A stretch of 64,000 nucleotides of DNA, from contig NZ_CP091139.2 of the NCBI RefSeq assembly GCF_021582895.2, positions 2,666,001 to 2,730,000 of the forward strand, written 5' to 3'. Origin of the DNA: Microbacterium elymi (GTDB lineage Bacteria > Actinomycetota > Actinomycetes > Actinomycetales > Microbacteriaceae). Position 1 is the first letter of the stretch. Every line of letters begins with the position of its first letter. The position numbers and the translations under genes are program-made. Under the pieces are notes generated by a model. The model did not search any database, had not been told where the DNA came from, and saw only the letters and a program-made list of their open reading frames with translations. Shown piece after piece: positions 1-64,000 of this stretch.

Positions 1-195
1 TGATCCGGGCGTGGCGGGAGCAGGCTCGGGCAGCTGCACGCGCTTCTGGGCGCCGACCGGCCCGCGGCCCTGCCCCGCGCCGACCTGCTCCTGGGTGGGG
101 GCGTGCGGGAGTTCTGCGCGCTGCGCGGCATCGATCCGTCCGGGTACAGCAGACGCAGCGAGGCGCCGGATGCCGGCGGTGGGGAGCGAGCATGA
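1..195 (+). CDS. Type 2 isopentenyl-diphosphate isomerase, C-terminal fragment (probable)
   Basis: Only the last 60-odd residues are in the window. The frame that ends at the TGA overlapping the next start (ATGA) becomes continuous back to base 3 if one extra G is removed from the GCAGGC at 20-25. The visible tail contains LLLGGGVREFCALRGID, which resembles the C-terminus of FMN-dependent type 2 IPP isomerases. In actinobacterial mevalonate operons this gene normally sits directly before HMG-CoA reductase, as here. The enzyme would interconvert IPP and DMAPP in the cytoplasm. Identification rests mainly on context; a mevalonate-pathway kinase is the alternative. Confidence 0.5.
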
Positions 196-1242
196 GGGAT
201 CACACGGTGGGCAGCGCCCCGGTTCCGATGAAGTGGGTCGGACCGATCGCCGTCAGCGGGAACGTCATGACCGGCAGCCAGGAGGTGCCGCTGGCCACCT
301 ACGAGACGCCGCTGTGGCCGTCCGTGGGCCGCGGCGCGAAGATCTCCACGCTGACCGAGCGCGGCATCGTGGCGACGCTGATCGACGAGCGGATGGCGCG
401 GTCCGTGCTGTTCGAGGCCGATGACGCCGGCGTCGCGCTCGCCGCGATGAACACCCTGAACGCGCAAGCGCGGCCGGCTGCAGGAGGTCGTCGCCGGGGC
501 CAGCAGGTTCGCCACGCTCATCGACATCCATCACCAGATCGTCGGGAACCTGCTGTTCGTGCGGTTCGAGCTGTCCACCGGGGACGCCTCCGGCCACAAC
601 ATGGTGACGCTGGCCAGCGACCGGCTGATGGAGCACATCCTGTCCACCGTGCCGGGCTGCCGATACGGCTCGATCTCGGGGAATTACTGCTCGGACAAGA
701 AGGCGACGGCCGTCAACGGCATCCTCGGCCGCGGCAAGAACGTGGTCACCGAACTGCTCATCCCGCGCGAGGTGGTCACCCGCCGACTGCACACCAGCCC
801 CGAGGCGATCGCCGAGCTGAACGTGCGCAAGAACCTGATCGGCACGATCACCGCCGGCGGGCTGCGGTCGGCGAACGCGCACTACGCGAACATGCTGCTC
901 GGCTTCTACCTGGCCACGGGGCAGGACGCCGCGAACATCGTCGAGGGCTCGCAAGGCATCACCCACGCCGAGACCCGCGACGGCCACCTGTACTTCTCGT
1001 GCACGCTGCCCAACCTCATCGTGGGAACAGTGGGCAACGGCAAGGATCTGCCGTTCGTGGCCGAGAACCTGGAGCGGCTGGGATGCGCCGAGGAGCGCGA
1101 GCCGGGCGAGAACGCGCGCCGCCTTGCCGTGCTGTGCGCGGCCACCGTCCTGTGCGGCGAGCTGTCGCTGATGGCGGCGCAGACCAACCCCGGCGAGCTG
1201 ATGGCCGCCCACCTGACGATCGAGAGGAAGACGACGAGATGA
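192..1242 (+). CDS. mvaA: Hydroxymethylglutaryl-CoA reductase (class I)
   Basis: Reduces HMG-CoA to mevalonate with NADPH. The restored 349-aa protein has the class I landmarks: GNYCSDKKATAVN with the following GRGK (about residues 163-182), NLIGTITAGG (about 214), GQDAANIVEGS (about 240), GTVGNGKDLPF (about 280) and a C-terminal catalytic His in ELMAAHL. It lacks the sterol-sensing membrane region of eukaryotic forms, as expected for a bacterial soluble enzyme. One extra A in GCAAGC at 464-469 shifts the frame; removing it gives NAQRGRLQEV and an uninterrupted protein. The start overlaps the upstream stop by 4 bp, and its own stop overlaps the HMG-CoA synthase start (ATGA), so the genes are translationally coupled. 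Confidence 0.93.
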
Positions 1243-2468
1243 CCGCGACCGGCATGCGGGTCGGCATCCACGATCTCGCGTTCGCGACGACCCATCAGGT
1301 CCTGGACCTGCGCACGCTCGCCGAGCACCAGGGCATCGACGTGAACAAGTACTACATCGGCATCGGGCAGACCGAGATGAGCGTGCCCTGCGCCGACGAG
1401 GACATCGTCACCATGGGGGCCGAAGCCGCCGCACAGATCGTCGCCCGGCTTCGGGCCGAACAGCAGGCCGAGGACGGGCAGGCCTTCGACGGCATCCGCA
1501 CCCTCCTGTTCGCCACCGAATCGGGCGTGGACCAGTCGAAGTCGGCCGGCGTGTTCGTGCACTCCTTGCTCGGGCTGGGGGAGCACTGCCGGGTGGTCGA
1601 GCTCAAGCAGGCCTGCTACTCGGCGACGGCCGCACTGCAGTTCGCCCTGGGCATCGTCGCGCGCGATGAGAGCGAGAAGGTGCTCGTGATCGCCAGCGAC
1701 GTGGCCCGCTACGCCCTGGATTCCAGCGGTGAGCCCACCCAGGGCGCTGCCGCCGTGGCGTTCCTGGTCACCGCCGACCCCGCTCTGATCGAGATCGAGC
1801 CGGTCAGCGGCCTGCACACCGACGACATCGACGACTTCTGGCGTCCGAACCACCTGTCCACGGCGTTGGTCGACGGCAAGTACTCGCTGGCCGCGTACCT
1901 GCGTGCACTCGAGGGCGCCTGGACCGAGTACCGGTCGCGCGGCGGGGTCGACTTCGAGGCGATCGACCGGTTCTGCTACCACCAGCCGTTCACGAAGATG
2001 GCCGTCAAGGCGCACGACAAGCTGAGCGCGCTGGTCGGCTCGCCGCTGGACAAGGACCAGCGGCGGGCGCAGGTGGCGGCCAGTCTGGAGCTGAACCGGC
2101 GTACCGGCAACAGCTACACCGCATCGATCTACGTCGGCCTGCTGTCGCTGCTGGAAAGGGATGACGCCGACCTCGCCGGCCGCCGCATCGGGTTCTTCAG
2201 CTACGGCTCGGGCAGCGTCTCGGAGTTCTTCACCGGCGTCGTCCGGCCCGGGTACCGCGACGTGCTCCGGACGGCGGCCGACGAGCGGGCCCTCGACGAC
2301 CGCACCGCGATCGACCACGCCCGCTACCGGGCGCTGCACGAGGGCATCGACGCGGCACAGGGTTCGGACTACGAGACCGCCGCCGAGACACCCGGGCCAT
2401 TCCGATTCGCGGGCGTCTCGGCCCAGGTGCGGCGCTACGCGCGCACCGCGGGGGGCTCCCCGGCGTGA
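1239..2468 (+). CDS. mvaS: Hydroxymethylglutaryl-CoA synthase
   Basis: Condenses acetyl-CoA with acetoacetyl-CoA to HMG-CoA, the step before HMG-CoA reductase. The 409-aa frame is intact. It has the thiolase-fold N-terminal half with catalytic Cys at about residue 126 in KQACYSATAALQFA, the acid/base Glu in FATESGVDQSK (about 94), and the conserved His region in FCYHQPFTKMA. Length matches bacterial HMGS (about 390-410 aa). Start ATG overlaps the reductase stop. It is the last gene of the mevalonate operon; the next gene is convergent. Because of the insertion at 464, the reductase N-terminus appears to run in one frame into this gene; that fusion is false. Confidence 0.94.
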   Translation: MTATGMRVGIHDLAFATTHQVLDLRTLAEHQGIDVNKYYIGIGQTEMSVPCADEDIVTMGAEAAAQIVARLRAEQQAEDGQAFDGIRTLLFATESGVDQSKSAGVFVHSLLGLGEHCRVVELKQACYSATAALQFALGIVARDESEKVLVIASDVARYALDSSGEPTQGAAAVAFLVTADPALIEIEPVSGLHTDDIDDFWRPNHLSTALVDGKYSLAAYLRALEGAWTEYRSRGGVDFEAIDRFCYHQPFTKMAVKAHDKLSALVGSPLDKDQRRAQVAASLELNRRTGNSYTASIYVGLLSLLERDDADLAGRRIGFFSYGSGSVSEFFTGVVRPGYRDVLRTAADERALDDRTAIDHARYRALHEGIDAAQGSDYETAAETPGPFRFAGVSAQVRRYARTAGGSPA

Positions 2469-2476
2469 GCCGCAGG

Positions 2477-2885
2477 TCAGCCCGCCACGGCGCCGGGCAG
2501 GCGATCCAGCACGTCGGTCCACCCCTGCTGAAAGCCGTCGCCCACCGCGCGACCCGGCGAGACATGCACCATCGTCACCTCGGTGGTGGACGCATCGATC
2601 GCGGTGAACAGCACGGTGATGTGATCGATCTCGGGCTCTCCGTCCCACTGCCAGGTGAAGGCGAGCAGCGAGCCTGGACGGACCGCGGTGTACCGGCCTG
2701 ACACGCCCACCCCGTCGTACGGCGTGCCGATCCGGTAATCGCCGCCCTCGGTGACGTCCAGCTGGTACGTGGTGTCGGGCCATTGCGGCCACCACCAGCT
2801 TGCGGAAACGGTCCACCTCGGTCCACCAGGCGAATGCGGTGACGGCATCGCAGCCGACGACGTGGGAGAGCGTGAATGCGCTCAT
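2477..2885 (-). CDS. SRPBCC (Aha1/START-like) domain protein
   Basis: A 135-aa protein of the activator-of-Hsp90/START-like SRPBCC superfamily, typical of small hydrophobic-ligand binding proteins paired with ArsR regulators. Recognisable parts are the N-terminal HVVGCDAVTAFAWWTEVD, GGDYRIGTPYDGVGVSGRY in the middle and a C-terminal helix GWTDVLDRLPGAV. One extra base in GCTTGC at 2798-2803 (plus strand) breaks the frame; restoring it gives RFRSWWWPQWPDT, the usual W-rich turn. The ATG overlaps the TGA of the upstream ArsR gene, so the two are translationally coupled. Ligand and reaction are unknown. Confidence 0.85.
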
Positions 2886-3232
2886 TGTTGCTCCTCCTCC
2901 GGTTGCGCGGTGCTCCCTGCGAGCATCGCGAAGCGATTCAGCTGAGCCGACCACATCAGCGTCGTCGACAGCGCCCAGTCCTGCAGCGGTTCCAGGCTTC
3001 CCGGAACCAGGGAGAACGTGACCGTGCGACCCTGCTTGCGGCGCGCGACGATGCCCGACTCTGTGAGCAGTGCCAGATGCTTCAGGGTCGCCGGCATGCT
3101 CGACCCGATGGTCTCCGCCAGCGCGCTCATCGTCGCCGGCCCCTCCGCGAGGCGGTCGATGAGCATCCGGCGCGGCCGGGATGCTATCGCCGCAGCGACC
3201 GCGTCCAGGCGGGCGTCGGCAGTCGGCGGCAT
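2882..3232 (-). CDS. ArsR-family transcriptional regulator
   Basis: A 116-aa winged-helix repressor. The DNA-binding helix-turn-helix lies around residues 30-65 (TMSALAETIGSSMPATLKHLALL), followed by the wing GIVARRKQGRTVTFSL. No clustered Cys metal ligands are present, so it belongs to the non-metal group that travels with SRPBCC proteins. It overlaps the SRPBCC gene by 4 bp, and a perfect palindrome lies directly upstream, consistent with autorepression. The inducer is unknown. Confidence 0.88.
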   Translation of the reverse strand: MPPTADARLDAVAAAIASRPRRMLIDRLAEGPATMSALAETIGSSMPATLKHLALLTESGIVARRKQGRTVTFSLVPGSLEPLQDWALSTTLMWSAQLNRFAMLAGSTAQPEEEQQ

Positions 3233-3247
3233 TCTGAGACGCTAGCA

Positions 3248-3271
3248 TCACTTAATAGAAAAGTTAAGTGA
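3248..3271. promoter_or_regulatory. Perfect 8-bp inverted repeat upstream of arsR (putative operator)
   Basis: TCACTTAA and TTAAGTGA are separated by 8 bases, ending 16 bp upstream of the ArsR start codon. The site is strikingly AT-rich for this genome. Its position and symmetry fit an ArsR dimer operator controlling the arsR-SRPBCC pair. Confidence 0.7.
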
Positions 3272-3404
3272 CGTTCTCAAAGGTCGCTTGCAGGACGGGT
3301 CCCATAGAATTTCCGGTGCCGCACGGCTGTGCCGACGGCATCCAGCCCCTCCCGCACCCCGCAAGCCGGCGTGCGGATGACCGACGGCCCGAGAGGACCC
3401 GTGC

Positions 3405-4634
3405 ATGAGCCCGAAGACCCCGCGCGCACCGCTCGCGCGCCACGGGAACCTTCGCTCGCCGCGGCCGATCGCCCAGCTCGGGACGATCGCGGCCGCGGTC
3501 TTCGCCGTGCTGGTGCTGAGCCTGGCCGGCACGGCCGCGTTCGCGGGGTGGACCGCGGTGAGCACGATCCACGACAACGCGGTCGCGCTGGAATCCGCGC
3601 AGCCGCTGCCGCCGTCGATCGGGCAGATCGAGGGCGGGGTGAACCTGCTGATGGTGGGCACCGACTCGTGCGAGGGGCAGGACCTGAAGCTGTTCCCGCG
3701 CTGCGCGCACGACGACGGGGGCGAGCGCAACGACGTCACGATGCTCATCCACATCGGCGACAACCCGCGCCGGGTCACGGTCGTCTCGTTCCCCCGCGAC
3801 ATGATCGTGCCCATCCCGTCGTGCCCGTCCGCCAGCGGCGGCCGCTACTCGGCGATGAGCGCGCAGATGCTCAACGTGTCGTATTCGTACGGAGGCCTGG
3901 CCTGCACGGCCCTGACGATCCAGGAGCTGACCGGCGTCGACATCCAGTTCGCCGCCGCGATCCGCTGGACCGGCGTCATCCACATGTCCGACGCGATCGG
4001 CGGCGTGGACGTCTGCGTGGCCGGCGACATCAACGACAAGAACACCGGGCTGCACCTGAAGGCCGGCGAGCACACGCTGGTGGGAGCCGAGGCGCTGCAG
4101 TTCCTGCGGATCCGGCACGGCATCGGCGACGGTTCGGACCTCGGCCGCATCTCGAACCAGCAGCAGTTCATGTCGTCGCTGGTGCGCAAGCTGCAGTCCG
4201 GGGGCGTGTTCGGCGATCCGACCAAGCTGTTCTCGCTGGCCACGACCGCCATCCAGCAGGTGTCCGAGAAGCAGCTCGTGCTCGACCAGAACCTGGCCAA
4301 TCCCACGCGCATGGTGCAGATCGCGATGGCGCTGAAGTCGGTGCCGTACAAGGACATCGTGTTCGTGCAGTACCCGACCGAGTACGACGCCGCCAACGAC
4401 GACCGCGTGCTGCCGGTGAAGGGGGCCGCCGACACCCTGTTCGCCGCGCTCAAGGCGAACAAGGCGCTGAACCTCACCGGCAAGGCCGGAGTGGGCGTGA
4501 ACGCGGAAGGCGCCGCCCCGGGTGAGGCGACCCCCGCCCCGACCGACTCGCCGAACCCGGACTCCGTCGATCTGCCCGGCGTCATCACCGGGACCACGGC
4601 CGCACAGACGACCTGCACCCGACCGCAGCAGTAG
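3405..4634 (+). CDS. LCP-family (LytR-CpsA-Psr) cell-wall glycopolymer ligase
   Basis: Intact 409-aa membrane-anchored protein. It has a cytoplasmic basic N-terminus, one transmembrane helix at about residues 25-48 (IAAAVFAVLVLSLAGTAAF), then an extracellular LCP domain with NLLMVGTDS, SFPRDMIVPIP and the polyprenyl-phosphate Arg/Asp motif RIRHGIGDGSDLGRI. The tail is Pro/Thr/Ser-rich. Family members transfer lipid-linked glycopolymers to peptidoglycan in the cell envelope. It stands alone: the upstream pair is divergent and the following permease begins 13 bp downstream. GCAAGC at 4186-4191 is genuine here (VRKLQS). Confidence 0.92.
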   Translation: MSPKTPRAPLARHGNLRSPRPIAQLGTIAAAVFAVLVLSLAGTAAFAGWTAVSTIHDNAVALESAQPLPPSIGQIEGGVNLLMVGTDSCEGQDLKLFPRCAHDDGGERNDVTMLIHIGDNPRRVTVVSFPRDMIVPIPSCPSASGGRYSAMSAQMLNVSYSYGGLACTALTIQELTGVDIQFAAAIRWTGVIHMSDAIGGVDVCVAGDINDKNTGLHLKAGEHTLVGAEALQFLRIRHGIGDGSDLGRISNQQQFMSSLVRKLQSGGVFGDPTKLFSLATTAIQQVSEKQLVLDQNLANPTRMVQIAMALKSVPYKDIVFVQYPTEYDAANDDRVLPVKGAADTLFAALKANKALNLTGKAGVGVNAEGAAPGEATPAPTDSPNPDSVDLPGVITGTTAAQTTCTRPQQ

Positions 4635-4646
4635 GCTCGACTCTCG

Positions 4647-5444
4647 ATGAGCACGAGCCGACACCGCCCCCGATCCCTCCTCCTGTTCGTCGCCATCGGG
4701 CTCGGGGCGGGGCTGCTGTCGGGACTGTTCGGAGTCGGGGGCGGCACGGTCATCGTCCCGCTGCTGACGATCTTCGCCCGATTCGAGCACCGGCTGGCCG
4801 CCGGCACCTCGCTGGCGGCGATCGTGCCGATCGCGACGGTCGGCGTCATCTCCTACGCCGTCCACGGCGCGGTCGCCTGGGTGCCGGCCCTGATCCTGGC
4901 CGCGGCCGCCGTCGTGGGGCGCAAGCTGGGCACCTGGCTGCTGGCCGGCTGCCGGTCACGGCGCTGCGGTGGGCGTTCGTCGCGTTCCTCGGCGTGGTGA
5001 TGGTCGGCCTGTTCCTGGTCGTCCCGTCCCGTGACGCGCAAGCTCGAGCTGAGCCTGGGGAGCATCCTCGGACTGATCGGGGCCGGCCTGGTGACCGGGG
5101 TCCTCTCCGGTGTGCTCGGAGTCGGCGGCGGCGTGATCATCGTCCCGGCGCTGATGCTCGGCTTCGGCGCCAGCGACCTGATCGCGAAGGGCACGTCCCT
5201 GGCGATGATGATCCCGACGGCCGTCTCGGGCACGATCGGCAACCTGCGCCGCGACAACGTCGACCTGGTCGCGGCGATCCTTCTCGGTGCCGCCGCGTGC
5301 ACGACGACCGCGTTCGGCGCGTGGATCGCCACGCTCCTGGACCCGGTCTTGGCGAACGTCCTGTTCGCGGCGTTCGTCCTGTTCATCGCGGTGCAGATGG
5401 GGTACAAGGCCGTGACCGGGCGGGGGCGCAACCTCGGTCGATAG
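4647..5444 (+). CDS. TauE/SafE-family permease
   Basis: Multi-pass inner-membrane protein (265 aa restored) with the internal duplication typical of the family: SGLFGVGGG at about residue 25 and SGVLGVGGG at about residue 150, each opening a hydrophobic half. Members export or import sulfite, sulfoacetate or related organic anions; the substrate here is not evident. Two indels break it: a C lost near 4943 (restores LLARLPVTALRWAF) and an extra A in GCAAGC at 5038-5043 (restores RDAQLELSLGS). GCAAGC at 4921-4926 (GRKLGT) is genuine. It starts 13 bp after the LCP stop and may share its transcript. Confidence 0.88.
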
Positions 5445-5447
5445 ACT
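5442..5447 (+). promoter_or_regulatory. Possible -10 element of a leaderless had transcript
   Basis: TAGACT lies 6 bp before the GTG start of the MaoC gene, the spacing expected if transcription begins at the start codon. No good Shine-Dalgarno or clear -35 box is visible. Leaderless mRNAs are common in actinobacteria; the assignment is tentative. Confidence 0.35.
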
Positions 5448-5453
5448 GGCCGG

Positions 5454-5899
5454 GTGCCAGTGAACCCCGATCTCGTCGGCCGCGCCTTCGCTCCGACCGC
5501 GCCGTATCTGGTCGGACGCGAGAAGGTGCGCGAGTTCGCCCGCGCCGTGTTCGCCACCGACCCGCAGCACACCGACCCCGACGCCGCCCGCGCGCTCGGC
5601 TACCCGGATGTGGTGGCTCCGCCGACGTTCGCGATGGTGATCCAGGACCTCACGCTCGGCAAGCCTGGCCGAGCCCGACTCGGGAATCGCGCTGGAGCGC
5701 ACGATCCACGCCGAGCAGCGCTTCCGCTACACCCGCCCGATCACCGCCGGCGACGAACTGGTCGGGCAAGCTGTCGATCACCGGACTGCGCGCCATCGGC
5801 AAGGGGGCGATGGTCACCAGCGAGGCGGAGATCACGGATGCCGCAGGCCAGCACGTCGTGACCGCGACATCCGTCCTGCTGATCGGGGGAGACGAGTGA
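5454..5899 (+). CDS. MaoC-like dehydratase, HadA/FAS1_N type
   Basis: Short hot-dog protein (147 aa restored) resembling the mycobacterial (3R)-hydroxyacyl-ACP dehydratase subunit HadA: N-terminal hot-dog half with GYPDVVAPPTFAMV and QRFRYTRPITAGDEL. This subunit usually lacks the catalytic His/Asp and binds the acyl chain. GTG start; stop overlaps the next gene. Two GCAAGC insertions (5659-5664, 5766-5771) shift the frame; removing both gives LGSLAEPDSG and GDELVGQLSIT. The gene order hadA-hadB upstream of murB and, further on, trpT-secE-nusG-rplK is the conserved actinobacterial arrangement. Confidence 0.87.
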
Positions 5900-6303
5900 T
5901 GACCGAGCTCGCCGTCGGCGATGTGGTCGCCGAGCGCACCGTGCACCTGGACCGGACCGCGCTCGTGCGCTATGCCGGGGCATCCGGGGACTTCAACCCG
6001 ATCCACTACCGCGACGACGTCGCCGCGCGGGTCGGACTGCCCGGCGTGCTGGCGCACGGGATGCTGACCATGGGCCTGGCCGTCGAGACGATCGTGCCGT
6101 GGCTGGGCGATGCCGGCCGCATCCTCGAGTACGGCGTGCGGTTCACCCGCCCGGTCGTCGTGGACGCCGAGACCGGCGCCGACGTGACGGTCGTGGCGAA
6201 GATCGGCCTCGTGGATGCAGAGGGGCTGCGCGTCGATCTGACCGTCACGCATGCCGACACCACCGTCCTGGGCAAGGCCCAGGTGCGCGTGCGGCGGGAC
6301 TGA
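5899..6303 (+). CDS. MaoC-like dehydratase, HadB type
   Basis: 134-aa hot-dog hydratase with the intact R-hydratase signature: YAGASGDFNPIHYRDDVAA carries the catalytic Asp and His, followed by LAHGMLTMGLAVE. It would supply catalysis to the heterodimer with the preceding subunit, dehydrating (3R)-hydroxyacyl thioesters in fatty-acid elongation. The ATG overlaps the previous TGA; GTG at 5896 is an alternative start. Ends 1 bp before the murB start, indicating one transcript. Confidence 0.9.
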   Translation: MTELAVGDVVAERTVHLDRTALVRYAGASGDFNPIHYRDDVAARVGLPGVLAHGMLTMGLAVETIVPWLGDAGRILEYGVRFTRPVVVDAETGADVTVVAKIGLVDAEGLRVDLTVTHADTTVLGKAQVRVRRD

Positions 6304-6304
6304 C

Positions 6305-7440
6305 GTGCCCGAGGTGCCTCCCGTGCCGCTGTCGCGGCTGACCACGCTGCGCACAGGCGGCACGCCTGCGCGCATGATCGACGCGCACACGACCGGCGAG
6401 CTCGTCGACGCGCTGCGCGAGACCTGGGCCGACGGCGACGACTGGTTCGTGCTCGGCGGCGGGTCGAACCTGTTCATCGACGACGAGCCGTTCGAGGGCA
6501 CCGTGGTGCGGATCCTCACCTCCGGCATCGACCGCATCCCGTCGCCGCGGCCCGGCTTCGCCCGCCTCCGGGTGCAGGCGGGGCACGACTGGGACGAGGT
6601 CGTCGCGTCGGCGGTCGCCCAGGGGCTCGGCGGGATCGAGGCGCTGTCGGGGATCCCGGGGCGGCCGGGGCCGCCCCGGTGCAGAACGTCGGCGCGTACG
6701 GTCAGGAGATCGTCCAGACCCTCGTGGAGGTCGAGCTGATCGACGAGGACACCGGCGAGGTCTCGGTGGTTCCGGCATCCGATCTGGGGCTGGGCTTTCG
6801 CACCTCGGTGCTGAAGCGGCACGAGGGATCGGTGCCGCTGCGGTCGGCGGTCATCCTCTCGCTCACCCTCGAACTGGAGGAGCGGGCGGATGCTGCGCGC
6901 CCGGTCGCCGGTGCGCAGTTGCGCACCGCCCTGGGCATCGGCCCCGACGAAGAGGTCACCCTCGCGTGGATCCGCGAGCAGATCATCGCGATCCGCCGGC
7001 GCAAGGGGATGGTGCTCGACCCGGCCGACCCGGACACCGCCAGTGCCGGATCGTTCTTCCAGAACGCGATCGTCACGGCCGCGTTCGCCCGGACGCTGCC
7101 CGCCGAGTGCCCGCGCTGGTCGGTGGCGCCGGATCCCCAGCCGGCCCGCGTCATCCCGCTGGACGAGTACGTCGGCCTCGCCCCGGTCGAGCCCCGTCCG
7201 GAGTCGGATGTGAAGGTCAGCGCGGCATGGCTGATCGAGCATGCGGGGTTCGGCAAGGGGTTCCGTCTGCCGCGCTCGCGCGCGGCGCTGTCGGGCAAGC
7301 ACGCCCTGGCCCTGACCAACCGCGGGGGCGCCAGCGCCGCCGAGCTGGCCGAGCTGGCGCGCTTCATCCGCAGCCGCGTCGCCGCGGAGTTCGGTCTGGT
7401 CCTCCAGCCCGAGCCCGTGCTGGTGGGCGTGGAGCTGTAG
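6305..7440 (+). CDS. murB: UDP-N-acetylmuramate dehydrogenase
   Basis: NADPH/FAD enzyme making UDP-MurNAc for peptidoglycan, cytoplasmic and essential. FAD-binding motif VLGGGSNLFI (about residues 46-55), then GIPGRAGAAPVQNVGAYGQEI and the catalytic-Ser region SAGSFFQNA (about 240). The 378-aa length fits type I MurB of actinobacteria. A G lost from a G run near 6665 breaks the frame; both halves are otherwise perfect. GTG start is chosen because it sits 1 bp after the HadB-type stop. Since the enzyme is essential, the break supports sequence error rather than a pseudogene. Confidence 0.95.
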
Positions 7441-7479
7441 CGCGGACGCTCGCCCGCGCTCACCCGCCCGCCCTGTTGC

Positions 7480-7557
7480 CGAAATCGTACGATCCGGCCG
7501 AGTGCACATCAATCTCGGCCAAGAATGATGTGCACTCGGCCAAATCGTACGATTTCG
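7480..7557. repeat. 32-bp inverted repeat (REP-like palindrome, family A)
   Basis: Two 32-bp arms (7480-7511 and 7526-7557) differ at only two positions and flank a 14-base centre. Each arm contains the palindromes ATCGTACGAT and GTGCAC. It lies between convergent murB and mftF, where it could form a strong RNA hairpin ending both transcripts. A related copy lies at 37792-37869 next to aspC, so this is a dispersed element rather than a simple terminator. Confidence 0.85.
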
Positions 7558-7572
7558 AGGTGATATCGGGGG

Positions 7573-9031
7573 TCAGCGCACGGGGGCGGAGGGGCGCGTC
7601 GGGCGCAGCTCCGCGCGCAGCGCGCGGAAGCGGCCGCGGCGTATGCACCCCCACCACACCCCGGCGCCGTACGCGATGTCATCGAGCCGCCGGGCGAGGG
7701 TGAACCGGACGATGTCGAGGTCGGCGCGCAGGCGGCGGTGCTCGACCACCGCGTCCGCGACCGCGGCCGCCCCGATCAGCCAGCGCGCGCGGCGCGAGAC
7801 CACGGCGGCGGCCAGGCCCACCGGCCACCAGTGCCGCAGCGCGAGCGCCGAGACCTGGGTCACCGCCGACAGGACGCCGCCGCCGACCAGGCGCAAGCGG
7901 CAGCATCCGCGCCTCCGGACCGGTGCCCAGCCGGCGCCCGAGCCGCACCGCGGCGACCGCGCTGATCCCGGCGGCGACCGGGATCGACCACCACCGGGCG
8001 CAGCACAGCGCCGCGACCACTCCCGCCGACCAGGGGCGGAGGATCGCGGGCGGGATCGCGTGCGGATGCCGGTCGGCCAGGGCCGCCGCCCCCGTGCCGT
8101 AGAAGAACTTGCGACCGAACCAGGCGGCGGCCGTTCGGCGGTGCTCGTGCGCGACCACGACCCGCGGCTCGTAGCGGATGCGCCATCCCGCCTCGTCCAG
8201 CCGCCACACCAGGTCGACGTCCTCGGCGACCCGCATCCCGTCGGTGAAGCCGTCCGAGAGCGCATCGACCCGGGCCACCAGACACGTCGACGACAGCCAC
8301 GACACCGGCGACCGCGGACGCACGAGTGCCGCCCGCCCGCCGAGGTCCACCGACGACCGGGCGTTCTCATACCGTGAGATCCAGGTGCCCCCGGGCATGC
8401 CGGCGATGCGCGGGCCCACCAGCGCCAGCCGCGGGTCGACGAAGTGCCGCAGCATCCGCTCCAGCGCCTCGGCGGTGACCTCGACGTCCGAGTCGACGAA
8501 CGCGACGAACGGCGTGTCCACGTGCTCGAGCCCGTGGTTGCGCGCGGTCGCCGGGCCGGCGTTGCGCGGCAGGCGCAGGCAGCGGGCTCCGGCGTGCTCG
8601 ACGATGCCGCGCAGCTCGGATGCCGCCGGCTCGGCCGTGCCGTCGTCCACGACGAGAACGCGCAGACCGTGCAGGCCGGCCAGCACCCGCCGCAGCGCCG
8701 CGGATCGGCCGTGCACGGGGATCACCACGGTGAGCGCGTCCAGGTCGGCCGGCGGCAGCCGATCCGGGTCGGGGTGGGCGATGCCGGAGTCGAGCAGCCG
8801 TTCCGCCAGCCGGATCGAGGCGGGGTCGGATGCCGTCAGCCCGCCGTCGCCGAGGAGACGTGCCGCCGTCGAGCTCAGCCGGAGCACGCGCGTGGGAGCG
8901 CCCCCGACCAGGACCCGCCCTCCGGCGTAGCGCCAGACGTCCGTGCCGATCGTCAGCGTCGTGCCGAGGGGAAGGCCGGCCCCGGCATCCGTCCCGCGGC
9001 CACCCGCGGCATCCGTCCTGCGGCGCGTCAC
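7573..9031 (-). CDS. mftF: Mycofactocin glycosyltransferase MftF
   Basis: Family 2 glycosyltransferase (485 aa restored) that adds glucose units to premycofactocin. The N-terminal ~80 residues precede the GT-A domain: TVVIPVHGRSAALRRVLAGL (about 90), DxD-type FVDSDVEVT (about 180), AEDVDLVWRLDEAGWRIRYE (about 255). The C-terminal part is hydrophobic. An extra base in GCAAGC at 7893-7898 breaks the frame; correction gives RMLPLRLVGGGVLSAV. The GTG start overlaps the mftE stop (GTGA), so mftE and mftF are coupled. The gene converges on murB. Confidence 0.88.
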
Positions 9032-9727
9032 GGCGTGGCCGCCGTGGCCGTCGCCGCGACCGCCTGCGCGACCTCGCGCGCCATCCGCTCCAGCAGCGCG
9101 GCGCCCTCGGCCGCCGATGCTCCGGTTGGATCACCCAGCACCCCGCTGGGTGACACGGCCCGCACGCCCTCGGCCCGCAGCCGCGGAGCAGGTCCGCCAG
9201 CGGTGCCGTCCGTCCGGCCCGGGCGGCCCCCAGATCCACGCGCTCCGGCGCTAGGTGCAGCATCAGGCTGGTCTCGGCCCGCCCCGCGTGCACATCACCG
9301 TGCCGGCACGGCCTCCATGATGCCGCGCATCCCTCGTCCACCAGCTTGCGCGACCGCCGCGCGCACCGCGTCGAGATTGCCGCCGTGCCCGTTGACGAAC
9401 ACCAGCCGGGCGGCCCACGTGCGCGCCGAGCGGCCGAGCTCGATCAGGGCGTGGGCGAGCGCCTCGGTGCCGATCGAGATGGTCCCCGGAAAATCCTGAT
9501 GCTCGCCGCTGGCGCCGTAGGCCAGGGCCGGCGCGACGCGCACCTCCGGTGCGCATCGCGCGGCCGCCCGGGCGCACACGGCGGCCGCGATGAGGGTGTC
9601 CACGTCCAGCGGCAGATGCGGCCCGTCGCTCGGTCGCCCCGACCGGCACGAGCACGGTCAGGCCCGCCGGCACCGCCGGCCACGGCGCATCGGCCAGGGA
9701 CCGGGTCGGCACGGCGGGAGCGTCCAT
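9028..9727 (-). CDS. mftE: Mycofactocin peptidase MftE (creatininase family)
   Basis: Creatininase-fold metallopeptidase that cleaves modified MftA to release the C-terminal Val-Tyr-derived core. Restored length 233 aa. Visible landmarks: LVPVGATE with the following GPHLPLDVDT metal-binding segment, SGEHQDFPGTISIGTEAL and the metal-binding VFVNGHGGNLDAV. Three lesions: two bases missing near 9636 exactly in the expected TEQHGPHLP, an insertion in GCTTGC at 9344-9349 (restores VAQLVDEG), and a base lost near 9185. Strong RBS AAGGAGG precedes ATG 9727. Divergent from mftR with a shared operator between them. Confidence 0.88.
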
Positions 9728-9782
9728 GGGCTACTGTCCTCCTTGAGAGTCGCCGTGCGATGTCGCTGCGGATGCAGTTTAC

Positions 9783-9797
9783 TGGCATCGAGTGCCA
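9783..9797. promoter_or_regulatory. MftR operator, copy 1
   Basis: TGGCATCGAGTGCCA, a palindrome with 5-bp arms, lies in the mftE-mftR intergenic region. The identical 15-mer lies upstream of mftA (32133-32147), and the match extends to TTACTGGCATCGAGTGCCA. On the mftE strand it is followed by TAAACT, a plausible -10, so bound repressor would block the promoter. Confidence 0.8.
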
Positions 9798-9807
9798 CAG
9801 AGAAGGG

Positions 9808-10442
9808 ATGCCGGTGAGCGATCCGACCGCGACCCGCGCGCGCCGCGGACGCGCGCCGGCGACCTCGCGCGGCGAACTCGAGCGGATCGGGCTCGATCTG
9901 TTCATCGCGCGCGGCTTCGACGCGGTCACCGTGGACGACATCGCCGAGGCGGCCGGCATCGGGCGGCGCACGTTCTTCCGCTACTTCCCTTCGAAGAACG
10001 ACCTCGCCTGGGGGGACTTCGACGCACTGCTGGCCCAGTTCCGCGCCCGACTGGATGCCGCGCCCGCCGACCAGCCGGCGATCGAGGCGGTCCGCGCCGC
10101 CGTGCACGCGTTCAACGAGGTGCCCGCCGACGAGCTTGCCGCGCCATCGACATCGCCTGCGCATCCTGCTGACCACTCCCGAGCTGGTGGCGTACTCGAC
10201 GGTGCGCTATGCCGAGTGGCGCGCGGTGATCGCCGGCTTCGTCGCCCGCCGACGCGGCGTGCCCGCGCACGCCGCACTGCCGCAGGCGGTCTCGTGGGCG
10301 TGCCTGGGCATCTCGCTGTCGGCCTACGAGCAATGGCTGAAGGCACCGGACAGCGACCTGCTGGCCACCATCGGCTCGTCCTTCCGCGGACTGCGGGATG
10401 TCTTCTCCGGCGTCGCCTGGGAGGACGGTGCGCAAGCCGTGA
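9808..10442 (+). CDS. mftR: TetR-family mycofactocin regulator MftR
   Basis: TetR repressor (210 aa restored) with N-terminal HTH at about residues 20-65 (VDDIAEAAGIGRRTFFRYFP followed by SK). The C-terminal ligand domain includes LLTTPELVAYSTVRYAEW. In mycobacteria MftR responds to acyl-CoA; that is family knowledge, not visible here. Two insertions: GCTTGC at 10134-10139 and GCAAGC at 10432-10437. Without the second, the protein ends EDGAQP at a TGA overlapping the mftG GTG; with it, mftR falsely appears fused to mftG. Confidence 0.88.
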
Positions 10443-11941
10443 GCACCCGCCGCATCGTCGTCGTCGGGGGCGGGGGCTCGGGCATCCCGATCGCGGCGCG
10501 ACTGGGCGCCGCCGGTCACGACGTGATCGTGCTCGAGGCCGGCCCGGCGGCGCCGGCGGAACCGGCGTGGACGGTGCGCGGCGGCGTGCCGGACTCACTC
10601 CTCACCCGCACCTACGACGCCGAGCTGTGGCCCGGGCGCCCGTGGCGCATCGCGCGGGGCCGCACGCTGGGCGGCAGGCACCGCCGTCAACGGCGTTTCG
10701 TTCCAGCGGCCGCATCCCGACGACTTCGCGGCCTGGGCTGCGCTCGCCGGACCCGAGTGGACGTACACCGCCTGCCTGCCCGCCCTGCGCCGGCTGGAAG
10801 CGGATCAGGACTTCCCGGACGATCCCGTGCACGGCGATTCCGGACCCATGCCGGTGAGCCGGGACGGCGCGGACGAGCCGCTCACGCGCGCGTTCCTGGC
10901 CGCGTCGGTCGCGGCGGGCGCGACCGCAGAGCCGGACAAGAACGGCGGCGGTCCGTCCGGCGCGGGTCCGCTGCCGCGCAACGTCAGCACCGGCGGCGAG
11001 CCGCAGCGGTGGAGCGTCGCCCGCGGCTACGGACGGATGCTGCGGGCAGCATCCGTCGAGGTCCGCACCGGCGTGGAGGTGCATCGCGTCCGATTCCGCG
11101 GACGCACCGCGATCGGGGTGGAGACCGTCGCCGACGGCACGCCGGGCTTCGTCGCGGCGGACGAGGTGATCCTGGCCGGCGGCGCCGTCGAGACGCCACG
11201 GCTTGCTCCTGCGATCCGGGATCGGGGATGCCTCCGACCGCGACCCGACCGCGCCGCCCATCGCCGATCGGAGCGGCGTCGGCCGCAATCTCTCCGACCA
11301 TGCCGCGATCGACCTCCCGTGGCGCCCCCGGCCCGGCGCGGCATCCGCCACCGCAGCCTGGACCGCGGCCTGGAACGTGCCGGCCGGCTTCGCGGCGTCA
11401 TCTGCGCTCGAGCTGCTGTTCGCCGCCCTGCCGACGGCGGTGATCGTGACCGGCGATCGCGCCGCCGGCGGCCCGCACGAGCTTGCGCGTCCTGCTCGGC
11501 CAGCCGATCGCCCGCGGACGCGTCGGGATCGGCCCCGGGCCCGCCGTCTGCTACGGCTACCTGACGGACGGGCGCGACATCCGCGCGCTGCGCGACGGCG
11601 TCCGGCTCGCGGCACAGGTGCTGCGCTCGCCCGAGATGGCCGAGGTGGTGGCCGACGCGACGATCCCGGCATGGGTGGATGCCGCGGCCGACCCGGGTGC
11701 GGAGGACGCCGAGCGCTGGCTGCGCGACCGCCTGGCCACCGCGCTGCACTCGTGCGGGACGGCGCGGATGGGGGCCGCGGACGACCCGGATGCCGTGGCC
11801 GACGCGCACGGCCGCGTCCACGGCACGACCGGACTGCGCATCGCCGACGCGTCGCTGGTGCCGGTGGTGCCGACGCGGGGCACCGCGCTGCTGGCGGTCA
11901 TGCTCGGCGAGCGGATCGCCGAGCTGATCGCGCAGGAGTGA
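10439..11941 (+). CDS. mftG: GMC-family oxidoreductase MftG
   Basis: FAD-dependent glucose-methanol-choline oxidoreductase (499 aa restored) expected to oxidise mycofactocinol and pass electrons to respiration. Dinucleotide-binding VVVGGGGSGIPIAARLG at residue 6, then GGSTAVNG (GMC signature), GGAVETPRLLLRSGIG and the C-terminal LHSCGTARMG with TRGTALLAVM. GTG start overlaps the mftR stop. Three insertions: GCAGGC 10674-10679, GCTTGC 11201-11206 and 11481-11486; removal restores a continuous frame. Position beside mftR is typical of mycofactocin loci. Confidence 0.88.
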
Positions 11942-12051
11942 TCCGGCTCGCGTTTCCGTCTCATGGAACCGGGCCTCAGCCGACTCGGGCCGCTCAGTAC
12001 GCTGGCCGCTCGGATGCGTCGCGGACGCGGCATCCAGCGAGGGGGCGAGAG

Positions 12052-12826
12052 ATGCGCGGAGACCCGCTGAACACGGTCCCGGCCGTGGCCGGGGTGATCA
12101 ACTACCTGGCGGCGGACGAGCCGCTGCCGCGCCCCGCCGATGCGCTGTACGACGCGTACGCCCTGCAGGTGCACGACGCCCGCGCCGTGCACCGTCCGTT
12201 CAGCTTGGAGCGCAACGGGTTCGAGCTGGTGCACTGGCCGAGCGCCGTCGACGACTTCACCGATCCGGGCCAGATCGAGCGGACCTACGCGACCGAGGTG
12301 GAGGACTTCGTCGCCGCGCGGCTGGGCGCTTCACGGGTCGCGCTGCTGGGGGCGTGTCTGGAGGATGCCGCCGAGATGGAGCGCGGCGGCGCCCAGGAGC
12401 CGCCCGTCGCCCACGTCGAGCTCACCGCCGAAGACGCCCTCGTCCAGGCCCGCCGGACCCACGCCGCCCGCTTCCCGGAGGCACCGCCCTTCCGCCGGGC
12501 CGTGACCACCGTCTGCTGGCGCTCGATCACCCCCGCCCCGCAGGACTGGCCGCTCGCGGTGTGCGACTACCGCAGCGTGCCGGACGACGACGGCGTCGCC
12601 GACGGCGCGCGCCAACCGCAGGGCACCCGCTTCCAGTTCCGGCCCACCCACCGGTGGTACGTCTACCCGGACATGACGCCGGACGAGGTGCTGTTCTTCG
12701 TGGTGCACGACAGCGACCACTCCCGCCCCTGGCGGGTCATGCACACCGTGTTCCTGGACGCGCAGGCGCGGGCATCCGAGCCGCGGCGCAAGCCTCGAGT
12801 TCCGCTCCATCGCCTACTTCGACTGA
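12052..12826 (+). CDS. CmcJ/NvfI (AsaB-like) family oxidoreductase
   Basis: 257-aa protein of the family around the cephalosporin CmcJ subunit and fungal NvfI/AsaB, non-haem oxygenase-like proteins of poorly known chemistry. Typical features: central WRSITPAPQDWPLAVCDYRS, HRWYVYPDMTPDEVLFF with VHDSD, and the end RSLEFRSIAYFD. An extra A in GCAAGC at 12788-12793 breaks only the last codons. It follows mftG by 110 bp, probably from its own promoter or by read-through, and faces an IclR gene. A role in the island's catabolic pathway is inferred from position only. Confidence 0.72.
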
Positions 12827-12843
12827 TCGCCCCCGCGCGGCCG

Positions 12844-13682
12844 TCAGCGCGCTGCGGCGCGGGCGGCTTCGGGCATCCGGCGGGCCGATGGAGCGCCGAG
12901 ATGGCGCGAGATCGCGCGGGCCGTGGTGGTCAGGGCCGGCAGGACGGCGCCCGGCGACCAGTTCTCGCGATCCAGGGTGACGCTCAGCGCGGCGATCACG
13001 CGGTCGCGCGGTCCGCGGATGGCCACCGCCACCGCCACCGCGTCCTGTGTGATCGACTCGTCCACGATGGCGACGCCGGTGCGTCGCACCTCGGCGAGCA
13101 CCCGCCGCAGCTCGAACGGGTCGGTGACCGTCTTGCGCGTGTACTTCTGCAGCGGCATCCCCAGCACCTCTTCCTGGAAGGGCTGCGGCGCGTGGGCGAG
13201 CAGCACCTGGCCGGTCCCGGTCGCGTGCAGCGGCCAGCGGCCGCCGAGCCGGCTGAGCACCCTCGCGCCGCCGCGGGCGCGCAGGTACTCCACGTACACG
13301 GTGTCGTACCCGTCGCGGACGGCCAGGTGGACGCACGCGTTCAGCGCCGCCTGCAGGTCGCCGAGGTGGGCAACGCCACCTCGCGCAGGCGCAGGCCCTG
13401 GGGCTCGAGCGAGCCCAGTTCGAGCACCCGCATCCCGATCGCGTAGCGTCCCTCGGCGGAGCGCTCGAGCGCACCCCACTGGCGCAGCTCGCCGACCAGG
13501 CGATGCGCGGTGCTGAGACTGAGACCGGCCCGCCGGCTGATCTCGCTCAGGGTGAGCACCAGGTGCTCCTCGTCGAATGCGTCCAGCACGGCGAGCACGC
13601 GCTGGGCCGCGGTCATCTGACCACAGGCCTCGGCGCGATCGGGCTGTGCGGAACGGGCGGATCGAATCGAACTCACGGACAT
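12844..13682 (-). CDS. IclR-family transcriptional regulator 1
   Basis: 279 aa restored. N-terminal winged helix at about residues 25-85 (LTLSEISRRAGLSLSTAHRL), then the IclR effector-binding domain with ACVHLAVRDGYDTVYVEYL and LHATGTGQVLLAHAP. One base is lost near 13366 (restores EVALPHLGDLQAALN). RBS GGAGGT precedes ATG 13682. An IclR-type palindrome lies 88 bp upstream, so autoregulation is likely. A paralogue lies at 32657-33518, and the similar operators across the island suggest one or both control it. Confidence 0.9.
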
Positions 13683-13769
13683 CGTCGGCCTACCTCCGGA
13701 ACGTCGTCGTCTCCCAGAGCGGGGGGTTCCCCCATGATCGGCGACGTCCCTTCGGAGATAGTCAGATCA

Positions 13770-13784
13770 TTCCACCAGGCGGAA
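13770..13784. promoter_or_regulatory. IclR-type operator, upstream of IclR 1
   Basis: TTCCACCAGGCGGAA, matching TTCCGCCGGGCGGAA at 13 of 15 positions. Located between the IclR 1 start and the divergent 79-aa gene. Confidence 0.6.
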
Positions 13785-13830
13785 GGATTGTGCGCTTCTC
13801 ACGGATCGCCCGTGTCGCGTGGACACGCCC

Positions 13831-13845
13831 TTCCGCCGGGCGGGA
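13831..13845. promoter_or_regulatory. IclR-type operator, upstream of the 79-aa gene
   Basis: TTCCGCCGGGCGGGA differs from the perfect palindrome at 32557-32571 by one base. It lies 72 bp before the start of the small gene at 13918. Confidence 0.6.
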
Positions 13846-13917
13846 TCGCTTTCGCCGCCGGGCCCGGATGCGACCTACCGTCGGGGGATCGGGGACGCAC
13901 ATCCCGGGGAGGACACC

Positions 13918-14157
13918 ATGAGCATCGATCAGTCCCGTCTCGACGAGTTCCGCAAGACCCTCGAGGCCGACGACTACCACCTGTCGGTCGAACTGCACGA
14001 CCAGTCCGCGGACGTCCGCATCGACGCCGGCCCGGACGCGTGCGCCGAGTGTCTCGTGCCCAAGGACTTCATGCGCCAGATGCTCTCGCCGCTGCTCGGC
14101 GTGGGCGCCGAGCGCATCGACGTCAGCTATCCGGTGGATGTGCACACGGCCGAATGA
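13918..14157 (+). CDS. Small conserved-looking protein with CAEC motif, function unknown
   Basis: 79-aa acidic soluble protein, not recognised with certainty. The core reads DACAECLVPKDFMRQMLSP, with two Cys spaced as C-x2-C, followed by the hydrophobic stretch LLGVGAERIDVSYPVD. Size and the Cys pair recall small NifU-like or electron-carrier proteins, but no homology is claimed. RBS GGGGAGGA precedes the ATG. It has its own IclR-type operator and converges on the SDR gene, so it belongs to the island's regulated set. A carrier or accessory subunit for a neighbouring dehydrogenase is a guess. Confidence 0.7.
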   Translation: MSIDQSRLDEFRKTLEADDYHLSVELHDQSADVRIDAGPDACAECLVPKDFMRQMLSPLLGVGAERIDVSYPVDVHTAE

Positions 14158-14176
14158 GCCGTCGGACGCGGCCTCC

Positions 14177-15093
14177 TCAGCGCAGTGCGGCCGGTGCGGT
14201 CGGCGACGCGAGCCGGTGCTCGGGGTCGTACACCGGGGAGGCCAGGAGGAACGGGATCGCCGCCTCCCGGGTCCGATCGATCGGCTCGTCCGGGAATGCC
14301 GCCTCGATCGTGGCGTGCCGCTCGGCGACGCCGGACCGGAACTCCGGGTGGGTGAGGATGAACATGTCGCCGCGGCGGATGCCGGCCAGCACCCGTTGCC
14401 CGCCTCCTCCGCGCTCATGTACGGCTGATCCCTGGCAGCATCGGTGAACGTCTTCGGCGGGACCGGATATCCCGACCGGCCGTAGCGCTCGGGCCGGTTC
14501 GCCACGGCCGAGGCGATGTTGCTGTGCGTGGGCCCGGGGCAGTAGGCGGCCACCGAGATGCCCTCCTCGAGCAGTTCGATGTGCAGGGCCTCGGACAGGG
14601 CGATCACCGCCGCCTTCGTCATCGAGTACAGCCCGGCCACGATCGGCATCAGGCCCGCCATCGATGCCGTGTTGACCACCGCGCCGCCCTCGCCGTGCGC
14701 GCGGATCTTCGGCAGGAACGCCTGGATCCCGTTGCCGACGCCCTTGATGTTGACGTCGATCACCCAGTCCCAGTCGCTGGGCGCGGCCGCGGTCACCGGG
14801 CCGGTGAGCCCGATGCCGGCGTTGTTGACCAGCACGTCGACCCGACCGAAGAGTCGCTGCACCTCGTCGGCCGCCGCCCGCATGGCGGCCAGGTCGGTGA
14901 CATCCACCGCCATCGCGTGCACGTCCAGCCCGTGCTCGGCGAACAGCGCCTGTGTCGCGGCGAGATGCTCGCCGCTGCGTCCGGTCACCACCACCGACAT
15001 GCCGGCCCGCGCGCAGGCCAGCGCGATGCCGCGCCCGATCCCGCTGGATCCTCCGGTGATCACGGCCACCTTGCCGTCGACGTGCTCCATCAT
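14177..15093 (-). CDS. Short-chain dehydrogenase/reductase
   Basis: NAD(P)-dependent Rossmann enzyme (305 aa restored). Cofactor motif TGGSSGIGRGIA (about residue 15), NNAGIG (about 90), catalytic Ser in NTASMAG and YSMTKAA with Tyr/Lys (about 160). The extended C-terminus past residue 200 is longer than minimal SDRs. The glycine motif is the classical one rather than that of mycofactocin-coupled SDRs, so direct mycofactocin use is not indicated. A one-base loss near 14400 breaks the C-terminal third. ATG at 15090 is an alternative start. Divergent from the zinc alcohol dehydrogenase. Confidence 0.87.
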
Positions 15094-15172
15094 GCAGTCC
15101 TCCTCGGGGCCTGTGCGGCCGGTCAACCTGTGCGGCCAGTCAATCCGCGCGGCCCGGGGTTCGCCGCTTTCC

Positions 15173-15187
15173 TTCCATGCGGCGAAA
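15173..15187. promoter_or_regulatory. Weak IclR-type site between SDR and alcohol dehydrogenase
   Basis: TTCCATGCGGCGAAA keeps both outer half-sites (10 of 15 matches to the palindrome) in the divergent promoter region of the SDR and the first mycofactocin-type dehydrogenase. Confidence 0.35.
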
Positions 15188-15282
15188 GCCTTCTGGCCCC
15201 GGGCCCGGCGCGGACGACGGTAGAGGCAGAGAGCAGGCGCCGGCGCCGCATCGCCGGTCACCCATCGTCCGTCGGGAGAGAC

Positions 15283-16450
15283 ATGAGCATGACAACGCGC
15301 GCCGAACAGGGCGCCGCTCGGGCCGAAGAGCCCGGACGAATGACCACACGCGCGGTGGTGTGTCGCGCACCGGGCACCCCGTGGGAGGTCACCGAGCTCG
15401 AGCTGGACGAGCCGCGCGCCAACGAGGTGCGGGTGCGGATCCACGCCGCCGGGCTGTGTCACTCCGACGATCACATCCAGAAGGGCGACGCGCCGATGCG
15501 GATGCCGGTGGTCGGCGGGCACGAGGGCTGCGGCATCGTGGACGCGATCGGCCCGGGCGTGACCCGGGTCAAGGTCGGCGACAAGGTCGTCCTCTCGTTC
15601 ATCCCCGCCTGCGGCAAGTGCCGCTACTGCTCGACCGGGCGGCAGAACCTGTGCGACGAGGGCAAGAACGCCGCGACCGGCGAGTTCGCCGACGGCACGT
15701 TCCGGTTCCATCAGGACGGCGTCGACTTCGGCGGCCTGTGCGTGCTGGGCACGTTCTCGCAGCACACCGTCGTCTCGGAGTACTCGGTCGTCCCGGTCCC
15801 GGACGACCTGCCGTTCGAGGTCGGCGCCGTGATCGGCTTGCGGCGTGCCCACCGGATGGGGATCGGCCGTCCACCTGGCCGGGGTGCGCCCCGGGCAGAC
15901 CGTCGTCATCTTCGGCGCCGGCGGCGTGGGCAGCAACGCCGTGCAGGGCGCGGCCATGGCCGGCGCCGAACGCGTCGTCGTGGTCGACCCGGTCGAGTTC
16001 AAGCGCGACATGGCGAAGGTCTTCGGCGCCACCCACACGTTCGCCACCGCCGAGGAGGCGACGGCATTCGTCATCCAGTCCACCTGGGGCGAGCTGGCCG
16101 ACCACGCCATCATCACCGTCGGGGTGCTGCACGACGAGGTCATCCACGACGCCATCAACATCGTCGGCAAGACCGGGCAGGTCACCGTCACCGCCGTCGG
16201 CAACGGGTGGATCGACGAGAACCCGGGGATGCTGATCGGCTACCAGCGCCGCATCCAGGGCGGGATCTACGGCGGATGCAGTCCGCTCGTGGACATCCCG
16301 CGCCTGATCAGCCTGTACAAGAGCGGCAAGCTCAAGGTCGACGAGCTGATCACCCGCCGATACGCGCTGGACGAGGTCAACCAGGGCTACCAGGACATGT
16401 TGGACGGCCGCAACATCCGCGGCGTCGTCCTCATCGACCACGACGACTGA
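15283..16450 (+). CDS. Mycofactocin-dependent (NDMA-type) zinc alcohol dehydrogenase 1
   Basis: Medium-chain zinc alcohol dehydrogenase of the Rxyl_3153 group (NDMA-dependent), whose members hold NAD tightly and use mycofactocin as electron acceptor. 388 aa restored. Catalytic zinc ligands in GLCHSDDH and GGHEGCG; structural zinc Cys in CGKCRYCSTGRQNLC; nucleotide fold GAGGVGSNAVQGAAMAGA. An extra T in GCTTGC at 15836-15841 breaks it; removal restores the ligand region IGCGVPTGWGSAV. RBS GGGAGAG before ATG 15283. First gene of an ADH-ALDH-ADH-UGSC run. Alcohol substrate unknown. Confidence 0.9.
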
Positions 16451-16479
16451 GCTGCGACAACGGATTCGAGGACACCGAC

Positions 16480-17968
16480 ATGACGATCACCACCCCCGCA
16501 CCGACCCTCTCCGAGGAACTCCTCGTCGACGGCGCCCAGCTGATCGGCGGGCAGTGGGTGCCCTCCGGCACCGGACGCACCATCGACGTGATCAACCCGG
16601 CCAATCGGGCGCTCATCGCCCGCGTCCCGCGCAGCGACGCCGACGACGTGGAGGCCGCCGTCCAGGCGGGCGAACGCGCGTTCCCCGCATGGCGCGACCG
16701 CAACGCCTCCGAGCGGGCCGCCGCGCTGTTCCGCTGGGCCGACCTGATCGAGCAGCATCTCGCCGACCTCGACCAGCTCGAATCGCAGGAGGTCGGCCGT
16801 CCCAGCTGGGGGCCGCCGCCGTATGCCCGCCAGCTGCGGTTCATCGCCGGGCAGGCCGACAAGGTGCAGGGCGTCTCGCTGCCGACGCTGACCCCCGACA
16901 CGCTCGGCTTCACCCTGCGCGAGCCGTACGGCGTCGTGGGCTCGATCATCCCGTGGAACGCGCCCGGGGCGCAGTTCGCGATGGAGGTGGGCTCGGCCAT
17001 CGCGGCCGGCAACACGATCGTCATCAAGCCCGCCGAGGACGCCCCGCTGACCCCGCTCGCGCTGGCCAAGCTCGCCGAGCGGTCCGGCATCCCGGCCGGG
17101 GTGATCAACGTGGTCACCGGGTACGGCGGCGAGGCCGGCGCGGCCCTCCCCGCGCATCCCCGGGTCCGCCGGATCGGGTTCACCGGCTCGCCGCTGACCG
17201 GTCAGCTGGTGATGGAGGCCTGCGCGAAGAACCTCACCCCGCTGCACCTCGAGCTCGGCGGCAAGTCGCCGCAGGTGGTGTTCCCGGACGTGGATCTGGA
17301 TGCCGCGGTGCCCACCATGGTGCTGAGCATCACGCTGAACACCGGCCAGATCTGCGCCGCCGGCTCGCGCATCGTCGTGCTCGCAGCATCCATGACGAAC
17401 TCGTGGAGCGGCTCGCGACCCAGATGCAGAAGGTGACCGTGGGCCCCTGGTACGAGCAGGTGGCGATGGGACCGCTGATCAACGCGAAGCAGGCACGACC
17501 GGGTGCTCGACTACATCGGGGTGGGCCGGCAGGGCGGCGCCGAGGTGGTCACCGGCGGCGGCGTGCCCACCGGCGACGGGTTCGGCGACGGCTTCTTCGT
17601 GCAAGCCGACGCTGTTCGACAACGTCTCGCCGGACATGCGCATCGCCCAGGAGGAGATCTTCGGGCCGGTGCTGTCGGTGATCGCGGTGGACGACGAGCA
17701 CGAGGCGCTCGAGGTCGCCAACGGCACCGACTACGGTCTGGTGGCCTCGGTGTGGACGCGCGACGTCGGCACCGCCGTGCGGATGAGCCGCGGCCTGCAG
17801 GCCGGGCAGGTGGGAGTGAACAGCGTGCTCGGGGCGCCGGTCATCGGCGGCCCGTGGGGCGGCTACAAGAGCAGCGGCTTCGGCCGCACGATGGGCGCCG
17901 ACGCGGTGCTCGAGTGGACCCAGGTCAAGACGGTGTCGCTGGGCGACGCCGCGATCTCGAAGCGATAG
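16480..17968 (+). CDS. NAD-dependent aldehyde dehydrogenase
   Basis: 495 aa restored, about the family length. Oxyanion Asn in IIPWNAPGAQF, NAD site GFTGSPLTGQ, general-base Glu in [11 protein letters not shown] and nucleophile Cys in TGQICAAGSR, all present. It would oxidise the aldehyde made by the flanking dehydrogenases. Three lesions: a base lost near 17388 just after the Cys motif, and insertions in GCAGGC 17489-17494 (restores NAKQHDRVLDY) and GCAAGC 17601-17606 (restores FVQPTLFDN). It lies 29 bp after the first dehydrogenase and 8 bp before the second, clearly one operon. Confidence 0.9.
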
Positions 17969-17976
17969 GGCAGGAC

Positions 17977-19108
17977 ATGGCAACGATCACCACGCGCGCG
18001 GCAGTCGCACACGGACCGCACGAGGGCTGGGAGCTGACCGAGCTCGAAGCTGGACGATCCGAAGGAGCACGAGGTCCGGATCAAGCTGGTCGCCTCCGGC
18101 CTGTGCCACTCCGACCACCACATCACCGAAGGCGACGCCCCGGTGCGGATGCCGGTGGTCGGCGGGCACGAGGGCGCCGGCATCGTGGAGTCGGTGGGAC
18201 CCCACGTCCGCCGGGTCAAGCCCGGCGACCGGGTGGTGCTCTCCTACATCCCCGCCTGCGGCTCGTGCCGGCCGTGCTCCACGGGGCACCAGAACATGTG
18301 CGTGAAGGGTCTGAACGCCGGCACGGGCATGTTCCTGGACGGCACCTACCGGTTCCACAAGGACGACGAGGACTACGGCGGATTCTGCTCGCTGGGCACG
18401 TTCTCGCAGTACCTGGTCGCCTCGGAATGGGCGGTCGTGCCGCTGCCGGACCACATCCCGTTCCGCCTCGCCTCGCTGGTGGGCTGCGGGGTGCCCACCG
18501 GATGGGGCTCGGCGGTGTACGCGGCCGGCGTCCGGGCCGGCGACACCGTGGTCGTCTTCGGCGCCGGGGGCGTGGGCGGCAATGCCGTCCAGGGCGCCCG
18601 GTACGCCGGCGCGAAGGACGTGATCGTCGTCGACCCGGTCGAGTTCAAGCGCGAGCATTCGAAGCTGTTCGGCGCCACCGACACCTTCGCCACGGCGAAG
18701 GAGGCGCACGACTTCGTCGTGTCCACCACGTGGGGACAGCTGGCCGACCACGTCATCATGACGCCGAACGCGGTCACCGAGGAGATGGTCAACGCCGCCG
18801 TGATGATGACCGGCAAGGGCGGCAAGGTCACCATCACCGCGGTGGGCCACCTCACCGAGAAGGCGGTGCACGTGCACGCGGGCATGCTCATCGGCTACCA
18901 GCGGCAGATCCGCGGGGCCCTGTTCGGCGACTGCAACCCGCTGTACGACATCCCGCGGTCGCTGCGCCTGTACGACTCCGGCGACCTGAAGCTCGACGAG
19001 CTCGTCTCCCGCACCTATGCGCTGGATCAGGTGAACGAGGCCTACGACGACCTGGTGGCCGGGCGCAACATCCGCGGGGTGATCATCCACGAACCGGCCC
19101 TGGCCTGA
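17977..19108 (+). CDS. Mycofactocin-dependent (NDMA-type) zinc alcohol dehydrogenase 2
   Basis: Paralogue of the dehydrogenase at 15283; 376 aa restored. Zinc ligands in GLCHSDHH and GGHEGAG, structural zinc in CGSCRPCSTGHQNMC, nucleotide fold GAGGVGGNAVQGARYAGA and the shared VVDPVEFKRE segment. Both keep the group's YRFHKDDEDYGGF/FRFHQDGVDFGGL insertion. One extra A near 18049 breaks the N-terminus. Starts 8 bp after the ALDH stop with RBS AGGACA. Two copies in one operon suggest two alcohol steps, a diol, or differing substrate ranges. Confidence 0.9.
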
Positions 19109-19172
19109 TCGCGAACCCCGCCCGGCCCGGCGCATGCCCGGGCCGGGCCCCGACCGTATGAACGGAGCGTCC

Positions 19173-19724
19173 ATGTCCCACGCCATCCTGGATCCCACCG
19201 GCCGCGCGGCCGGCACCGCGGCGCCGTCGGCGGCCCCCGTGCTCGCCCCGCGCCCGGCCGACCTGACCGGCCTGCACGTCGGGCTGCTGGACAACACCAA
19301 GCACAACGCGCTGCTGTTCCTCACCGAGCTGGGCAGCTGCCTGGTCCGCGAGTGCGGTGCGGCCGACGTGTCCATCGTCGAGACGAAGAAGAGCTTCTCG
19401 GTGCCGGTGGACGACGAGATCGTCACACGGTACAAGGACGCCTGCGACGTCGTGGTCACCGGGGTCGGCGACTGCGGATCGTGCAGCGCCGCCGCCGTCG
19501 CGGACGGCATCGCGTTCGAACGGGCCGGGCTGCCCGCGGCCGTCGTGCTCACCGACGCGTTCGGCGCCACCGGCCGGACCATGGCGCAGGTGCAGGGCGC
19601 CCCGGACTACGAGTGGATCACCACGCAGCATCCGATGGCCGTGCTCGACCCCGATCAGGTCAAGGAGCGCGCCCGGCGCCTGCTGCCGGAGATCACGCGC
19701 AGCCTCACCGGAGCCGCGGCATGA
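19173..19724 (+). CDS. UGSC-family (seleno)protein, cysteine form
   Basis: 183-aa soluble protein with the redox-looking motif GVGDCGSCSAAAVADG at about residue 105. It matches the UGSC family, where the first Cys is replaced by selenocysteine in some members. It also has GLLDNTKHNALLFL near residue 35 and an ADVSIVETKKSFS segment. Function is not established. ATG 19173 is chosen because GGAG lies 6 bp upstream; ATG 19158 is possible. Its stop overlaps the next gene's start (ATGA), so the two are probably a functional pair within the alcohol dehydrogenase operon. Confidence 0.68.
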   Translation: MSHAILDPTGRAAGTAAPSAAPVLAPRPADLTGLHVGLLDNTKHNALLFLTELGSCLVRECGAADVSIVETKKSFSVPVDDEIVTRYKDACDVVVTGVGDCGSCSAAAVADGIAFERAGLPAAVVLTDAFGATGRTMAQVQGAPDYEWITTQHPMAVLDPDQVKERARRLLPEITRSLTGAAA

Positions 19725-20848
19725 GCGCCGCGGCCCCCGTGGAGGGCGCCGTCGCGACCGATGCTGGCGCCGACCTGGAGCCGGATGCGGATGCCGCGCA
19801 GGCGGCGATCGAGCACTGCTACGCACAGGGATGGAGCGACGGGCTGCCTCTGGTGCCGGCCACCCAGCCCCTGGTCGACCGATTCCTCGCCGCCGGCGGG
19901 CGGGACGCCGACGAGGTGATCGGCCACATGCCGCAGGTCGATCGCACCGTCACCGTCCAGGTGGCCGCGATCAACGCCGCCATGGCCGGCTGCCGGCCGG
20001 AGTACTTCCCCGTCGTCCTCGCCGCCTGGGAGGCACTCATGCGCGAGCGCGCGGCCAAGGGCGGCGGGTGGCAGTCCACGAGCGGCCCGGCGCCGCTGCT
20101 CATCGTGAACGGGCCGATCCGCGAGCAGCTGGGCTTCAACAGCACCGGCGGCGTGTTCGGGCCGGGCTTCCGGCCGAACGCGACGGTGGCCCGGGCGATC
20201 GGCCTGATCGTGCGCAACGCGTTCGGGGTCATCCCGCACGAGCTCGAGCAGGCCACCCAGGGGCTGCCCGGCCGGTGGTCGATCTGCTTCGGCGAGAACG
20301 AGGAGGAGAGCCCGTGGCCGCCGCTGGCCGCCGACCTCGGCGTGTCCGGCGACGCCGTGACCGCCACCCTGCTGCGCACCTGCGAATACGTCGACAACCG
20401 GCACACGAGCGACGCCGAGCAGCTCCTCGGCGATTTCGCCGACACGATCGGCCGCTCCGGGTCGTGGATCTTCCAGCACGCCGGCGTGGGCGTCATCCTC
20501 TGCCCCGAGCACGCCGATCTGCTCGCCGGCGCCGGCTACAGCCGCACCGACGTGCAACGGTGGCTCGCCGAGCACTCCGGCCGGACCACCGCCGCGCTGG
20601 CGCAGGCCGGCAAGGACTTCGCCGAGAACGGCGTCCGGCGACCCGGCGACGCGCAGGACCCGGAGCGATTCCAGCGGACGATCGTCGAGGGGGCCGAGCC
20701 CGGCATCCTGGTCGCGGTCGCCGGATCGCGCACCGCCGGCATCTCGATGGTCGTGCGGCTGTTCGCCGACTGGTCCGGCACCTCGGTGCCGATCGTGCGT
20801 CCCCCCGAGCCGGCCGCCGGCCGGCGAAACCGAAACGAAGGCGAGTAG
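19721..20848 (+). CDS. Conserved protein coupled to the UGSC protein, function unknown
   Basis: 375-aa soluble protein, not recognised as a named enzyme. It begins with an Ala/Asp-rich segment, then HCYAQGWSDGLPLVPATQPLV, a pattern seen in uncharacterised proteins next to UGSC genes. Other blocks are GWQSTSGPAPLLIVNGPI, FGPGFRPNATVARAIGL and FGENEEESPWPPL. There is no signal peptide and no obvious nucleotide or metal site. The 4-bp overlap with the UGSC gene indicates tight coupling, possibly a complex. It ends 2 bp before the next dehydrogenase. Confidence 0.75.
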   Translation: MSAAAPVEGAVATDAGADLEPDADAAQAAIEHCYAQGWSDGLPLVPATQPLVDRFLAAGGRDADEVIGHMPQVDRTVTVQVAAINAAMAGCRPEYFPVVLAAWEALMRERAAKGGGWQSTSGPAPLLIVNGPIREQLGFNSTGGVFGPGFRPNATVARAIGLIVRNAFGVIPHELEQATQGLPGRWSICFGENEEESPWPPLAADLGVSGDAVTATLLRTCEYVDNRHTSDAEQLLGDFADTIGRSGSWIFQHAGVGVILCPEHADLLAGAGYSRTDVQRWLAEHSGRTTAALAQAGKDFAENGVRRPGDAQDPERFQRTIVEGAEPGILVAVAGSRTAGISMVVRLFADWSGTSVPIVRPPEPAAGRRNRNEGE

Positions 20849-20850
20849 AG

Positions 20851-21955
20851 ATGCCCCAGATGGTGCGTGCCGCGGTCCAGACCGGCCCCCGAGCGATTGA
20901 GATGCGCGAGTTCGCGCGCCCTGTGACCGGACCCGACGACGGGCTTGCGGGTGGAGGCCAACGGCATCTGCGGCAGCGACGTGGAGATCTTCCGCGGGCA
21001 CATCGGCATGAACAAGGGCCCCTTCATCCCCGGTCACGAGCCGATGGGCATCATCGAGGAGATCGGCGACCGCGCCGCCGAACGGTGGGGCGTGCAGGTC
21101 GGCGACCGGGTCGCGCTCGAGGTGATCGTCCCGTGCCGGGCGTGCGGGGACTGCCTCACCGGCAACTACCAGGCGTGCCGGTTCCGCAAGTACGGGCACG
21201 GCGTGACCGGGATCGACGTCGAGCCGAGCCTGTGGGGCGGATTCGCCGAGTACCTCTACCTGTCGCCGAACTCGATTCTGCACAAGATCGACAAGACGAT
21301 CCCGGCCGAGATCGCCGCCATGTACAACCCGCTCGGTGCCGGCGTGCGCTGGGCGGTCGACCTCGGCGAGGTCGGACTCGGCGACTCGCTGCTGGTGCTC
21401 GGCGCCGGTCAGCGGGGCCTCGCGGCCCTGATCGCGGCCAAGGCCGCGGGCGCCGGCACCATCATCGTCACCGGCCTGCAGCGCGACGAGCACAAGCTGG
21501 CGGTGGCCCGCGAGCTCGGCGCCGACCACACGCTCGTGGTCGACGCGGACGGCGGACTGGACGTGGTCGCCGCCGTGCAGGAGCTCACCGACGGCCGCGG
21601 CGTGGACGTCGCTCTGGATGTCACCCCGATGGCCGGCCAGCCGATCACCGATGCGCTGCTGTCCACCCGCTTCGGCGGCCGGGTGGTGCTGGCGGGCCTG
21701 AAGGGCCACCGCGAGATCCCGCTGGTCACCGACGTGATCGTCAACCGTGCGCTGACCGTCAAGGGCGCGTTCGGAGTGGACGCCACCGCGAACGAGAAGG
21801 CGATCGCGCTGCTGGAGTCGGGGCGCTTCCCGCTGGAGAAGCTGCACACCCACACCTTCGGCCTGGACCAGGTCGATCTGGCGATCGAGACGCTGGCCGG
21901 CGAGACCGACGATGCCGGCGCCATCCACGTCTCCGTGCACCCGAACCCGGCGTGA
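20851..21955 (+). CDS. Zinc-binding dehydrogenase (threonine/sorbitol dehydrogenase-like MDR)
   Basis: Medium-chain dehydrogenase (367 aa restored) distinct from the two mycofactocin-type enzymes. Catalytic zinc site GICGSDVEIFRGH and GHEPMG, structural zinc CRACGDCLTGNYQAC, nucleotide-binding VLGAGQRGLAALIAAKAAGA. It probably oxidises a secondary alcohol with NAD(P). An extra T in GCTTGC at 20943-20948 breaks residue ~30; removal gives DDGLRVEANGICG. Two bp downstream of the UGSC partner and followed by an amidohydrolase, it continues the same operon. Substrate unknown. Confidence 0.86.
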
Positions 21956-21991
21956 CGGCATCCGCCGTCCGCCACCGAAGAGAGGTATCCC

Positions 21992-23037
21992 GTGATCGTC
22001 GACGCCCACGCACATTTCCTGCCCTCCGGCTATCCGGACGACGCCCCCGCGTGCTTCCCGCACATGGAGCCGATCGACGGCTCTGCGGACCGGCTGCTCG
22101 TGTTCGACAAGATGCGCTTCGCCGCCAAGGAGGTGTTCTTCCAGGCTGAGCGGCGGGTCGAGGCGATGGATGCCGCGGACATCGACGCCGAGGTGATCAG
22201 CCCGATGCCGCCGCTGCTGCGCTACGACCTGCCGCCCGCGGACGGACTGGCCCTGGCCCGGCACGTCAACGACACGGCGGCCGAGCTGGCCGCATACGCG
22301 CCGGAGCGGATCATCCCGCTTGGGATGGTGCCGATGCAGGACCCGGATGCCGCGGCCGACGAGCTGGCCGCGATCCGGCAGCGCGGCCTGGCCGGGGTGG
22401 AGATCGCCTCGAACATCCTGGGCGACTCGATCGGGCACGAGCGGTTCCTCCCGTTCTTCCAGGAGGCGCAGCGGCAGGGGATCTCCGTCTTCGTGCACGC
22501 CATGCCCTCACCGACCGATCGGCTGCCGATGTCGGGGATGGGCACGTACGTGGTGGGCATCGAGGGCGCGTTCGCCGCGGCATCCCTCATCCTCGGCGGC
22601 ACCGCGGCCGCGTGCCCGGACCTGCGCATCTCGTTCAGCCACGCCGCGGGCGGATTCCCGCTGATGCTGCCGCGCGCCAACTATTTCTGGGCGGCAGCTG
22701 GAACGAGGAGCCACGCGATCTGGACCGCGCCGTGATGCCCTCGGACGAGCCGTCGCCGCTGGAGTACGCGCGGCGGTTCTACTACGACGCGATGGTGTTC
22801 GACCGGCGCGCCATCCGCTACCTCATCGACCTGCTGGGAGCCGACCGACTGCTGGTCGGCTCCGACTTCCCGGCGATGCCGCGCGAGGAGCCCGGCGCAC
22901 GGACACTGCGCGAGATGGGGCTGCCGGAGGCGGACTGGGCCGAGATCAGCCACCGGAACGCGTTCCGCTGGCTCGGCCGTCCGGTCCCGGAGGCCGACGC
23001 CGCGCCGGCCCGGGCACGCGTGGACGCACCGGCCTGA
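21992..23037 (+). CDS. Amidohydrolase family 2 (ACMSD-like) metal enzyme
   Basis: TIM-barrel hydrolase or decarboxylase (348 aa restored) of the amidohydrolase_2 family. N-terminal metal motif VDAHAHFLP at residue 3, a His in VFVHAMPS (about 170), FSHAAGGFPLMLPRANY (about 215) and the Asp ligand in VGSDFPAMP (about 290). Members decarboxylate aromatic or aminomuconate acids or hydrolyse lactones. A G lost near 22688 breaks the frame; correction reads YFWGGSWNEEP. GTG start with RBS AAGAGAGG. Last gene of the dehydrogenase operon; the transporter operon begins after an operator. Confidence 0.84.
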
Positions 23038-23045
23038 CCGGGTTC

Positions 23046-23060
23046 TTTCGCCGGGCGGAA
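23046..23060. promoter_or_regulatory. IclR-type operator, upstream of the ABC importer
   Basis: TTTCGCCGGGCGGAA, one mismatch from TTCCGCCGGGCGGAA, lies 112 bp before the binding-protein start. It links import genes to the island's IclR regulon. Confidence 0.6.
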
Positions 23061-23172
23061 GTGGCATGGATCGGGCCCGGAGGCTCGACAAGACTCCCAC
23101 CAAGTCCGGTCGCCCAGAAGTGCGGCGGCGAGGCGCACTCAGCACCGGTCCTCGAAACCAGGGAGCAATCAC

Positions 23173-24948
23173 ATGTTCAGAAGTGCGAAGGGCGCTCGGT
23201 CCGCAATGCGGCTGGCCGGGCTCGCCGTGGTCGTGGGCCTCGGGCTCGCGACCGTCGGCTGCAGCGCCGGCGGGACCGACCAGACCGGGTCCAGCGAGGG
23301 CACGCCGCAGTCCGGCGGCTCCGCGACCGTCCTGCTCGACTCCGGTTTCGCCGGCGGCTGGGCGACCGGGCTCGACCCGGCCACCAGCAACACCACCGGC
23401 GCGAACCTGCCGCAGAACTCGGCGGTCTTCGGCGGGCTGTTCACGCTGGAGGCGGACGACGACGGGAGCAACGCCCACATCCAGCCGAACCAGGCCGAGG
23501 CCTTCAGCTGGAGCGACGACGATCTCACGCTCACCATCACGCTGCGCAAGGGGATCACGTTCTCCGACGGCACCCCGCTGAACGCGCAGGCCGTCGTGTG
23601 GAACTGGATCCGGGCGATCAACTCGGGCAGCACCGGAGCCCCGCAGCTGTCCCTCGATCTGACCGTGCCGCCGCCGTCGCTGAGCCAGGACTTCATGGAC
23701 AGCCTGTGGAAGGCGCTGCCGAGCGACGTCGACAAGGCCAAGGTGCGCAAGCAGCTCGGCGCCATCCAGGCCACCGACGATCTCACGGTGAAGCTGCGGC
23801 TGACCCAGCCCAACGGCTCGCTGGTCAACGGCTTCCCGACCTCGAGCCTCAACCTGATCGCCTCGCCCACCGCGTACGCGAAGCTCGGGGCGGATGCGTT
23901 CAAGAAGGCGCCGGTGGGTGCGGGGCCGTTCACCATCACCGACGACAAGTACAGCGAGCGGCTCGAGCTGAAGAAGAACCCCGACTACTTCAAGGACGGG
24001 CTGCCCTACCTGGACGCGCTGACGTTCCAGTCGGTGGCCGGCGACCAGGTCGCCTACCAGACGCTGCAGGCGGGGCAGGGCGACGCGATCGAGGGACTCA
24101 GCTCGGTCACCCTGATCGCGCAGGCGCAGAGCAACCCGGACGTGCAGGTGACGCTGACCCCGCCCACCTCGCCGTACGTGATCCAGCTGAACACGCGCAC
24201 CGCCCCGTTCAACGACAAGAAGGCGCGTGAGGCCATCTACTACGCGACCGACTTCGACGCCATCAACAAGGGGCTGTTCAAGGGGCAGGGCGACATGAGC
24301 CAGTCCTTCACCGCCTCCGGCGGCCTGTTCTACAACCCGAAGGTGGAGGGGTACCGCACGTACGACCTGGACAAGGCCAAGCAGCTGGTGCAGGAGCTCG
24401 GCGGACTGAAGGTGGACCTCGGCACGACGGACATCGTCACGGCCCGCTCGGTGACCACCGCGCTGCAGACGCAGTGGAAGAAGGCGGGCATCGACGTGAC
24501 GATCGACGCGAAGCCGCTCGGCGACGTGATCACGAAGTTCCTCAGCGGCAAGTGGGAGTCGATGCTGCAGACCGCCGGCGCGTGGGACCCCTCGGTCGGC
24601 ATCGGGGTGTCGGTGCGCTTCGGCTCGACCTCGCCGTTCAGCGGCACGCCGCTGCCGAAGGGCGCGGCATCCGCCGCCGACGCGCTGGCGAAGAACCTGA
24701 CCACGCCGCTGGACGACCTGCTCCAGGCAGCCGTGGGCACGACCGATGACGCGGCGCGGCAGAAGGCGTACGACGAGGTCGCCAAGTACATCTCGGATGA
24801 GGCATATGCCCCGTTCGGCATGGCGTTCTCGCCGGCCCAGGTGGTGCGCAAGGGTCTGCACGGGCCGGGACTGACCACGAAGATCCCCGCCCTGTCGGTC
24901 AACAGCGGGGTCCTCTACGACCGCGTCTGGGTCGAGGGCGGCAAGTGA
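23173..24948 (+). CDS. ABC transporter substrate-binding lipoprotein (SBP family 5)
   Basis: Intact 591-aa extracytoplasmic binding protein. Signal peptide with lipobox ATVGC (lipid-modified Cys at residue 30), then the SBP_bac_5 fold: PNQAEAFSWSDDDLTLTITL, GITFSDGTPLNAQAVVWNW and VGAGPFTITD. The family binds oligopeptides, nickel chelates, sugars or opine-like compounds; the specificity here is not evident. It opens a five-gene importer operon in which each stop overlaps the next start. It is one of the few long genes here without an indel. Confidence 0.93.
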   Translation: MFRSAKGARSAMRLAGLAVVVGLGLATVGCSAGGTDQTGSSEGTPQSGGSATVLLDSGFAGGWATGLDPATSNTTGANLPQNSAVFGGLFTLEADDDGSNAHIQPNQAEAFSWSDDDLTLTITLRKGITFSDGTPLNAQAVVWNWIRAINSGSTGAPQLSLDLTVPPPSLSQDFMDSLWKALPSDVDKAKVRKQLGAIQATDDLTVKLRLTQPNGSLVNGFPTSSLNLIASPTAYAKLGADAFKKAPVGAGPFTITDDKYSERLELKKNPDYFKDGLPYLDALTFQSVAGDQVAYQTLQAGQGDAIEGLSSVTLIAQAQSNPDVQVTLTPPTSPYVIQLNTRTAPFNDKKAREAIYYATDFDAINKGLFKGQGDMSQSFTASGGLFYNPKVEGYRTYDLDKAKQLVQELGGLKVDLGTTDIVTARSVTTALQTQWKKAGIDVTIDAKPLGDVITKFLSGKWESMLQTAGAWDPSVGIGVSVRFGSTSPFSGTPLPKGAASAADALAKNLTTPLDDLLQAAVGTTDDAARQKAYDEVAKYISDEAYAPFGMAFSPAQVVRKGLHGPGLTTKIPALSVNSGVLYDRVWVEGGK

Positions 24949-25992
24949 CCACGACCGTCGGCACGAACACGGTCGAGACGACGTCCGTCCGGACCGAGGG
25001 GCCCACCGGGCTCCTCGGCCGGGCGGCCTCGTCGCCCCTGGTCCGCCTGGTCGTGCGGCGGGTGCTGATCGCGATCCCGCTTGCGCTGGCGGTGAGCGTG
25101 CTCACCTTCGCGCTGCTGGAGGCGATGCCGGGCGACCCGGCCCGCAACATGGCCGGGATGGACGCCAGCGAGGAAGAGGTCGAGGCGGTCCGGCACCAGC
25201 TCGGCCTGGACCGCCCGGCGGCCGTGCGCTACCTGTCGTGGCTCGGCGGGTTCGTCACCGGGAACCTGGGCAAGTCGTCGGTGAGCGGGCAGTCGGTCTC
25301 GTCCCTGCTGGCCGAACGGATGCCGGTGACCGTCGAACTGGTCCTGCTCGCGTTCATCGTGTCGCTGGTCGTCGCGGTGCCGGTCGCACTGATCGCGGCC
25401 CGCCGCCCGGGCGGCGTGTTCGACCGGGTCGTCATGGTCATCTCGATGACCCTGCTGGCCGTGCCCAACTACGTGATGGCGCTTGCTGCTGGTGCTCGTG
25501 TTCGCGGTCCTGCTGCATGCGCTCCCGGCGATCGGGTACGTGCCGATCGGCGACAGCCTGATCGGAAATCTGCGCTCGGTGACCCTGCCCGTGCTGGCTC
25601 TGGGGCTGCCGATCGCCTGCTTCTACGCGCGATTCCTGCGCGGCGACCTGGTCGAGCAGATGAACTCCGCCGACTACGTCGAGACCGCCCGCGCCAAGGG
25701 CGTCGGGCCCTGGCGGGTGCTGTGGACGCACGCGTTCCGCAACTCCTCGTTCGGCCTGCTCACCCTCGTCGGCCTGAACGTCGGCGGACTCATCGGCGGG
25801 ACGGTCATCATCGAGCAGATCTTCTCGATGCCGGGCCTGGGCGTGATGATGCTGCAGGGGGTCGGCTCGCAGGACATCGCCGTGGTCCAGGCCTGCGTGT
25901 TCATCTTCGCCGCCGTCGCCATCTTCGCCAACCTGTTCGTCGACGTCATGTACGCCGTACTCGACCCGAGGATCCGCTATGGCAGTCGCTGA
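24945..25992 (+). CDS. ABC transporter permease (DppB type)
   Basis: Integral membrane subunit, 348 aa restored, with a first TM helix at about residues 38-58, the family motif GDPARNMAG, a lumenal loop, five further TM helices and the EAA-type loop YVETARAKGVGPWRVLWTHAFRN trimmed to its key residues E-A-G. An extra T in GCTTGC at 25481-25486 breaks a TM helix; removal gives YVMALLLVLVFAVLL. GTG start overlaps the upstream TGA; the end overlaps the second permease by 14 bp. Confidence 0.92.
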
Positions 25993-26870
25993 CGTCGCCA
26001 CCACCGCCGCCGCCCTCGCGCCGATCGACGACGACGTCGAGCGCGGCGCCACGTGGGCGCGGGTGCGCGGCAGGCTCATGGTGTGGGTGCCGGCGGGCTT
26101 CGTGGCCCTGCTGCTGATCACCTGCTTCATCGGCCCGTATTTCCTTCCGCTGCCGTCGCCGGTCGGCGGCGACATCCTCGAGTCCGGCCTTCCCGTCGGC
26201 TCGCCCGGACATCCACTGGGCACCGACGTCAACGGCAACGACGTCCTGTCCCGCCTGATCTACGGCGGCCGGGCATCGCTGACCGTCGCGATCGCCACGA
26301 ACGCGATCGGCCTGGTGGTGGGCGGTCTGATCGGCGCGCTGTCCGGCTACCTCGGCGGCAGACCCGACACCTTCATCATGCGGGCACTGGACGTGCTGAT
26401 CGCGTTCCCCTCCCTCGTGCTGACCATCGCCATCGCCCAGGTGCTCGGCCCCAGCCTGCCCAACACCATCCTCGCCCTGACCGCGTTCAGCATCCCGGCC
26501 GTCGCCCGCATCGCGCGATCGGCGACCCTGCGGGTGGTGAACATGCCGTTCCTGCAGGCCGCCCGGCTCAGCGGCAAGCCCTGGTGGCGCATCCTGCTGC
26601 GGCACATCGCGCCGAACATCACTCCGCAGATGCTGAACTTCGCGCTGCTGGGCATGGGCATCGTGATCGTCACCGAGGGCGCCCTGAGCTTTCTCGGGAT
26701 GGGCATCCCGGCCCCGGAGCCGAGCTGGGGGAACATGATCTACGACGCGCAAGCAGTCGCTGTCGGCCACACCGCTGCTGGTGCTGTGGCCCTCGCTGGC
26801 GCTGCTGGTCACGGTGCTGGCGTTCAACCTCCTGGGTGAGAACGTGCGAGACGAGATGAGCGGACGATGA
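25979..26870 (+). CDS. ABC transporter permease (DppC type)
   Basis: Second membrane subunit, 296 aa restored, with N-terminal OppC-like segment (one TM at about residues 35-55), HPLGTDVNGNDVLSRLIYGG, and the permease domain with EAA loop QAARLSGKPWWRILLRHIAP. An extra A in GCAAGC at 26749-26754 breaks the C-terminus; removal gives YDAQQSLSATPLLVLWP and the usual last helix. Forms a heterodimer with the DppB-type subunit. Its stop overlaps the ATPase start. Confidence 0.92.
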
Positions 26871-27964
26871 CGCTCCTGCAGGGTACGCCCCGCGAGACCG
26901 CACCCGACCAGACCGAGGCGGTGCTGGTCGTCGACGAGCTGCGGGTCACATTCTCGCGCGCCGGACGCCGGGTGCACGCGGTCAACGGCCTGTCGTACGA
27001 GCTGAAGGCGGGGCGCATGCTCGCGATCATCGGCGAGTCCGGCTCGGGCAAGTCGGTGAGCGTGCGGGCGCTGATGGGCCTGCTGCCCCGAGCGCCACGG
27101 TGACCGGGTCGGCGCGGCTCGGCGGCACCGAGCTGGTCGGCCTGCCGGAGGCCGACATGCGCCGGATGCGCGGCGACGACATCGCCATGGTGTTCCAGGA
27201 CCCGACCCGGTCGCTGAACCCGACGATGAGCGTCGGCGCACAGATCGTGGAGGCGGTCCGGACGAAGACCGCCGTGGACCGCAAGGCCGCCGCGGAGCGC
27301 GCGGTCGAACTGCTGAAGCTGGTGCGGATGCCGGCGCCCGAGCGCCGATTCCACGAATACCCGCACCAGCTGTCCGGCGGCATGCGCCAGCGGGTGATGA
27401 TCGCGATCGCCCTCGCATCCAATCCGAAGGTGCTCATCGCCGACGAGGCGACGACCGCATTGGATGTCACCACCCAGGCCCAGATCATGGAGCTGCTGAT
27501 CGACCTGCAGCAGCGGCTCGGCACCGCGGTGGTCATGATCAGCCACGATCTGGGACTCGCGGCAAGCTATGCCGACGAGGTGCTCGTGATGTACGCGGGG
27601 CGGGCCGTCGAGCACGCCGCGACCGACCTGCTGTTCCAGAACGTGCGGATGCCGTACACGAAGGCCCTGCTGGGGGCGATCCCGCAGCTGACCACCCGGC
27701 CGCACTCGCTGCTGACCGTGATCGGCGGCCATCCGCCGGACCTCGGGGCGCTGCCCACCGGCTTGCGCGTTCCGGCCGCGCTGCCCGCGTGCCACCGACG
27801 CGTGCGCGGTCCGGCCCGAGCTGGAGGAGCACGAGCCGGCGCACAGCTACGCCTGCTGGCATCCGGTGGGGCTCGACGACGCGGACGAGGGCGGACGGGA
27901 TGCCGCGGGGGACGCCGAAGCGCCGGGCGAGACATCGGACGACACGAGGGGAGACCAGGCGTGA
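26867..27964 (+). CDS. ABC transporter ATP-binding protein (DppD type)
   Basis: 365 aa restored. Walker A GESGSGKS (about residue 55), Q-loop MVFQDPTRSLNP, signature LSGGMRQRV, Walker B VLIADEATTALD, H-loop SHDLG, and the oligopeptide-type C-terminal Cys cluster GCAFRPRCPRATDAC. Two lesions: a C lost near 27095 (restores MGLLPPSATVTG) and an extra T in GCTTGC at 27761-27766 within the Cys cluster. The acidic C-terminal tail is unusual but unremarkable. Confidence 0.91.
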
Positions 27965-29076
27965 GCACCGCACCGGGCAGGCCGGGCGAGGTCGAGACGG
28001 GCAGGGACGACGACGTCCTGCTGCAGGTCCGGAACCTCGTCCAGGAATACGTGAGCCGAGGGCCGGGCGGTGCCAAGGCCGGGGTCGTGCACGCCGTCTC
28101 GGACGTGTCGTTCGACCTGCGCGCCGGGCGGACGCTGGGCATCGTCGGCGAGACCGGATCCGGCAAATCCACCCTCGCCCGGGCCGTCATCCGGGTGGAG
28201 AAGCCGAAGTCGGGGGAGGTGCGCTTCCGCGGGCGCGAGCTCGGCGGGCTGTCCGCGCGCGAGCTGCGGAAGGTGCACGCCGACATCCAGATGGTGTATC
28301 AGGACCCGTTCGGCTCGCTGAACCCGCGGTGGCGGGTGGAGGATGTCGTCGCCGAGCCCCTGCTCGGGCACTCGCGGATGTCGCGGGAGCGGCGGCGGGC
28401 CCGCGTGCGCGAGCTGCTCGACCTGGTCGGGCTCGAACCCGACGTCTACCTGCGCCGGCGCCCGTACGAGCTGTCCGGCGGGCAGGCCCAGCGTGTGGCG
28501 ATCGCCCGCGCGGTCGCGCTGAACCCGGCCCTGATCATCTGCGACGAGGCGATCTCGTCGCTGGACGTGCTGATCCAGGCGCAGGTGCTGAATCTGTTCG
28601 AGAAGCTGCGGGCCGAGCTGGGACTGTCGTACGTGTTCATCGCACACGACCTGGCCACCGTGCGGCAGGTCAGCGACCAGGTCGCGGTCATGCACCTGGG
28701 CAAGCTGGCCGAGATCGGCCCCGCCGAGGAGCTGTATCGCGCACCGCGACATCCCTACACCAGAGCACTGCTGGACTCGATCCCGGGACTCGACCCGGTG
28801 ACCGGCATCGCCCGGCGGCCGGTGCCGCTGGCGGGCGAGCCGCCGTCGCCGCTGGCGCCGCCCAGCGGATGCCGCTTCCGCACGCGCTGCCCGCGTGCGC
28901 AGGAGCGATGCGCGGCCGAGACCCCGGTGCTGACCGAGCACGGTCCCGGACACCTCACCGCCTGCCACTACCCGCTCGACGAGCCGGTGGTCGCCACTCC
29001 CGATTCGCTGCGCTCGCGGGTGCGCGCCACCGGTCCGGCGCCCGAGCCGGCCCTGACCTCCCCGCCCGCCCGCTGA
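27961..29076 (+). CDS. ABC transporter ATP-binding protein (DppF type)
   Basis: Intact 371-aa ATPase. Walker A GETGSGKS, MVYQDPFGSLNPRW, signature LSGGQAQRV, Walker B LIICDEAISSLD, HDLATV and C-terminal GCRFRTRCPRAQERC. Pairs with the DppD-type ATPase to energise import. GTG start overlaps the upstream TGA. It ends the importer operon and converges on mftD, with a palindromic element between them. Confidence 0.92.
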   Translation: MSTAPGRPGEVETGRDDDVLLQVRNLVQEYVSRGPGGAKAGVVHAVSDVSFDLRAGRTLGIVGETGSGKSTLARAVIRVEKPKSGEVRFRGRELGGLSARELRKVHADIQMVYQDPFGSLNPRWRVEDVVAEPLLGHSRMSRERRRARVRELLDLVGLEPDVYLRRRPYELSGGQAQRVAIARAVALNPALIICDEAISSLDVLIQAQVLNLFEKLRAELGLSYVFIAHDLATVRQVSDQVAVMHLGKLAEIGPAEELYRAPRHPYTRALLDSIPGLDPVTGIARRPVPLAGEPPSPLAPPSGCRFRTRCPRAQERCAAETPVLTEHGPGHLTACHYPLDEPVVATPDSLRSRVRATGPAPEPALTSPPAR

Positions 29077-29184
29077 CCCCGTCGCCGCCCCCGCGCGCGC
29101 CCACCCATCCGGACCCACCCATCCGGACCCACCCCCTCGCCCGTCCCGACACCCCGGCACCTCGGCCGCCCGGCCGCGAGATCT

Positions 29185-29244
29185 GTGAGTCGTCAGTAGT
29201 GGTCGGAATTTTCGCGATCTATCCGACCACTGCTGACGAGTCAC
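29185..29244. repeat. 23-bp inverted repeat (REP-like palindrome, family B)
   Basis: Arms 29185-29207 and 29222-29244 match at 21 of 23 positions around a 14-base centre. It lies between the convergent importer and mft operons, a likely bidirectional terminator. The right arm overlaps the last codons of mftD, so the element seems to have been placed at, or grown into, the gene's 3' end. Confidence 0.8.
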
Positions 29245-30442
29245 GGGCAGGGAGAGCACGCCCGGGGACCGCGGCGCCGAGGCGGCGGCGGAAATCGGCC
29301 GGGATCCACAGGTCGTCGCGGCACAGCTCATCCAGGCGGGCGCGTGCCATGCCGTACATGGCCGAGTCGAGTCCGCCGCGCAGGATGTCGAGGACGTTCT
29401 CGACGCCGGCCTGCCCGTTCGCCGCCAGCCCCCACAGGTAGGCGCGGCCGATGAGCACGGCCCTGGCGCCCAGGGCGAGCGCCTTCGCGACGTCGCTGCC
29501 GCGGCGGATGCCGCCGTCCAGCAGCACCTCGAGCTGGTCGCCGACCGCGTCCGCGATGTCCGGCAGGACCGGATCGAGGCGGGGGTGGAGTCGAGGTTGT
29601 TGCCGCCGTGGTTTGACACCGAGATCGCGCTCATCCCGACATCCACCGCGCGGCGCGCGTCGTCCAGCCGGCTGATGCCCTTGAGCATCATCGGGCCGTC
29701 CCACTGCGCGCGCAGCCAGGCCAGGTCGTCCCAGGTGGGCGGGGGCGTGGTCATCCATTCGCCGTACGCACCGAAGAACGTGGGGGCCGCCTCGTCGCCG
29801 ACGACGAGGTTCGGGGTGGTCAGGTCGGGGATGCCGCGCCGGACGAACCGGTAGGCCCAACCGGGTCGGGTGATGGCCGCGGGGACGTACCCGACCAGCG
29901 TCTTCAGCGAGATGCGCTCGGGGATCTGCGGGTTGCCCAGTCGCGACCGTTGGAGAACGACCAGTCCAGGGTCACGATGACGGCGCGGGCACCGGCCGCG
30001 CGGGCGCGGTCCAGCCGTTTCGCGATGGTGTCGCGACCGCCCTGCCAGTACACACTGGTAGTGTAGCGGGGCGCCGGCGGCGGCCACCTCTTCGACGGGC
30101 TTGCTGGCGAACGAGCTGAGCGACATGGCGATGCCGCGGGCCGCGGCCGCGCGGGCCACGGCGACCTCGCCGTCCGGGTGCACGGCCTGCACACCGGTCG
30201 GGCTGATGACCACCGGGAAGGACTGCTCCACCCCGAGGACGGTCGTGGACAGGTCGCGCTCCGCCGGCATCCCGGCCACGTGCGGGGACAGGCCTAGCTC
30301 GCTGAATGCGGCCATGTTGTCGGCGTAGGTCACGCCCTTCTCGGACCCGGCCAGCAGCGCTCCGTACACCGACGCCGGCAGGCGCTTGCGCGCGCGCCGC
30401 TTGCGCCTCGGCGACCGTCTCGAACCAGGCGTTGCGCGCCAT
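29219..30442 (-). CDS. mftD: Mycofactocin maturation oxidoreductase MftD
   Basis: FMN-dependent alpha-hydroxyacid dehydrogenase-family enzyme (407 aa restored) that oxidatively deaminates the cleaved Val-Tyr core to premycofactocin. N-terminus [44 protein letters not shown] with the catalytic His, and [23 protein letters not shown]-binding. Lesions: GCTTGC 30399-30404 (restores EAQRRARKRL), one extra base near 30050, single G losses near 29936 and 29565. Starts 2 bp before the mftC stop region; last gene of mftABCD. Confidence 0.87.
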
Positions 30443-30443
30443 C

Positions 30444-31700
30444 TCAGCGGTCTCCGTCGGGGCCGGCCGCGAGCCCCGCGGCGAACTCGGCTACCGGGCT
30501 CGTGTTGCACGCCGAGACCGGGGGCGCCGCGGGCCGCCGCTGGAGCAGTGTCAGGGGCACCGCGGCCCGCGGGCGCGGGGGAGAGGTGCGGTGCGATCGG
30601 TCCACGCTCGGCTTGGGGCGCTGGTGCTCGGCCTGGGCGAGCGCCTCCTCGCCGAAGCCGCGCACGCACTCCGGGTCCGGGCCGTCCAGCGGCAGGCCGG
30701 TGAAGAACTTGGCCGCCATGCAGCCGCCCTTGCAGGTGTCGAAGAACTGGCAGGCTTGCAGGCGCCGCCGGACTGCGGCGAGCGCAACCGGGCGAACAGC
30801 TCGGATTCGCGCCACACCTGGGCGAAGCCGCCGTCGCGGATGGAGCCGGCGAGGAACTCCTCGTGGATCGCGAACGGGCAGGCGTACACGTCGCCGATCG
30901 GGTCGATCAGGCACACCACCCGGCCGGCGCCGCACAGGTTCAGCCCGGGAAGGGTCCCGCCCAGGGCGGACAGGTGGAAGAACGAGTCGCCCGTGAGCAC
31001 GTCGTCCCCGTGCGCGAGCAGCCAGTCGAACAGCTCACGCTGCTGGTCCTGCGTCGGGTGCAGCTCGTTCCAGACGTCGGCGCCGCGCCCCGCCGGTCGC
31101 AGTCGGGTGAGGCGCAGCTGCGCGCCGAACCGATCCGCGATGGCCTTGAACTCGTCCAGCTGGCCGATGTTGGTGCGGGTGCACACGACCGAGAGCTTGA
31201 GCCGGGTCATCCCGGCCGAGGAGAGCCGCTCCAGCGCCCGCATCGCGAGGTCGAAGGACCCCGGACCGCGGATCGCGTCGTTCACCTCGGCGGTGGCACC
31301 GTCCAGCGAGATCTGGATGTCGACATAGTCGTTCTGCGCCAGCCGGACCGCGATCTCGTCGGTGATGCGCACGCCGTTCGTGGAGAACTTCACCCCGACG
31401 TCGTGCGCGGTGGCGTAGTCGACGATCTCCCAGAAGTCGCTTGCGGACGGTCGGCTCGCCGCCGCCGATATTCACGTAGAACACCTTCATCCGCTCGAGC
31501 TCGTCGATCACCGCCTTGCACTCGTCGGTGGTCAGCTCGCGCGGATCGCGCCGGCCGGACGCCGACAGGCAGTGCACGCACGACAGGTTGCACGCGTAGG
31601 TCAGCTCCCAGGTCAGGCAGATCGGAGAGTTCAGCCCCGACTCGAAGTGGTCGACGAGCCGCTTCGGACGGGTCGGGGGTGCGGGGGCGATGAGGGTCAT
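30444..31700 (-). CDS. mftC: Radical SAM mycofactocin maturase MftC
   Basis: Radical SAM/SPASM enzyme that decarboxylates and cross-links the C-terminal Val-Tyr of MftA. 418 aa restored, with a long Pro/Arg-rich tail past residue 370. 4Fe-4S motif CNLSCVHC at about residue 32, SAM motif GGGEPTV, STNGVRI, and SPASM Cys segments CGAGRVVCLIDPIGDVYACPF and CKACQFFDTCKGGC. Lesions: GCTTGC 31439-31444 (restores EPTVRSDFWEI) and a base lost near 30756 in the SPASM region. ATG overlaps the mftB stop. Confidence 0.92.
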
Positions 31701-31971
31701 GCGGCCTTCTCCACGAGCATGTCGGACGCGCGGAGGGTCTCCAATGCGCGCAGGTACAGCGGGAACTCGTCCTCGGGGACGCCGGCGGCGGCGAGGGCGT
31801 CGGCGACGGTGGATGCCTCGGCCACCCCCGCGACGACGCTCAGCAGCTGGGCGATTTCAGGAACGACAGCTGCCGGGTGCCGAAGTGATACAGCAGCGCG
31901 CCGAACGGCTCGGGCCGGATCGACACGCGCGGGTGCAGGCGCAGCGTGCTGCGCAGCGTGAGCTCGGACAT
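31697..31971 (-). CDS. mftB: Mycofactocin precursor-binding protein MftB
   Basis: 91-aa (restored) PqqD-like RiPP recognition element that presents MftA to MftC. Sequence blocks LHPRVSIRPEPFGALLYHF and LSFLKSPQLLSVVAGV are characteristic. A C lost from a C run near 31858 truncates the frame at SPSC; correction carries it to KAA and a TGA overlapping the mftC ATG. Begins 9 bp after mftA, so it is translated with the precursor gene. Confidence 0.9.
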
Positions 31972-31979
31972 CGGACGGC

Positions 31980-32078
31980 TCAGTAGACGCCGCACATGCC
32001 GTCGATCGACACCTCTTCGACCAGCGATTCCGTCTCGACCTCGGCGGCGGTGCTCTCGGGTGCGGTGGTGTTCTCCAT
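31980..32078 (-). CDS. mftA: Mycofactocin precursor peptide MftA
   Basis: 32-aa precursor with an acidic leader rich in Thr, Glu and Ala and the diagnostic C-terminus EEVSIDGMCGVY; the final Val-Tyr becomes the cofactor. Too short for routine ORF calling but unmistakable. RBS GAGGAAGAGG precedes ATG 32078. First gene of mftABCD, with an MftR palindrome 55 bp upstream. Confidence 0.96.
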   Translation of the reverse strand: MENTTAPESTAAEVETESLVEEVSIDGMCGVY

Positions 32079-32132
32079 GGCCTCTTCCTCTCTGAAGCGG
32101 ATGCCGCGTCCTCGCGGTGGCAGTGAGCTTAC

Positions 32133-32147
32133 TGGCATCGAGTGCCA
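32133..32147. promoter_or_regulatory. MftR operator, copy 2
   Basis: TGGCATCGAGTGCCA, identical to the site between mftE and mftR. On the mftA strand TAAGCT follows at -10 distance and TTTTCA lies 17 bp further up, so the palindrome fills the promoter spacer, as for a repressor. Confidence 0.8.
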
Positions 32148-32183
32148 ATGAAAAGGGCCATTCCCATTTCAGGCGGCCTGAGA

Positions 32184-32477
32184 TCAGAAATCCACCGGAT
32201 CGAACCGGCGCAGACCGGGGCGGGCGGCGATCATCTCGGCCAGCTCGGGGACCGCGCCCTCTGCGCCGCGGAACGCCCGGTAGGCGAGTTCGGACTCGGC
32301 ATCGGCCCACTGCTCGTAGAGCGTCCAGACCGTCGGATCCTCGCGGTCCTGCAGCCATTCGATCCGCTCCGCGCCGGGGAAGGCGCGGGTCTGGGCGAGC
32401 ATCCGGTCGAACACCTCCCGCGCCGCGTCGGCGCGCTCGGGCACGATCCGGAATTCCACGAGCGCCATGATCGGCAT
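32184..32477 (-). CDS. Antibiotic biosynthesis monooxygenase (ABM) domain protein
   Basis: 97-aa ferredoxin-like alpha+beta barrel protein: MALVEFRIVPERADAAREVF at the start, then RIEWLQDREDPTVWTLYEQW and a C-terminal RPGLRRFDPVDF. Family members are cofactor-free monooxygenases or quinone/aldehyde-handling proteins; the role here is unknown. ATG 32477 is preferred because GAGGAGG lies 5-6 bp before it; ATG 32468 is internal. Divergent from IclR 2 with an operator between, so probably part of the IclR regulon. Confidence 0.82.
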   Translation of the reverse strand: MPIMALVEFRIVPERADAAREVFDRMLAQTRAFPGAERIEWLQDREDPTVWTLYEQWADAESELAYRAFRGAEGAVPELAEMIAARPGLRRFDPVDF

Positions 32478-32556
32478 TCCCGCCTCCTCTGCTCTCGCCG
32501 GGCCCGCGCCCGGTCGAGGGCAGGCTATTGGCGGCCCCGGCGCCGAACATCCGATA

Positions 32557-32571
32557 TTCCGCCGGGCGGAA
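32557..32571. promoter_or_regulatory. IclR-type operator, perfect palindrome
   Basis: TTCCGCCGGGCGGAA, a perfect 7+1+7 palindrome, in the divergent promoter region of the ABM gene and IclR 2. It is the best copy of the motif found at 13770, 13831, 23046 and 33567. Confidence 0.75.
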
Positions 32572-32656
32572 GCCGCGCACATCGCGCGTGCACCCGCGTT
32601 ACTGTCGGCGCAGCGGGCGGCGCTGCTGTCGGCGGGGACGGGCAGGAGGACCGACG

Positions 32657-33518
32657 ATGGGGGATGCGGTGACCGGCGTGGCCGCCGACGATGACGGTGA
32701 CACGGGGGACACTGGCAGGCCCGACGACACCGGTGATCCCGACCGCGCGCCCATGGGCGCCGCCGGCCGGGTGAAGTACACCGCGGCGGGCCGGGTGCTG
32801 GCCACCCTGGAGGTGTTCCGGGGCGAGCCCGAGCCGCTGAGCATGGCCGAGATCAGCCGGCGCTCGGGGCTGAGCATGACGACGACCCACCGGCTCATGC
32901 ACGAGCTCATCGACTGGGGCGCCGTCGAGCGCACCGAGCACGGACGCTACCGGCTGGCCACCAAGATGGTGGAGCTGGCGGCATCCTCCACCGTCGCGCT
33001 CCGGCTGCGCGAGCGGGCTCTGCCGGCGCTAGCCGGCTTGCACCGGATGCTGCGCGTCCTGGTCGTGCACCTCTCGGTCCGCGACGGATTCGACGGCGTG
33101 TACGTCGAGTCGCTGCGCACGGCTCACGGCGGCGTGCGCAGGCAACCGGATCGGCGGCCGGATGCCGCTGCACATGACCGCGACCGGCCGCATCCTGCTG
33201 GCCTACGCCGACGCGCACACGCAGGACGCGTTCCTCGCGGCTCCGCTCGAGGTGCGCACGCCGTACACCGTCACCGATCCGGCTGTCCTGCGGGCCGAGT
33301 TCCACACGATCCGAGAGCAGAAGTGGCTGATCACCACCCGGCAGGTCACCGTCGACACCGGCGGGGTGGCCGCTCCCGTCTTCGACGCGCAGGACCGGGT
33401 GGTCGCTGCGGTCGGGATCGTCCTGAATCTGGAGGAGCACCACCTCGAGGACTACGTGGAGATGGTGCGCGCCGCGGCGGCGCAGATCACCCGGGCGATC
33501 GAGACCGGCGCGCCGTGA
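32657..33518 (+). CDS. IclR-family transcriptional regulator 2
   Basis: 286 aa restored. An Asp/Gly-rich N-terminal 40 residues, winged helix at about 50-110 (LSMAEISRRSGLSMTTTHRL), then the effector domain with VVHLSVRDGFDGVYVESL and LHMTATGRILLAYAD. One extra G in GCAGGC at 33138-33143 breaks it; removal gives GGVRSNRIGGRMPLHM. RBS AGGAGGA before ATG 32657. It carries the perfect palindrome upstream, so it is the prime candidate for the regulator binding the TTCCGCCGGGCGGAA sites. Inducer unknown. Confidence 0.9.
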
Positions 33519-33566
33519 CCGTGCCGGGCCGGGACGGGGTGTTCAGTGAGCAGGACACGACTTGTC

Positions 33567-33581
33567 TCCCACCGTGCGGAA
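33567..33581. promoter_or_regulatory. IclR-type operator, upstream of the CoA ligase
   Basis: TCCCACCGTGCGGAA keeps 12 of 15 positions of the palindrome and lies 94 bp before the ligase start. Confidence 0.45.
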
Positions 33582-33675
33582 GCGGGGCCGCGGTGTCGGC
33601 GACGGATGCCGATAGTGGAGATGCGCGGCCGGTACACGGGCCGTCGCCCCGCCCGTTCCCGGAGGTACCGATTCC

Positions 33676-35035
33676 ATGACGACATCCCTCGTCGCACCCG
33701 CCGAGCAGCTGTTCGCACCGGAGGTCGACACGACCCCCTGGGCGGTGCGAGCAGGAACAGCAGCGGCAGGCGTTCACCGAGATGCTGCAGCGGCTGCGCG
33801 GGCACGAGGTGTGGCGGGAGCGGCTGCGCACGGCGCCGGAGGCCATCCGCTCCGAGCAGGACCTGTCGGACGTGCCGCTCACGCTCAAGGAGGACCTGCG
33901 CGCGGCGCAGGCCGAGACGATCCCGGACCGCCCCCTCGGCGCGTTCCAGCTGGTCGGCGCGGGCGAGCTGGTGCAGTTCGCCAGCTCGTCGGGCACGACC
34001 GGCGCCCCGGTCTTCTTCGGGCTCACGGCGAACGACCTGCGCCGCTGGACCGCCGGCATCGGCAACGCCTACCGCACCGCCGGCGTCGCGCCCGGCGCCC
34101 GCGTCGCCCACACCACCGGGATGGCGATCGTGGCCGGCGGGCTCCCCTATGCCGACGGCATCCGCGCCGCCGGCGGCGGCCTGGCCTGGATCGGCGGGCA
34201 GACCAGCTCGCGCATGACCATGTCGATGCAGCGCCTGCAGCTGAACGTGCTCGTGGGTACGGCATCCTTCGTCCCGCACTTCGCCCGGCGATGCGAAGAG
34301 GAGCTGGGCGTGCCGGCCACCGACCTCTCGGTGCGCACGATCATCGCGGGCGGAGAGCCGGGCGCGGGCGTCCCGCACATCCGGCAGGGGATGCTGGATG
34401 CCTGGGGCGCCACCCGGGTCAGCGAGTTCATGGGGCTCGGCGACGTGCTGCCCGCGATGTGGGCGGAGTGCCATGTCGGCAACGGCATGCACTTCACCGC
34501 CGCCCCCGACGTGATGGTCGAGCTGGTCGACCCGGTCACTCTGGAGCACGTGCCGTGGGAGCAGGGGGCGACCGGCGAAGCCGTCTACACCACCCTCACC
34601 CGCGAGGCCTCGGCCGTGGTCCGGTTCCGCTCCCGCGACCAGTTCGTCGTGACCGGCACACGGTGCGCGTGCGGCCGCACGGCTCCGACGGTGCGCTGCG
34701 TGGGCCGCACCGACGACATGCTCATCTACAAGGCCATGAACGTGTACCCGACCGCCATCCGCGACGTGGTGCTGGACGTGGCATCCGATGTCCTGACCGG
34801 GTCGATGCGCATTCGCAAGGAGACGGCCCAGCAGGTGCGGTTCGACGACCCGCTGCCCCTGCAGGCCGAGCTGCGCGACGGGACGGGAGCCGACGGCGCC
34901 GCCGACGTCCTGGCCGCAGCCGAGGAGGCGGTGCGGGCAAGCCTGCGCGTGCGCATCCGGATCGAGCCGGTGCCGGTCGGGGTCATCCCGATCGGCGAAT
35001 ACAAGAACGCCCTGGTGTATGTGGAGGGCTCGTAG
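33676..35035 (+). CDS. Phenylacetate-CoA ligase-like AMP-forming enzyme
   Basis: 453 aa restored, ANL-superfamily acyl-CoA ligase. P-loop FASSSGTTGAPVFFG at about residue 103, adenine-binding EFMGLGDVLP (about 250), YTTLTREASAVVRFRSRDQ, and the C-terminal hinge/lysine domain with GRTDDMLIYKAMNVYP and IGEYKNAL. It would activate a carboxylic acid, likely the product of the island's aldehyde dehydrogenases. Two bases appear missing near 33749. RBS GGAGGT before ATG 33676. Followed 13 bp later by an aldehyde dehydrogenase. Exact acid unknown. Confidence 0.86.
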
Positions 35036-35048
35036 GAAGAGGGATGCC

Positions 35049-36505
35049 GTGAGCACCACGATCGACCACCAGACCCGCGCCGACGCGATCTACGCCGGCG
35101 GGCGGTGGATGCCGGCGTCCGCGACCGGGCGGATCACCGTGCAGAACCCGTACGACCGGAGCATCGTGGGAACGGCGCCCGACGGGAACGTGGCCGACGT
35201 CGATGCGGCGGTGAGCTCGGCCCGCGCCGCGTTCGACCACGGGCCCTGGCCGCGCCTGGCGCCTGCGGAGCGTGCCGGGTGGATGCGCCGCCTCGCCGAC
35301 GAGCTGGAGCGCCGCGGGGACGCGACGGCCGAGCTCGTGACGAGCGAGAACGGTCAGCCCCTCACGATGACCCGGGTGCTCAGCGGGTGGATGCCCGCCG
35401 CGCACCTGCGCTACTACGCCGACCTCGCCGAGACGTTCGAGCCGGAGCAGGAACGCGCCCACACCGGCCGCCCGGGATCGTCGCTGGTGCGCACCGAGCC
35501 GGTCGGGGTGTGCGGGCTGATCGTGCCGTGGAACTACCCGCAGTCGCTGCTGTCGGCCAAGCTGGCGCCGGCGCTGGCCGTCGGCTTGCGCGGTGGTGGT
35601 CAAGCCCGCCGCCGAGACCCCGCTGGACGCGTTCGCGTTCGCCGACGCGGCCGAGGCGATCGGACTTCCGCCGGGCGTGATCAACGTCGTGACCGGCGGG
35701 CGCGAGACCGGAGCCGCGCTGGTGGACCATCCCGGCGTGGACAAGATCGCGTTCACCGGGTCGACGGCGGCCGGGCGCGTGATCGCCGCGCGGTGCGGCG
35801 AGCGGCTCATCCCGGTCACGCTCGAGCTCGGCGGCAAGTCGCCGGCAGTCGTGCTGGACGACGCCGACGCCGCGCAGACGCTCGCCGCGCTGAAGGGCCT
35901 CTCGTTCATGAACAGCGGCCAGACCTGCTTCCTGCTCTCCCGGGTGCTCGTGCCGCGGACGCGGCTGGACGAATTCACCCAGGGGCTCGCCGAGGTGGCG
36001 CAGGAGCTCATCCTCGGCGATCCGCGCGACGCGGCGACCGAGCAGGGGCCGCTCGTGTCGGAGCGGATCCGCACCCGGGTGCGCGGGTATGTGGAGGCCG
36101 GCACCGCGGCCGGGGCGCGCGTGGTCACCGGCGGACGCGACCTGCCGGGTGCGGAGGGGTTCTTCTACGAGCCGACGATCATGGCCGATGTCGACCACGC
36201 CGGTCCGCTCGCGCAGGAGGAGGTCTTCGGCCCGGTCGTGATCGTCGCGCCGTACGACACCGACGAGGACGCCGTCGCCCTCGCCAACGACACCGCCTAC
36301 GGGCTCGGCGGCGCGGTCTTCAGCGCCGACGACGAGCGGGCGCTTGCGCATCGCGCGCCGCATCGAGACCGGGACGATCGGCATCAACGGCTACCAGCCC
36401 GACCTCGCGCTGCCGTTCGGCGGCTACAAGGCCTCGGGCCTCGGCCGCGAGCACGGACCCGAGGCCCTCGGCAACTTCCTGAAGATCAAGGCCGTCTACC
36501 GCTGA
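35049..36505 (+). CDS. NAD-dependent aldehyde dehydrogenase
   Basis: 484 aa restored. Oxyanion region [34 protein letters not shown], nucleophile Cys in [10 protein letters not shown] and [10 protein letters not shown]. Two insertions: GCTTGC 35584-35589 (restores [15 protein letters not shown]) and 36342-36347 (restores [13 protein letters not shown]). GTG start follows the ligase by 13 bp; the pair likely turns an aldehyde into an acid and then its CoA ester. Last gene of the island on this strand; aspC converges. Confidence 0.9.
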
Positions 36506-36560
36506 CCTCGCTCCGCTCGTTCAGGGACCGCGCGGCGACCGGTCCGCGGCATCCCGTCCG

Positions 36561-37764
36561 TTACGCGAAGAGTCGCTGCAGCCGCTGCACGCCCTCGAGC
36601 AGCTGGTCGTCGCCCAGCGCGTACGACAGGCGCAGGTAGCCGCTCGGGCCGAACGCCTCGCCCGGCACCACGGCCACCTCGGCCTCGTCCAGGATGAGGT
36701 CGGCCAGCTCGAGCGACGTCGTCGGCGTCTGCCCGGCCCATTGCCGGCCGAGCAGCCCCGCACGTCCGGGTACACGTAGAACGCGCCCCGGGGGTCGGCA
36801 CCGTCATCCCGTCGATCTTCGACAGCTCCGCCACGATCAGCTTCCGGCGCCGGTCGAATGCCTGGCGGAATCCCTCGGCCTCGTCCTGCGGGCCGTTCAG
36901 CGCGGCGACGGCCGCCCGCTGGGCGATGTTGTTGACGTTGCTGGACAGGTGCGACTGCAGGTTGGCGGCCAGCGTGATCGCATCGCGCGGGCCGACCATC
37001 CAGCCCAGCCGCCAGCCGGTCATCGCGTAGGTCTTGGCGACGCCGTTGACCAGGATCGTCTGGTCGGCGACCTCGGGCACCGCCTCGACGATCGAGACCG
37101 CCTGCACGCCGTCGTAGACGAGGTTCTGGTAGATCTCGTCGGTGATGACCCAGATGCCGTGCTCGAGCGCCCACTGCCCGATCGCGCGCGTCTCGTCGCG
37201 GGTGTACACCGAGCCGGTCGGGTTGGACGGCGACACGAACACCAGCGCGGTCGTCCGCGCGGTGCGGGCGGCCTCGAGCTGTTCGACCGTGACCTTGTAG
37301 TCCTGGTCGGCGCCGGCGAACACCTCGACCGGCGTGCCGTCGGCCAGGGCGATCGCCTCGGGATAGGTGGTCCAGTAGGGCGCGGGCAGCAGCACCTCGT
37401 CGCCGGGGTTCACCACCGCCTGGAACGCCTGGTAGACGGCCTGCTTGCCGCCGTTGGTGACCACGACCTGGGCCGGGTCGACGCCCAGCCCCGAGTCGCG
37501 CAGCGTCTTCGCGGCGATCGCCTGGCGCAGCTCGGGCAGGCCGGCCGCGGGGGAGTAGCGGAAGTTCTTCGGGTCGTGCAGGGCCTCGGCCGCGGCATCC
37601 ACGATGAACGGCGGGGTGGCGAAATCGGGCTCGCCGGCGGCGTAGGAGATGACGGGCTTGCCCTGCGCCTTCAGCGCCTTGGCCTTCGCGTCGACCTTGA
37701 GGGTCGCCGACTCGGCGATGGCGGACAGCTTGCGGGACAGCGGCTTTCGGGCGCGTTCGGTCAC
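36561..37764 (-). CDS. aspC: Pyridoxal-phosphate aminotransferase, aspartate aminotransferase type
   Basis: Class I aminotransferase (401 aa restored). [36 protein letters not shown], the PLP-lysine segment [17 protein letters not shown] and C-terminal [10 protein letters not shown]. It transfers the amino group of aspartate to 2-oxoglutarate in the cytoplasm. Two G losses from G/C runs (near 36771 and 36798) break the C-terminal domain; correction gives [20 protein letters not shown] start. In relatives this gene lies near trpT-secE; here 24 kb separate them. Confidence 0.92.
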
Positions 37765-37791
37765 CCTGAAATGGTATCCCCTCCCCTCCCT

Positions 37792-37869
37792 CGAGATCGT
37801 ACGATTTGGCCGGGTGCACATGAGTTTCGGTCCGGTTTGATGTGCAGTGGAGAATTTGATGTGCACTCG
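37792..37869. repeat. REP-like palindrome, family A, degenerate copy
   Basis: The 32 bases from 37792 match the left arm of the 7480-7557 element at most positions (ATCGTACGAT, GGCCG, GTGCACAT); a partial right arm TTGATGTGCACTCG ends at 37868. It lies upstream of aspC. With the copy after murB it brackets the mycofactocin island. Confidence 0.7.
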
Positions 37870-37968
37870 CCGCGCCGCCGCCGCGAGGCGGGATGCCGCA
37901 CCCGCCCTGGTCGTGAGACTCAGTACCGCGTAGACTGGGTCTGAGTCCCATACCGCGAGGAGATCCCG

Positions 37969-39679
37969 ATGGCCGCCGCATCCGCCTACGACCCGCCCGT
38001 CGACGATTACGCCTTCCTGTACGGCGAGGCGTTCGGCCTCGACCTGGTCGACCGCGCCACCGGCGGCGAGCTGTCGGCCCAGGACGCGGTGGAGATCATC
38101 GCCGGCGCCGGCGAGTTCGCCGCATCGGTCCTCGCCCCGCTCGAGGCGGTCGGCGACCGCGTCGGCGCGCAGCTGGTCGACGGTCAGGTGCGTCTGCCCG
38201 AGGGGTTCGCCGAGGCGTACCAGGCGTTCGTGGAGGCCGGCTGGATCACCGCCGAGGCTCCGGCCTCGGCGGGCGGCGACGGCCTTCCCGGTGCGGTGCG
38301 CGCCGGACTCGGCGAGATCTGGAACGCCTCGAACGCGGCCTTCGCCCTGTGCTGGCTGCTCACGGCCGGGCAGATCCACGCGCTGGATGCCGCCGCATCC
38401 GACGAACTGCGCGAGACCTACCTGACCAAGCTCGTCTCGGGCCGCTGGACCGGCACGATGAACCTCACCGAGCCGGATGCCGGCACCGACCTGGGCGCGA
38501 TCCGCACGATGGCCACCCCGCGCGAGGACGGCACCTGGTCGATCACCGGTCAGAAGATCTTCATCACGTGGGGTGATCACGACGTCGCCGAGAACATCGT
38601 CCACCTCGTGCTCGCGCGCACCCCGGATGCCCCGGCCGGCGCCAAGGGGCTGTCGCTGTTCGTCGCCCCGAAATTCCTCGTCAACGACGACGACTCGCTC
38701 GGCGACCGCAACGCGATCACGACCGTCACGATCGAGCACAAGCTCGGCATCCACGGCTCGCCGACCTGCGTGCTCGCCTACGAGGGGGCCACCGGACACC
38801 TCGTCGGCGAGGTCGGCGGGGGACTTGCCGGCATGTTCGTGATGATGAACTCCGCCCGCACCGGGATGGGCTTCCAGGCGACCGGTATCGCCGATCGCGC
38901 CTACCAGCAGGCCGCCGCCTATGCCGCCGCACGGCTGCAGGGCCGGTGCTCGACCGCCCCGCCGGCACCTCGATCGCCGAGCACCCCGACGTGCGGCGGC
39001 TCGCCTGTCGATGGGCAGCGAGATCTTCGCGATGCGCGCGCTGGACGTGTACGTCGCCGATCTCTTCGACGGCGACGAGACGGCGCTCGCCGAGTTCTTC
39101 GTGCCGATCCTGAAGGGCTGGACCACCGAGGACGCCGTGCAGATCACCAGCGACGCCATCCAGGTGCACGGCGGCATGGGCTTCATCGAAGAGACCGGAG
39201 CCGCCCAGCACTACCGCGACGCCCGGATCATGCCGATCTACGAGGGCACCACCGCGATCCAGTCCAATGACCTCATCGGTCGCAAGGTGATCCGCAACGG
39301 CGGCGGGACGGTCGACGCGCTCGTGGCCCGCATCGAGGAGACGACCGCGCGGCTGCGCATGAGCACGCATCCGGTCGCGCAGCGCACGGCCGAGCGGCTG
39401 GAGCGTGCGGTCGAGGCGACCCGGCGGGCCACGGCATCCGTGCTCTCGTTCGCCTCGGCCCCGCGCGACGCCGCCGCGGTCAGCGTGCCGTACCTCATGC
39501 TGCTGGGTGTGCTGGCCGGAGGGTGGATGCATGCGCTGGCCGTCGCCGCGGTGCTCGCCCACGAGACGGAGGGGGAGAAGGATGCTGCGCGCCTGACGCT
39601 CGCGGACTTCTACGGCGCCCACCACCTGCCCCGGGTGCACGCCCTGGCCGAGACCGTCGCCGGCGGCGAGATCGGCTGA
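37969..39679 (+). CDS. Acyl-CoA dehydrogenase
   Basis: FAD enzyme of beta-oxidation (570 aa restored), of the longer type with an extra C-terminal helical domain. Substrate/FAD motif [44 protein letters not shown], and the C-terminal [23 protein letters not shown] with IYEGTTAIQ (shown here only in part). Two G losses (near 38953 and 38998) break the middle; correction gives LQGRVLDRP and VRRLRLSMGSE. RBS GCGAGGAG before ATG 37969. It may process the CoA ester made by the upstream ligase, but lies beyond aspC, so that link is weak. Confidence 0.91.
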
Positions 39680-39722
39680 CGCGAGCCACCGGAGGTTCCG
39701 GCTGGGCGCGGCTCATCCGTCC

Positions 39723-39807
39723 GTGCAGAACTCCGGAGTTTCCTGCGCCCGACGTCCGTTCCGGCAGAATCGACGGGTTGTGTGCCAGGTTCTCCGGAGT
39801 TCTGCAC
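39723..39807. repeat. 16-bp perfect inverted repeat (REP-like palindrome, family C)
   Basis: GTGCAGAACTCCGGAG (39723-39738) and its exact complement (39792-39807) enclose 53 bases. Each arm contains the palindrome CTCCGGAG. It lies between the acyl-CoA dehydrogenase and the lipoprotein gene. Confidence 0.75.
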
Positions 39808-39863
39808 GCGCCCGCGCGGTGACGCGGCGCGCAGGCTAGGCTCCTCGGAACGAAGGAGGCGGC

Positions 39864-40823
39864 ATGCGAGGGGCGCGGGTCGTGCTGGTCTGCCTGCTCG
39901 CGCTGGTCCTCGCCGGCTGCGCGGGCGGTCCGGGTGCGTTCGCCTCCCCGCGGCCCGTGGCCACTCCGGTGTCGGCCCTGGGCTGCGGCGGCGAGGATGC
40001 CGGGCCCGCCCCGGGCGGGATCCCGGCCGGCTTCACCCCGAATGCGGCCTACCTCTGCGACCCCATCGCGACGCAGGACGATGCGCAGGGCACCTGGTCG
40101 GGCACCCGCCTCACCCGCTACGCGGGCGACCTCGCGCCGCTCGTGGCGGCGCTCGCCGAGTCCGACGAACCGCGCTGGCCGGGGCCCTGCCCGGCGATCG
40201 GATTCGCCGGCCCGCTGCTGTGGCTGGGCGCCGCCGACGGCAGCTACCTCCGGGTCGCCTACCCTGCGACAGGGTGCGGGATGCCGCGGACGGACGCCGT
40301 GTTCGCGGCCCTCGACGCACTCACCGTGGTCGATGAGCATTTCCAGCGGGACCGACTGATCGACTCCGCCGCGGCACGGCGCGATGGATGCCCGCCGACG
40401 GCCGCGCCCCTCATCCTGCTCGGTCATGCCGTCGAACCGGTGCCTCAGCTGCTCGAGCCTCGCGCGCTGACCCTGTGCCGGTACGAGGGCGAACCACCCG
40501 CATCGGACGGACCGGATGCCTCGGTCTCATCGCCCGCGTTCGCCGGCGCCGCGGTGCTCGATGAGGCGGCCGCCGTCGCGCTGCTCGACGAGGCGACCGT
40601 GACGACTCCGGCCTCGGCCTGCGACGTCCCGGCGTCGCGGTATGTCGTGCTCGTCGCGGCGCCCGGGCCGACGCCTGCTCCGAGCCTCATCCAGGATGTC
40701 GGCGACGCGCTCACCGTCGAGCTGGACGGATGCCGCCGCCTGATCGACCGCGCGCACCGCGCGTTCGCCGCACCCGAGCCGCTGCTCGCCTGCTGCAGAC
40801 CTCGTCGGCCGCGAAGGCCGTAG
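39864..40823 (+). CDS. Hypothetical secreted lipoprotein
   Basis: 319 aa as read. Signal peptide with lipobox VLAGC (Cys at residue 19), then a low-complexity Gly/Pro/Ala linker and a domain with several Cys (positions about 42, 65, 109, 138) likely paired outside the cell. No known domain recognised. The last residues CCRPRRPRRP are probably an artefact: restoring one base near 40790 gives LLALLQTSSAAKAVGP and a stop at 40829-40831. RBS GAAGGAGG. Its function cannot be given. Confidence 0.75.
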   Translation: MRGARVVLVCLLALVLAGCAGGPGAFASPRPVATPVSALGCGGEDAGPAPGGIPAGFTPNAAYLCDPIATQDDAQGTWSGTRLTRYAGDLAPLVAALAESDEPRWPGPCPAIGFAGPLLWLGAADGSYLRVAYPATGCGMPRTDAVFAALDALTVVDEHFQRDRLIDSAAARRDGCPPTAAPLILLGHAVEPVPQLLEPRALTLCRYEGEPPASDGPDASVSSPAFAGAAVLDEAAAVALLDEATVTTPASACDVPASRYVVLVAAPGPTPAPSLIQDVGDALTVELDGCRRLIDRAHRAFAAPEPLLACCRPRRPRRP

Positions 40824-40824
40824 G

Positions 40825-41016
40825 TCCCTGAGCGAGGAGCGCAGCGACGAGACGAAGGGCCGGTGGATGGCGGGTCCGTCAGCTTCCGGCCCTTCGTCTC
40901 GCTTCGCTCGCTCAGGGACCTGGGGGCTCGCTCGCTCAGGGACCTGGGGGCTCGCTCGCTCAGGGACCTGGGGGCTCGCTCGCTCAGGGACCTGGGGGCT
41001 CGCTCGCTCAGGGACG
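40825..41016. repeat. Hairpin-forming repeat followed by four 24-bp tandem repeats
   Basis: A Microbacteriaceae-type inverted repeat (left arm from 40825 containing TCCCTGAGCGAGGAGCGCAG, right arm 40886-40920 ending TCGCTCGCTCAGGGACC) is followed by four copies of the 24-bp unit beginning TGGGGGCTCGCTCGC at 40921, 40945, 40969 and 40993. It lies between convergent lipoprotein and aceB genes and probably terminates both. The tandem array looks like slippage amplification of the right arm. Confidence 0.85.
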
Positions 41017-41019
41017 ACC

Positions 41020-42694
<1,675 letters not shown>

Positions 42695-42716
42695 GATCAG
42701 TCCTTGTCGTGTGGGG

Positions 42717-44026
42717 TCAGTGGAACTGCGCGGCCTCGGTGGAGCCGGCGAGGGCGAGCGTGGCGCTGTCGGGGTTGAGCGCCTGCGAGACCACGTCGAA
42801 GTAGCCGGTTCCGGCCTCGCGCTGATGCTTCGTGGCGGTGTAGCCGTGGCGTTCCGCGGCGAACTCCGCCTCCTGCAGGTCGACGTACGCGCTCATGGCG
42901 CGCTCGGCGTACCCGCGGGCGAGGTCGAACATCGAGTGGTTCAGGGCGTGGAAGCCGGCCAGGGTGATGAACTGGAAGGCGTAGCCCAGTTCGGCCAGGT
43001 CGTCCTGGAAGCGTGCGATCTGCGCGTCGTCCAGGTGGCTCTTCCAGTTGAAGCTGGGCGAGCAGTTGTACGCGAGCTTCTTCCCGGGGAACTGCGCGTG
43101 CACGGCGTTCGCGAACTCGCGGGCGAGTTCGATGTCGGGTTCGCCGGTCTCCACCCACAGCAGATCGGCATACGGCGCGAACGCGAGGCCGCGGGAGATC
43201 ACCGGCTCGACGCCCGGGCGCACCCGGTGGAAGCCCTCGGCGGTGCGCTCGCCGGTGAGGAACGCCCGGTCGCGCTCGTCGACGTCGCTCGTGATGAGGT
43301 CGGCCGCCAGTGCGTCGGTGCGCGCGATCATCACCGTCGGCACCCCGGCGACGTCGGCGGCCAGCCGCGCGGCGTTCAGGGTGCGGATGTGCTGCTGAGT
43401 GGGCACCAGGACCTTGCCGCCGAGGTGGCCGCACTTCTTCTCGCTGGCCAGCTGGTCCTCCCAGTGGATGCCGGCCGCGCCGGCCTGGATCATCGCGTGC
43501 GCCAGCTCGTAGGCGTTCAGCGGCCCGCCGAACCCGGCCTCGGCGTCGGCCACGATCGGGGCCAGCCAGTCTTGCGTGATCTCGCCCTCGGCGTGCTCGA
43601 GCTGGTCCTGCCGCGAGCGCGTTGTTGATCCGGTGCACGACCGCCGGCACCGAGTTGGCGGGGTACAGACTCTGGTCGGGGTAGGTCTGTCCTGCCAGGT
43701 TGCCGTCGGCGGCCACCTGCCAGCCGGACAGGTAGATGGCCTTCAGCCCCGCGCGCACCTGCTGCACGGCCTGGCCGCCGGTGTAGGCGCCCAGTGCGCG
43801 GACGTAGTCCTCGGTGTGGATCAGGTTCCACAGGCTTTCGGCGCCGCGGCGGGCCAGCGTCGACTCCTCGCGGACGCTGCCGCGCAGCCGGACGACGTCC
43901 TCGGCCGTGTAGGTGCGCGCGATGCCGTCCCAGCGCGGGTCGGTGTCCCAGCTCTCCTGCGAGCTGCGCCGCGGTCTGGACCTGGTCGCCCGCCCGGAGG
44001 GGGCCGGGGATGGTGGGGGAGGTCAT
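42717..44026 (-). CDS. aceA: Isocitrate lyase
   Basis: Splits isocitrate to glyoxylate and succinate. 435 aa restored. Active-site loop KKCGHLGGK (about residue 195), [10 protein letters not shown] and [10 protein letters not shown] (about 320). Two one-base insertions of the GCGAGC form (43613-43618, restores [13 protein letters not shown]; 43959-43964, restores [14 protein letters not shown]) break the N-terminal half. RBS GAAGGAG before ATG 44026. First gene of aceA-aceB, divergent from the RamB-type regulator. Confidence 0.95.
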
Positions 44027-44125
44027 GGCGTTCTCCTTCGTCTGGGGATTGGATGCCGTCGCCGGCGGGGCTGTGACATCCACTGTGTGTGAAGTCCACG
44101 GTCGGATGTGACGGATCGGGGTGTG

Positions 44126-44150
44126 AAGTTTCGCGAAAGTTCTGCTTTCG
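44126..44150. promoter_or_regulatory. Putative RamB/ScfR binding region upstream of aceA and ramB
   Basis: TTTCGCGAAAGTTC followed by TGCTTTCG lies just before the regulator start. It resembles the corynebacterial RamB site (TTTGCAAAGTT-like) from the glyoxylate genes. The whole divergent region is only 139 bp. Confidence 0.45.
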
Positions 44151-44165
44151 TGAGATCATCGCCGG

Positions 44166-45646
44166 ATGACGGGGATGATCGAGCGCGAAGACGCGGTGCT
44201 GTCCGACGACGATGAAGAGGTGGACGCCCTCACGATCGGCCGGCGCATCCGGCAGCTGCGCACCGCACGCTCGATGACGCTGGACGAGCTCGCGGCGGCC
44301 GTCTCGCGTGCGCCCAGCCAGCTGTCGATGATCGAGAACGGGCGGCGCGAGCCCAAGCTCACCCTCCTGCAGACGATCGCCCGCGCTCTGGGAACGACGC
44401 TGGACGCCCTGCTCGAGTCCGAGCCGCTGGACGAGCGCGCCCAGCTCGAGGTGTCGCTCGAGCGCGCGATGGCCGGGCAGACGTTCCGCTCGCTCGGGAT
44501 CTCGCCGTTCCGGATCGGACGCACGGTGCCCGACGACGTGCTCAAGGCGCTGCTGGCGCTGCAGGGCGAGATCGACCGGCTCAAGGACGAGCGGGCCGCG
44601 ACCCCCGAGGAGGCGCGACGGGCGAACGTCGCGCTGCGCCGGCTCATGCGCACGCAGGGCAACTACTTCGCCGACCTGGAGGAGACGGCCCGCGGCATCC
44701 TCAAGGCCGTCGACCACCCCGGAGGGCCGCTCACCCAGCGCACCGCATCCGACATCGCCGCGCATCTCGGCTTCACCCTGCACTACGTGCCCGACCTGCC
44801 GCAGACCACCCGCAGCGTCGCCGACCTGCGCCACGGCCGGCTCTACCTGTCGAGTCGGCTGACGGCCCAGGGCGATCCGCGCACCGCCGTGCTGCAGGCG
44901 CTGTCCAGCCGGCTTCTCGGTCACTCCGAGCCGACGAGCTACGCGGAGTTCCTCCGCCAGCGCGTGGAGACGAACTACCTGACCGGGGCGCTGCTGATCC
45001 CGGAGGCGCACGTCGTTCCGTTCCTGCAGGACGCCAAGAAGGACCGGGCGATCTCGATCGAGGACCTGCGCGACGCGTACTCGGTCTCGTACGAGACGGC
45101 TTGCGCACCGGTTCACGAACCTCGCCACGCGGCACCTCGACATCCCGGTGCACTTCCTGAAGGTGCACGAGTCGGGCACCATCACCAAGGCGTACGAGAA
45201 CGACGACGTGAACTTCCCCGCCGACCGGCTCGGCGCCATCGAGGGGCAGATGTGCTGCCCGCACCTGGACCAGCCGGGTGGTGTTCGACGTGGACGACCA
45301 CTTCAACCCCTACTACCAGTACACCGACACCGGCAACGGCACCTACTGGTGCACGGCCCGGGTCGAGGCGTCCAGCGAAGGGGCACACTCGGTCAGCGTG
45401 GGCGTGCGCTTCGACGACACGAAGTGGTTCCTGGGGCGTGACACCGTGAACCGTGCGGTGTCCAAGCACGCGACCGAGGTCTGCTGCCGCCGCGCCCCCG
45501 CGGCGCTCGAGCACGCGTGGCGCGAGAACGCGTGGCCGAACGTGAAGACCCCGCGCACCCTGCTGGCGACGCTGCCCACCGGCGCGTTCCCCGGGGTGGA
45601 CACCACCGACGTGTACGAGTTCCTGCAGGCCCACGCGCCGGCCTGA
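44166..45646 (+). CDS. ramB: RamB/ScfR-type transcriptional regulator of acetate metabolism
   Basis: 492 aa restored. N-terminal XRE helix-turn-helix at about residues 20-75 (LAAAVSRAPSQLSMIENGRR), a central ImmA/IrrE-like domain (SEPTSYAEFLRQRVETNYL) and the C-terminal short-chain fatty acyl regulator domain with Cys in GQMCCPHLD and TEVCCRRAP. Homologues regulate aceA/aceB, matching the divergent neighbour. Two insertions: GCTTGC 45099-45104 (restores YETAAHRFTNLATR) and one base near 45284. RamB is the best-known relative; the symbol reflects family and context. Confidence 0.85.
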
Positions 45647-45670
45647 GCCGGTGCGCGGCGGTCGGGTCCG

Positions 45671-47209
45671 CTAGTCGCCGAGCGCCTTCAGCGCCGCCCA
45701 CAGCTCGGCGCGCGCGGCGAACGAGCCGAGGTCGACGCCCAGGCATTGCCTGAGCATGGGCGATCCGGGCGCGCATCGTGTGGCGATGGATGCCGAGGCC
45801 GGCGGCTGCGACATCGAAGCGCGCGTCGTGCTCGAGCCAGGCCCGCACTGTGGCGACGAGCGTCGTGCCCTCCGTCTCGTCGTGCGCGGCCAGTGGCGCG
45901 ATCGCCGCCCGGGCCAACGCGCGTCCGGCGTCGGTCTCCAGCGCCGAGAGCACTCCCGCCGCGGCGACGTCGGCGAACCGCGAGAGGCGTGACGAGCCCC
46001 GGCGCAGCGCGAGCTCCGCCTCGTGCATCGCGCGGGAGAACGCCGCGTAGTCGGTCGGATCGCTCACCCCGACGCGCACGTCGAATCGCGCGGCGAACAA
46101 CTCGAGGTCCTCCACGCCGGTGCCCCCGCGCACGGGGACGACGAGGACCAGTCCCTCCTCGTCCCGGCCGAAGAAGAGGCGCCCCCCGCGCTCGTGGGCA
46201 TGCAGCTCGAGCCACTCCGTGACGGCATCGCGCCGGCCCGAGGCATCCGTCATCGCCACGAGCACCGGCGCAAGCCGGGAGGCCGCCCCACATGTCGCGC
46301 GCCACGCGACGGGCCAGGGTCGGATCGTCCGACCGCAGCGACTGCACCATGCCCGACCGGCAGCGCCCGCGCCCGTGCCAGGCCCTCGTTCTGCTCGAGC
46401 GCGAGCCCCGCCATCGCGATCACCGAGGTCACGAGGCCGCGCCCCTCCTGGTCGAGCTCGCCGGCGGCGATCGCGATCACGCCGCGCAGGTGGCCGCCGC
46501 GCCCCAGCGTCTGCAGCGTGAACGGCGTCGCCCCGGTGCGCACCGCCGACCCGGCCCGCGCTCCCCGCCGCAGCACGACGGCCACCTCGTCGGCGAGCGT
46601 CGCCGCGGTGTCGGCGTCCAATGCCCCGGCCGGGTGCTCGCGCGTCAGCATTCCCGCGGCGTCGAACAGCCCCACCCAGGCGTCGAGCTGGCGGGCGAGC
46701 TCGGCGAGCGTCGCCGCGAGTCCGTCGGGTCTCAGAGCCGCCAGCGCGATCGCGCGCTGCGCGGCGAGCGCCCAGCTGCGCCGGGCGTACGCCTGGGCGG
46801 CGATCGCATCGGCGTGCGCGCGCGCCACGGCGATGAACGGCGTGCGGTAGGGCACCTCGAACAGCGGCATCCGCTGCACGCGGCACGCGTCGACCAGAAG
46901 GGGCGGGATGCCCTCCGCGACGACGTGCGTGCCGAATCCCAGTGCGCACACGCCGCGTTCGCGCAGCCGCCGCACATACGCGTCGTACACCGCCGGGTCG
47001 TCGACGCCGGCGAACTGCGAGCCCGTCGTCATGAGCGCGAGGGCGTCGGAGAGGAACGGCGTCGGATCGGCGAGGTCGGAGTTGTGCACCCAGCGCACCG
47101 GCGCGTCGAGGGCTCCGGGCTCGAGCTCGGTCTCGTCCAGTGCCAGCCGCAGGTGCAGGTCGGCGCGGGCGAGCAGCGCCCGTACCGTCGTGGCGACGGT
47201 CTCTTCCAC
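45671..47209 (-). CDS. PucR-family transcriptional regulator
   Basis: 511 aa restored. N-terminal PucR domain (residues ~5-130, VRWVHNSDLADPTPFLSDAL), a GGDEF-like middle, and C-terminal PucR helix-turn-helix AAGLGIHRHTMRARIAHAQ. Members regulate purine, GABA or polyamine catabolism; it is divergent from gabT, so control of the following genes is likely. Three insertions: near 46344, GCAAGC 46270-46275 (restores GGLPAAPVLVAMTD) and near 45745. GTG start. Confidence 0.87.
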
Positions 47210-47310
47210 GGGCCCTCCCGGATGTTTTTGTACGCGGTGTCGAACCGACGATAGAGAATGTACCCCACGGCGAGTGCAAGCGGCGCGTCCCCGTGCCTAC
47301 CATCGCCGGT

Positions 47311-48662
47311 ATGAGCACTGCGGCTATCACCACCACCGTCGGCGGACCCGCGCTTCCCCAGGAGCGCCGCCTCGTCACCGCCATCCCCGGTCCCCGTTCC
47401 CAGGAGCTGCTCGCGCGCAAGGCGAGCGCCGTCGCCGCGGGCGTCGGCCACACCGCCCCGATCGCGGCTGTCGCCGCCGGTGGGGGAGTGATCGTCGACG
47501 CCGACGACAACTCCTTCATCGACCTCGGCTCGGGCATCGCCGTCACGACCGTCGGCAACGCGCATCCGAAGATCGTCGAGGCCGTGCAGGCGCAGGTCGC
47601 CCAGTTCACCCACACGTGCTTCATGGTCTCGCCGTACGAGTCCTACGTCGCCGTCGCCGAGGCGCTGAACCGCATCACCCCCGGCGACCACGCCAAGAAG
47701 AGCGCGCTGTTCAACTCGGGGGCCGAGGCCGTCGAGAACGCGGTGAAGATCGCCCGCAAGCACACCGGGCGACAGGCAGTGGTCGCATTCGACCACGCGT
47801 ACCACGGGCGCACGAACCTCACGATGGCGCTGACGGCGAAGGCGATGCCGTACAAGAGCGGCTTCGGCCCGTTCGCCTCCGAGGTCTACCGCGCACCGAT
47901 GTCGTACCCGTTCCACGACCACCTCAGCGGACCCGAAGCCGCGCAGCGCGCGATCGCGATGATCCAGAAGCAGATCGGCGCCGAGAACGTCGCCGCGGTG
48001 ATCATCGAGCCGATCCAGGGCGAGGGCGGGTTCATCGTCCCCGCCGATGGGTTCCTCGAAGCGCTCGTCGACTGGTGCCGAGAGAACGGCGTGGTCTTCA
48101 TCGCCGACGAGGTGCAGACCGGCTTCGCCCGCACGGGTGCCATGTTCGCGTGCGAGGCGTCGGGGATCGTTCCCGACCTCATCACCACGGCCAAGGGCAT
48201 CGCGGGGGGCCTGCCGCTCGCTGCGGTGACGGGCCGCGCCGAGATCATGGACGCATCGCACGCGGGCGGCCTCGGCGGCACCTACGGCGGCAACCCCGTC
48301 GCCTGCGCCGCCGCGCTCGCCGCGATCGACGTGTTCGAGAACGACGGCCTCATCGAGCGCGCGCAGCGCTCGGCGAGATCCTGATCGACCGCCTGGGCGA
48401 GTTGCAGGCGGCGGACCCGCGCATCGGCGACGTCCGCGGTCGCGGTGCGATGGTCGCCGCCGAGTTCGTCGACCCCGCGACCGGTGAGCCGGATGCGGCG
48501 CTCACCGCGGCGATCGCCGCTCACTGCATCTCCGCCGGCGTCGTCGTGCTGACCTGCGGCACGTACGGCAACGTCATCCGGTTCCTGCCGCCGCTGTCGA
48601 TCGGCGACGAGCTCCTGAACGAGGGGCTCGACGTCGTCGCCGAGGCGCTCGCCACCCACTGA
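47311..48662 (+). CDS. gabT: 4-aminobutyrate aminotransferase
   Basis: PLP class III aminotransferase (450 aa restored) converting GABA to succinate semialdehyde. IDLGSGIAVTTVGNAHP, NSGAEAVENAVKIARKHTG, FIADEVQTGFARTG and the PLP lysine in TTAKGIAGGLPLAA. A C lost near 48369 breaks the C-terminal part; correction gives ERAQRLGEILIDRL. First gene after the PucR regulator, followed by the amine oxidase and two aldehyde dehydrogenases, a putrescine-to-succinate set. Confidence 0.92.
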
Positions 48663-48745
48663 CCCCTCGCCACCCGGGCAGAGCCGCGCACTCGTCCGCA
48701 CGCATCCGTCCGCACAGCATCCGTCCGTAGAGAAGGAATGACCGC

Positions 48746-50104
48746 ATGACCGAGATCACCCGAGACGTCGTCGTCATCGGCGCCGGCGCCGCCGGCACGA
48801 CGGCCGCCAACGAACTGCGCAAGGCCGGACTGTCGGTCGCGGTGCTCGAGGCCCGCGACCGGGTCGGCGGCCGGGTGTGGACCGACACGATCGACGGCGC
48901 GATGCTCGAGATCGGCGGCCAGTGGGTCTCGCCCGACCAGCACGCCCTGGTCGAGACGATCGACGAGCTGGGCCTGGAGACCTTCAGCCGGTACCGCGAC
49001 GGCGACAGCGTCTACGTCGGCCCCGACGGCACGGCCTCACGGTTCACCGGGGAGATGTTCCCCGTCGCGCCCGAGACCGAGCGGGTGATCGCGGAGATCA
49101 TCGAGCGCCTCGACGCGATGGTCGCCGAGATCGATCCGGACCGCTCGTGGGCACACCCGAAGGCCGAGGAGTGGGACAAGATCACGTGGGATGCGTGGCT
49201 GCGCGCGCAGACCGACGACGACGAGGCAGTGCGCAACCTCGCCTTCGCGACCGGCTCGGCGATGCTCACCAAGCCGACGCACGCGTTCTCGCTGCTGCAG
49301 TCGCTGCTCATGGCCGCCTCCGCCGGGTCGTATTCGCACCTCGTGGACGCCGACTTCATCCTCGACAAGCGCGTCGTCGGCGGCCTGCAGCAGGTACCGC
49401 TGCTGCTCGCCGAGCGGCTCGGCGACGACGTCTTCCTGGACGAGCCGGTGCGCTTCCTGGAGTGGACCGCGGACGGCGTGATCGCCCGCGCCGACTCGAT
49501 GACGGTGCGCGCGCGGCATGCGATCCTCGCCCACGCCCCGGTGCTGTACGAGCGGATCTCGTTCGTCCCGCCGCTGCCGCGCCGCCAGCAAGCGCTGCAC
49601 CAGCACCTGTCGATGGGCTTCGTGATCAAGGTGCACGCTGTCTACGACCGGCCCTTCTGGCGTGAACAGGGACTGGCGGGCACTGCGTTCAGCCCCTACG
49701 AGCTGTGCCACGAGGCCTACGACAACACGAACGACGAGGACGAGCGGGGAACTCTCGTCGCGTTCGTCTCCGACCGCAACGCCGACGATCTGTTCTCGCT
49801 GTCGGCCGAGGAGCGCCGCGAGCGGATCCTCGAATCGCTCTCGCACTACTACGGTCCCGAGGCGAAGAACCCCGTCGTGTACTACGAGAGCGACTGGGGC
49901 AGCGAGGAGTGGACCCGCGGCGCGTACGCGGCGAGCTTCGACATGGGCGGCCTCGCCCGCTACGGCGCCGACCTGCGCCAGCCCGTCGGGCCGATCCACT
50001 TCGCGTGCAGCGACATGGCCGGCACCGGATACCAGCACGTCGACGGGGCGATCCGGATGGGTCGCGCCGCTGCGGCAGCCATCGTGGAGCGGGCGCGCGG
50101 ATGA
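48746..50104 (+). CDS. Flavin monoamine oxidase, probable putrescine oxidase
   Basis: Intact 452-aa FAD amine oxidase. Dinucleotide fold VIGAGAAGTTAANELRKAG, LEARDRVGGRVWTD, and C-terminal FAD contact GTGYQHVDGAIRMGRAAA. Resembles actinobacterial putrescine oxidases, producing 4-aminobutanal, which cyclises to pyrroline. The neighbouring ALDH and gabT would carry it to succinate. RBS GAAGGA. Tyramine or another amine is an alternative substrate. Confidence 0.88.
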   Translation: MTEITRDVVVIGAGAAGTTAANELRKAGLSVAVLEARDRVGGRVWTDTIDGAMLEIGGQWVSPDQHALVETIDELGLETFSRYRDGDSVYVGPDGTASRFTGEMFPVAPETERVIAEIIERLDAMVAEIDPDRSWAHPKAEEWDKITWDAWLRAQTDDDEAVRNLAFATGSAMLTKPTHAFSLLQSLLMAASAGSYSHLVDADFILDKRVVGGLQQVPLLLAERLGDDVFLDEPVRFLEWTADGVIARADSMTVRARHAILAHAPVLYERISFVPPLPRRQQALHQHLSMGFVIKVHAVYDRPFWREQGLAGTAFSPYELCHEAYDNTNDEDERGTLVAFVSDRNADDLFSLSAEERRERILESLSHYYGPEAKNPVVYYESDWGSEEWTRGAYAASFDMGGLARYGADLRQPVGPIHFACSDMAGTGYQHVDGAIRMGRAAAAAIVERARG

Positions 50105-50251
50105 CCCCCCGCATCCTCGTCGGTCTCGTGGTCGTCCTGGGGTTCCGTGGTGAGACACTTGCCATGGATGCCCCACCCAGCCTTCGGCGGTCCCGTGCCG
50201 CCGCACGGTGACAACACAGCCACTGACACTCAGACAGTGAGAGGAGAGCGC

Positions 50252-51718
50252 ATGAGCGCCGCACAGGAGACAGAGCTTCTCGACCGGGTTCCGACCGGCC
50301 TGTTCATCGCCGGCGAGTGGGTCGACGCCGAAGACGGCAAGACCTTCGACGTCAACGACCCTGCGACCGGGAAGGTCGTGCACACGATCGCCGACGGATC
50401 GCCGGCCGACGGCATCCGCGCCCTCGATGCCGCCGTCGCGGCTCAGGATGCGTGGGCCGCCACCGCTCCCCGCACGCGCAGCGACATCCTGCGCCGGGCA
50501 TGGGAGCTCGTGCAGGAGCACAAGGAGGACCTTGCGCTGCTGATGACGCTCGAGATGGGCAAGCCGCTGGCGGAGTCCCGCGGCGAGGTCGCGTACGGCG
50601 GCGAGTTCCTGCGCTGGTTCAGCGAAGAGGCGGTGCGCATCAACGGCCGCTACGGGCTGAACCCCGAGGGCACCGGCCACATGGTGGTCTCACAGCGCCC
50701 GGTCGGCCCGTCGTTCTTCATCACTCCGTGGAACTTCCCGCTCGCGATGGCGACCCGCAAGATCGCGCCGGCCCTCGCGGCCGGTTGCACCGTCGTGGTC
50801 AAGCCGGCGGCGCTCACGCCGCTGTCGACGCTGTTCTTCGCGAAGCTGCTGGAGGAGGCGGGACTTCCCGCCGGTGTCGTGAACGTCGTCTCGACGACCA
50901 CCTCGAGCAAGGTGTCGGGCCCGATCATCGCCGACCCGCGGCTGCGCAAGCTGTCGTTCACCGGGTCGACCGAGGTGGGGCGCAAGCTCATCGCCCAGGC
51001 GGGCGAGGGAGTGCTGCGCACCTCGATGGAGCTCGGCGGCAATGCGCCGTTCGTGGTCTTCGAGGACGCCGACCTCGACAAGGCGGTGGACGGCGCGATG
51101 ATCGCGAAGTTCCGCAACATCGGCCAGGCCTGCACGGCGGCGAACCGCTTCATCGTGCACGAGTCGGTCGCGGCCGAGTTCGCCGACCGGGTCACTGAGC
51201 GGGTGAAGGCGATGAAGGTCGGGCGCGGCACCGAGGACGGCGTCACGATCGGCCCCCTCATCGACGCGGATGCCGTGGGCAAGGCGGGGTCGCTCGTGCA
51301 GGATGCGGTGGCCAAGGGGGCGACCGTTCGTGCGGGAGGCTCGGCAATCGAGTCGGACGGGACGTTCTTCGAGCCGACCGTCATCACCGACGTGCCGGGG
51401 AGCGCCGACATCCTCCGTGAGGAGATCTTCGGTCCGGTGCTGGCCATCGCCCCGTTCGAAGACGAAGACGAAGCGGTGCGGCTCGCGAACGACACCGAGT
51501 TCGGCCTCGTCTCGTACGTGTTCACCGAGAACCTCGCTCGCGGCCAGCGCATGATCGACCGGATCGAGACCGGCATGATGGGGCTGAACGTGGGCGTCGT
51601 CTCCAACGCCGCGGCGCCGTTCGGCGGCGTCAAGCAGTCAGGCATGGGCCGCGAGGGCGGTCCGGAGGGCATCCACGAGTACCTGTCGACGAAGTACACC
51701 CTGATCCCCGCCGAGTGA
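50252..51718 (+). CDS. gabD: Succinate-semialdehyde dehydrogenase type ALDH
   Basis: Intact 488-aa aldehyde dehydrogenase. FITPWNFPLAMATRKIAPAL, SFTGSTEVGRKL, MELGGNAPFVVF, nucleophile in IGQACTAANRF and FGGVKQSGMGREGG, all characteristic of GabD. Oxidises succinate semialdehyde from GabT to succinate. RBS GAGAGGAGAG before ATG 50252. Substrate assignment relies on sequence type and the gabT/oxidase context. Confidence 0.88.
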   Translation: MSAAQETELLDRVPTGLFIAGEWVDAEDGKTFDVNDPATGKVVHTIADGSPADGIRALDAAVAAQDAWAATAPRTRSDILRRAWELVQEHKEDLALLMTLEMGKPLAESRGEVAYGGEFLRWFSEEAVRINGRYGLNPEGTGHMVVSQRPVGPSFFITPWNFPLAMATRKIAPALAAGCTVVVKPAALTPLSTLFFAKLLEEAGLPAGVVNVVSTTTSSKVSGPIIADPRLRKLSFTGSTEVGRKLIAQAGEGVLRTSMELGGNAPFVVFEDADLDKAVDGAMIAKFRNIGQACTAANRFIVHESVAAEFADRVTERVKAMKVGRGTEDGVTIGPLIDADAVGKAGSLVQDAVAKGATVRAGGSAIESDGTFFEPTVITDVPGSADILREEIFGPVLAIAPFEDEDEAVRLANDTEFGLVSYVFTENLARGQRMIDRIETGMMGLNVGVVSNAAAPFGGVKQSGMGREGGPEGIHEYLSTKYTLIPAE

Positions 51719-51754
51719 CCCGGGCGCGCAGCGCCCAGACGGAAAGGACCCCGG

Positions 51755-53120
51755 ATGACCGACTACGCCGTCGTCAATCCCGCAACCGGCCAGCAGCTGG
51801 CCACCTACGACACGTTCACCGATGCGCAGGTCGAGGAGGCGGTCGCGACCGCCTCCTCGGCCTACCGCACGTGGTCGCGCACTCCCGTGGCGGAGCGGGC
51901 GGCGGTCGTGCGCCGCATCGCCGAGCTCGCACCGCGAGCGCCGCGAGCTGCTGGGCGAGATCATCGTCCGCGAGATGGGCAAGCCGCTCACGGGCGCGCT
52001 CGGCGAGGTCGACTTCGCCGCCGACATCATCGAGTTCTATGCCGACAACGCCGAGAAGATCACCGCCGACCGGCCGATCGACATCGTCGGCGACGGGTCG
52101 GCGGTCGTGCGCCGGGCTCCGCTCGGAGTGCTTCTGGGAATCATGCCGTGGAACTTCCCGGCGTACCAGGTGGCGCGGTTCGCGGCGCCGAACCTCGTGC
52201 TGGGCAACACGATCCTGCTCAAGCACGCTCCGCAGTGCCCGGAGTCGGCCGCCGCCCTCGAGCGCATCTACGAGGACGCGGGTCTCCCGAAGGGCGGATA
52301 TGTCAACCTCTACGTCACGAACGAGCAGGCGGCGACGATCATCGCCGACCCGCGCGTGCAGGGCGTGTCGGTGACCGGTTCGGAGCGCGCGGGAGCTGCC
52401 GTCGCCGAGGTCGCCGGGCGCAACCTCAAGAAGGTCGCGCTGGAGCTCGGCGGGTCAGACCCGTTCATCCTGCTCTCGACCGATGACATCGACAGCGTCG
52501 TGTCGGCAGCCGTGGAGGCGCGGCTCGACAACAACGGGCAGTCGTGCAACGGCGCGAAGCGGTTCATCGTCGTCGACGACCTGTACGACGAGTTCGCCGG
52601 CAAGTTCACCGCGAAGATGGCGGAGGTGACGGCATCCGACCCGATGGCGGAGGACACCGTGCTCGGACCGCTGTCGTCGGAGGCCGCCGCGGAGCGGCTG
52701 CAGGAGCAGATCGACAGGGCCGTCGCGCAGGGCGCGACGGTGCTCACGGGTGGTACGCGTGAGGGCACGTTCTTCGCGCCCACAGTGCTCGCCGACGTGA
52801 CAGCCGAGATGGACGTCTACCGGGAGGAGCTGTTCGGCCCCGCTGCGGTCGTGTACCGGGTGACGGGGGAGAAGGATGCCGTGGCGCTCGCGAACGACAC
52901 CTCCTTCGGCCTCGGCTCATACGTCTTCACGACCGACCCCGAGCAGGCCGAGCGGGTGGCCGATGGCATCGAGGCCGGCATGGTGTACGTGAACCTCGTG
53001 CTCGCCGACAGCCCCGAGCTTCCCTTCGGCGGCGTCAAGCGCAGCGGCACCTCGCGCGAGCTCGGTCTGCTGGCAGCGGACGAGTTCGTCAACAAGAAGC
53101 TGATCCGCACCGGCGCCTGA
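51755..53120 (+). CDS. NAD(P)-dependent aldehyde dehydrogenase (SSADH/aminobutyraldehyde type)
   Basis: 454 aa restored, the shorter GabD1/Sad type. LGIMPWNFPAYQVARFAAPN, SVTGSERAGAAVAE, ALELGGSDPFILL and Cys in NGQSCNGAKRF. One insertion of the GCTCGC form at 51925-51930 breaks residue ~58; removal gives ELHRERRELLGEII. 36 bp after gabD. It may act on 4-aminobutanal or share succinate semialdehyde with GabD. Confidence 0.87.
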
Positions 53121-53133
53121 CCGCGCCGACGCC

Positions 53134-53166
53134 GATGTCCCCGGGTCCAATCGGCCCGGGGACATC
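53134..53166. terminator. Hairpin terminator between ALDH and HNH gene
   Basis: GATGTCCCCGGG and its perfect complement, 9-base loop, in the 76-bp space between two convergent genes. No T-run follows, as usual in this GC range. Confidence 0.7.
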
Positions 53167-53196
53167 GTCATCTCTGCCCGGCCGTCGAGCCTTGCC

Positions 53197-54725
53197 TCAG
53201 AACGGTGCGGGGTCGCGTTCGAGTCCCTGGCGTATCGCGTGTCTGTGCTTTGGGTCGGGGTCGAGCAGGGCGGTCAGCTCGAATCTGACGGTGCCGGGTG
53301 GTCGGGTGATGTGGGTGCGGAGGGTGGGTGCGGTCCAGCGGAGGATGCCGCCGCCGAGTTGTTCCACGAACCAGTCCGTCTCGTGTTTGACGGTGTGGTG
53401 GCGTTCGCAGAGGTGCTCGAGGTTGCACAGGCACGTCGGTCCGCCCTCGGCGTAGGCGATGGCGTGGTCGATGTCGCACTTTTTGGCCGGGCGGCGGCAG
53501 CCGGGGAACCGGCACTGCTGGTCGCGGACTTGGAGGAACAGTTTCTGCTGGGCGCGGGGTCGGTACCGGTCGACGCTGATCGGGACCCCGCTGCACGGGT
53601 CGGTGAACACCCGGATCCAGGCCGGTGCCGCCCCCGCAAGCTGCTTCGCGGTGTCGTCGTCGATGGGCCCGAAACCTGCCACGGCGGCGCCGCCGATCGT
53701 GGTGCCAGCCAGGGTGGTCGCCGGAATCGTGACCTGCACGGTGGGAGTGATCACGCCGAGGGCGGTGCGGGCTTGGTCGGTGGCACCGTGGCCGTCGGGA
53801 ACACTGGTCAGCAGCAGGTCGCAGAATACGTCGGCCATGATCTGCGTCTGCGTCCGCTCATCGAGCACCGGGGCCGCAGCATCGGCGTCAGCGTGGGCGG
53901 CGTCGTGGCCCACGCTGGCGGCGTCTGAGTCACCGGTCGCCGTGGTTCGCGCAGCCGCGTCCCCGGTGGCCGTCGTGGCGCCCAGGGACGCGGCAGTCGC
54001 CTGACCCTCGGCCTTGGCCTTCGCGGATGCCTGCGGCTTCGGCTTCCGCCTTCTCGGTTGCGTTCTGTTCGTACAGTTCGGCGGCCATGTCCCGGAGGCG
54101 GTTGAACACCCCGACACCTTGCGCGGTGGGCACGTCGGCGGTGACCCGGGACAGACCCGGCTCGAGTTCCCGGACGGTGACCTTGCGGCGTGTGACGGCT
54201 TCCCGGACCCGTTGTTCGGTGCCTTCCGGGTCCAGCCGCTGCACGAGCCCGTCCAGGGCGGGACGCAGCTGCCCGGGGTCATCTCTCCGGCCATGTCCCG
54301 CGCGACCGCCTCATACTCCTGCCGCACGGTGTCGTCGTCGATGTCGGCACCCGCATCGGCGATCAGGATCGCGTGTTCGGGGAGATCTGTCCGGAGGACG
54401 CGTCACACAGGGTCTCGTAGAACCGGTGGGTGAGGGACCAGGCCTGGGACACCTTCCGTGCCACCTGCCATTCGCTCAACCGGAGCGCGGCAGCGACCTC
54501 GGCGTACACTTCCCGCATCGCCAACTGCGACGCGCTGGTGATCGACCCGTTCTGGGCAGCGCGTTCCTTCTCCCGCCTGTCCACCACACCCACGACACGC
54601 TCGAAGAAGAACATCTCCGCCGCGAACGCCGACGCTGCGCGTTCCCGACACTGGGTGAGGTCATCGACGATCTCACCCAACTCGGTCAGCACCGCGGAGA
54701 GGCCCGCGGACGACGTGGTGGACAT
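53197..54725 (-). CDS. DUF222/HNH endonuclease family protein (13E12-like)
   Basis: 509 aa restored. N-terminal helical DUF222 region, an Ala/Thr/Asp-rich low-complexity stretch in the middle, and a C-terminal HNH nuclease domain CDIDHAIAYAEGG followed by LCNLEHLCERHH. These multi-copy actinobacterial genes are linked to mobile or repetitive DNA; biological role unclear. Lesions: C lost near 54378, G lost near 54270, extra base in GCCTGC at 54029-54034 (restores AEAAASAKAKAEG). RBS AAGGAGGT favours ATG 54725. Confidence 0.86.
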
Positions 54726-55099
54726 CGGCGGCACCTCCTTCGGTTCGGATCAGCTAAGTCCAGTGTATCGAAAGGAAGAACGAAGGGCAAGCGGAAGTGC
54801 GGCGTTTTTACGGCATTACGGGCCGCGTCGATCCGGATCGTTGCGCAGGCGGGTGTGCGATGAGGGTCGAACGCAAACCCGATGTGCGGGCCCTACCTGG
54901 ATCGTTGCTGCTGGGCGTTTCGACTCGTCGCTGCGCTCCTCGCTCAACGACCTGGCAGGGGACGCGCGACGCTCCTTCTTCGAGCAGGGAGGGCGTTTCG
55001 ACTCGTCGCTGCGCTCCTCGCTCAACGACCTGGACGGGGGAAGCGAGGTGCTCCTTCTTCGAGTGGAGGGCGTTCGACTCGTCTCTGCGCTGCCCGCAC
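54726..55099. repeat. Gene-free segment with 78-bp tandem repeats
   Basis: No gene is supported in these 374 bases. Two copies of a 43-bp core (54913-54955 and 54991-55033, beginning GGGCGTTTCGACTCGTCGCT) lie 78 bp apart, a third degenerate copy begins at 55068, and the intervening CTCCTTCTTCGAG block is also repeated. This is a known style of Microbacteriaceae intergenic repeat. The HNH promoter should lie in the first 100 bases. Confidence 0.8.
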
Positions 55100-55734
55100 C
55101 TACGGCAGCCGGCCGGTCACGGCGCCGGGCTCAGCGCCGACGAGGGTCTCGCTCGCCTGTGCGAGACGGTGCACGAACTCCGCGGCGTCGGTCCCGCGGG
55201 TCAGCGCATGCGCCGAGAGCCCGTCGATCATCGCGAGCAGCTTGCCAGGCCACAGCATCCGGATCGTCGGTCTGGAACTCGCCCCCGCCGCGACCTCCGC
55301 GCACGATTCCGGCGATGAACGACTGCCACCCCGCCATGTGCTCGTCGATCGCCGCGGCCAGCGCGGGATTGATCCGCCCGAGCGACCACGCGTCGACCCA
55401 GACGAGAGTGATGTCGTCGTGGTCGCGGCCCAGCACGGTGGCGAACAGCATGGCGAGCTTGCGCCGCGGGAGTGGACGCCCCCTCGACTTCAGCGCGCAC
55501 ATCGTCGAGCTCGCCGAGGACGAGTCGCCCGAACGTCCGCGCGACGAGTTCGTCCATGCCGCCGGCGTAATGCGCGACGAGGCCCGGCGCGACGCCCGCA
55601 CGATGCGCGATCGCCCGAAGGGTGAGCGCGGCCAGTCCCTCCTCCCGCGCGAGCGCGATCGCAGCGTCGTGGATCTCGGCGGAACGCTGCTGGGGACTCT
55701 TCCGAGTGCGCACGCGCGGCGGTGATGTTGACAT
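55100..55734 (-). CDS. TetR-family transcriptional regulator
   Basis: 210 aa restored. HTH at about residues 15-60 (LRAIAHRAGVAPGLVAHYAG), C-terminal domain of the BetI-like type with DDITLVWVDAWSLGRINPAL. Two insertions: GCTTGC 55457-55462 (restores TPAAQLAMLFATV) and 55240-55245 (restores VAWQLLAMIDGLS). Divergent from the agmatine deiminase with a perfect palindrome between them, which recurs before the permease; it most likely controls both. Confidence 0.9.
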
Positions 55735-55753
55735 CGTGAGTCCAGTGTAGGAA

Positions 55754-55787
55754 CATCGAGTATTGATCAAGCGATCAATACTCGATG
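55754..55787. promoter_or_regulatory. TetR operator 1, perfect 15-bp inverted repeat
   Basis: CATCGAGTATTGATC and its exact complement around AAGC, between tetR and the agmatine deiminase gene. The right arm touches the deiminase RBS, so bound repressor would also hide the ribosome site. Confidence 0.85.
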
Positions 55788-55798
55788 GAGGAGGCGAC

Positions 55799-56840
55799 GT
55801 GGCCTGGAGGATGCCGCACGAGGCGACGCTGCACGAGCGGACGTGGATGGCGTTCCCGCGCGCCGGGATCACGCTCGGCGAGGGGGAGTCCTGGCAGGAG
55901 ACCGGCTACCGCGCCTGGGCCGACGTCGCACTCGCCGTCGCCGCGTTCGAGCCCGTCACCATGGTCGTCGACCCCAGCGAGACCGCCCGCGCCCGCCGCA
56001 TGCTCGGCACCGCCGTCGAGATCGTCGAGGCCCCGCTCGACGAGTTCTGGATGCGCGACTTCGGCCCCACGTTCGTCATCGACGAGCACGGCGACAGCCT
56101 CGGCGCCGTCGACTGGATCTTCAACGGCTGGGGCGCTCCGGAATGGGCGGAGTGGAGCCTTTCCGCCGACATCGCCCGCCAGGTGGCAGCGCACATCGGC
56201 TTGCGAGCGGATCCCGTCGCTGCTCGTGAACGAAGGCGGCGGCATCCACGTCGACGGCGAGGGCACCGTGCTGCTGACCGAGACCGTGCAGCTCGATCCG
56301 AACCGGAACCCGTACGCCGACCGCGAGCGCGTCGAGGCAGAGATGGCGCGCACGATCGGCGCCGCCCACGCCGTCTGGCTTCCGCGCGGCCTCACCCGCG
56401 ACTACGACGACTTCGGCACCCGGGGCCACGTCGACATCGTGGCGGCCTTCGCGGCACCGGGCCGCATCCTGCTCCACGAGCAGCGCGACCCCGACCACCC
56501 CGACTTCGCCGTCACCCGCGACCTCAAGCACCAGCTGAGCGAGCAGACGGATGCCGCGGGCCGGCGCTTCGAGATCATCGACGTGCCCGCGCCCGCGACG
56601 CTCCGCGACGACGAGGGCTTCGTCGACTGGAGCTACATCAACCACCTCGTCGTCAACGGCGGCATCGTCGCCTGCGGCTTCGGTGAGGAGCACGCCGACG
56701 CGCACGCCCGCGAGGTCCTCGCCGCGGCGTACCCCGGTCGCCGCGTCGTGACGGTCGACGCGCGCCCGATCTTCGCGCGCGGCGGCGGCATCCACTGCAT
56801 CACCCAGCAGCAGCCCGCTCTCCCCGGATCGGAGGCCTGA
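55799..56840 (+). CDS. aguA: Agmatine deiminase
   Basis: Converts agmatine to N-carbamoylputrescine. 346 aa restored. EFWMRDFGPTFVID, LLVNEGGGIHVDG, GHVDIVAAFAAPG and the catalytic Cys in RGGGIHCITQQQPA are all family hallmarks. An extra T in GCTTGC at 56199-56204 breaks it; removal gives HIGCERIPSLLVNEGG. GTG 55799 is chosen for the GGAGGAGG 4 bp upstream; ATG 55811 is possible. First gene of the operon, 1 bp from the amidase. Confidence 0.92.
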
Positions 56841-56841
56841 G

Positions 56842-58533
56842 ATGTACGACGTCGTCGAGGCCGCCATCGCCGACCTCCGCGCAGCACTCGAGACGGGACG
56901 CACGACCAGCGGCGAGCTCGTGCAGGCGTACCTCGCCCGCATCGACGCCTACGATGCGCCCGGCACCACGACGGCACTGAACGCCGTCGTCGTACGGAAC
57001 CCCGACGCCCTCGCTGAAGCCGAGGCGTCGGATGCGCGGCGCGCCGCCGGTGAGACGCTCGGGCCGCTCGACGGCATCCCGTACACCGCGAAGGACAGCT
57101 ACCTCGTGCGCGGGCTGACGGCGGCCGCCGGCTCTCCGGCGTTCGCCGACCTCGTCGCGCAGCGCGACGCGTTCACGATCGCGCGCCTGCGCGCGGGCGG
57201 GGCGATCTGCCTCGGCCTCACGAACATGCCGCCCATGGCGAACGGCGGGATGCAGCGGGGCGTCTACGGGCGCGCCGAGTCGCCCTACAGTGCAGACTGG
57301 CTGACGAGCGCCTTCGGCTCGGGGTCGTCGAACGGCTCGGGCACTGCCACTGCCGCGTGCTTCGCCGCCTTCGGCCTCGGCGAGGAGACCTGGTCGAGCG
57401 GGCGGGCGCCCGCATCCAGCAACGCCCTCTGCGCCTACACCCCGTCGCGCGGTGTCATCTCGGTGCGCGGGAACTGGCCGCTCGTCCCCACCATGGACGT
57501 CGTCGTACCGCACACCCGCACGATGGACGACCTGCTCGAGGTGCTCGATGTGATCGTCGCCGACGACCCCGACCCGCGCGGAGACTTCTGGCGCGCCCAG
57601 CCGTGGGTGCCGATCCCGGATGTCTCGGCTCTGCGCCCGTCGTCCTATCGCGGACTCGCGCCCGCCGACCTTCGCGGCACGCGCCTCGGCGTTCCGCGGA
57701 TGTACATCAATGCCGACCCGGAAGCCGGCACCGGCACCACGATCGGCGGCTCGACCGGGCGTCCCATCCGCACCCGCGACTCGGTGATCGGGCTGTGGGA
57801 GACGGCGCGCCGCGACCTGGAGGCCGCCGGCGCCGAGGTCGTGGAGGTCGACTTCCCCGCCGTCACGAACTACGAGGGCGACCGTTCCGGTGCGCCCACG
57901 ATCGCCACCCGCGGCCTCGTGTCGCCGGAGTTCCTGCGCTCGGAGATCGTCGACCTGTCGGCCTGGGCCTGGGACGACTTCCTGAAGGCGAACGGCGACC
58001 CGCGCCTGAACCGGCTCGACGATGTCGACGGCGCGCAGATCTTCCCCCATCCGGCGGGGGCGCTGCCCGACCGGTACGACGGATTCGACGACGACATCGC
58101 CGGGTATCCGGAGCAGGTGCGGACGCATCCGTACGGCCGGCTCACCGACATCCCGCACCTCGAACAGGGAGTGCGCGGCCTGGAGCAGACCCGCCGGGTC
58201 GACCTCGAGGAATGGATGGACGCGCTCGGCCTCGATGCCGTGGTGTTCCCGGCGATGGCGGATGTCGCTCCCGCCGACATGGACGTGAACCCCGCGTCGG
58301 CCGACCTCGGCTGGCGCAACGGCGTCTGGGTCGCGAACGGCAACCTCGTGCCGCGGCACCTCGGCATCCCGACGGTGACGGTGCCGATGGGGACGATGTC
58401 CGACACAGGGATGCCGGTCGGCCTCACCTTCGTCGGCCGCGCCTACGACGACACCGCGCTGCTGGCGCTCGGCGGCGCGTTCGAGGCGACCGCGCACCGT
58501 CGCACCGAGCCGCCGCGCACGCCCCGGCTCTGA
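56842..58533 (+). CDS. Amidase signature family hydrolase
   Basis: Intact 563-aa amidase. Catalytic Lys in PYTAKDSYLV (about residue 89), Gly/Ser segment GSGSSNGSGTATAA with the cis-Ser and nucleophile Ser region (about 160-175). Longer than average by an inserted segment around 270-330. Position 1 bp after agmatine deiminase suggests it could hydrolyse N-carbamoylputrescine in place of the usual nitrilase-type AguB; this is inference. Other amide substrates are possible. Confidence 0.88.
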   Translation: MYDVVEAAIADLRAALETGRTTSGELVQAYLARIDAYDAPGTTTALNAVVVRNPDALAEAEASDARRAAGETLGPLDGIPYTAKDSYLVRGLTAAAGSPAFADLVAQRDAFTIARLRAGGAICLGLTNMPPMANGGMQRGVYGRAESPYSADWLTSAFGSGSSNGSGTATAACFAAFGLGEETWSSGRAPASSNALCAYTPSRGVISVRGNWPLVPTMDVVVPHTRTMDDLLEVLDVIVADDPDPRGDFWRAQPWVPIPDVSALRPSSYRGLAPADLRGTRLGVPRMYINADPEAGTGTTIGGSTGRPIRTRDSVIGLWETARRDLEAAGAEVVEVDFPAVTNYEGDRSGAPTIATRGLVSPEFLRSEIVDLSAWAWDDFLKANGDPRLNRLDDVDGAQIFPHPAGALPDRYDGFDDDIAGYPEQVRTHPYGRLTDIPHLEQGVRGLEQTRRVDLEEWMDALGLDAVVFPAMADVAPADMDVNPASADLGWRNGVWVANGNLVPRHLGIPTVTVPMGTMSDTGMPVGLTFVGRAYDDTALLALGGAFEATAHRRTEPPRTPRL

Positions 58534-58585
58534 CCCGATCCGCCGCGATCGGACACATCGAATCGAAATACGAGGAGGTATTTCA

Positions 58586-58714
58586 ATGACCACACCACCC
58601 GCCACCCTGACCCGCGGCTTCCGCCGCCCCACGCCCGAGGTCGCCTTCGAGGAGGCCGACGATCCACGCCCGCATTCCGACCCACCGTTGACAGCACCGG
58701 CATCCCGATATTGA
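58586..58714 (+). CDS. Possible 42-aa peptide, unknown
   Basis: Short frame with a very good RBS (GAGGAGG, 6 bp before ATG) in the gap between amidase and permease. The product is Pro/Arg/Thr-rich with an acidic centre and no hydrophobic segment. It could be a small accessory protein, a leader peptide, or the remains of a longer gene; not recognised. Confidence 0.4.
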   Translation: MTTPPATLTRGFRRPTPEVAFEEADDPRPHSDPPLTAPASRY

Positions 58715-58725
58715 AGAGAGCGTCG

Positions 58726-58745
58726 TATTGGCTGAGCGATCAATA
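58726..58745. promoter_or_regulatory. TetR operator 2
   Basis: TATTGGCTGAGCGATCAATA matches the core of the operator at 55754-55787 at 17 of 20 positions, 42 bp before the permease start. Suggests a second promoter under the same TetR. Confidence 0.65.
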
Positions 58746-58787
58746 ATGATCACGCCACGACGACGACGTCACCCTGAGAGGCACACC

Positions 58788-60259
58788 ATGTCCGACCTTC
58801 CCGTTTCTTCCGTCCCACTGGGGGATGTCGTCCCCGCAGCGCAGGACGAGTTCGTCGACGTCCCGACCCAGCCCGAGACCCGGGGCATCGAGCTCATCGG
58901 CGACGCCGAGCGCCACGGCCGCGCCCGGGATCTGTTCGCCGTCTGGGCGGCGCCGAGCGTCAGCATCCTGAACTTCACCGTCGGCGCGTCCATGATCGTG
59001 CTCGGCCTGCAGCTCTGGCAGGCGATCCTCGTGATCGTGCTCGGCTCGCTGCCGTGGATCCTCACCGGCATCATCGCCGTCTCGGGACCCGCCGCCGGCA
59101 CGTCGGGCTCGGTCGTCATGCGGGCGATGTACGGGATCATCGGCAACAAGATCGTCGTGGCCTTCATGGGGTGGCTCGTGTCGGCGGTGTATCTCGCGCT
59201 GAACTGGCTGGCTGCCGCGTTCCTCGGCGGCGACATGCTGGCGAAGCTGGGATGGGATGCGCCGGCCGTCGCGCCGATCGTCGTCGCCGTCGTGGTCGCG
59301 GCGGTCACAGTGACGGTCGCCGTCTACGGGCACGCGCTCATCCTGCGGGTCTACTCCTGGATCGCGATCGTGCTCGTGGCGATCTTCCTGCTCGTGACGG
59401 GGTTCATCCTGCCCCGCGTCGACTGGGCGTACGCACCCGCCGAGCCGCTGCACGGCGTGCCGCTGTGGTCGGCGGCGACGATCGGCTTCGCGATCCTCGC
59501 GTCGGCGCCGCTGTCGTTCATCAACAGCCCCGACATGGCCCGGTACCTGCCGCGCTCGACGAAGCCGAGTCACATCGCGGCATCGACCGCGATCGGCGGG
59601 TTCCTGCCGAGTGTGTTCTTCACGACGGTCGGCGCCCTCATGGCGACCGCCGTGAGCGGCGACGCGCTCAGCGCGGGAGTCGAGGGAGTGATCCTCGGCA
59701 TGATGCCCGTGTGGCTCGCGCCGCTGTTCGCCATCGGGGTCATCATCAACACCGTGGCGCTCAACGGGATGACGACGTACACGTCGAGCATGGCGCTGCA
59801 GGCGATCGGCGTGCCCCTGCGCCGCATCCCCGCCGCCATCGTCGTCGGCGTGATCGGCACCGCCCTGACGATCTACCTCGTGATGTCGACGACGTTCCTG
59901 GACGCCGTCAACCTCATGCTGCAGTTCCTCATCGTGGTGGCTGCCCCGGTGATGGCGATCTTCGCCGCCGACGTGCGCTGCGCCGCGGACGCTACGACGG
60001 CATGGAGCTGTTCGACGAGCGGCGCGGAGGCCGGTTCTGGTACACCGGCGGCTGGGGCCTTCCCGGAGTTCTCGCCTTCGTGCTGGGCTCGGTGGGAAGC
60101 GCCCTGTGCCTGTCGACGACGGTGTGGACCGGCCCCATCTCGGCGGCGCTGGGATACATCGACCTGTCGGTGCCGGTCGGCATGATCGTCGCCGTGCTCG
60201 TCTACGTCGGCCTGCAGCGCACCGCGCTGGGCGGAGCGGGACGGCCGTGGGCGGCATGA
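58788..60259 (+). CDS. NCS1-family (cytosine/purine type) permease
   Basis: 490-aa (restored) membrane transporter with about 12 TM helices. N-terminal GIELIGDAERHGRARDLFAVW is typical of cytosine permease-like NCS1 proteins. It likely imports the nitrogen compound degraded by the operon, such as agmatine, an amide or a base. A G lost near 59985 breaks it; correction gives VMAIFAADVALRRGRYDG. RBS GAGAGG before ATG 58788. The stop overlaps a possible early start of the next gene. Confidence 0.88.
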
Positions 60260-60282
60260 CCCGTGAGAACGAGGAGAACGAG

Positions 60283-61884
60283 ATGACGCAGCTGTACACC
60301 GCCGGCCGGATCTTCACCGCTGACACCCGGCCGTGGGCGACGGCGATGGCCGTGCAGGGCGACAGGCTGCTGTACGTCGGCGACGACGACACCGCGCGCC
60401 GGATCGCCGGCGACGCCGAAGAGACCGATCTCGGCGGGGCGCTCGTGGTCCCCGGCTTCGTCGACGGGCACGCCCACATCGTCGAGACCGGTGCCGCTGC
60501 CGACCAGATCGACCTGTGGAGCGCCGCCGACCTCGCCGACATCCAGCACCGCCTGGCCGAGGGCGCGGCCGCGCGGCCCGATGCGGCACGCGTCCGTGCG
60601 CAGGGCTGGCAGCACGCCGCCACCGGCACCCCGCAACGACGCATGCTCGACGAGATCGTGCCCGACCGGCCGGTGTACGTGCAGGCGCACGATCTGCACT
60701 CGATGTGGTTGAACACCGCTGCCCTTGCCGAGGTGGGCATCGACGACGACACCGAGTCGCCCGCGGGCGGCAGCATCCATCGCGACGCCGACGGACACGC
60801 GACCGGGCTCATCGACGAGACCGCGATGCAGCAGATCGTGTGGCCGGCGCTCGACCGGTTCGCCTCCGACGCCGAGGACGATGCCGCCGTGCGCGCCGCC
60901 CTGCGCGGATACGCCGCGACCGGCGTCACGGCATCGACCGACATGGCACTGAGCGAGCCGCAGCTGGCGGCGCTGAAGCGCGTGCGCGATGCCGGCGAGC
61001 TGACCGCCCGGGTCGCCGCCCACTGGCTCGTGCATCGCACCGGCGATCCCGCCGAGCACCTCGCTCAGGTGCAGCGTGCGGCGGAGCTGGCACAGGACGT
61101 GGACGACGACCGGCTCCGCGTCGTCGGCATCAAGCTCATCGCCGACGGGACCGTCGACGGATGCACGGCCGCCGTGCGCACGCCCTATGCCAACGGCGCC
61201 CTTCCCGACCCGGTGTGGTCACTCGACGAGATCACTCCCGTCGTGGTCGCCGCCGATGCCGCGGGGCTCCAGGTGGCGATCCACGCGATCGGGGATGAGG
61301 CGGTGCGCATCGCGATCACCGCCATCGAGCGCGCGGTCGCGGCGAACGGACCGCGCGCCCGCCGCCACCGCATCGAGCACCTCGAGGTCGTCGACCCGGA
61401 GGAGATCGCACGGCTCGCGGCACTCGGAATCACGGCGAGCATGCAGCCGGTGCACTCCGACCCGGCGATCCAGGACAACTGGCGCGCGATGCTCGGCGAC
61501 GAGCGCGTCCAGCGCGGCTATCCGTGGCCGGAGATGACCGAGCAGGGCGCCCGGCTCGCATTCGGCACCGACTCGCCGACGTCGCCGTTCGCGCCGCTGC
61601 CGAACATGTTCATCGCGGCCACCCGCCGATCGGCGCTGAACCCGGCGCTCGAGCCGAACCTCCCGCGCTACGCGCTGCCGCTGGCGGATGCCGTCGCCCA
61701 TGCCACGCGCGACGCCGCGTGGGCGAGCGGGGCGGAGGATCGGTACGGCCGTCTGGCGGCCGGGCTGTCCGCCGACTTCGTCGTGCTCGATCGCGACATC
61801 TTCCGGGTTCCGGTCGACGAACTCCTGGAAGCGGGGGTGCGGCGCACCGTCGTCGGCGGCGAGGTCGTCTACGAGGCGTCGTAG
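60283..61884 (+). CDS. YtcJ-like amidohydrolase
   Basis: Intact metal-dependent amidohydrolase (533 aa) of the amidohydrolase_3 family. Metal motif GFVDGHAHIVETG, then LIADGTVDGCTAAV, IHAIGDEAV, HRIEHLEVV and FGTDSPTSPFAPL, C-terminal LSADFVVLDRDIF. Members hydrolyse N-acyl or N-formyl compounds; substrate unknown. ATG 60283 follows GAGGAG; ATG 60256 overlaps the permease stop and is an alternative. Last gene of the agmatine/amide group. Confidence 0.87.
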   Translation: MTQLYTAGRIFTADTRPWATAMAVQGDRLLYVGDDDTARRIAGDAEETDLGGALVVPGFVDGHAHIVETGAAADQIDLWSAADLADIQHRLAEGAAARPDAARVRAQGWQHAATGTPQRRMLDEIVPDRPVYVQAHDLHSMWLNTAALAEVGIDDDTESPAGGSIHRDADGHATGLIDETAMQQIVWPALDRFASDAEDDAAVRAALRGYAATGVTASTDMALSEPQLAALKRVRDAGELTARVAAHWLVHRTGDPAEHLAQVQRAAELAQDVDDDRLRVVGIKLIADGTVDGCTAAVRTPYANGALPDPVWSLDEITPVVVAADAAGLQVAIHAIGDEAVRIAITAIERAVAANGPRARRHRIEHLEVVDPEEIARLAALGITASMQPVHSDPAIQDNWRAMLGDERVQRGYPWPEMTEQGARLAFGTDSPTSPFAPLPNMFIAATRRSALNPALEPNLPRYALPLADAVAHATRDAAWASGAEDRYGRLAAGLSADFVVLDRDIFRVPVDELLEAGVRRTVVGGEVVYEAS

Positions 61885-62043
61885 CGCTTGTCCCGCCCGG
61901 TTCGCGGCCGTCGAGGGCATGCCCTACACTGGAGAGGCAGTATTGTCTGCATTCTTTCGCTGTGCCCGCGGGCAAGGGGCACGTCTCCACGTTCATCGGT
62001 CGCAGCGCAGGAGTGGGGGCATCCCGGGGCCGTCACGGTCTCT

Positions 62044-62117
62044 AGGGCGGTAGCTCAATTGGCAAGAGCAGCGGTCTCCAAAACCGCAGGTTGCAGGTTC
62101 GATTCCTGTCCGCCCTG
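62044..62117 (+). tRNA. trpT: tRNA-Trp (CCA anticodon)
   Basis: 74-nt cloverleaf: acceptor stem AGGGCGG/CCGCCCT, D-arm with GGTAGCTCAATTGGCAAGAG, anticodon loop CTCCAAA with anticodon CCA, T-arm with GGTTCGATTCC. CCA is not encoded. It lies 47 bp before secE, the classic actinobacterial position. Confidence 0.97.
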
Positions 62118-62163
62118 CGCGTCAGCGCTTGCTGATACACACACGACGATTCAGGTGGAGTCG

Positions 62164-62430
62164 ATGGTCCAGGACGAGCCGAACGGCGAAGTGGTCGCCG
62201 CCAGCGACCGGCCGCGCGAGAAGAAGCCGAACTTCTTCCAGCGCATCGTCATCTTCATCCGCCAGGTCTTCGCCGAGCTCCGCAAGGTCGTCACCCCGAC
62301 GCGGCAGGAACTGGTCAAGTACACCCTCGTGGTGCTGGGCTTCGTCGCGGTGATGATGGCGGTCGTCTACGGATTGGACGTGCTGTTCGTCTGGGTGACG
62401 ACGCAGGTGTTCGGCACCAAGGGACTGTGA
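62164..62430 (+). CDS. secE: Preprotein translocase subunit SecE
   Basis: Intact 88-aa subunit of the SecYEG channel: hydrophilic N-terminus, conserved amphipathic segment FIRQVFAELRKVVTPTRQEL and one TM helix LVVLGFVAVMMAVVYGLDVL. Followed after 50 bp by nusG, as in most bacteria. Confidence 0.97.
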   Translation: MVQDEPNGEVVAASDRPREKKPNFFQRIVIFIRQVFAELRKVVTPTRQELVKYTLVVLGFVAVMMAVVYGLDVLFVWVTTQVFGTKGL

Positions 62431-62480
62431 CGCGCAGCTGACGCGACACATTGTCCCCCAACGAACGGAAGAGAAGACAA

Positions 62481-63598
62481 GTGCCTGAAAGATATGCCGA
62501 CGACGCCGACTGGGCGACGGCAGCCGAGCAGTCCAGCGAGGACGACGAAGCCCAGACGGGCGACGTGCTCGCGGCCGAGGAGCGCTCGGTCGAGGCTGCG
62601 GAGCACAGGGCACTGCACGTCGAGGACGAGGACGAAGACCGCGATTCCGACGACGAGACATACGACATCGAAGACCCGGAGGCTGATGCGATCGTGAACG
62701 ACGCACTGCACATCGACGAGACCGCGGAGGCTGAGGCCGCAGCGGATGTTCTCACCAACGACGCGGCGGACGAGGCGGCGGAGCGTGCGGTCGAGGCGGC
62801 CGACGAGGTCAGCCCGTACGACGGACCGGACGTGAACGGCGAAGAGGACCGGCCCGTGCTGGACGAGGACTTCGTCGAAGAGGTGGATGCTGCCGCCTCC
62901 GTGGTCGACGAGGCCGAGGCGGCCGTGGACCCCGCCGATGCCGCCGAGGCCTCGGAGTCCGACGAGGAGTCGGAGGAGGACCCGTACGAGTCCTTCCGCG
63001 CCGAGCTCGCTCGCTGCCCGGCAAGTGGTACGTCATCCACTCGTACGCCGGCTTCGAGCGCAAGGTGAAGGCCAACATCGAGCAGCGCAAGTCGACGCTC
63101 GAGGTCGAGGAGGACATCTACCAGATCGAGGTCCCGATGGAGGACGTCGTCGAGATCAAGAACGGTCAGCGCAAGATGGTCACGCGCGTCCGGATCCCCG
63201 GCTACGTGCTCGTCCGGATGGAGCTGAACGAAGACACCTGGTCGGTCGTCCGGCACACCCCGGGCGTGACCGGCTTCGTCGGCAACGCGCACAACCCGAC
63301 TCCGCTCCGCTTCGAAGAGGCCTTCAACATGCTGAAGTCCCTGGTGGAGATCAAGGAGGTCGCCACGCCCAAGGGCGGCGCGGCCAAGGGCGGTCAGACC
63401 GCGGCCCGGGTCATCCCGGCCGAGGTCGACTTCGAGGTCGGCGAGACGATCACCATCAAGGAAGGCTCGTTCGCAGGTCTGCCGGGTACGATCAGTGAGA
63501 TCAAGCCCGAGAGCGGCAAGCTCACCGTGCTCGTCTCGCTGTTCGAGCGCGAGACCCCGGTCGAGCTGAGCTTCGACCAGGTCACCAAGATGTTGTAG
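62481..63598 (+). CDS. nusG: Transcription termination/antitermination protein NusG
   Basis: 372 aa restored. About 175 N-terminal residues are highly acidic (Asp/Glu/Ala) and probably disordered, followed by the NGN domain ([20 protein letters not shown]) and C-terminal KOW domain ([19 protein letters not shown]). Binds RNA polymerase, Rho and ribosomal S10. One base is lost near 63006 in the linker (restores [16 protein letters not shown]). Because nusG is essential, this lesion is strong evidence for sequence error. GTG start. Confidence 0.95.
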
Positions 63599-63606
63599 CG
63601 GCTCGG

Positions 63607-63632
63607 ATCAATGCGGCGCAAGCCGCGTTGAT
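63607..63632 (+). terminator. Hairpin in the nusG-rplK spacer
   Basis: ATCAATGCGGC/GCCGCGTTGAT with a GCAA tetraloop, 11-bp stem with one mismatch, 8 bp after the nusG stop. It could be a partial terminator or attenuator before the L11 operon. A Microbacteriaceae-type GAGCGAGCGCAGCGAG repeat follows at about 63650. Confidence 0.6.
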
Positions 63633-63765
63633 GCGTGCCGGTACAAGGCTGAGCGAGCGCAGCGAGACGAAGCCTGCCTCAGCCCCCAAAGACACCGCGA
63701 TCCGGAACGGCCGGACCCGCGGGAGAGCGGATGCCCCGGCATCCGATTCGCTGAAAGGAAAGACA

Positions 63766-64000
63766 ATGGCACCGAAGAAGAAGGTGACCGGCCTGATCAA
63801 GCTCCAGATCAACGCCGGCGCCGCCAACCCGGCGCCGCCGATCGGGCCCGCGCTCGGTCAGCATGGCGTCAACATCATGGAGTTCTGCAAGGCGTACAAC
63901 GCGGCGACCGAGTCGCAGCGCGGCAACGTCATCCCCGTGGAGATCACCGTCTACGAGGACCGCAGCTTCACGTTCATCCTGAAGACCCCGCCGGCCGCTG
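63766..64000 (+). CDS. rplK: 50S ribosomal protein L11, N-terminal part
   Basis: First 78 residues; the gene runs off the window. [38 protein letters not shown] and the [10 protein letters not shown] end of the N-terminal domain are unmistakable. Contacts 23S rRNA at the GTPase centre. RBS GAAAGGAAAG before ATG 63766. Confidence 0.98.

Follow-up and report, generated by a model that had tools for sequence, protein, structure and literature searches.

A cysteine-form UGSC protein and its adjacent partner near mycofactocin genes of Microbacterium elymi: close pairing and a distant resemblance to selenoprotein B

Introduction

The UGSC family (PF24696, NF041046) is listed among bioinformatically predicted selenoproteins and is described, in the available portions of two reports, without a function and with fusions to an unnamed domain, Unknown_1 (PMC2398784, PMC13188914), the first of them calling the family likely thioredoxin-like. 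Across the one library searched, the accessible text on UGSC offers no function, no homology to GrdB and no name beyond Unknown_1 for an accompanying protein, and UGSC and mycofactocin never appear together there. The closest described systems are selenoprotein B of the reductases for glycine, betaine, sarcosine and D-proline (GrdB/PrdB, PF07355) and the operons of mycofactocin-type, NDMA-dependent alcohol dehydrogenases (ADHs; TIGR03989). For GrdB-type proteins nucleophilic attack of selenocysteine (Sec) on a substrate carbon has been proposed, including attack on the C–F bond of fluoroacetate (PMC10838667), and in glycine reduction NADPH supplies the electrons, which thioredoxin reductase and thioredoxin hand on to GrdA/GrdB (PMC3091704). 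Here, we analysed a stretch of 64,000 nucleotides from Microbacterium elymi (NZ_CP091139.2, positions 2,666,001 to 2,730,000), further referred to as the window, in which a sequence-only reading had placed a UGSC-type protein and a coupled partner, both taken as uncharacterised, inside a mycofactocin dehydrogenase operon and had suggested thiol redox chemistry for the cysteine pair of the former, possibly acting on a reactive aldehyde or thioester from the dehydrogenases.

Results

The coupled reading frames are present as that reading described them, with ATGA common to both and an overlap of 4 bp (Table 1). The product of the first one passes the curated cut-offs of both family models, scoring 149.2 bits against NF041046 (cut-off 125) and 209.1 bits against PF24696 (cut-off 25), and carries the [UC]GSC motif as CGSC within VGDCGSCSAA, which makes it a UGSC-family member with cysteine at the position where the selenoproteins of this family have Sec. 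The partner gave nothing above chance in Pfam or NCBIfam, and a Pfam search with the alignment of 63 partner rows returned scattered weak rows only (best E 0.0042). Residues conserved in the partner are D40-G41-L42-P43, A89-G90-C91, N130-G131-P132 and R151/R158. The label “uncharacterised” thus holds for both proteins in the sense that no function is assigned and that the partner falls into no family, but UGSC itself is a named selenoprotein family. Both frames are intact, unlike several flanking genes split between frames: at 10–37 kb of the window the two ADHs, the aldehyde dehydrogenase (ALDH), the MDR gene and MftC are all frame-split. Taken together with the rating of the source genome (one contig, 68% complete), such splitting of long genes points to likely indel errors in the assembly, so that other apparent pseudogenes of this interval should be distrusted as well.

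Table 1. Features of the window around the UGSC/partner pair (positions counted from the first letter of the window; aa, amino acids).
Feature	Coordinates	Strand	Details
Small CxxC protein	13918..14157	+	79 aa; related to the NifU-like family beside UGSC/partner pairs
NDMA-dependent alcohol dehydrogenase 1	15340..16450	+	TIGR03989, both pieces; two frames
Aldehyde dehydrogenase (ALDH)	16480..17968	+	frame-split in this assembly
NDMA-dependent alcohol dehydrogenase 2	17977..19108	+	TIGR03989 positions 54-370 in 18143-19105; two frames
UGSC-family protein, Cys form	19173..19724	+	183 aa; Cys101-Gly-Ser-Cys104; NF041046, PF24696
Partner protein	19721..20848	+	375 aa; outside all Pfam and NCBIfam families; shares 4 bp with UGSC
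Zinc-type MDR dehydrogenase	20851..21955	+	top NCBIfam row L-threonine 3-dehydrogenase, below cut-off; two frames
Amidohydrolase-2 family protein	21992..23037	+	two frames; relatives in 11 loci, window included
MftD match	29566..30402	-	profile positions 12-291 of 385; frame 27847-30666
MftC, mycofactocin radical SAM maturase	30645..31652	-	in pieces
MftB match, mycofactocin chaperone	31846..31953	-	profile positions 3-38 of 85; frame 31840-32577

The source genome contains three UGSC genes and three partner genes arranged as three adjacent pairs. Contigs scanned with these three partners yielded 565 confirmed loci, the best 80 of which served as the locus sample: a UGSC gene is found in 73 of the 80, on the strand of the nearest partner in all 73 and no more than 400 bp from the partner in 64 of the 80, UGSC coming first in 52 loci and the partner in 21. 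It was not found in the fetched stretch of the remaining seven (L032, L047, L056, L067, L069, L075 and L078), the stretch of L047 running to the end of its contig. Since these loci had been chosen by the partner, genome surveys were run as well. The first survey took in 197 genomes from the class to which the window belongs: UGSC was detected in 11 of them (the window's own included) and the partner in 12, both being present in every UGSC genome and the twelfth partner match being a 24-bit fragment; within eight stretches taken from seven of the 11 genomes, the two genes lie within 400 bp of each other in seven and about 5.8 kb apart in one. The second survey, covering 95 genomes from the phylum of locus L072 (Candidatus Rokuibacteriota), detected UGSC in 72 and the partner in 71, with both in 71, UGSC alone in one and the partner alone in none; up to 12 UGSC matches occur per genome, and the copy numbers of the two families correlate over the 72 genomes with r 0.93. 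Divergence is mirrored too, as 61 UGSC/partner pairs gave r 0.89 against 0.21 for the best of 2000 permutations, although part of this correlation comes from the common descent of the genomes. The pair extends to other phyla and to haloarchaea, and UGSC was detected in 11 of the 13 plasmid loci picked by hand from 24 records with the partner and not in the other two. Natural fusions of UGSC with the partner are present in L076, L082 (with the variant CGTS), L149 and L151, and the partner family is likely the domain formerly listed as Unknown_1. Pairing of UGSC with the partner is therefore close to obligate, and the adjacency in the window, recurring in three pairs of its own genome and across genomes and phyla, is not a chance arrangement. 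The earlier claim of a coupled pair, which was staked on genomic co-occurrence, is borne out by the partner being present in 11 of 11 and 71 of 72 UGSC genomes.

Two or more partner genes accompany a single UGSC in L054, L064, L068, L074, L077 and L147. On a haloarchaeal plasmid (L147:7001-9630) the order is partner–UGSC–partner, and four partner genes stand in tandem on a Nitrospinota contig (L054:1917-6119); both arrangements suggest heteromeric complexes.

The first position of the motif was read in 79 UGSC rows, comprising the window's and 78 of 89 domain hits; weakness, incomplete length or an unreadable motif led to the removal of the other 11, of which four had TGA and one TGC. It is encoded by TGA in 43 rows and by TAG in four and is cysteine in 32. 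Outside the window's subfamily most relatives have a selenocysteine codon here, and the distribution of the cysteine forms over the tree, the window's included, takes two changes or more to explain. In the source genome no tRNA-Sec above the cut-off was detected, the top row being tRNA-Ser. All four TAG-form genomes are Geodermatophilaceae (L035, L039, L040 and L043, with L132-L135), and in every one of them a tRNA-Sec-like gene with the anticodon CUA exceeds the Rfam cut-off and is labelled by ARAGORN as tRNA-Pyl; some bacteria of this kind are reported to read UAG as Sec. G. ruber (L035/L018) and G. sabuli (L039/L017) each combine a UAG form with a Cys form. The tRNA search also covered four genomes whose UGSC is of the UGA form: tRNA-Sec with the anticodon UCA was recovered in three, and the fourth, the draft genome of L036, gave no tRNA-Sec above the cut-off.

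In the genomes of the second phylum (G336 and G338-G431), where UGSC matches reach 12 per genome, every UGSC match among the matches listed has an in-frame TGA, which makes this a very large uncharacterised expansion of selenoproteins. On plasmid pFER4 of Paracoccus ferrooxidans (L142) genes annotated as selB, cysteine desulfurase, TusA-family and DsrE are found within about 5 kb around the pair, and UGSC is annotated there as two hypothetical ORFs, split at the in-frame TGA (6702).

For comparison with selenoprotein B, GrdB/PrdB-type sequences with TGA read through were taken from 18 of 20 GRDB loci, L093 and L105 being excluded as partial. Profile alignment with hhalign covered 91 columns and gave a score of 44.3 at E 1.6e-5, with a probability of 79 that stays short of 95; in it Sec falls on Cys101, and the pattern E-[RK]-x-G-[IL]-P comes after this position. 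Four full-length GrdB sequences taken separately scored 36.2 (probability 48) and the 14 short ones 31.2 (probability 25), compared with at most 23.3 for 27 unrelated families, at most 15.6 for 60 column shuffles and 14.9 for the reversed alignment. GrdB-type segments cut at the Pfam bounds, that is before Sec, gave nothing against UGSC (E 0.28–0.37), and when 48 UGSC rows were searched against Pfam up to E 10, PF07355 was absent from the 23 families that any of them matched. Judged by these alignments, whose support is moderate and not decisive, UGSC appears to be distantly homologous to the catalytic, Sec/Cys-bearing C-terminal part of GrdB/PrdB; the long N-terminal domain of GrdB is absent from it. 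Pfam GRDB matches in L089-L092 and L094-L108 stop just before the Sec codon, which leaves the catalytic residue uncovered. The phylum sample is also rich in short UxxC proteins whose match is confined to the C-terminal half of the GRDB model.

The partner showed no profile similarity to GrdB or to class I fumarase. Nor does it resemble GrdE: against four PF09338 proteins (L109-L112), the comparison made for a pyruvoyl-forming partner, it reached E 0.53 and a score of 14.7, so that, judged by GrdE, the pyruvoyl step of glycine and proline reductases appears to have no counterpart here. Near six short GRDB-like loci (L113-L118) and the same four full GrdB loci no partner gene was found below E 1.

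The predicted structure of UGSC (pLDDT 93.6, pTM 0.86) has five strands alternating with five helices, the third of which opens with the CxxC, an arrangement that, as predicted, would argue against the thioredoxin-like fold suggested for the family. Foldseek returned no row for it at E 0.001 or better, and VIA gave Rossmann- and receiver-like rows with Z 8–11, folds so widespread that they suggest no particular function. The partner model (pLDDT 91.5, pTM 0.89) likewise had no Foldseek row against PDB at E 0.001 or better, the best being class I fumarase (E 1.8e-3, TM 0.23), and its best VIA row had Z 5.5 over 91 residues; as modelled, the partner would be without a usable PDB neighbour, which by itself does not prove a new fold. 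Sequence searches of PDB with UGSC, the partner and one GrdB brought weak rows only (best E 0.027). An alignment of UGSC and partner led by one natural fusion was dropped from interface modelling, its UGSC rows being only 10–17% identical to that fusion and apparently misaligned.

Thioredoxin reductase genes (E 1e-25 or better) accompany seven of the best 80 of 565 loci, where 0.4–6.7 kb separate them from whichever UGSC or partner gene is closest, and represent six distinct genes, because L020 and L029 overlap on one contig and share one. About 0.4 such loci are expected from the density of 48 genes per 164 Mb in 40 genomes of the class, and the ratio of observed to expected is rough since a single-protein control from one class is set against a three-sequence profile and loci across phyla. 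Six of the 13 hand-picked plasmid loci contain such genes too, among them an Arthrobacter locus with the order trxB-trxA-partner-UGSC and a Roseovarius locus with partner-UGSC-trxB; the two thioredoxin-reductase-like matches of the source genome are both far from the window. Thioredoxin reductase genes hence stand near the pair more often than by chance and, together with the Sec codons of relatives, lend support to the thiol or selenol redox chemistry supposed for the cysteine pair.

As to the mycofactocin context, the ALDH gene sits between the two TIGR03989 ADHs, all upstream of the pair, and matches to MftB, MftC and MftD follow about 9–11 kb downstream on the minus strand (29.6–32.0 kb), so that the mycofactocin context is genuine and the assignment of the pair to a mycofactocin-type dehydrogenase operon is supported. 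Within the 197 class genomes MftC exceeds its cut-off in nine of the 11 UGSC genomes versus 50 of the 186 others (Fisher p 4e-4, own genome counted, a value that ignores kinship, three of the 11 genomes being of one genus), and in genome G211 it lies about 1.3 kb from UGSC. Two of the 11 have no MftC above the cut-off. The MDR dehydrogenases (cluster 5) account for 44 rows, which come from the window and from 19 loci of the sample of 80 (the best of 565; L020 and L029 overlap on one contig), and 27 of the 35 rows scanned, from which the window's, short and very long rows are omitted, match TIGR03989 below 1e-100; most of the 80 loci are without such an ADH. The survey against mft genes that had been called for thus shows association within the class, but the pair is found beyond it as well, in other phyla and haloarchaea. 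This partial co-occurrence means that the mycofactocin link is a trait of the window's subfamily and not of the UGSC family as a whole.

Some UGSC/partner loci include a small third protein. Its family, to which the 79-aa protein of the window belongs, has an invariant CxxC, and besides the window and the own-genome locus L008, 19 of the best 80 of 565 loci contain a member. Four of 21 family rows match PF01106 (NifU; best E 3.8e-8), and the window's row matches no family, PF01106 included.

Discussion

From the close pairing, the Sec/Cys exchange at codon level, the profile similarity to GrdB/PrdB, the thioredoxin reductase genes at some loci and the mft context, all observed directly, we infer a scheme for catalysis, its direction, the substrate and the roles of the subunits. 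UGSC and its partner may be read, tentatively and with nearly even confidence, as a two-subunit selenol/thiol reductase of GrdB/PrdB-like kind working without a pyruvoyl partner. UGSC would be a small Rossmann-like domain offering a nucleophilic selenol (a thiol in the window) and the resolving Cys104, and the partner would bind and activate the substrate. Cys101 would then attack an activated carbon or another electrophilic atom of a small catabolic intermediate, Cys104 would resolve the adduct to a disulfide (a selenenylsulfide in relatives), and thioredoxin, or perhaps the small CxxC protein in the window, would reduce it. Likeness to GrdB/PrdB concerns two levels, the Sec/Cys-bearing part, which aligns, and the thioredoxin system near some UGSC loci. 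Neighbouring genes vary too widely between loci to indicate a substrate; in the window it is probably an intermediate that the NDMA-dependent ADHs and the ALDH generate or use up. Aconitase X, dihydroxyacid dehydratase, CoA transferases, CaiB-like and luciferase-like proteins were considered as fixed pathway partners and rejected, each being present in a minority of loci.

The redox cysteine pair and the thioredoxin reductase neighbours of some loci would suit a protective pair resembling thiol peroxidases or repair systems, which clears peroxides or reactive carbonyls arising in catabolism instead of performing a pathway step, and peroxidase activity of GrdB is named in the title of a reference listed in PMC3091704. 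We consider this unlikely, as up to 12 UGSC matches per genome in many catabolic contexts speak rather for substrate-specific enzymes and, in our judgement, a near-obligate partner of 375 aa is unusual for a peroxidase.

Less likely still is an accessory role in Fe-S or metal handling, in which the partner or neighbouring Fe-S dehydratases would have a cluster supplied or mended by UGSC together with the NifU-like protein. It draws on the NifU-like protein occurring in 19 of the best 80 of 565 loci and two own-genome loci and forming a C-terminal extension of UGSC, as a fusion, in L050, L058, L066 and L141, on other pairs having a gene for dihydroxyacid dehydratase (8 loci) or aconitase X (4 loci) close by, and on class I fumarase topping the Foldseek rows of the partner. 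Yet the partner alignment has only two nearly invariant cysteines, the fumarase rows reach TM 0.23 or less without profile similarity, the best VIA row has Z 5.5 over 91 residues, and 61 of the best 80 of 565 loci have no NifU-like gene in the fetched stretch. Comparably improbable is a thiol carrier, in line with the sequence-only reading, that catches the aldehyde as hemithioacetal or thioester and hands it between dehydrogenases, for despite ADH and ALDH standing directly upstream of the pair in the window and NDMA-dependent ADHs recurring among the scanned MDR rows, 61 of those 80 loci have no ADH of cluster 5 and the pair reaches other phyla and haloarchaea.

Returning to the reductase reading, the near-constant partner, the resemblance to the GrdB/PrdB end and the thioredoxin reductase neighbours turn UGSC into a concrete, testable enzyme hypothesis. 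Its widest form is doubtful to us: a new class of Se/S-nucleophile reductases, in which a minimal cousin of the GrdB/PrdB domain is fed by thioredoxin or NifU-like proteins, a substrate-binding protein of no known family replaces the pyruvoyl subunit, substrate-specific paralogues, up to 12 UGSC matches per genome, are spread over the catabolism of bacteria and haloarchaea, and one cysteine branch is tied to mycofactocin. That branch has a practical side, as the Cys form in a mycofactocin operon is a version expressible without selenium and has close relatives in named strains, the partner of Microbacterium salsuginis (L009) being 89% identical to that of the window.
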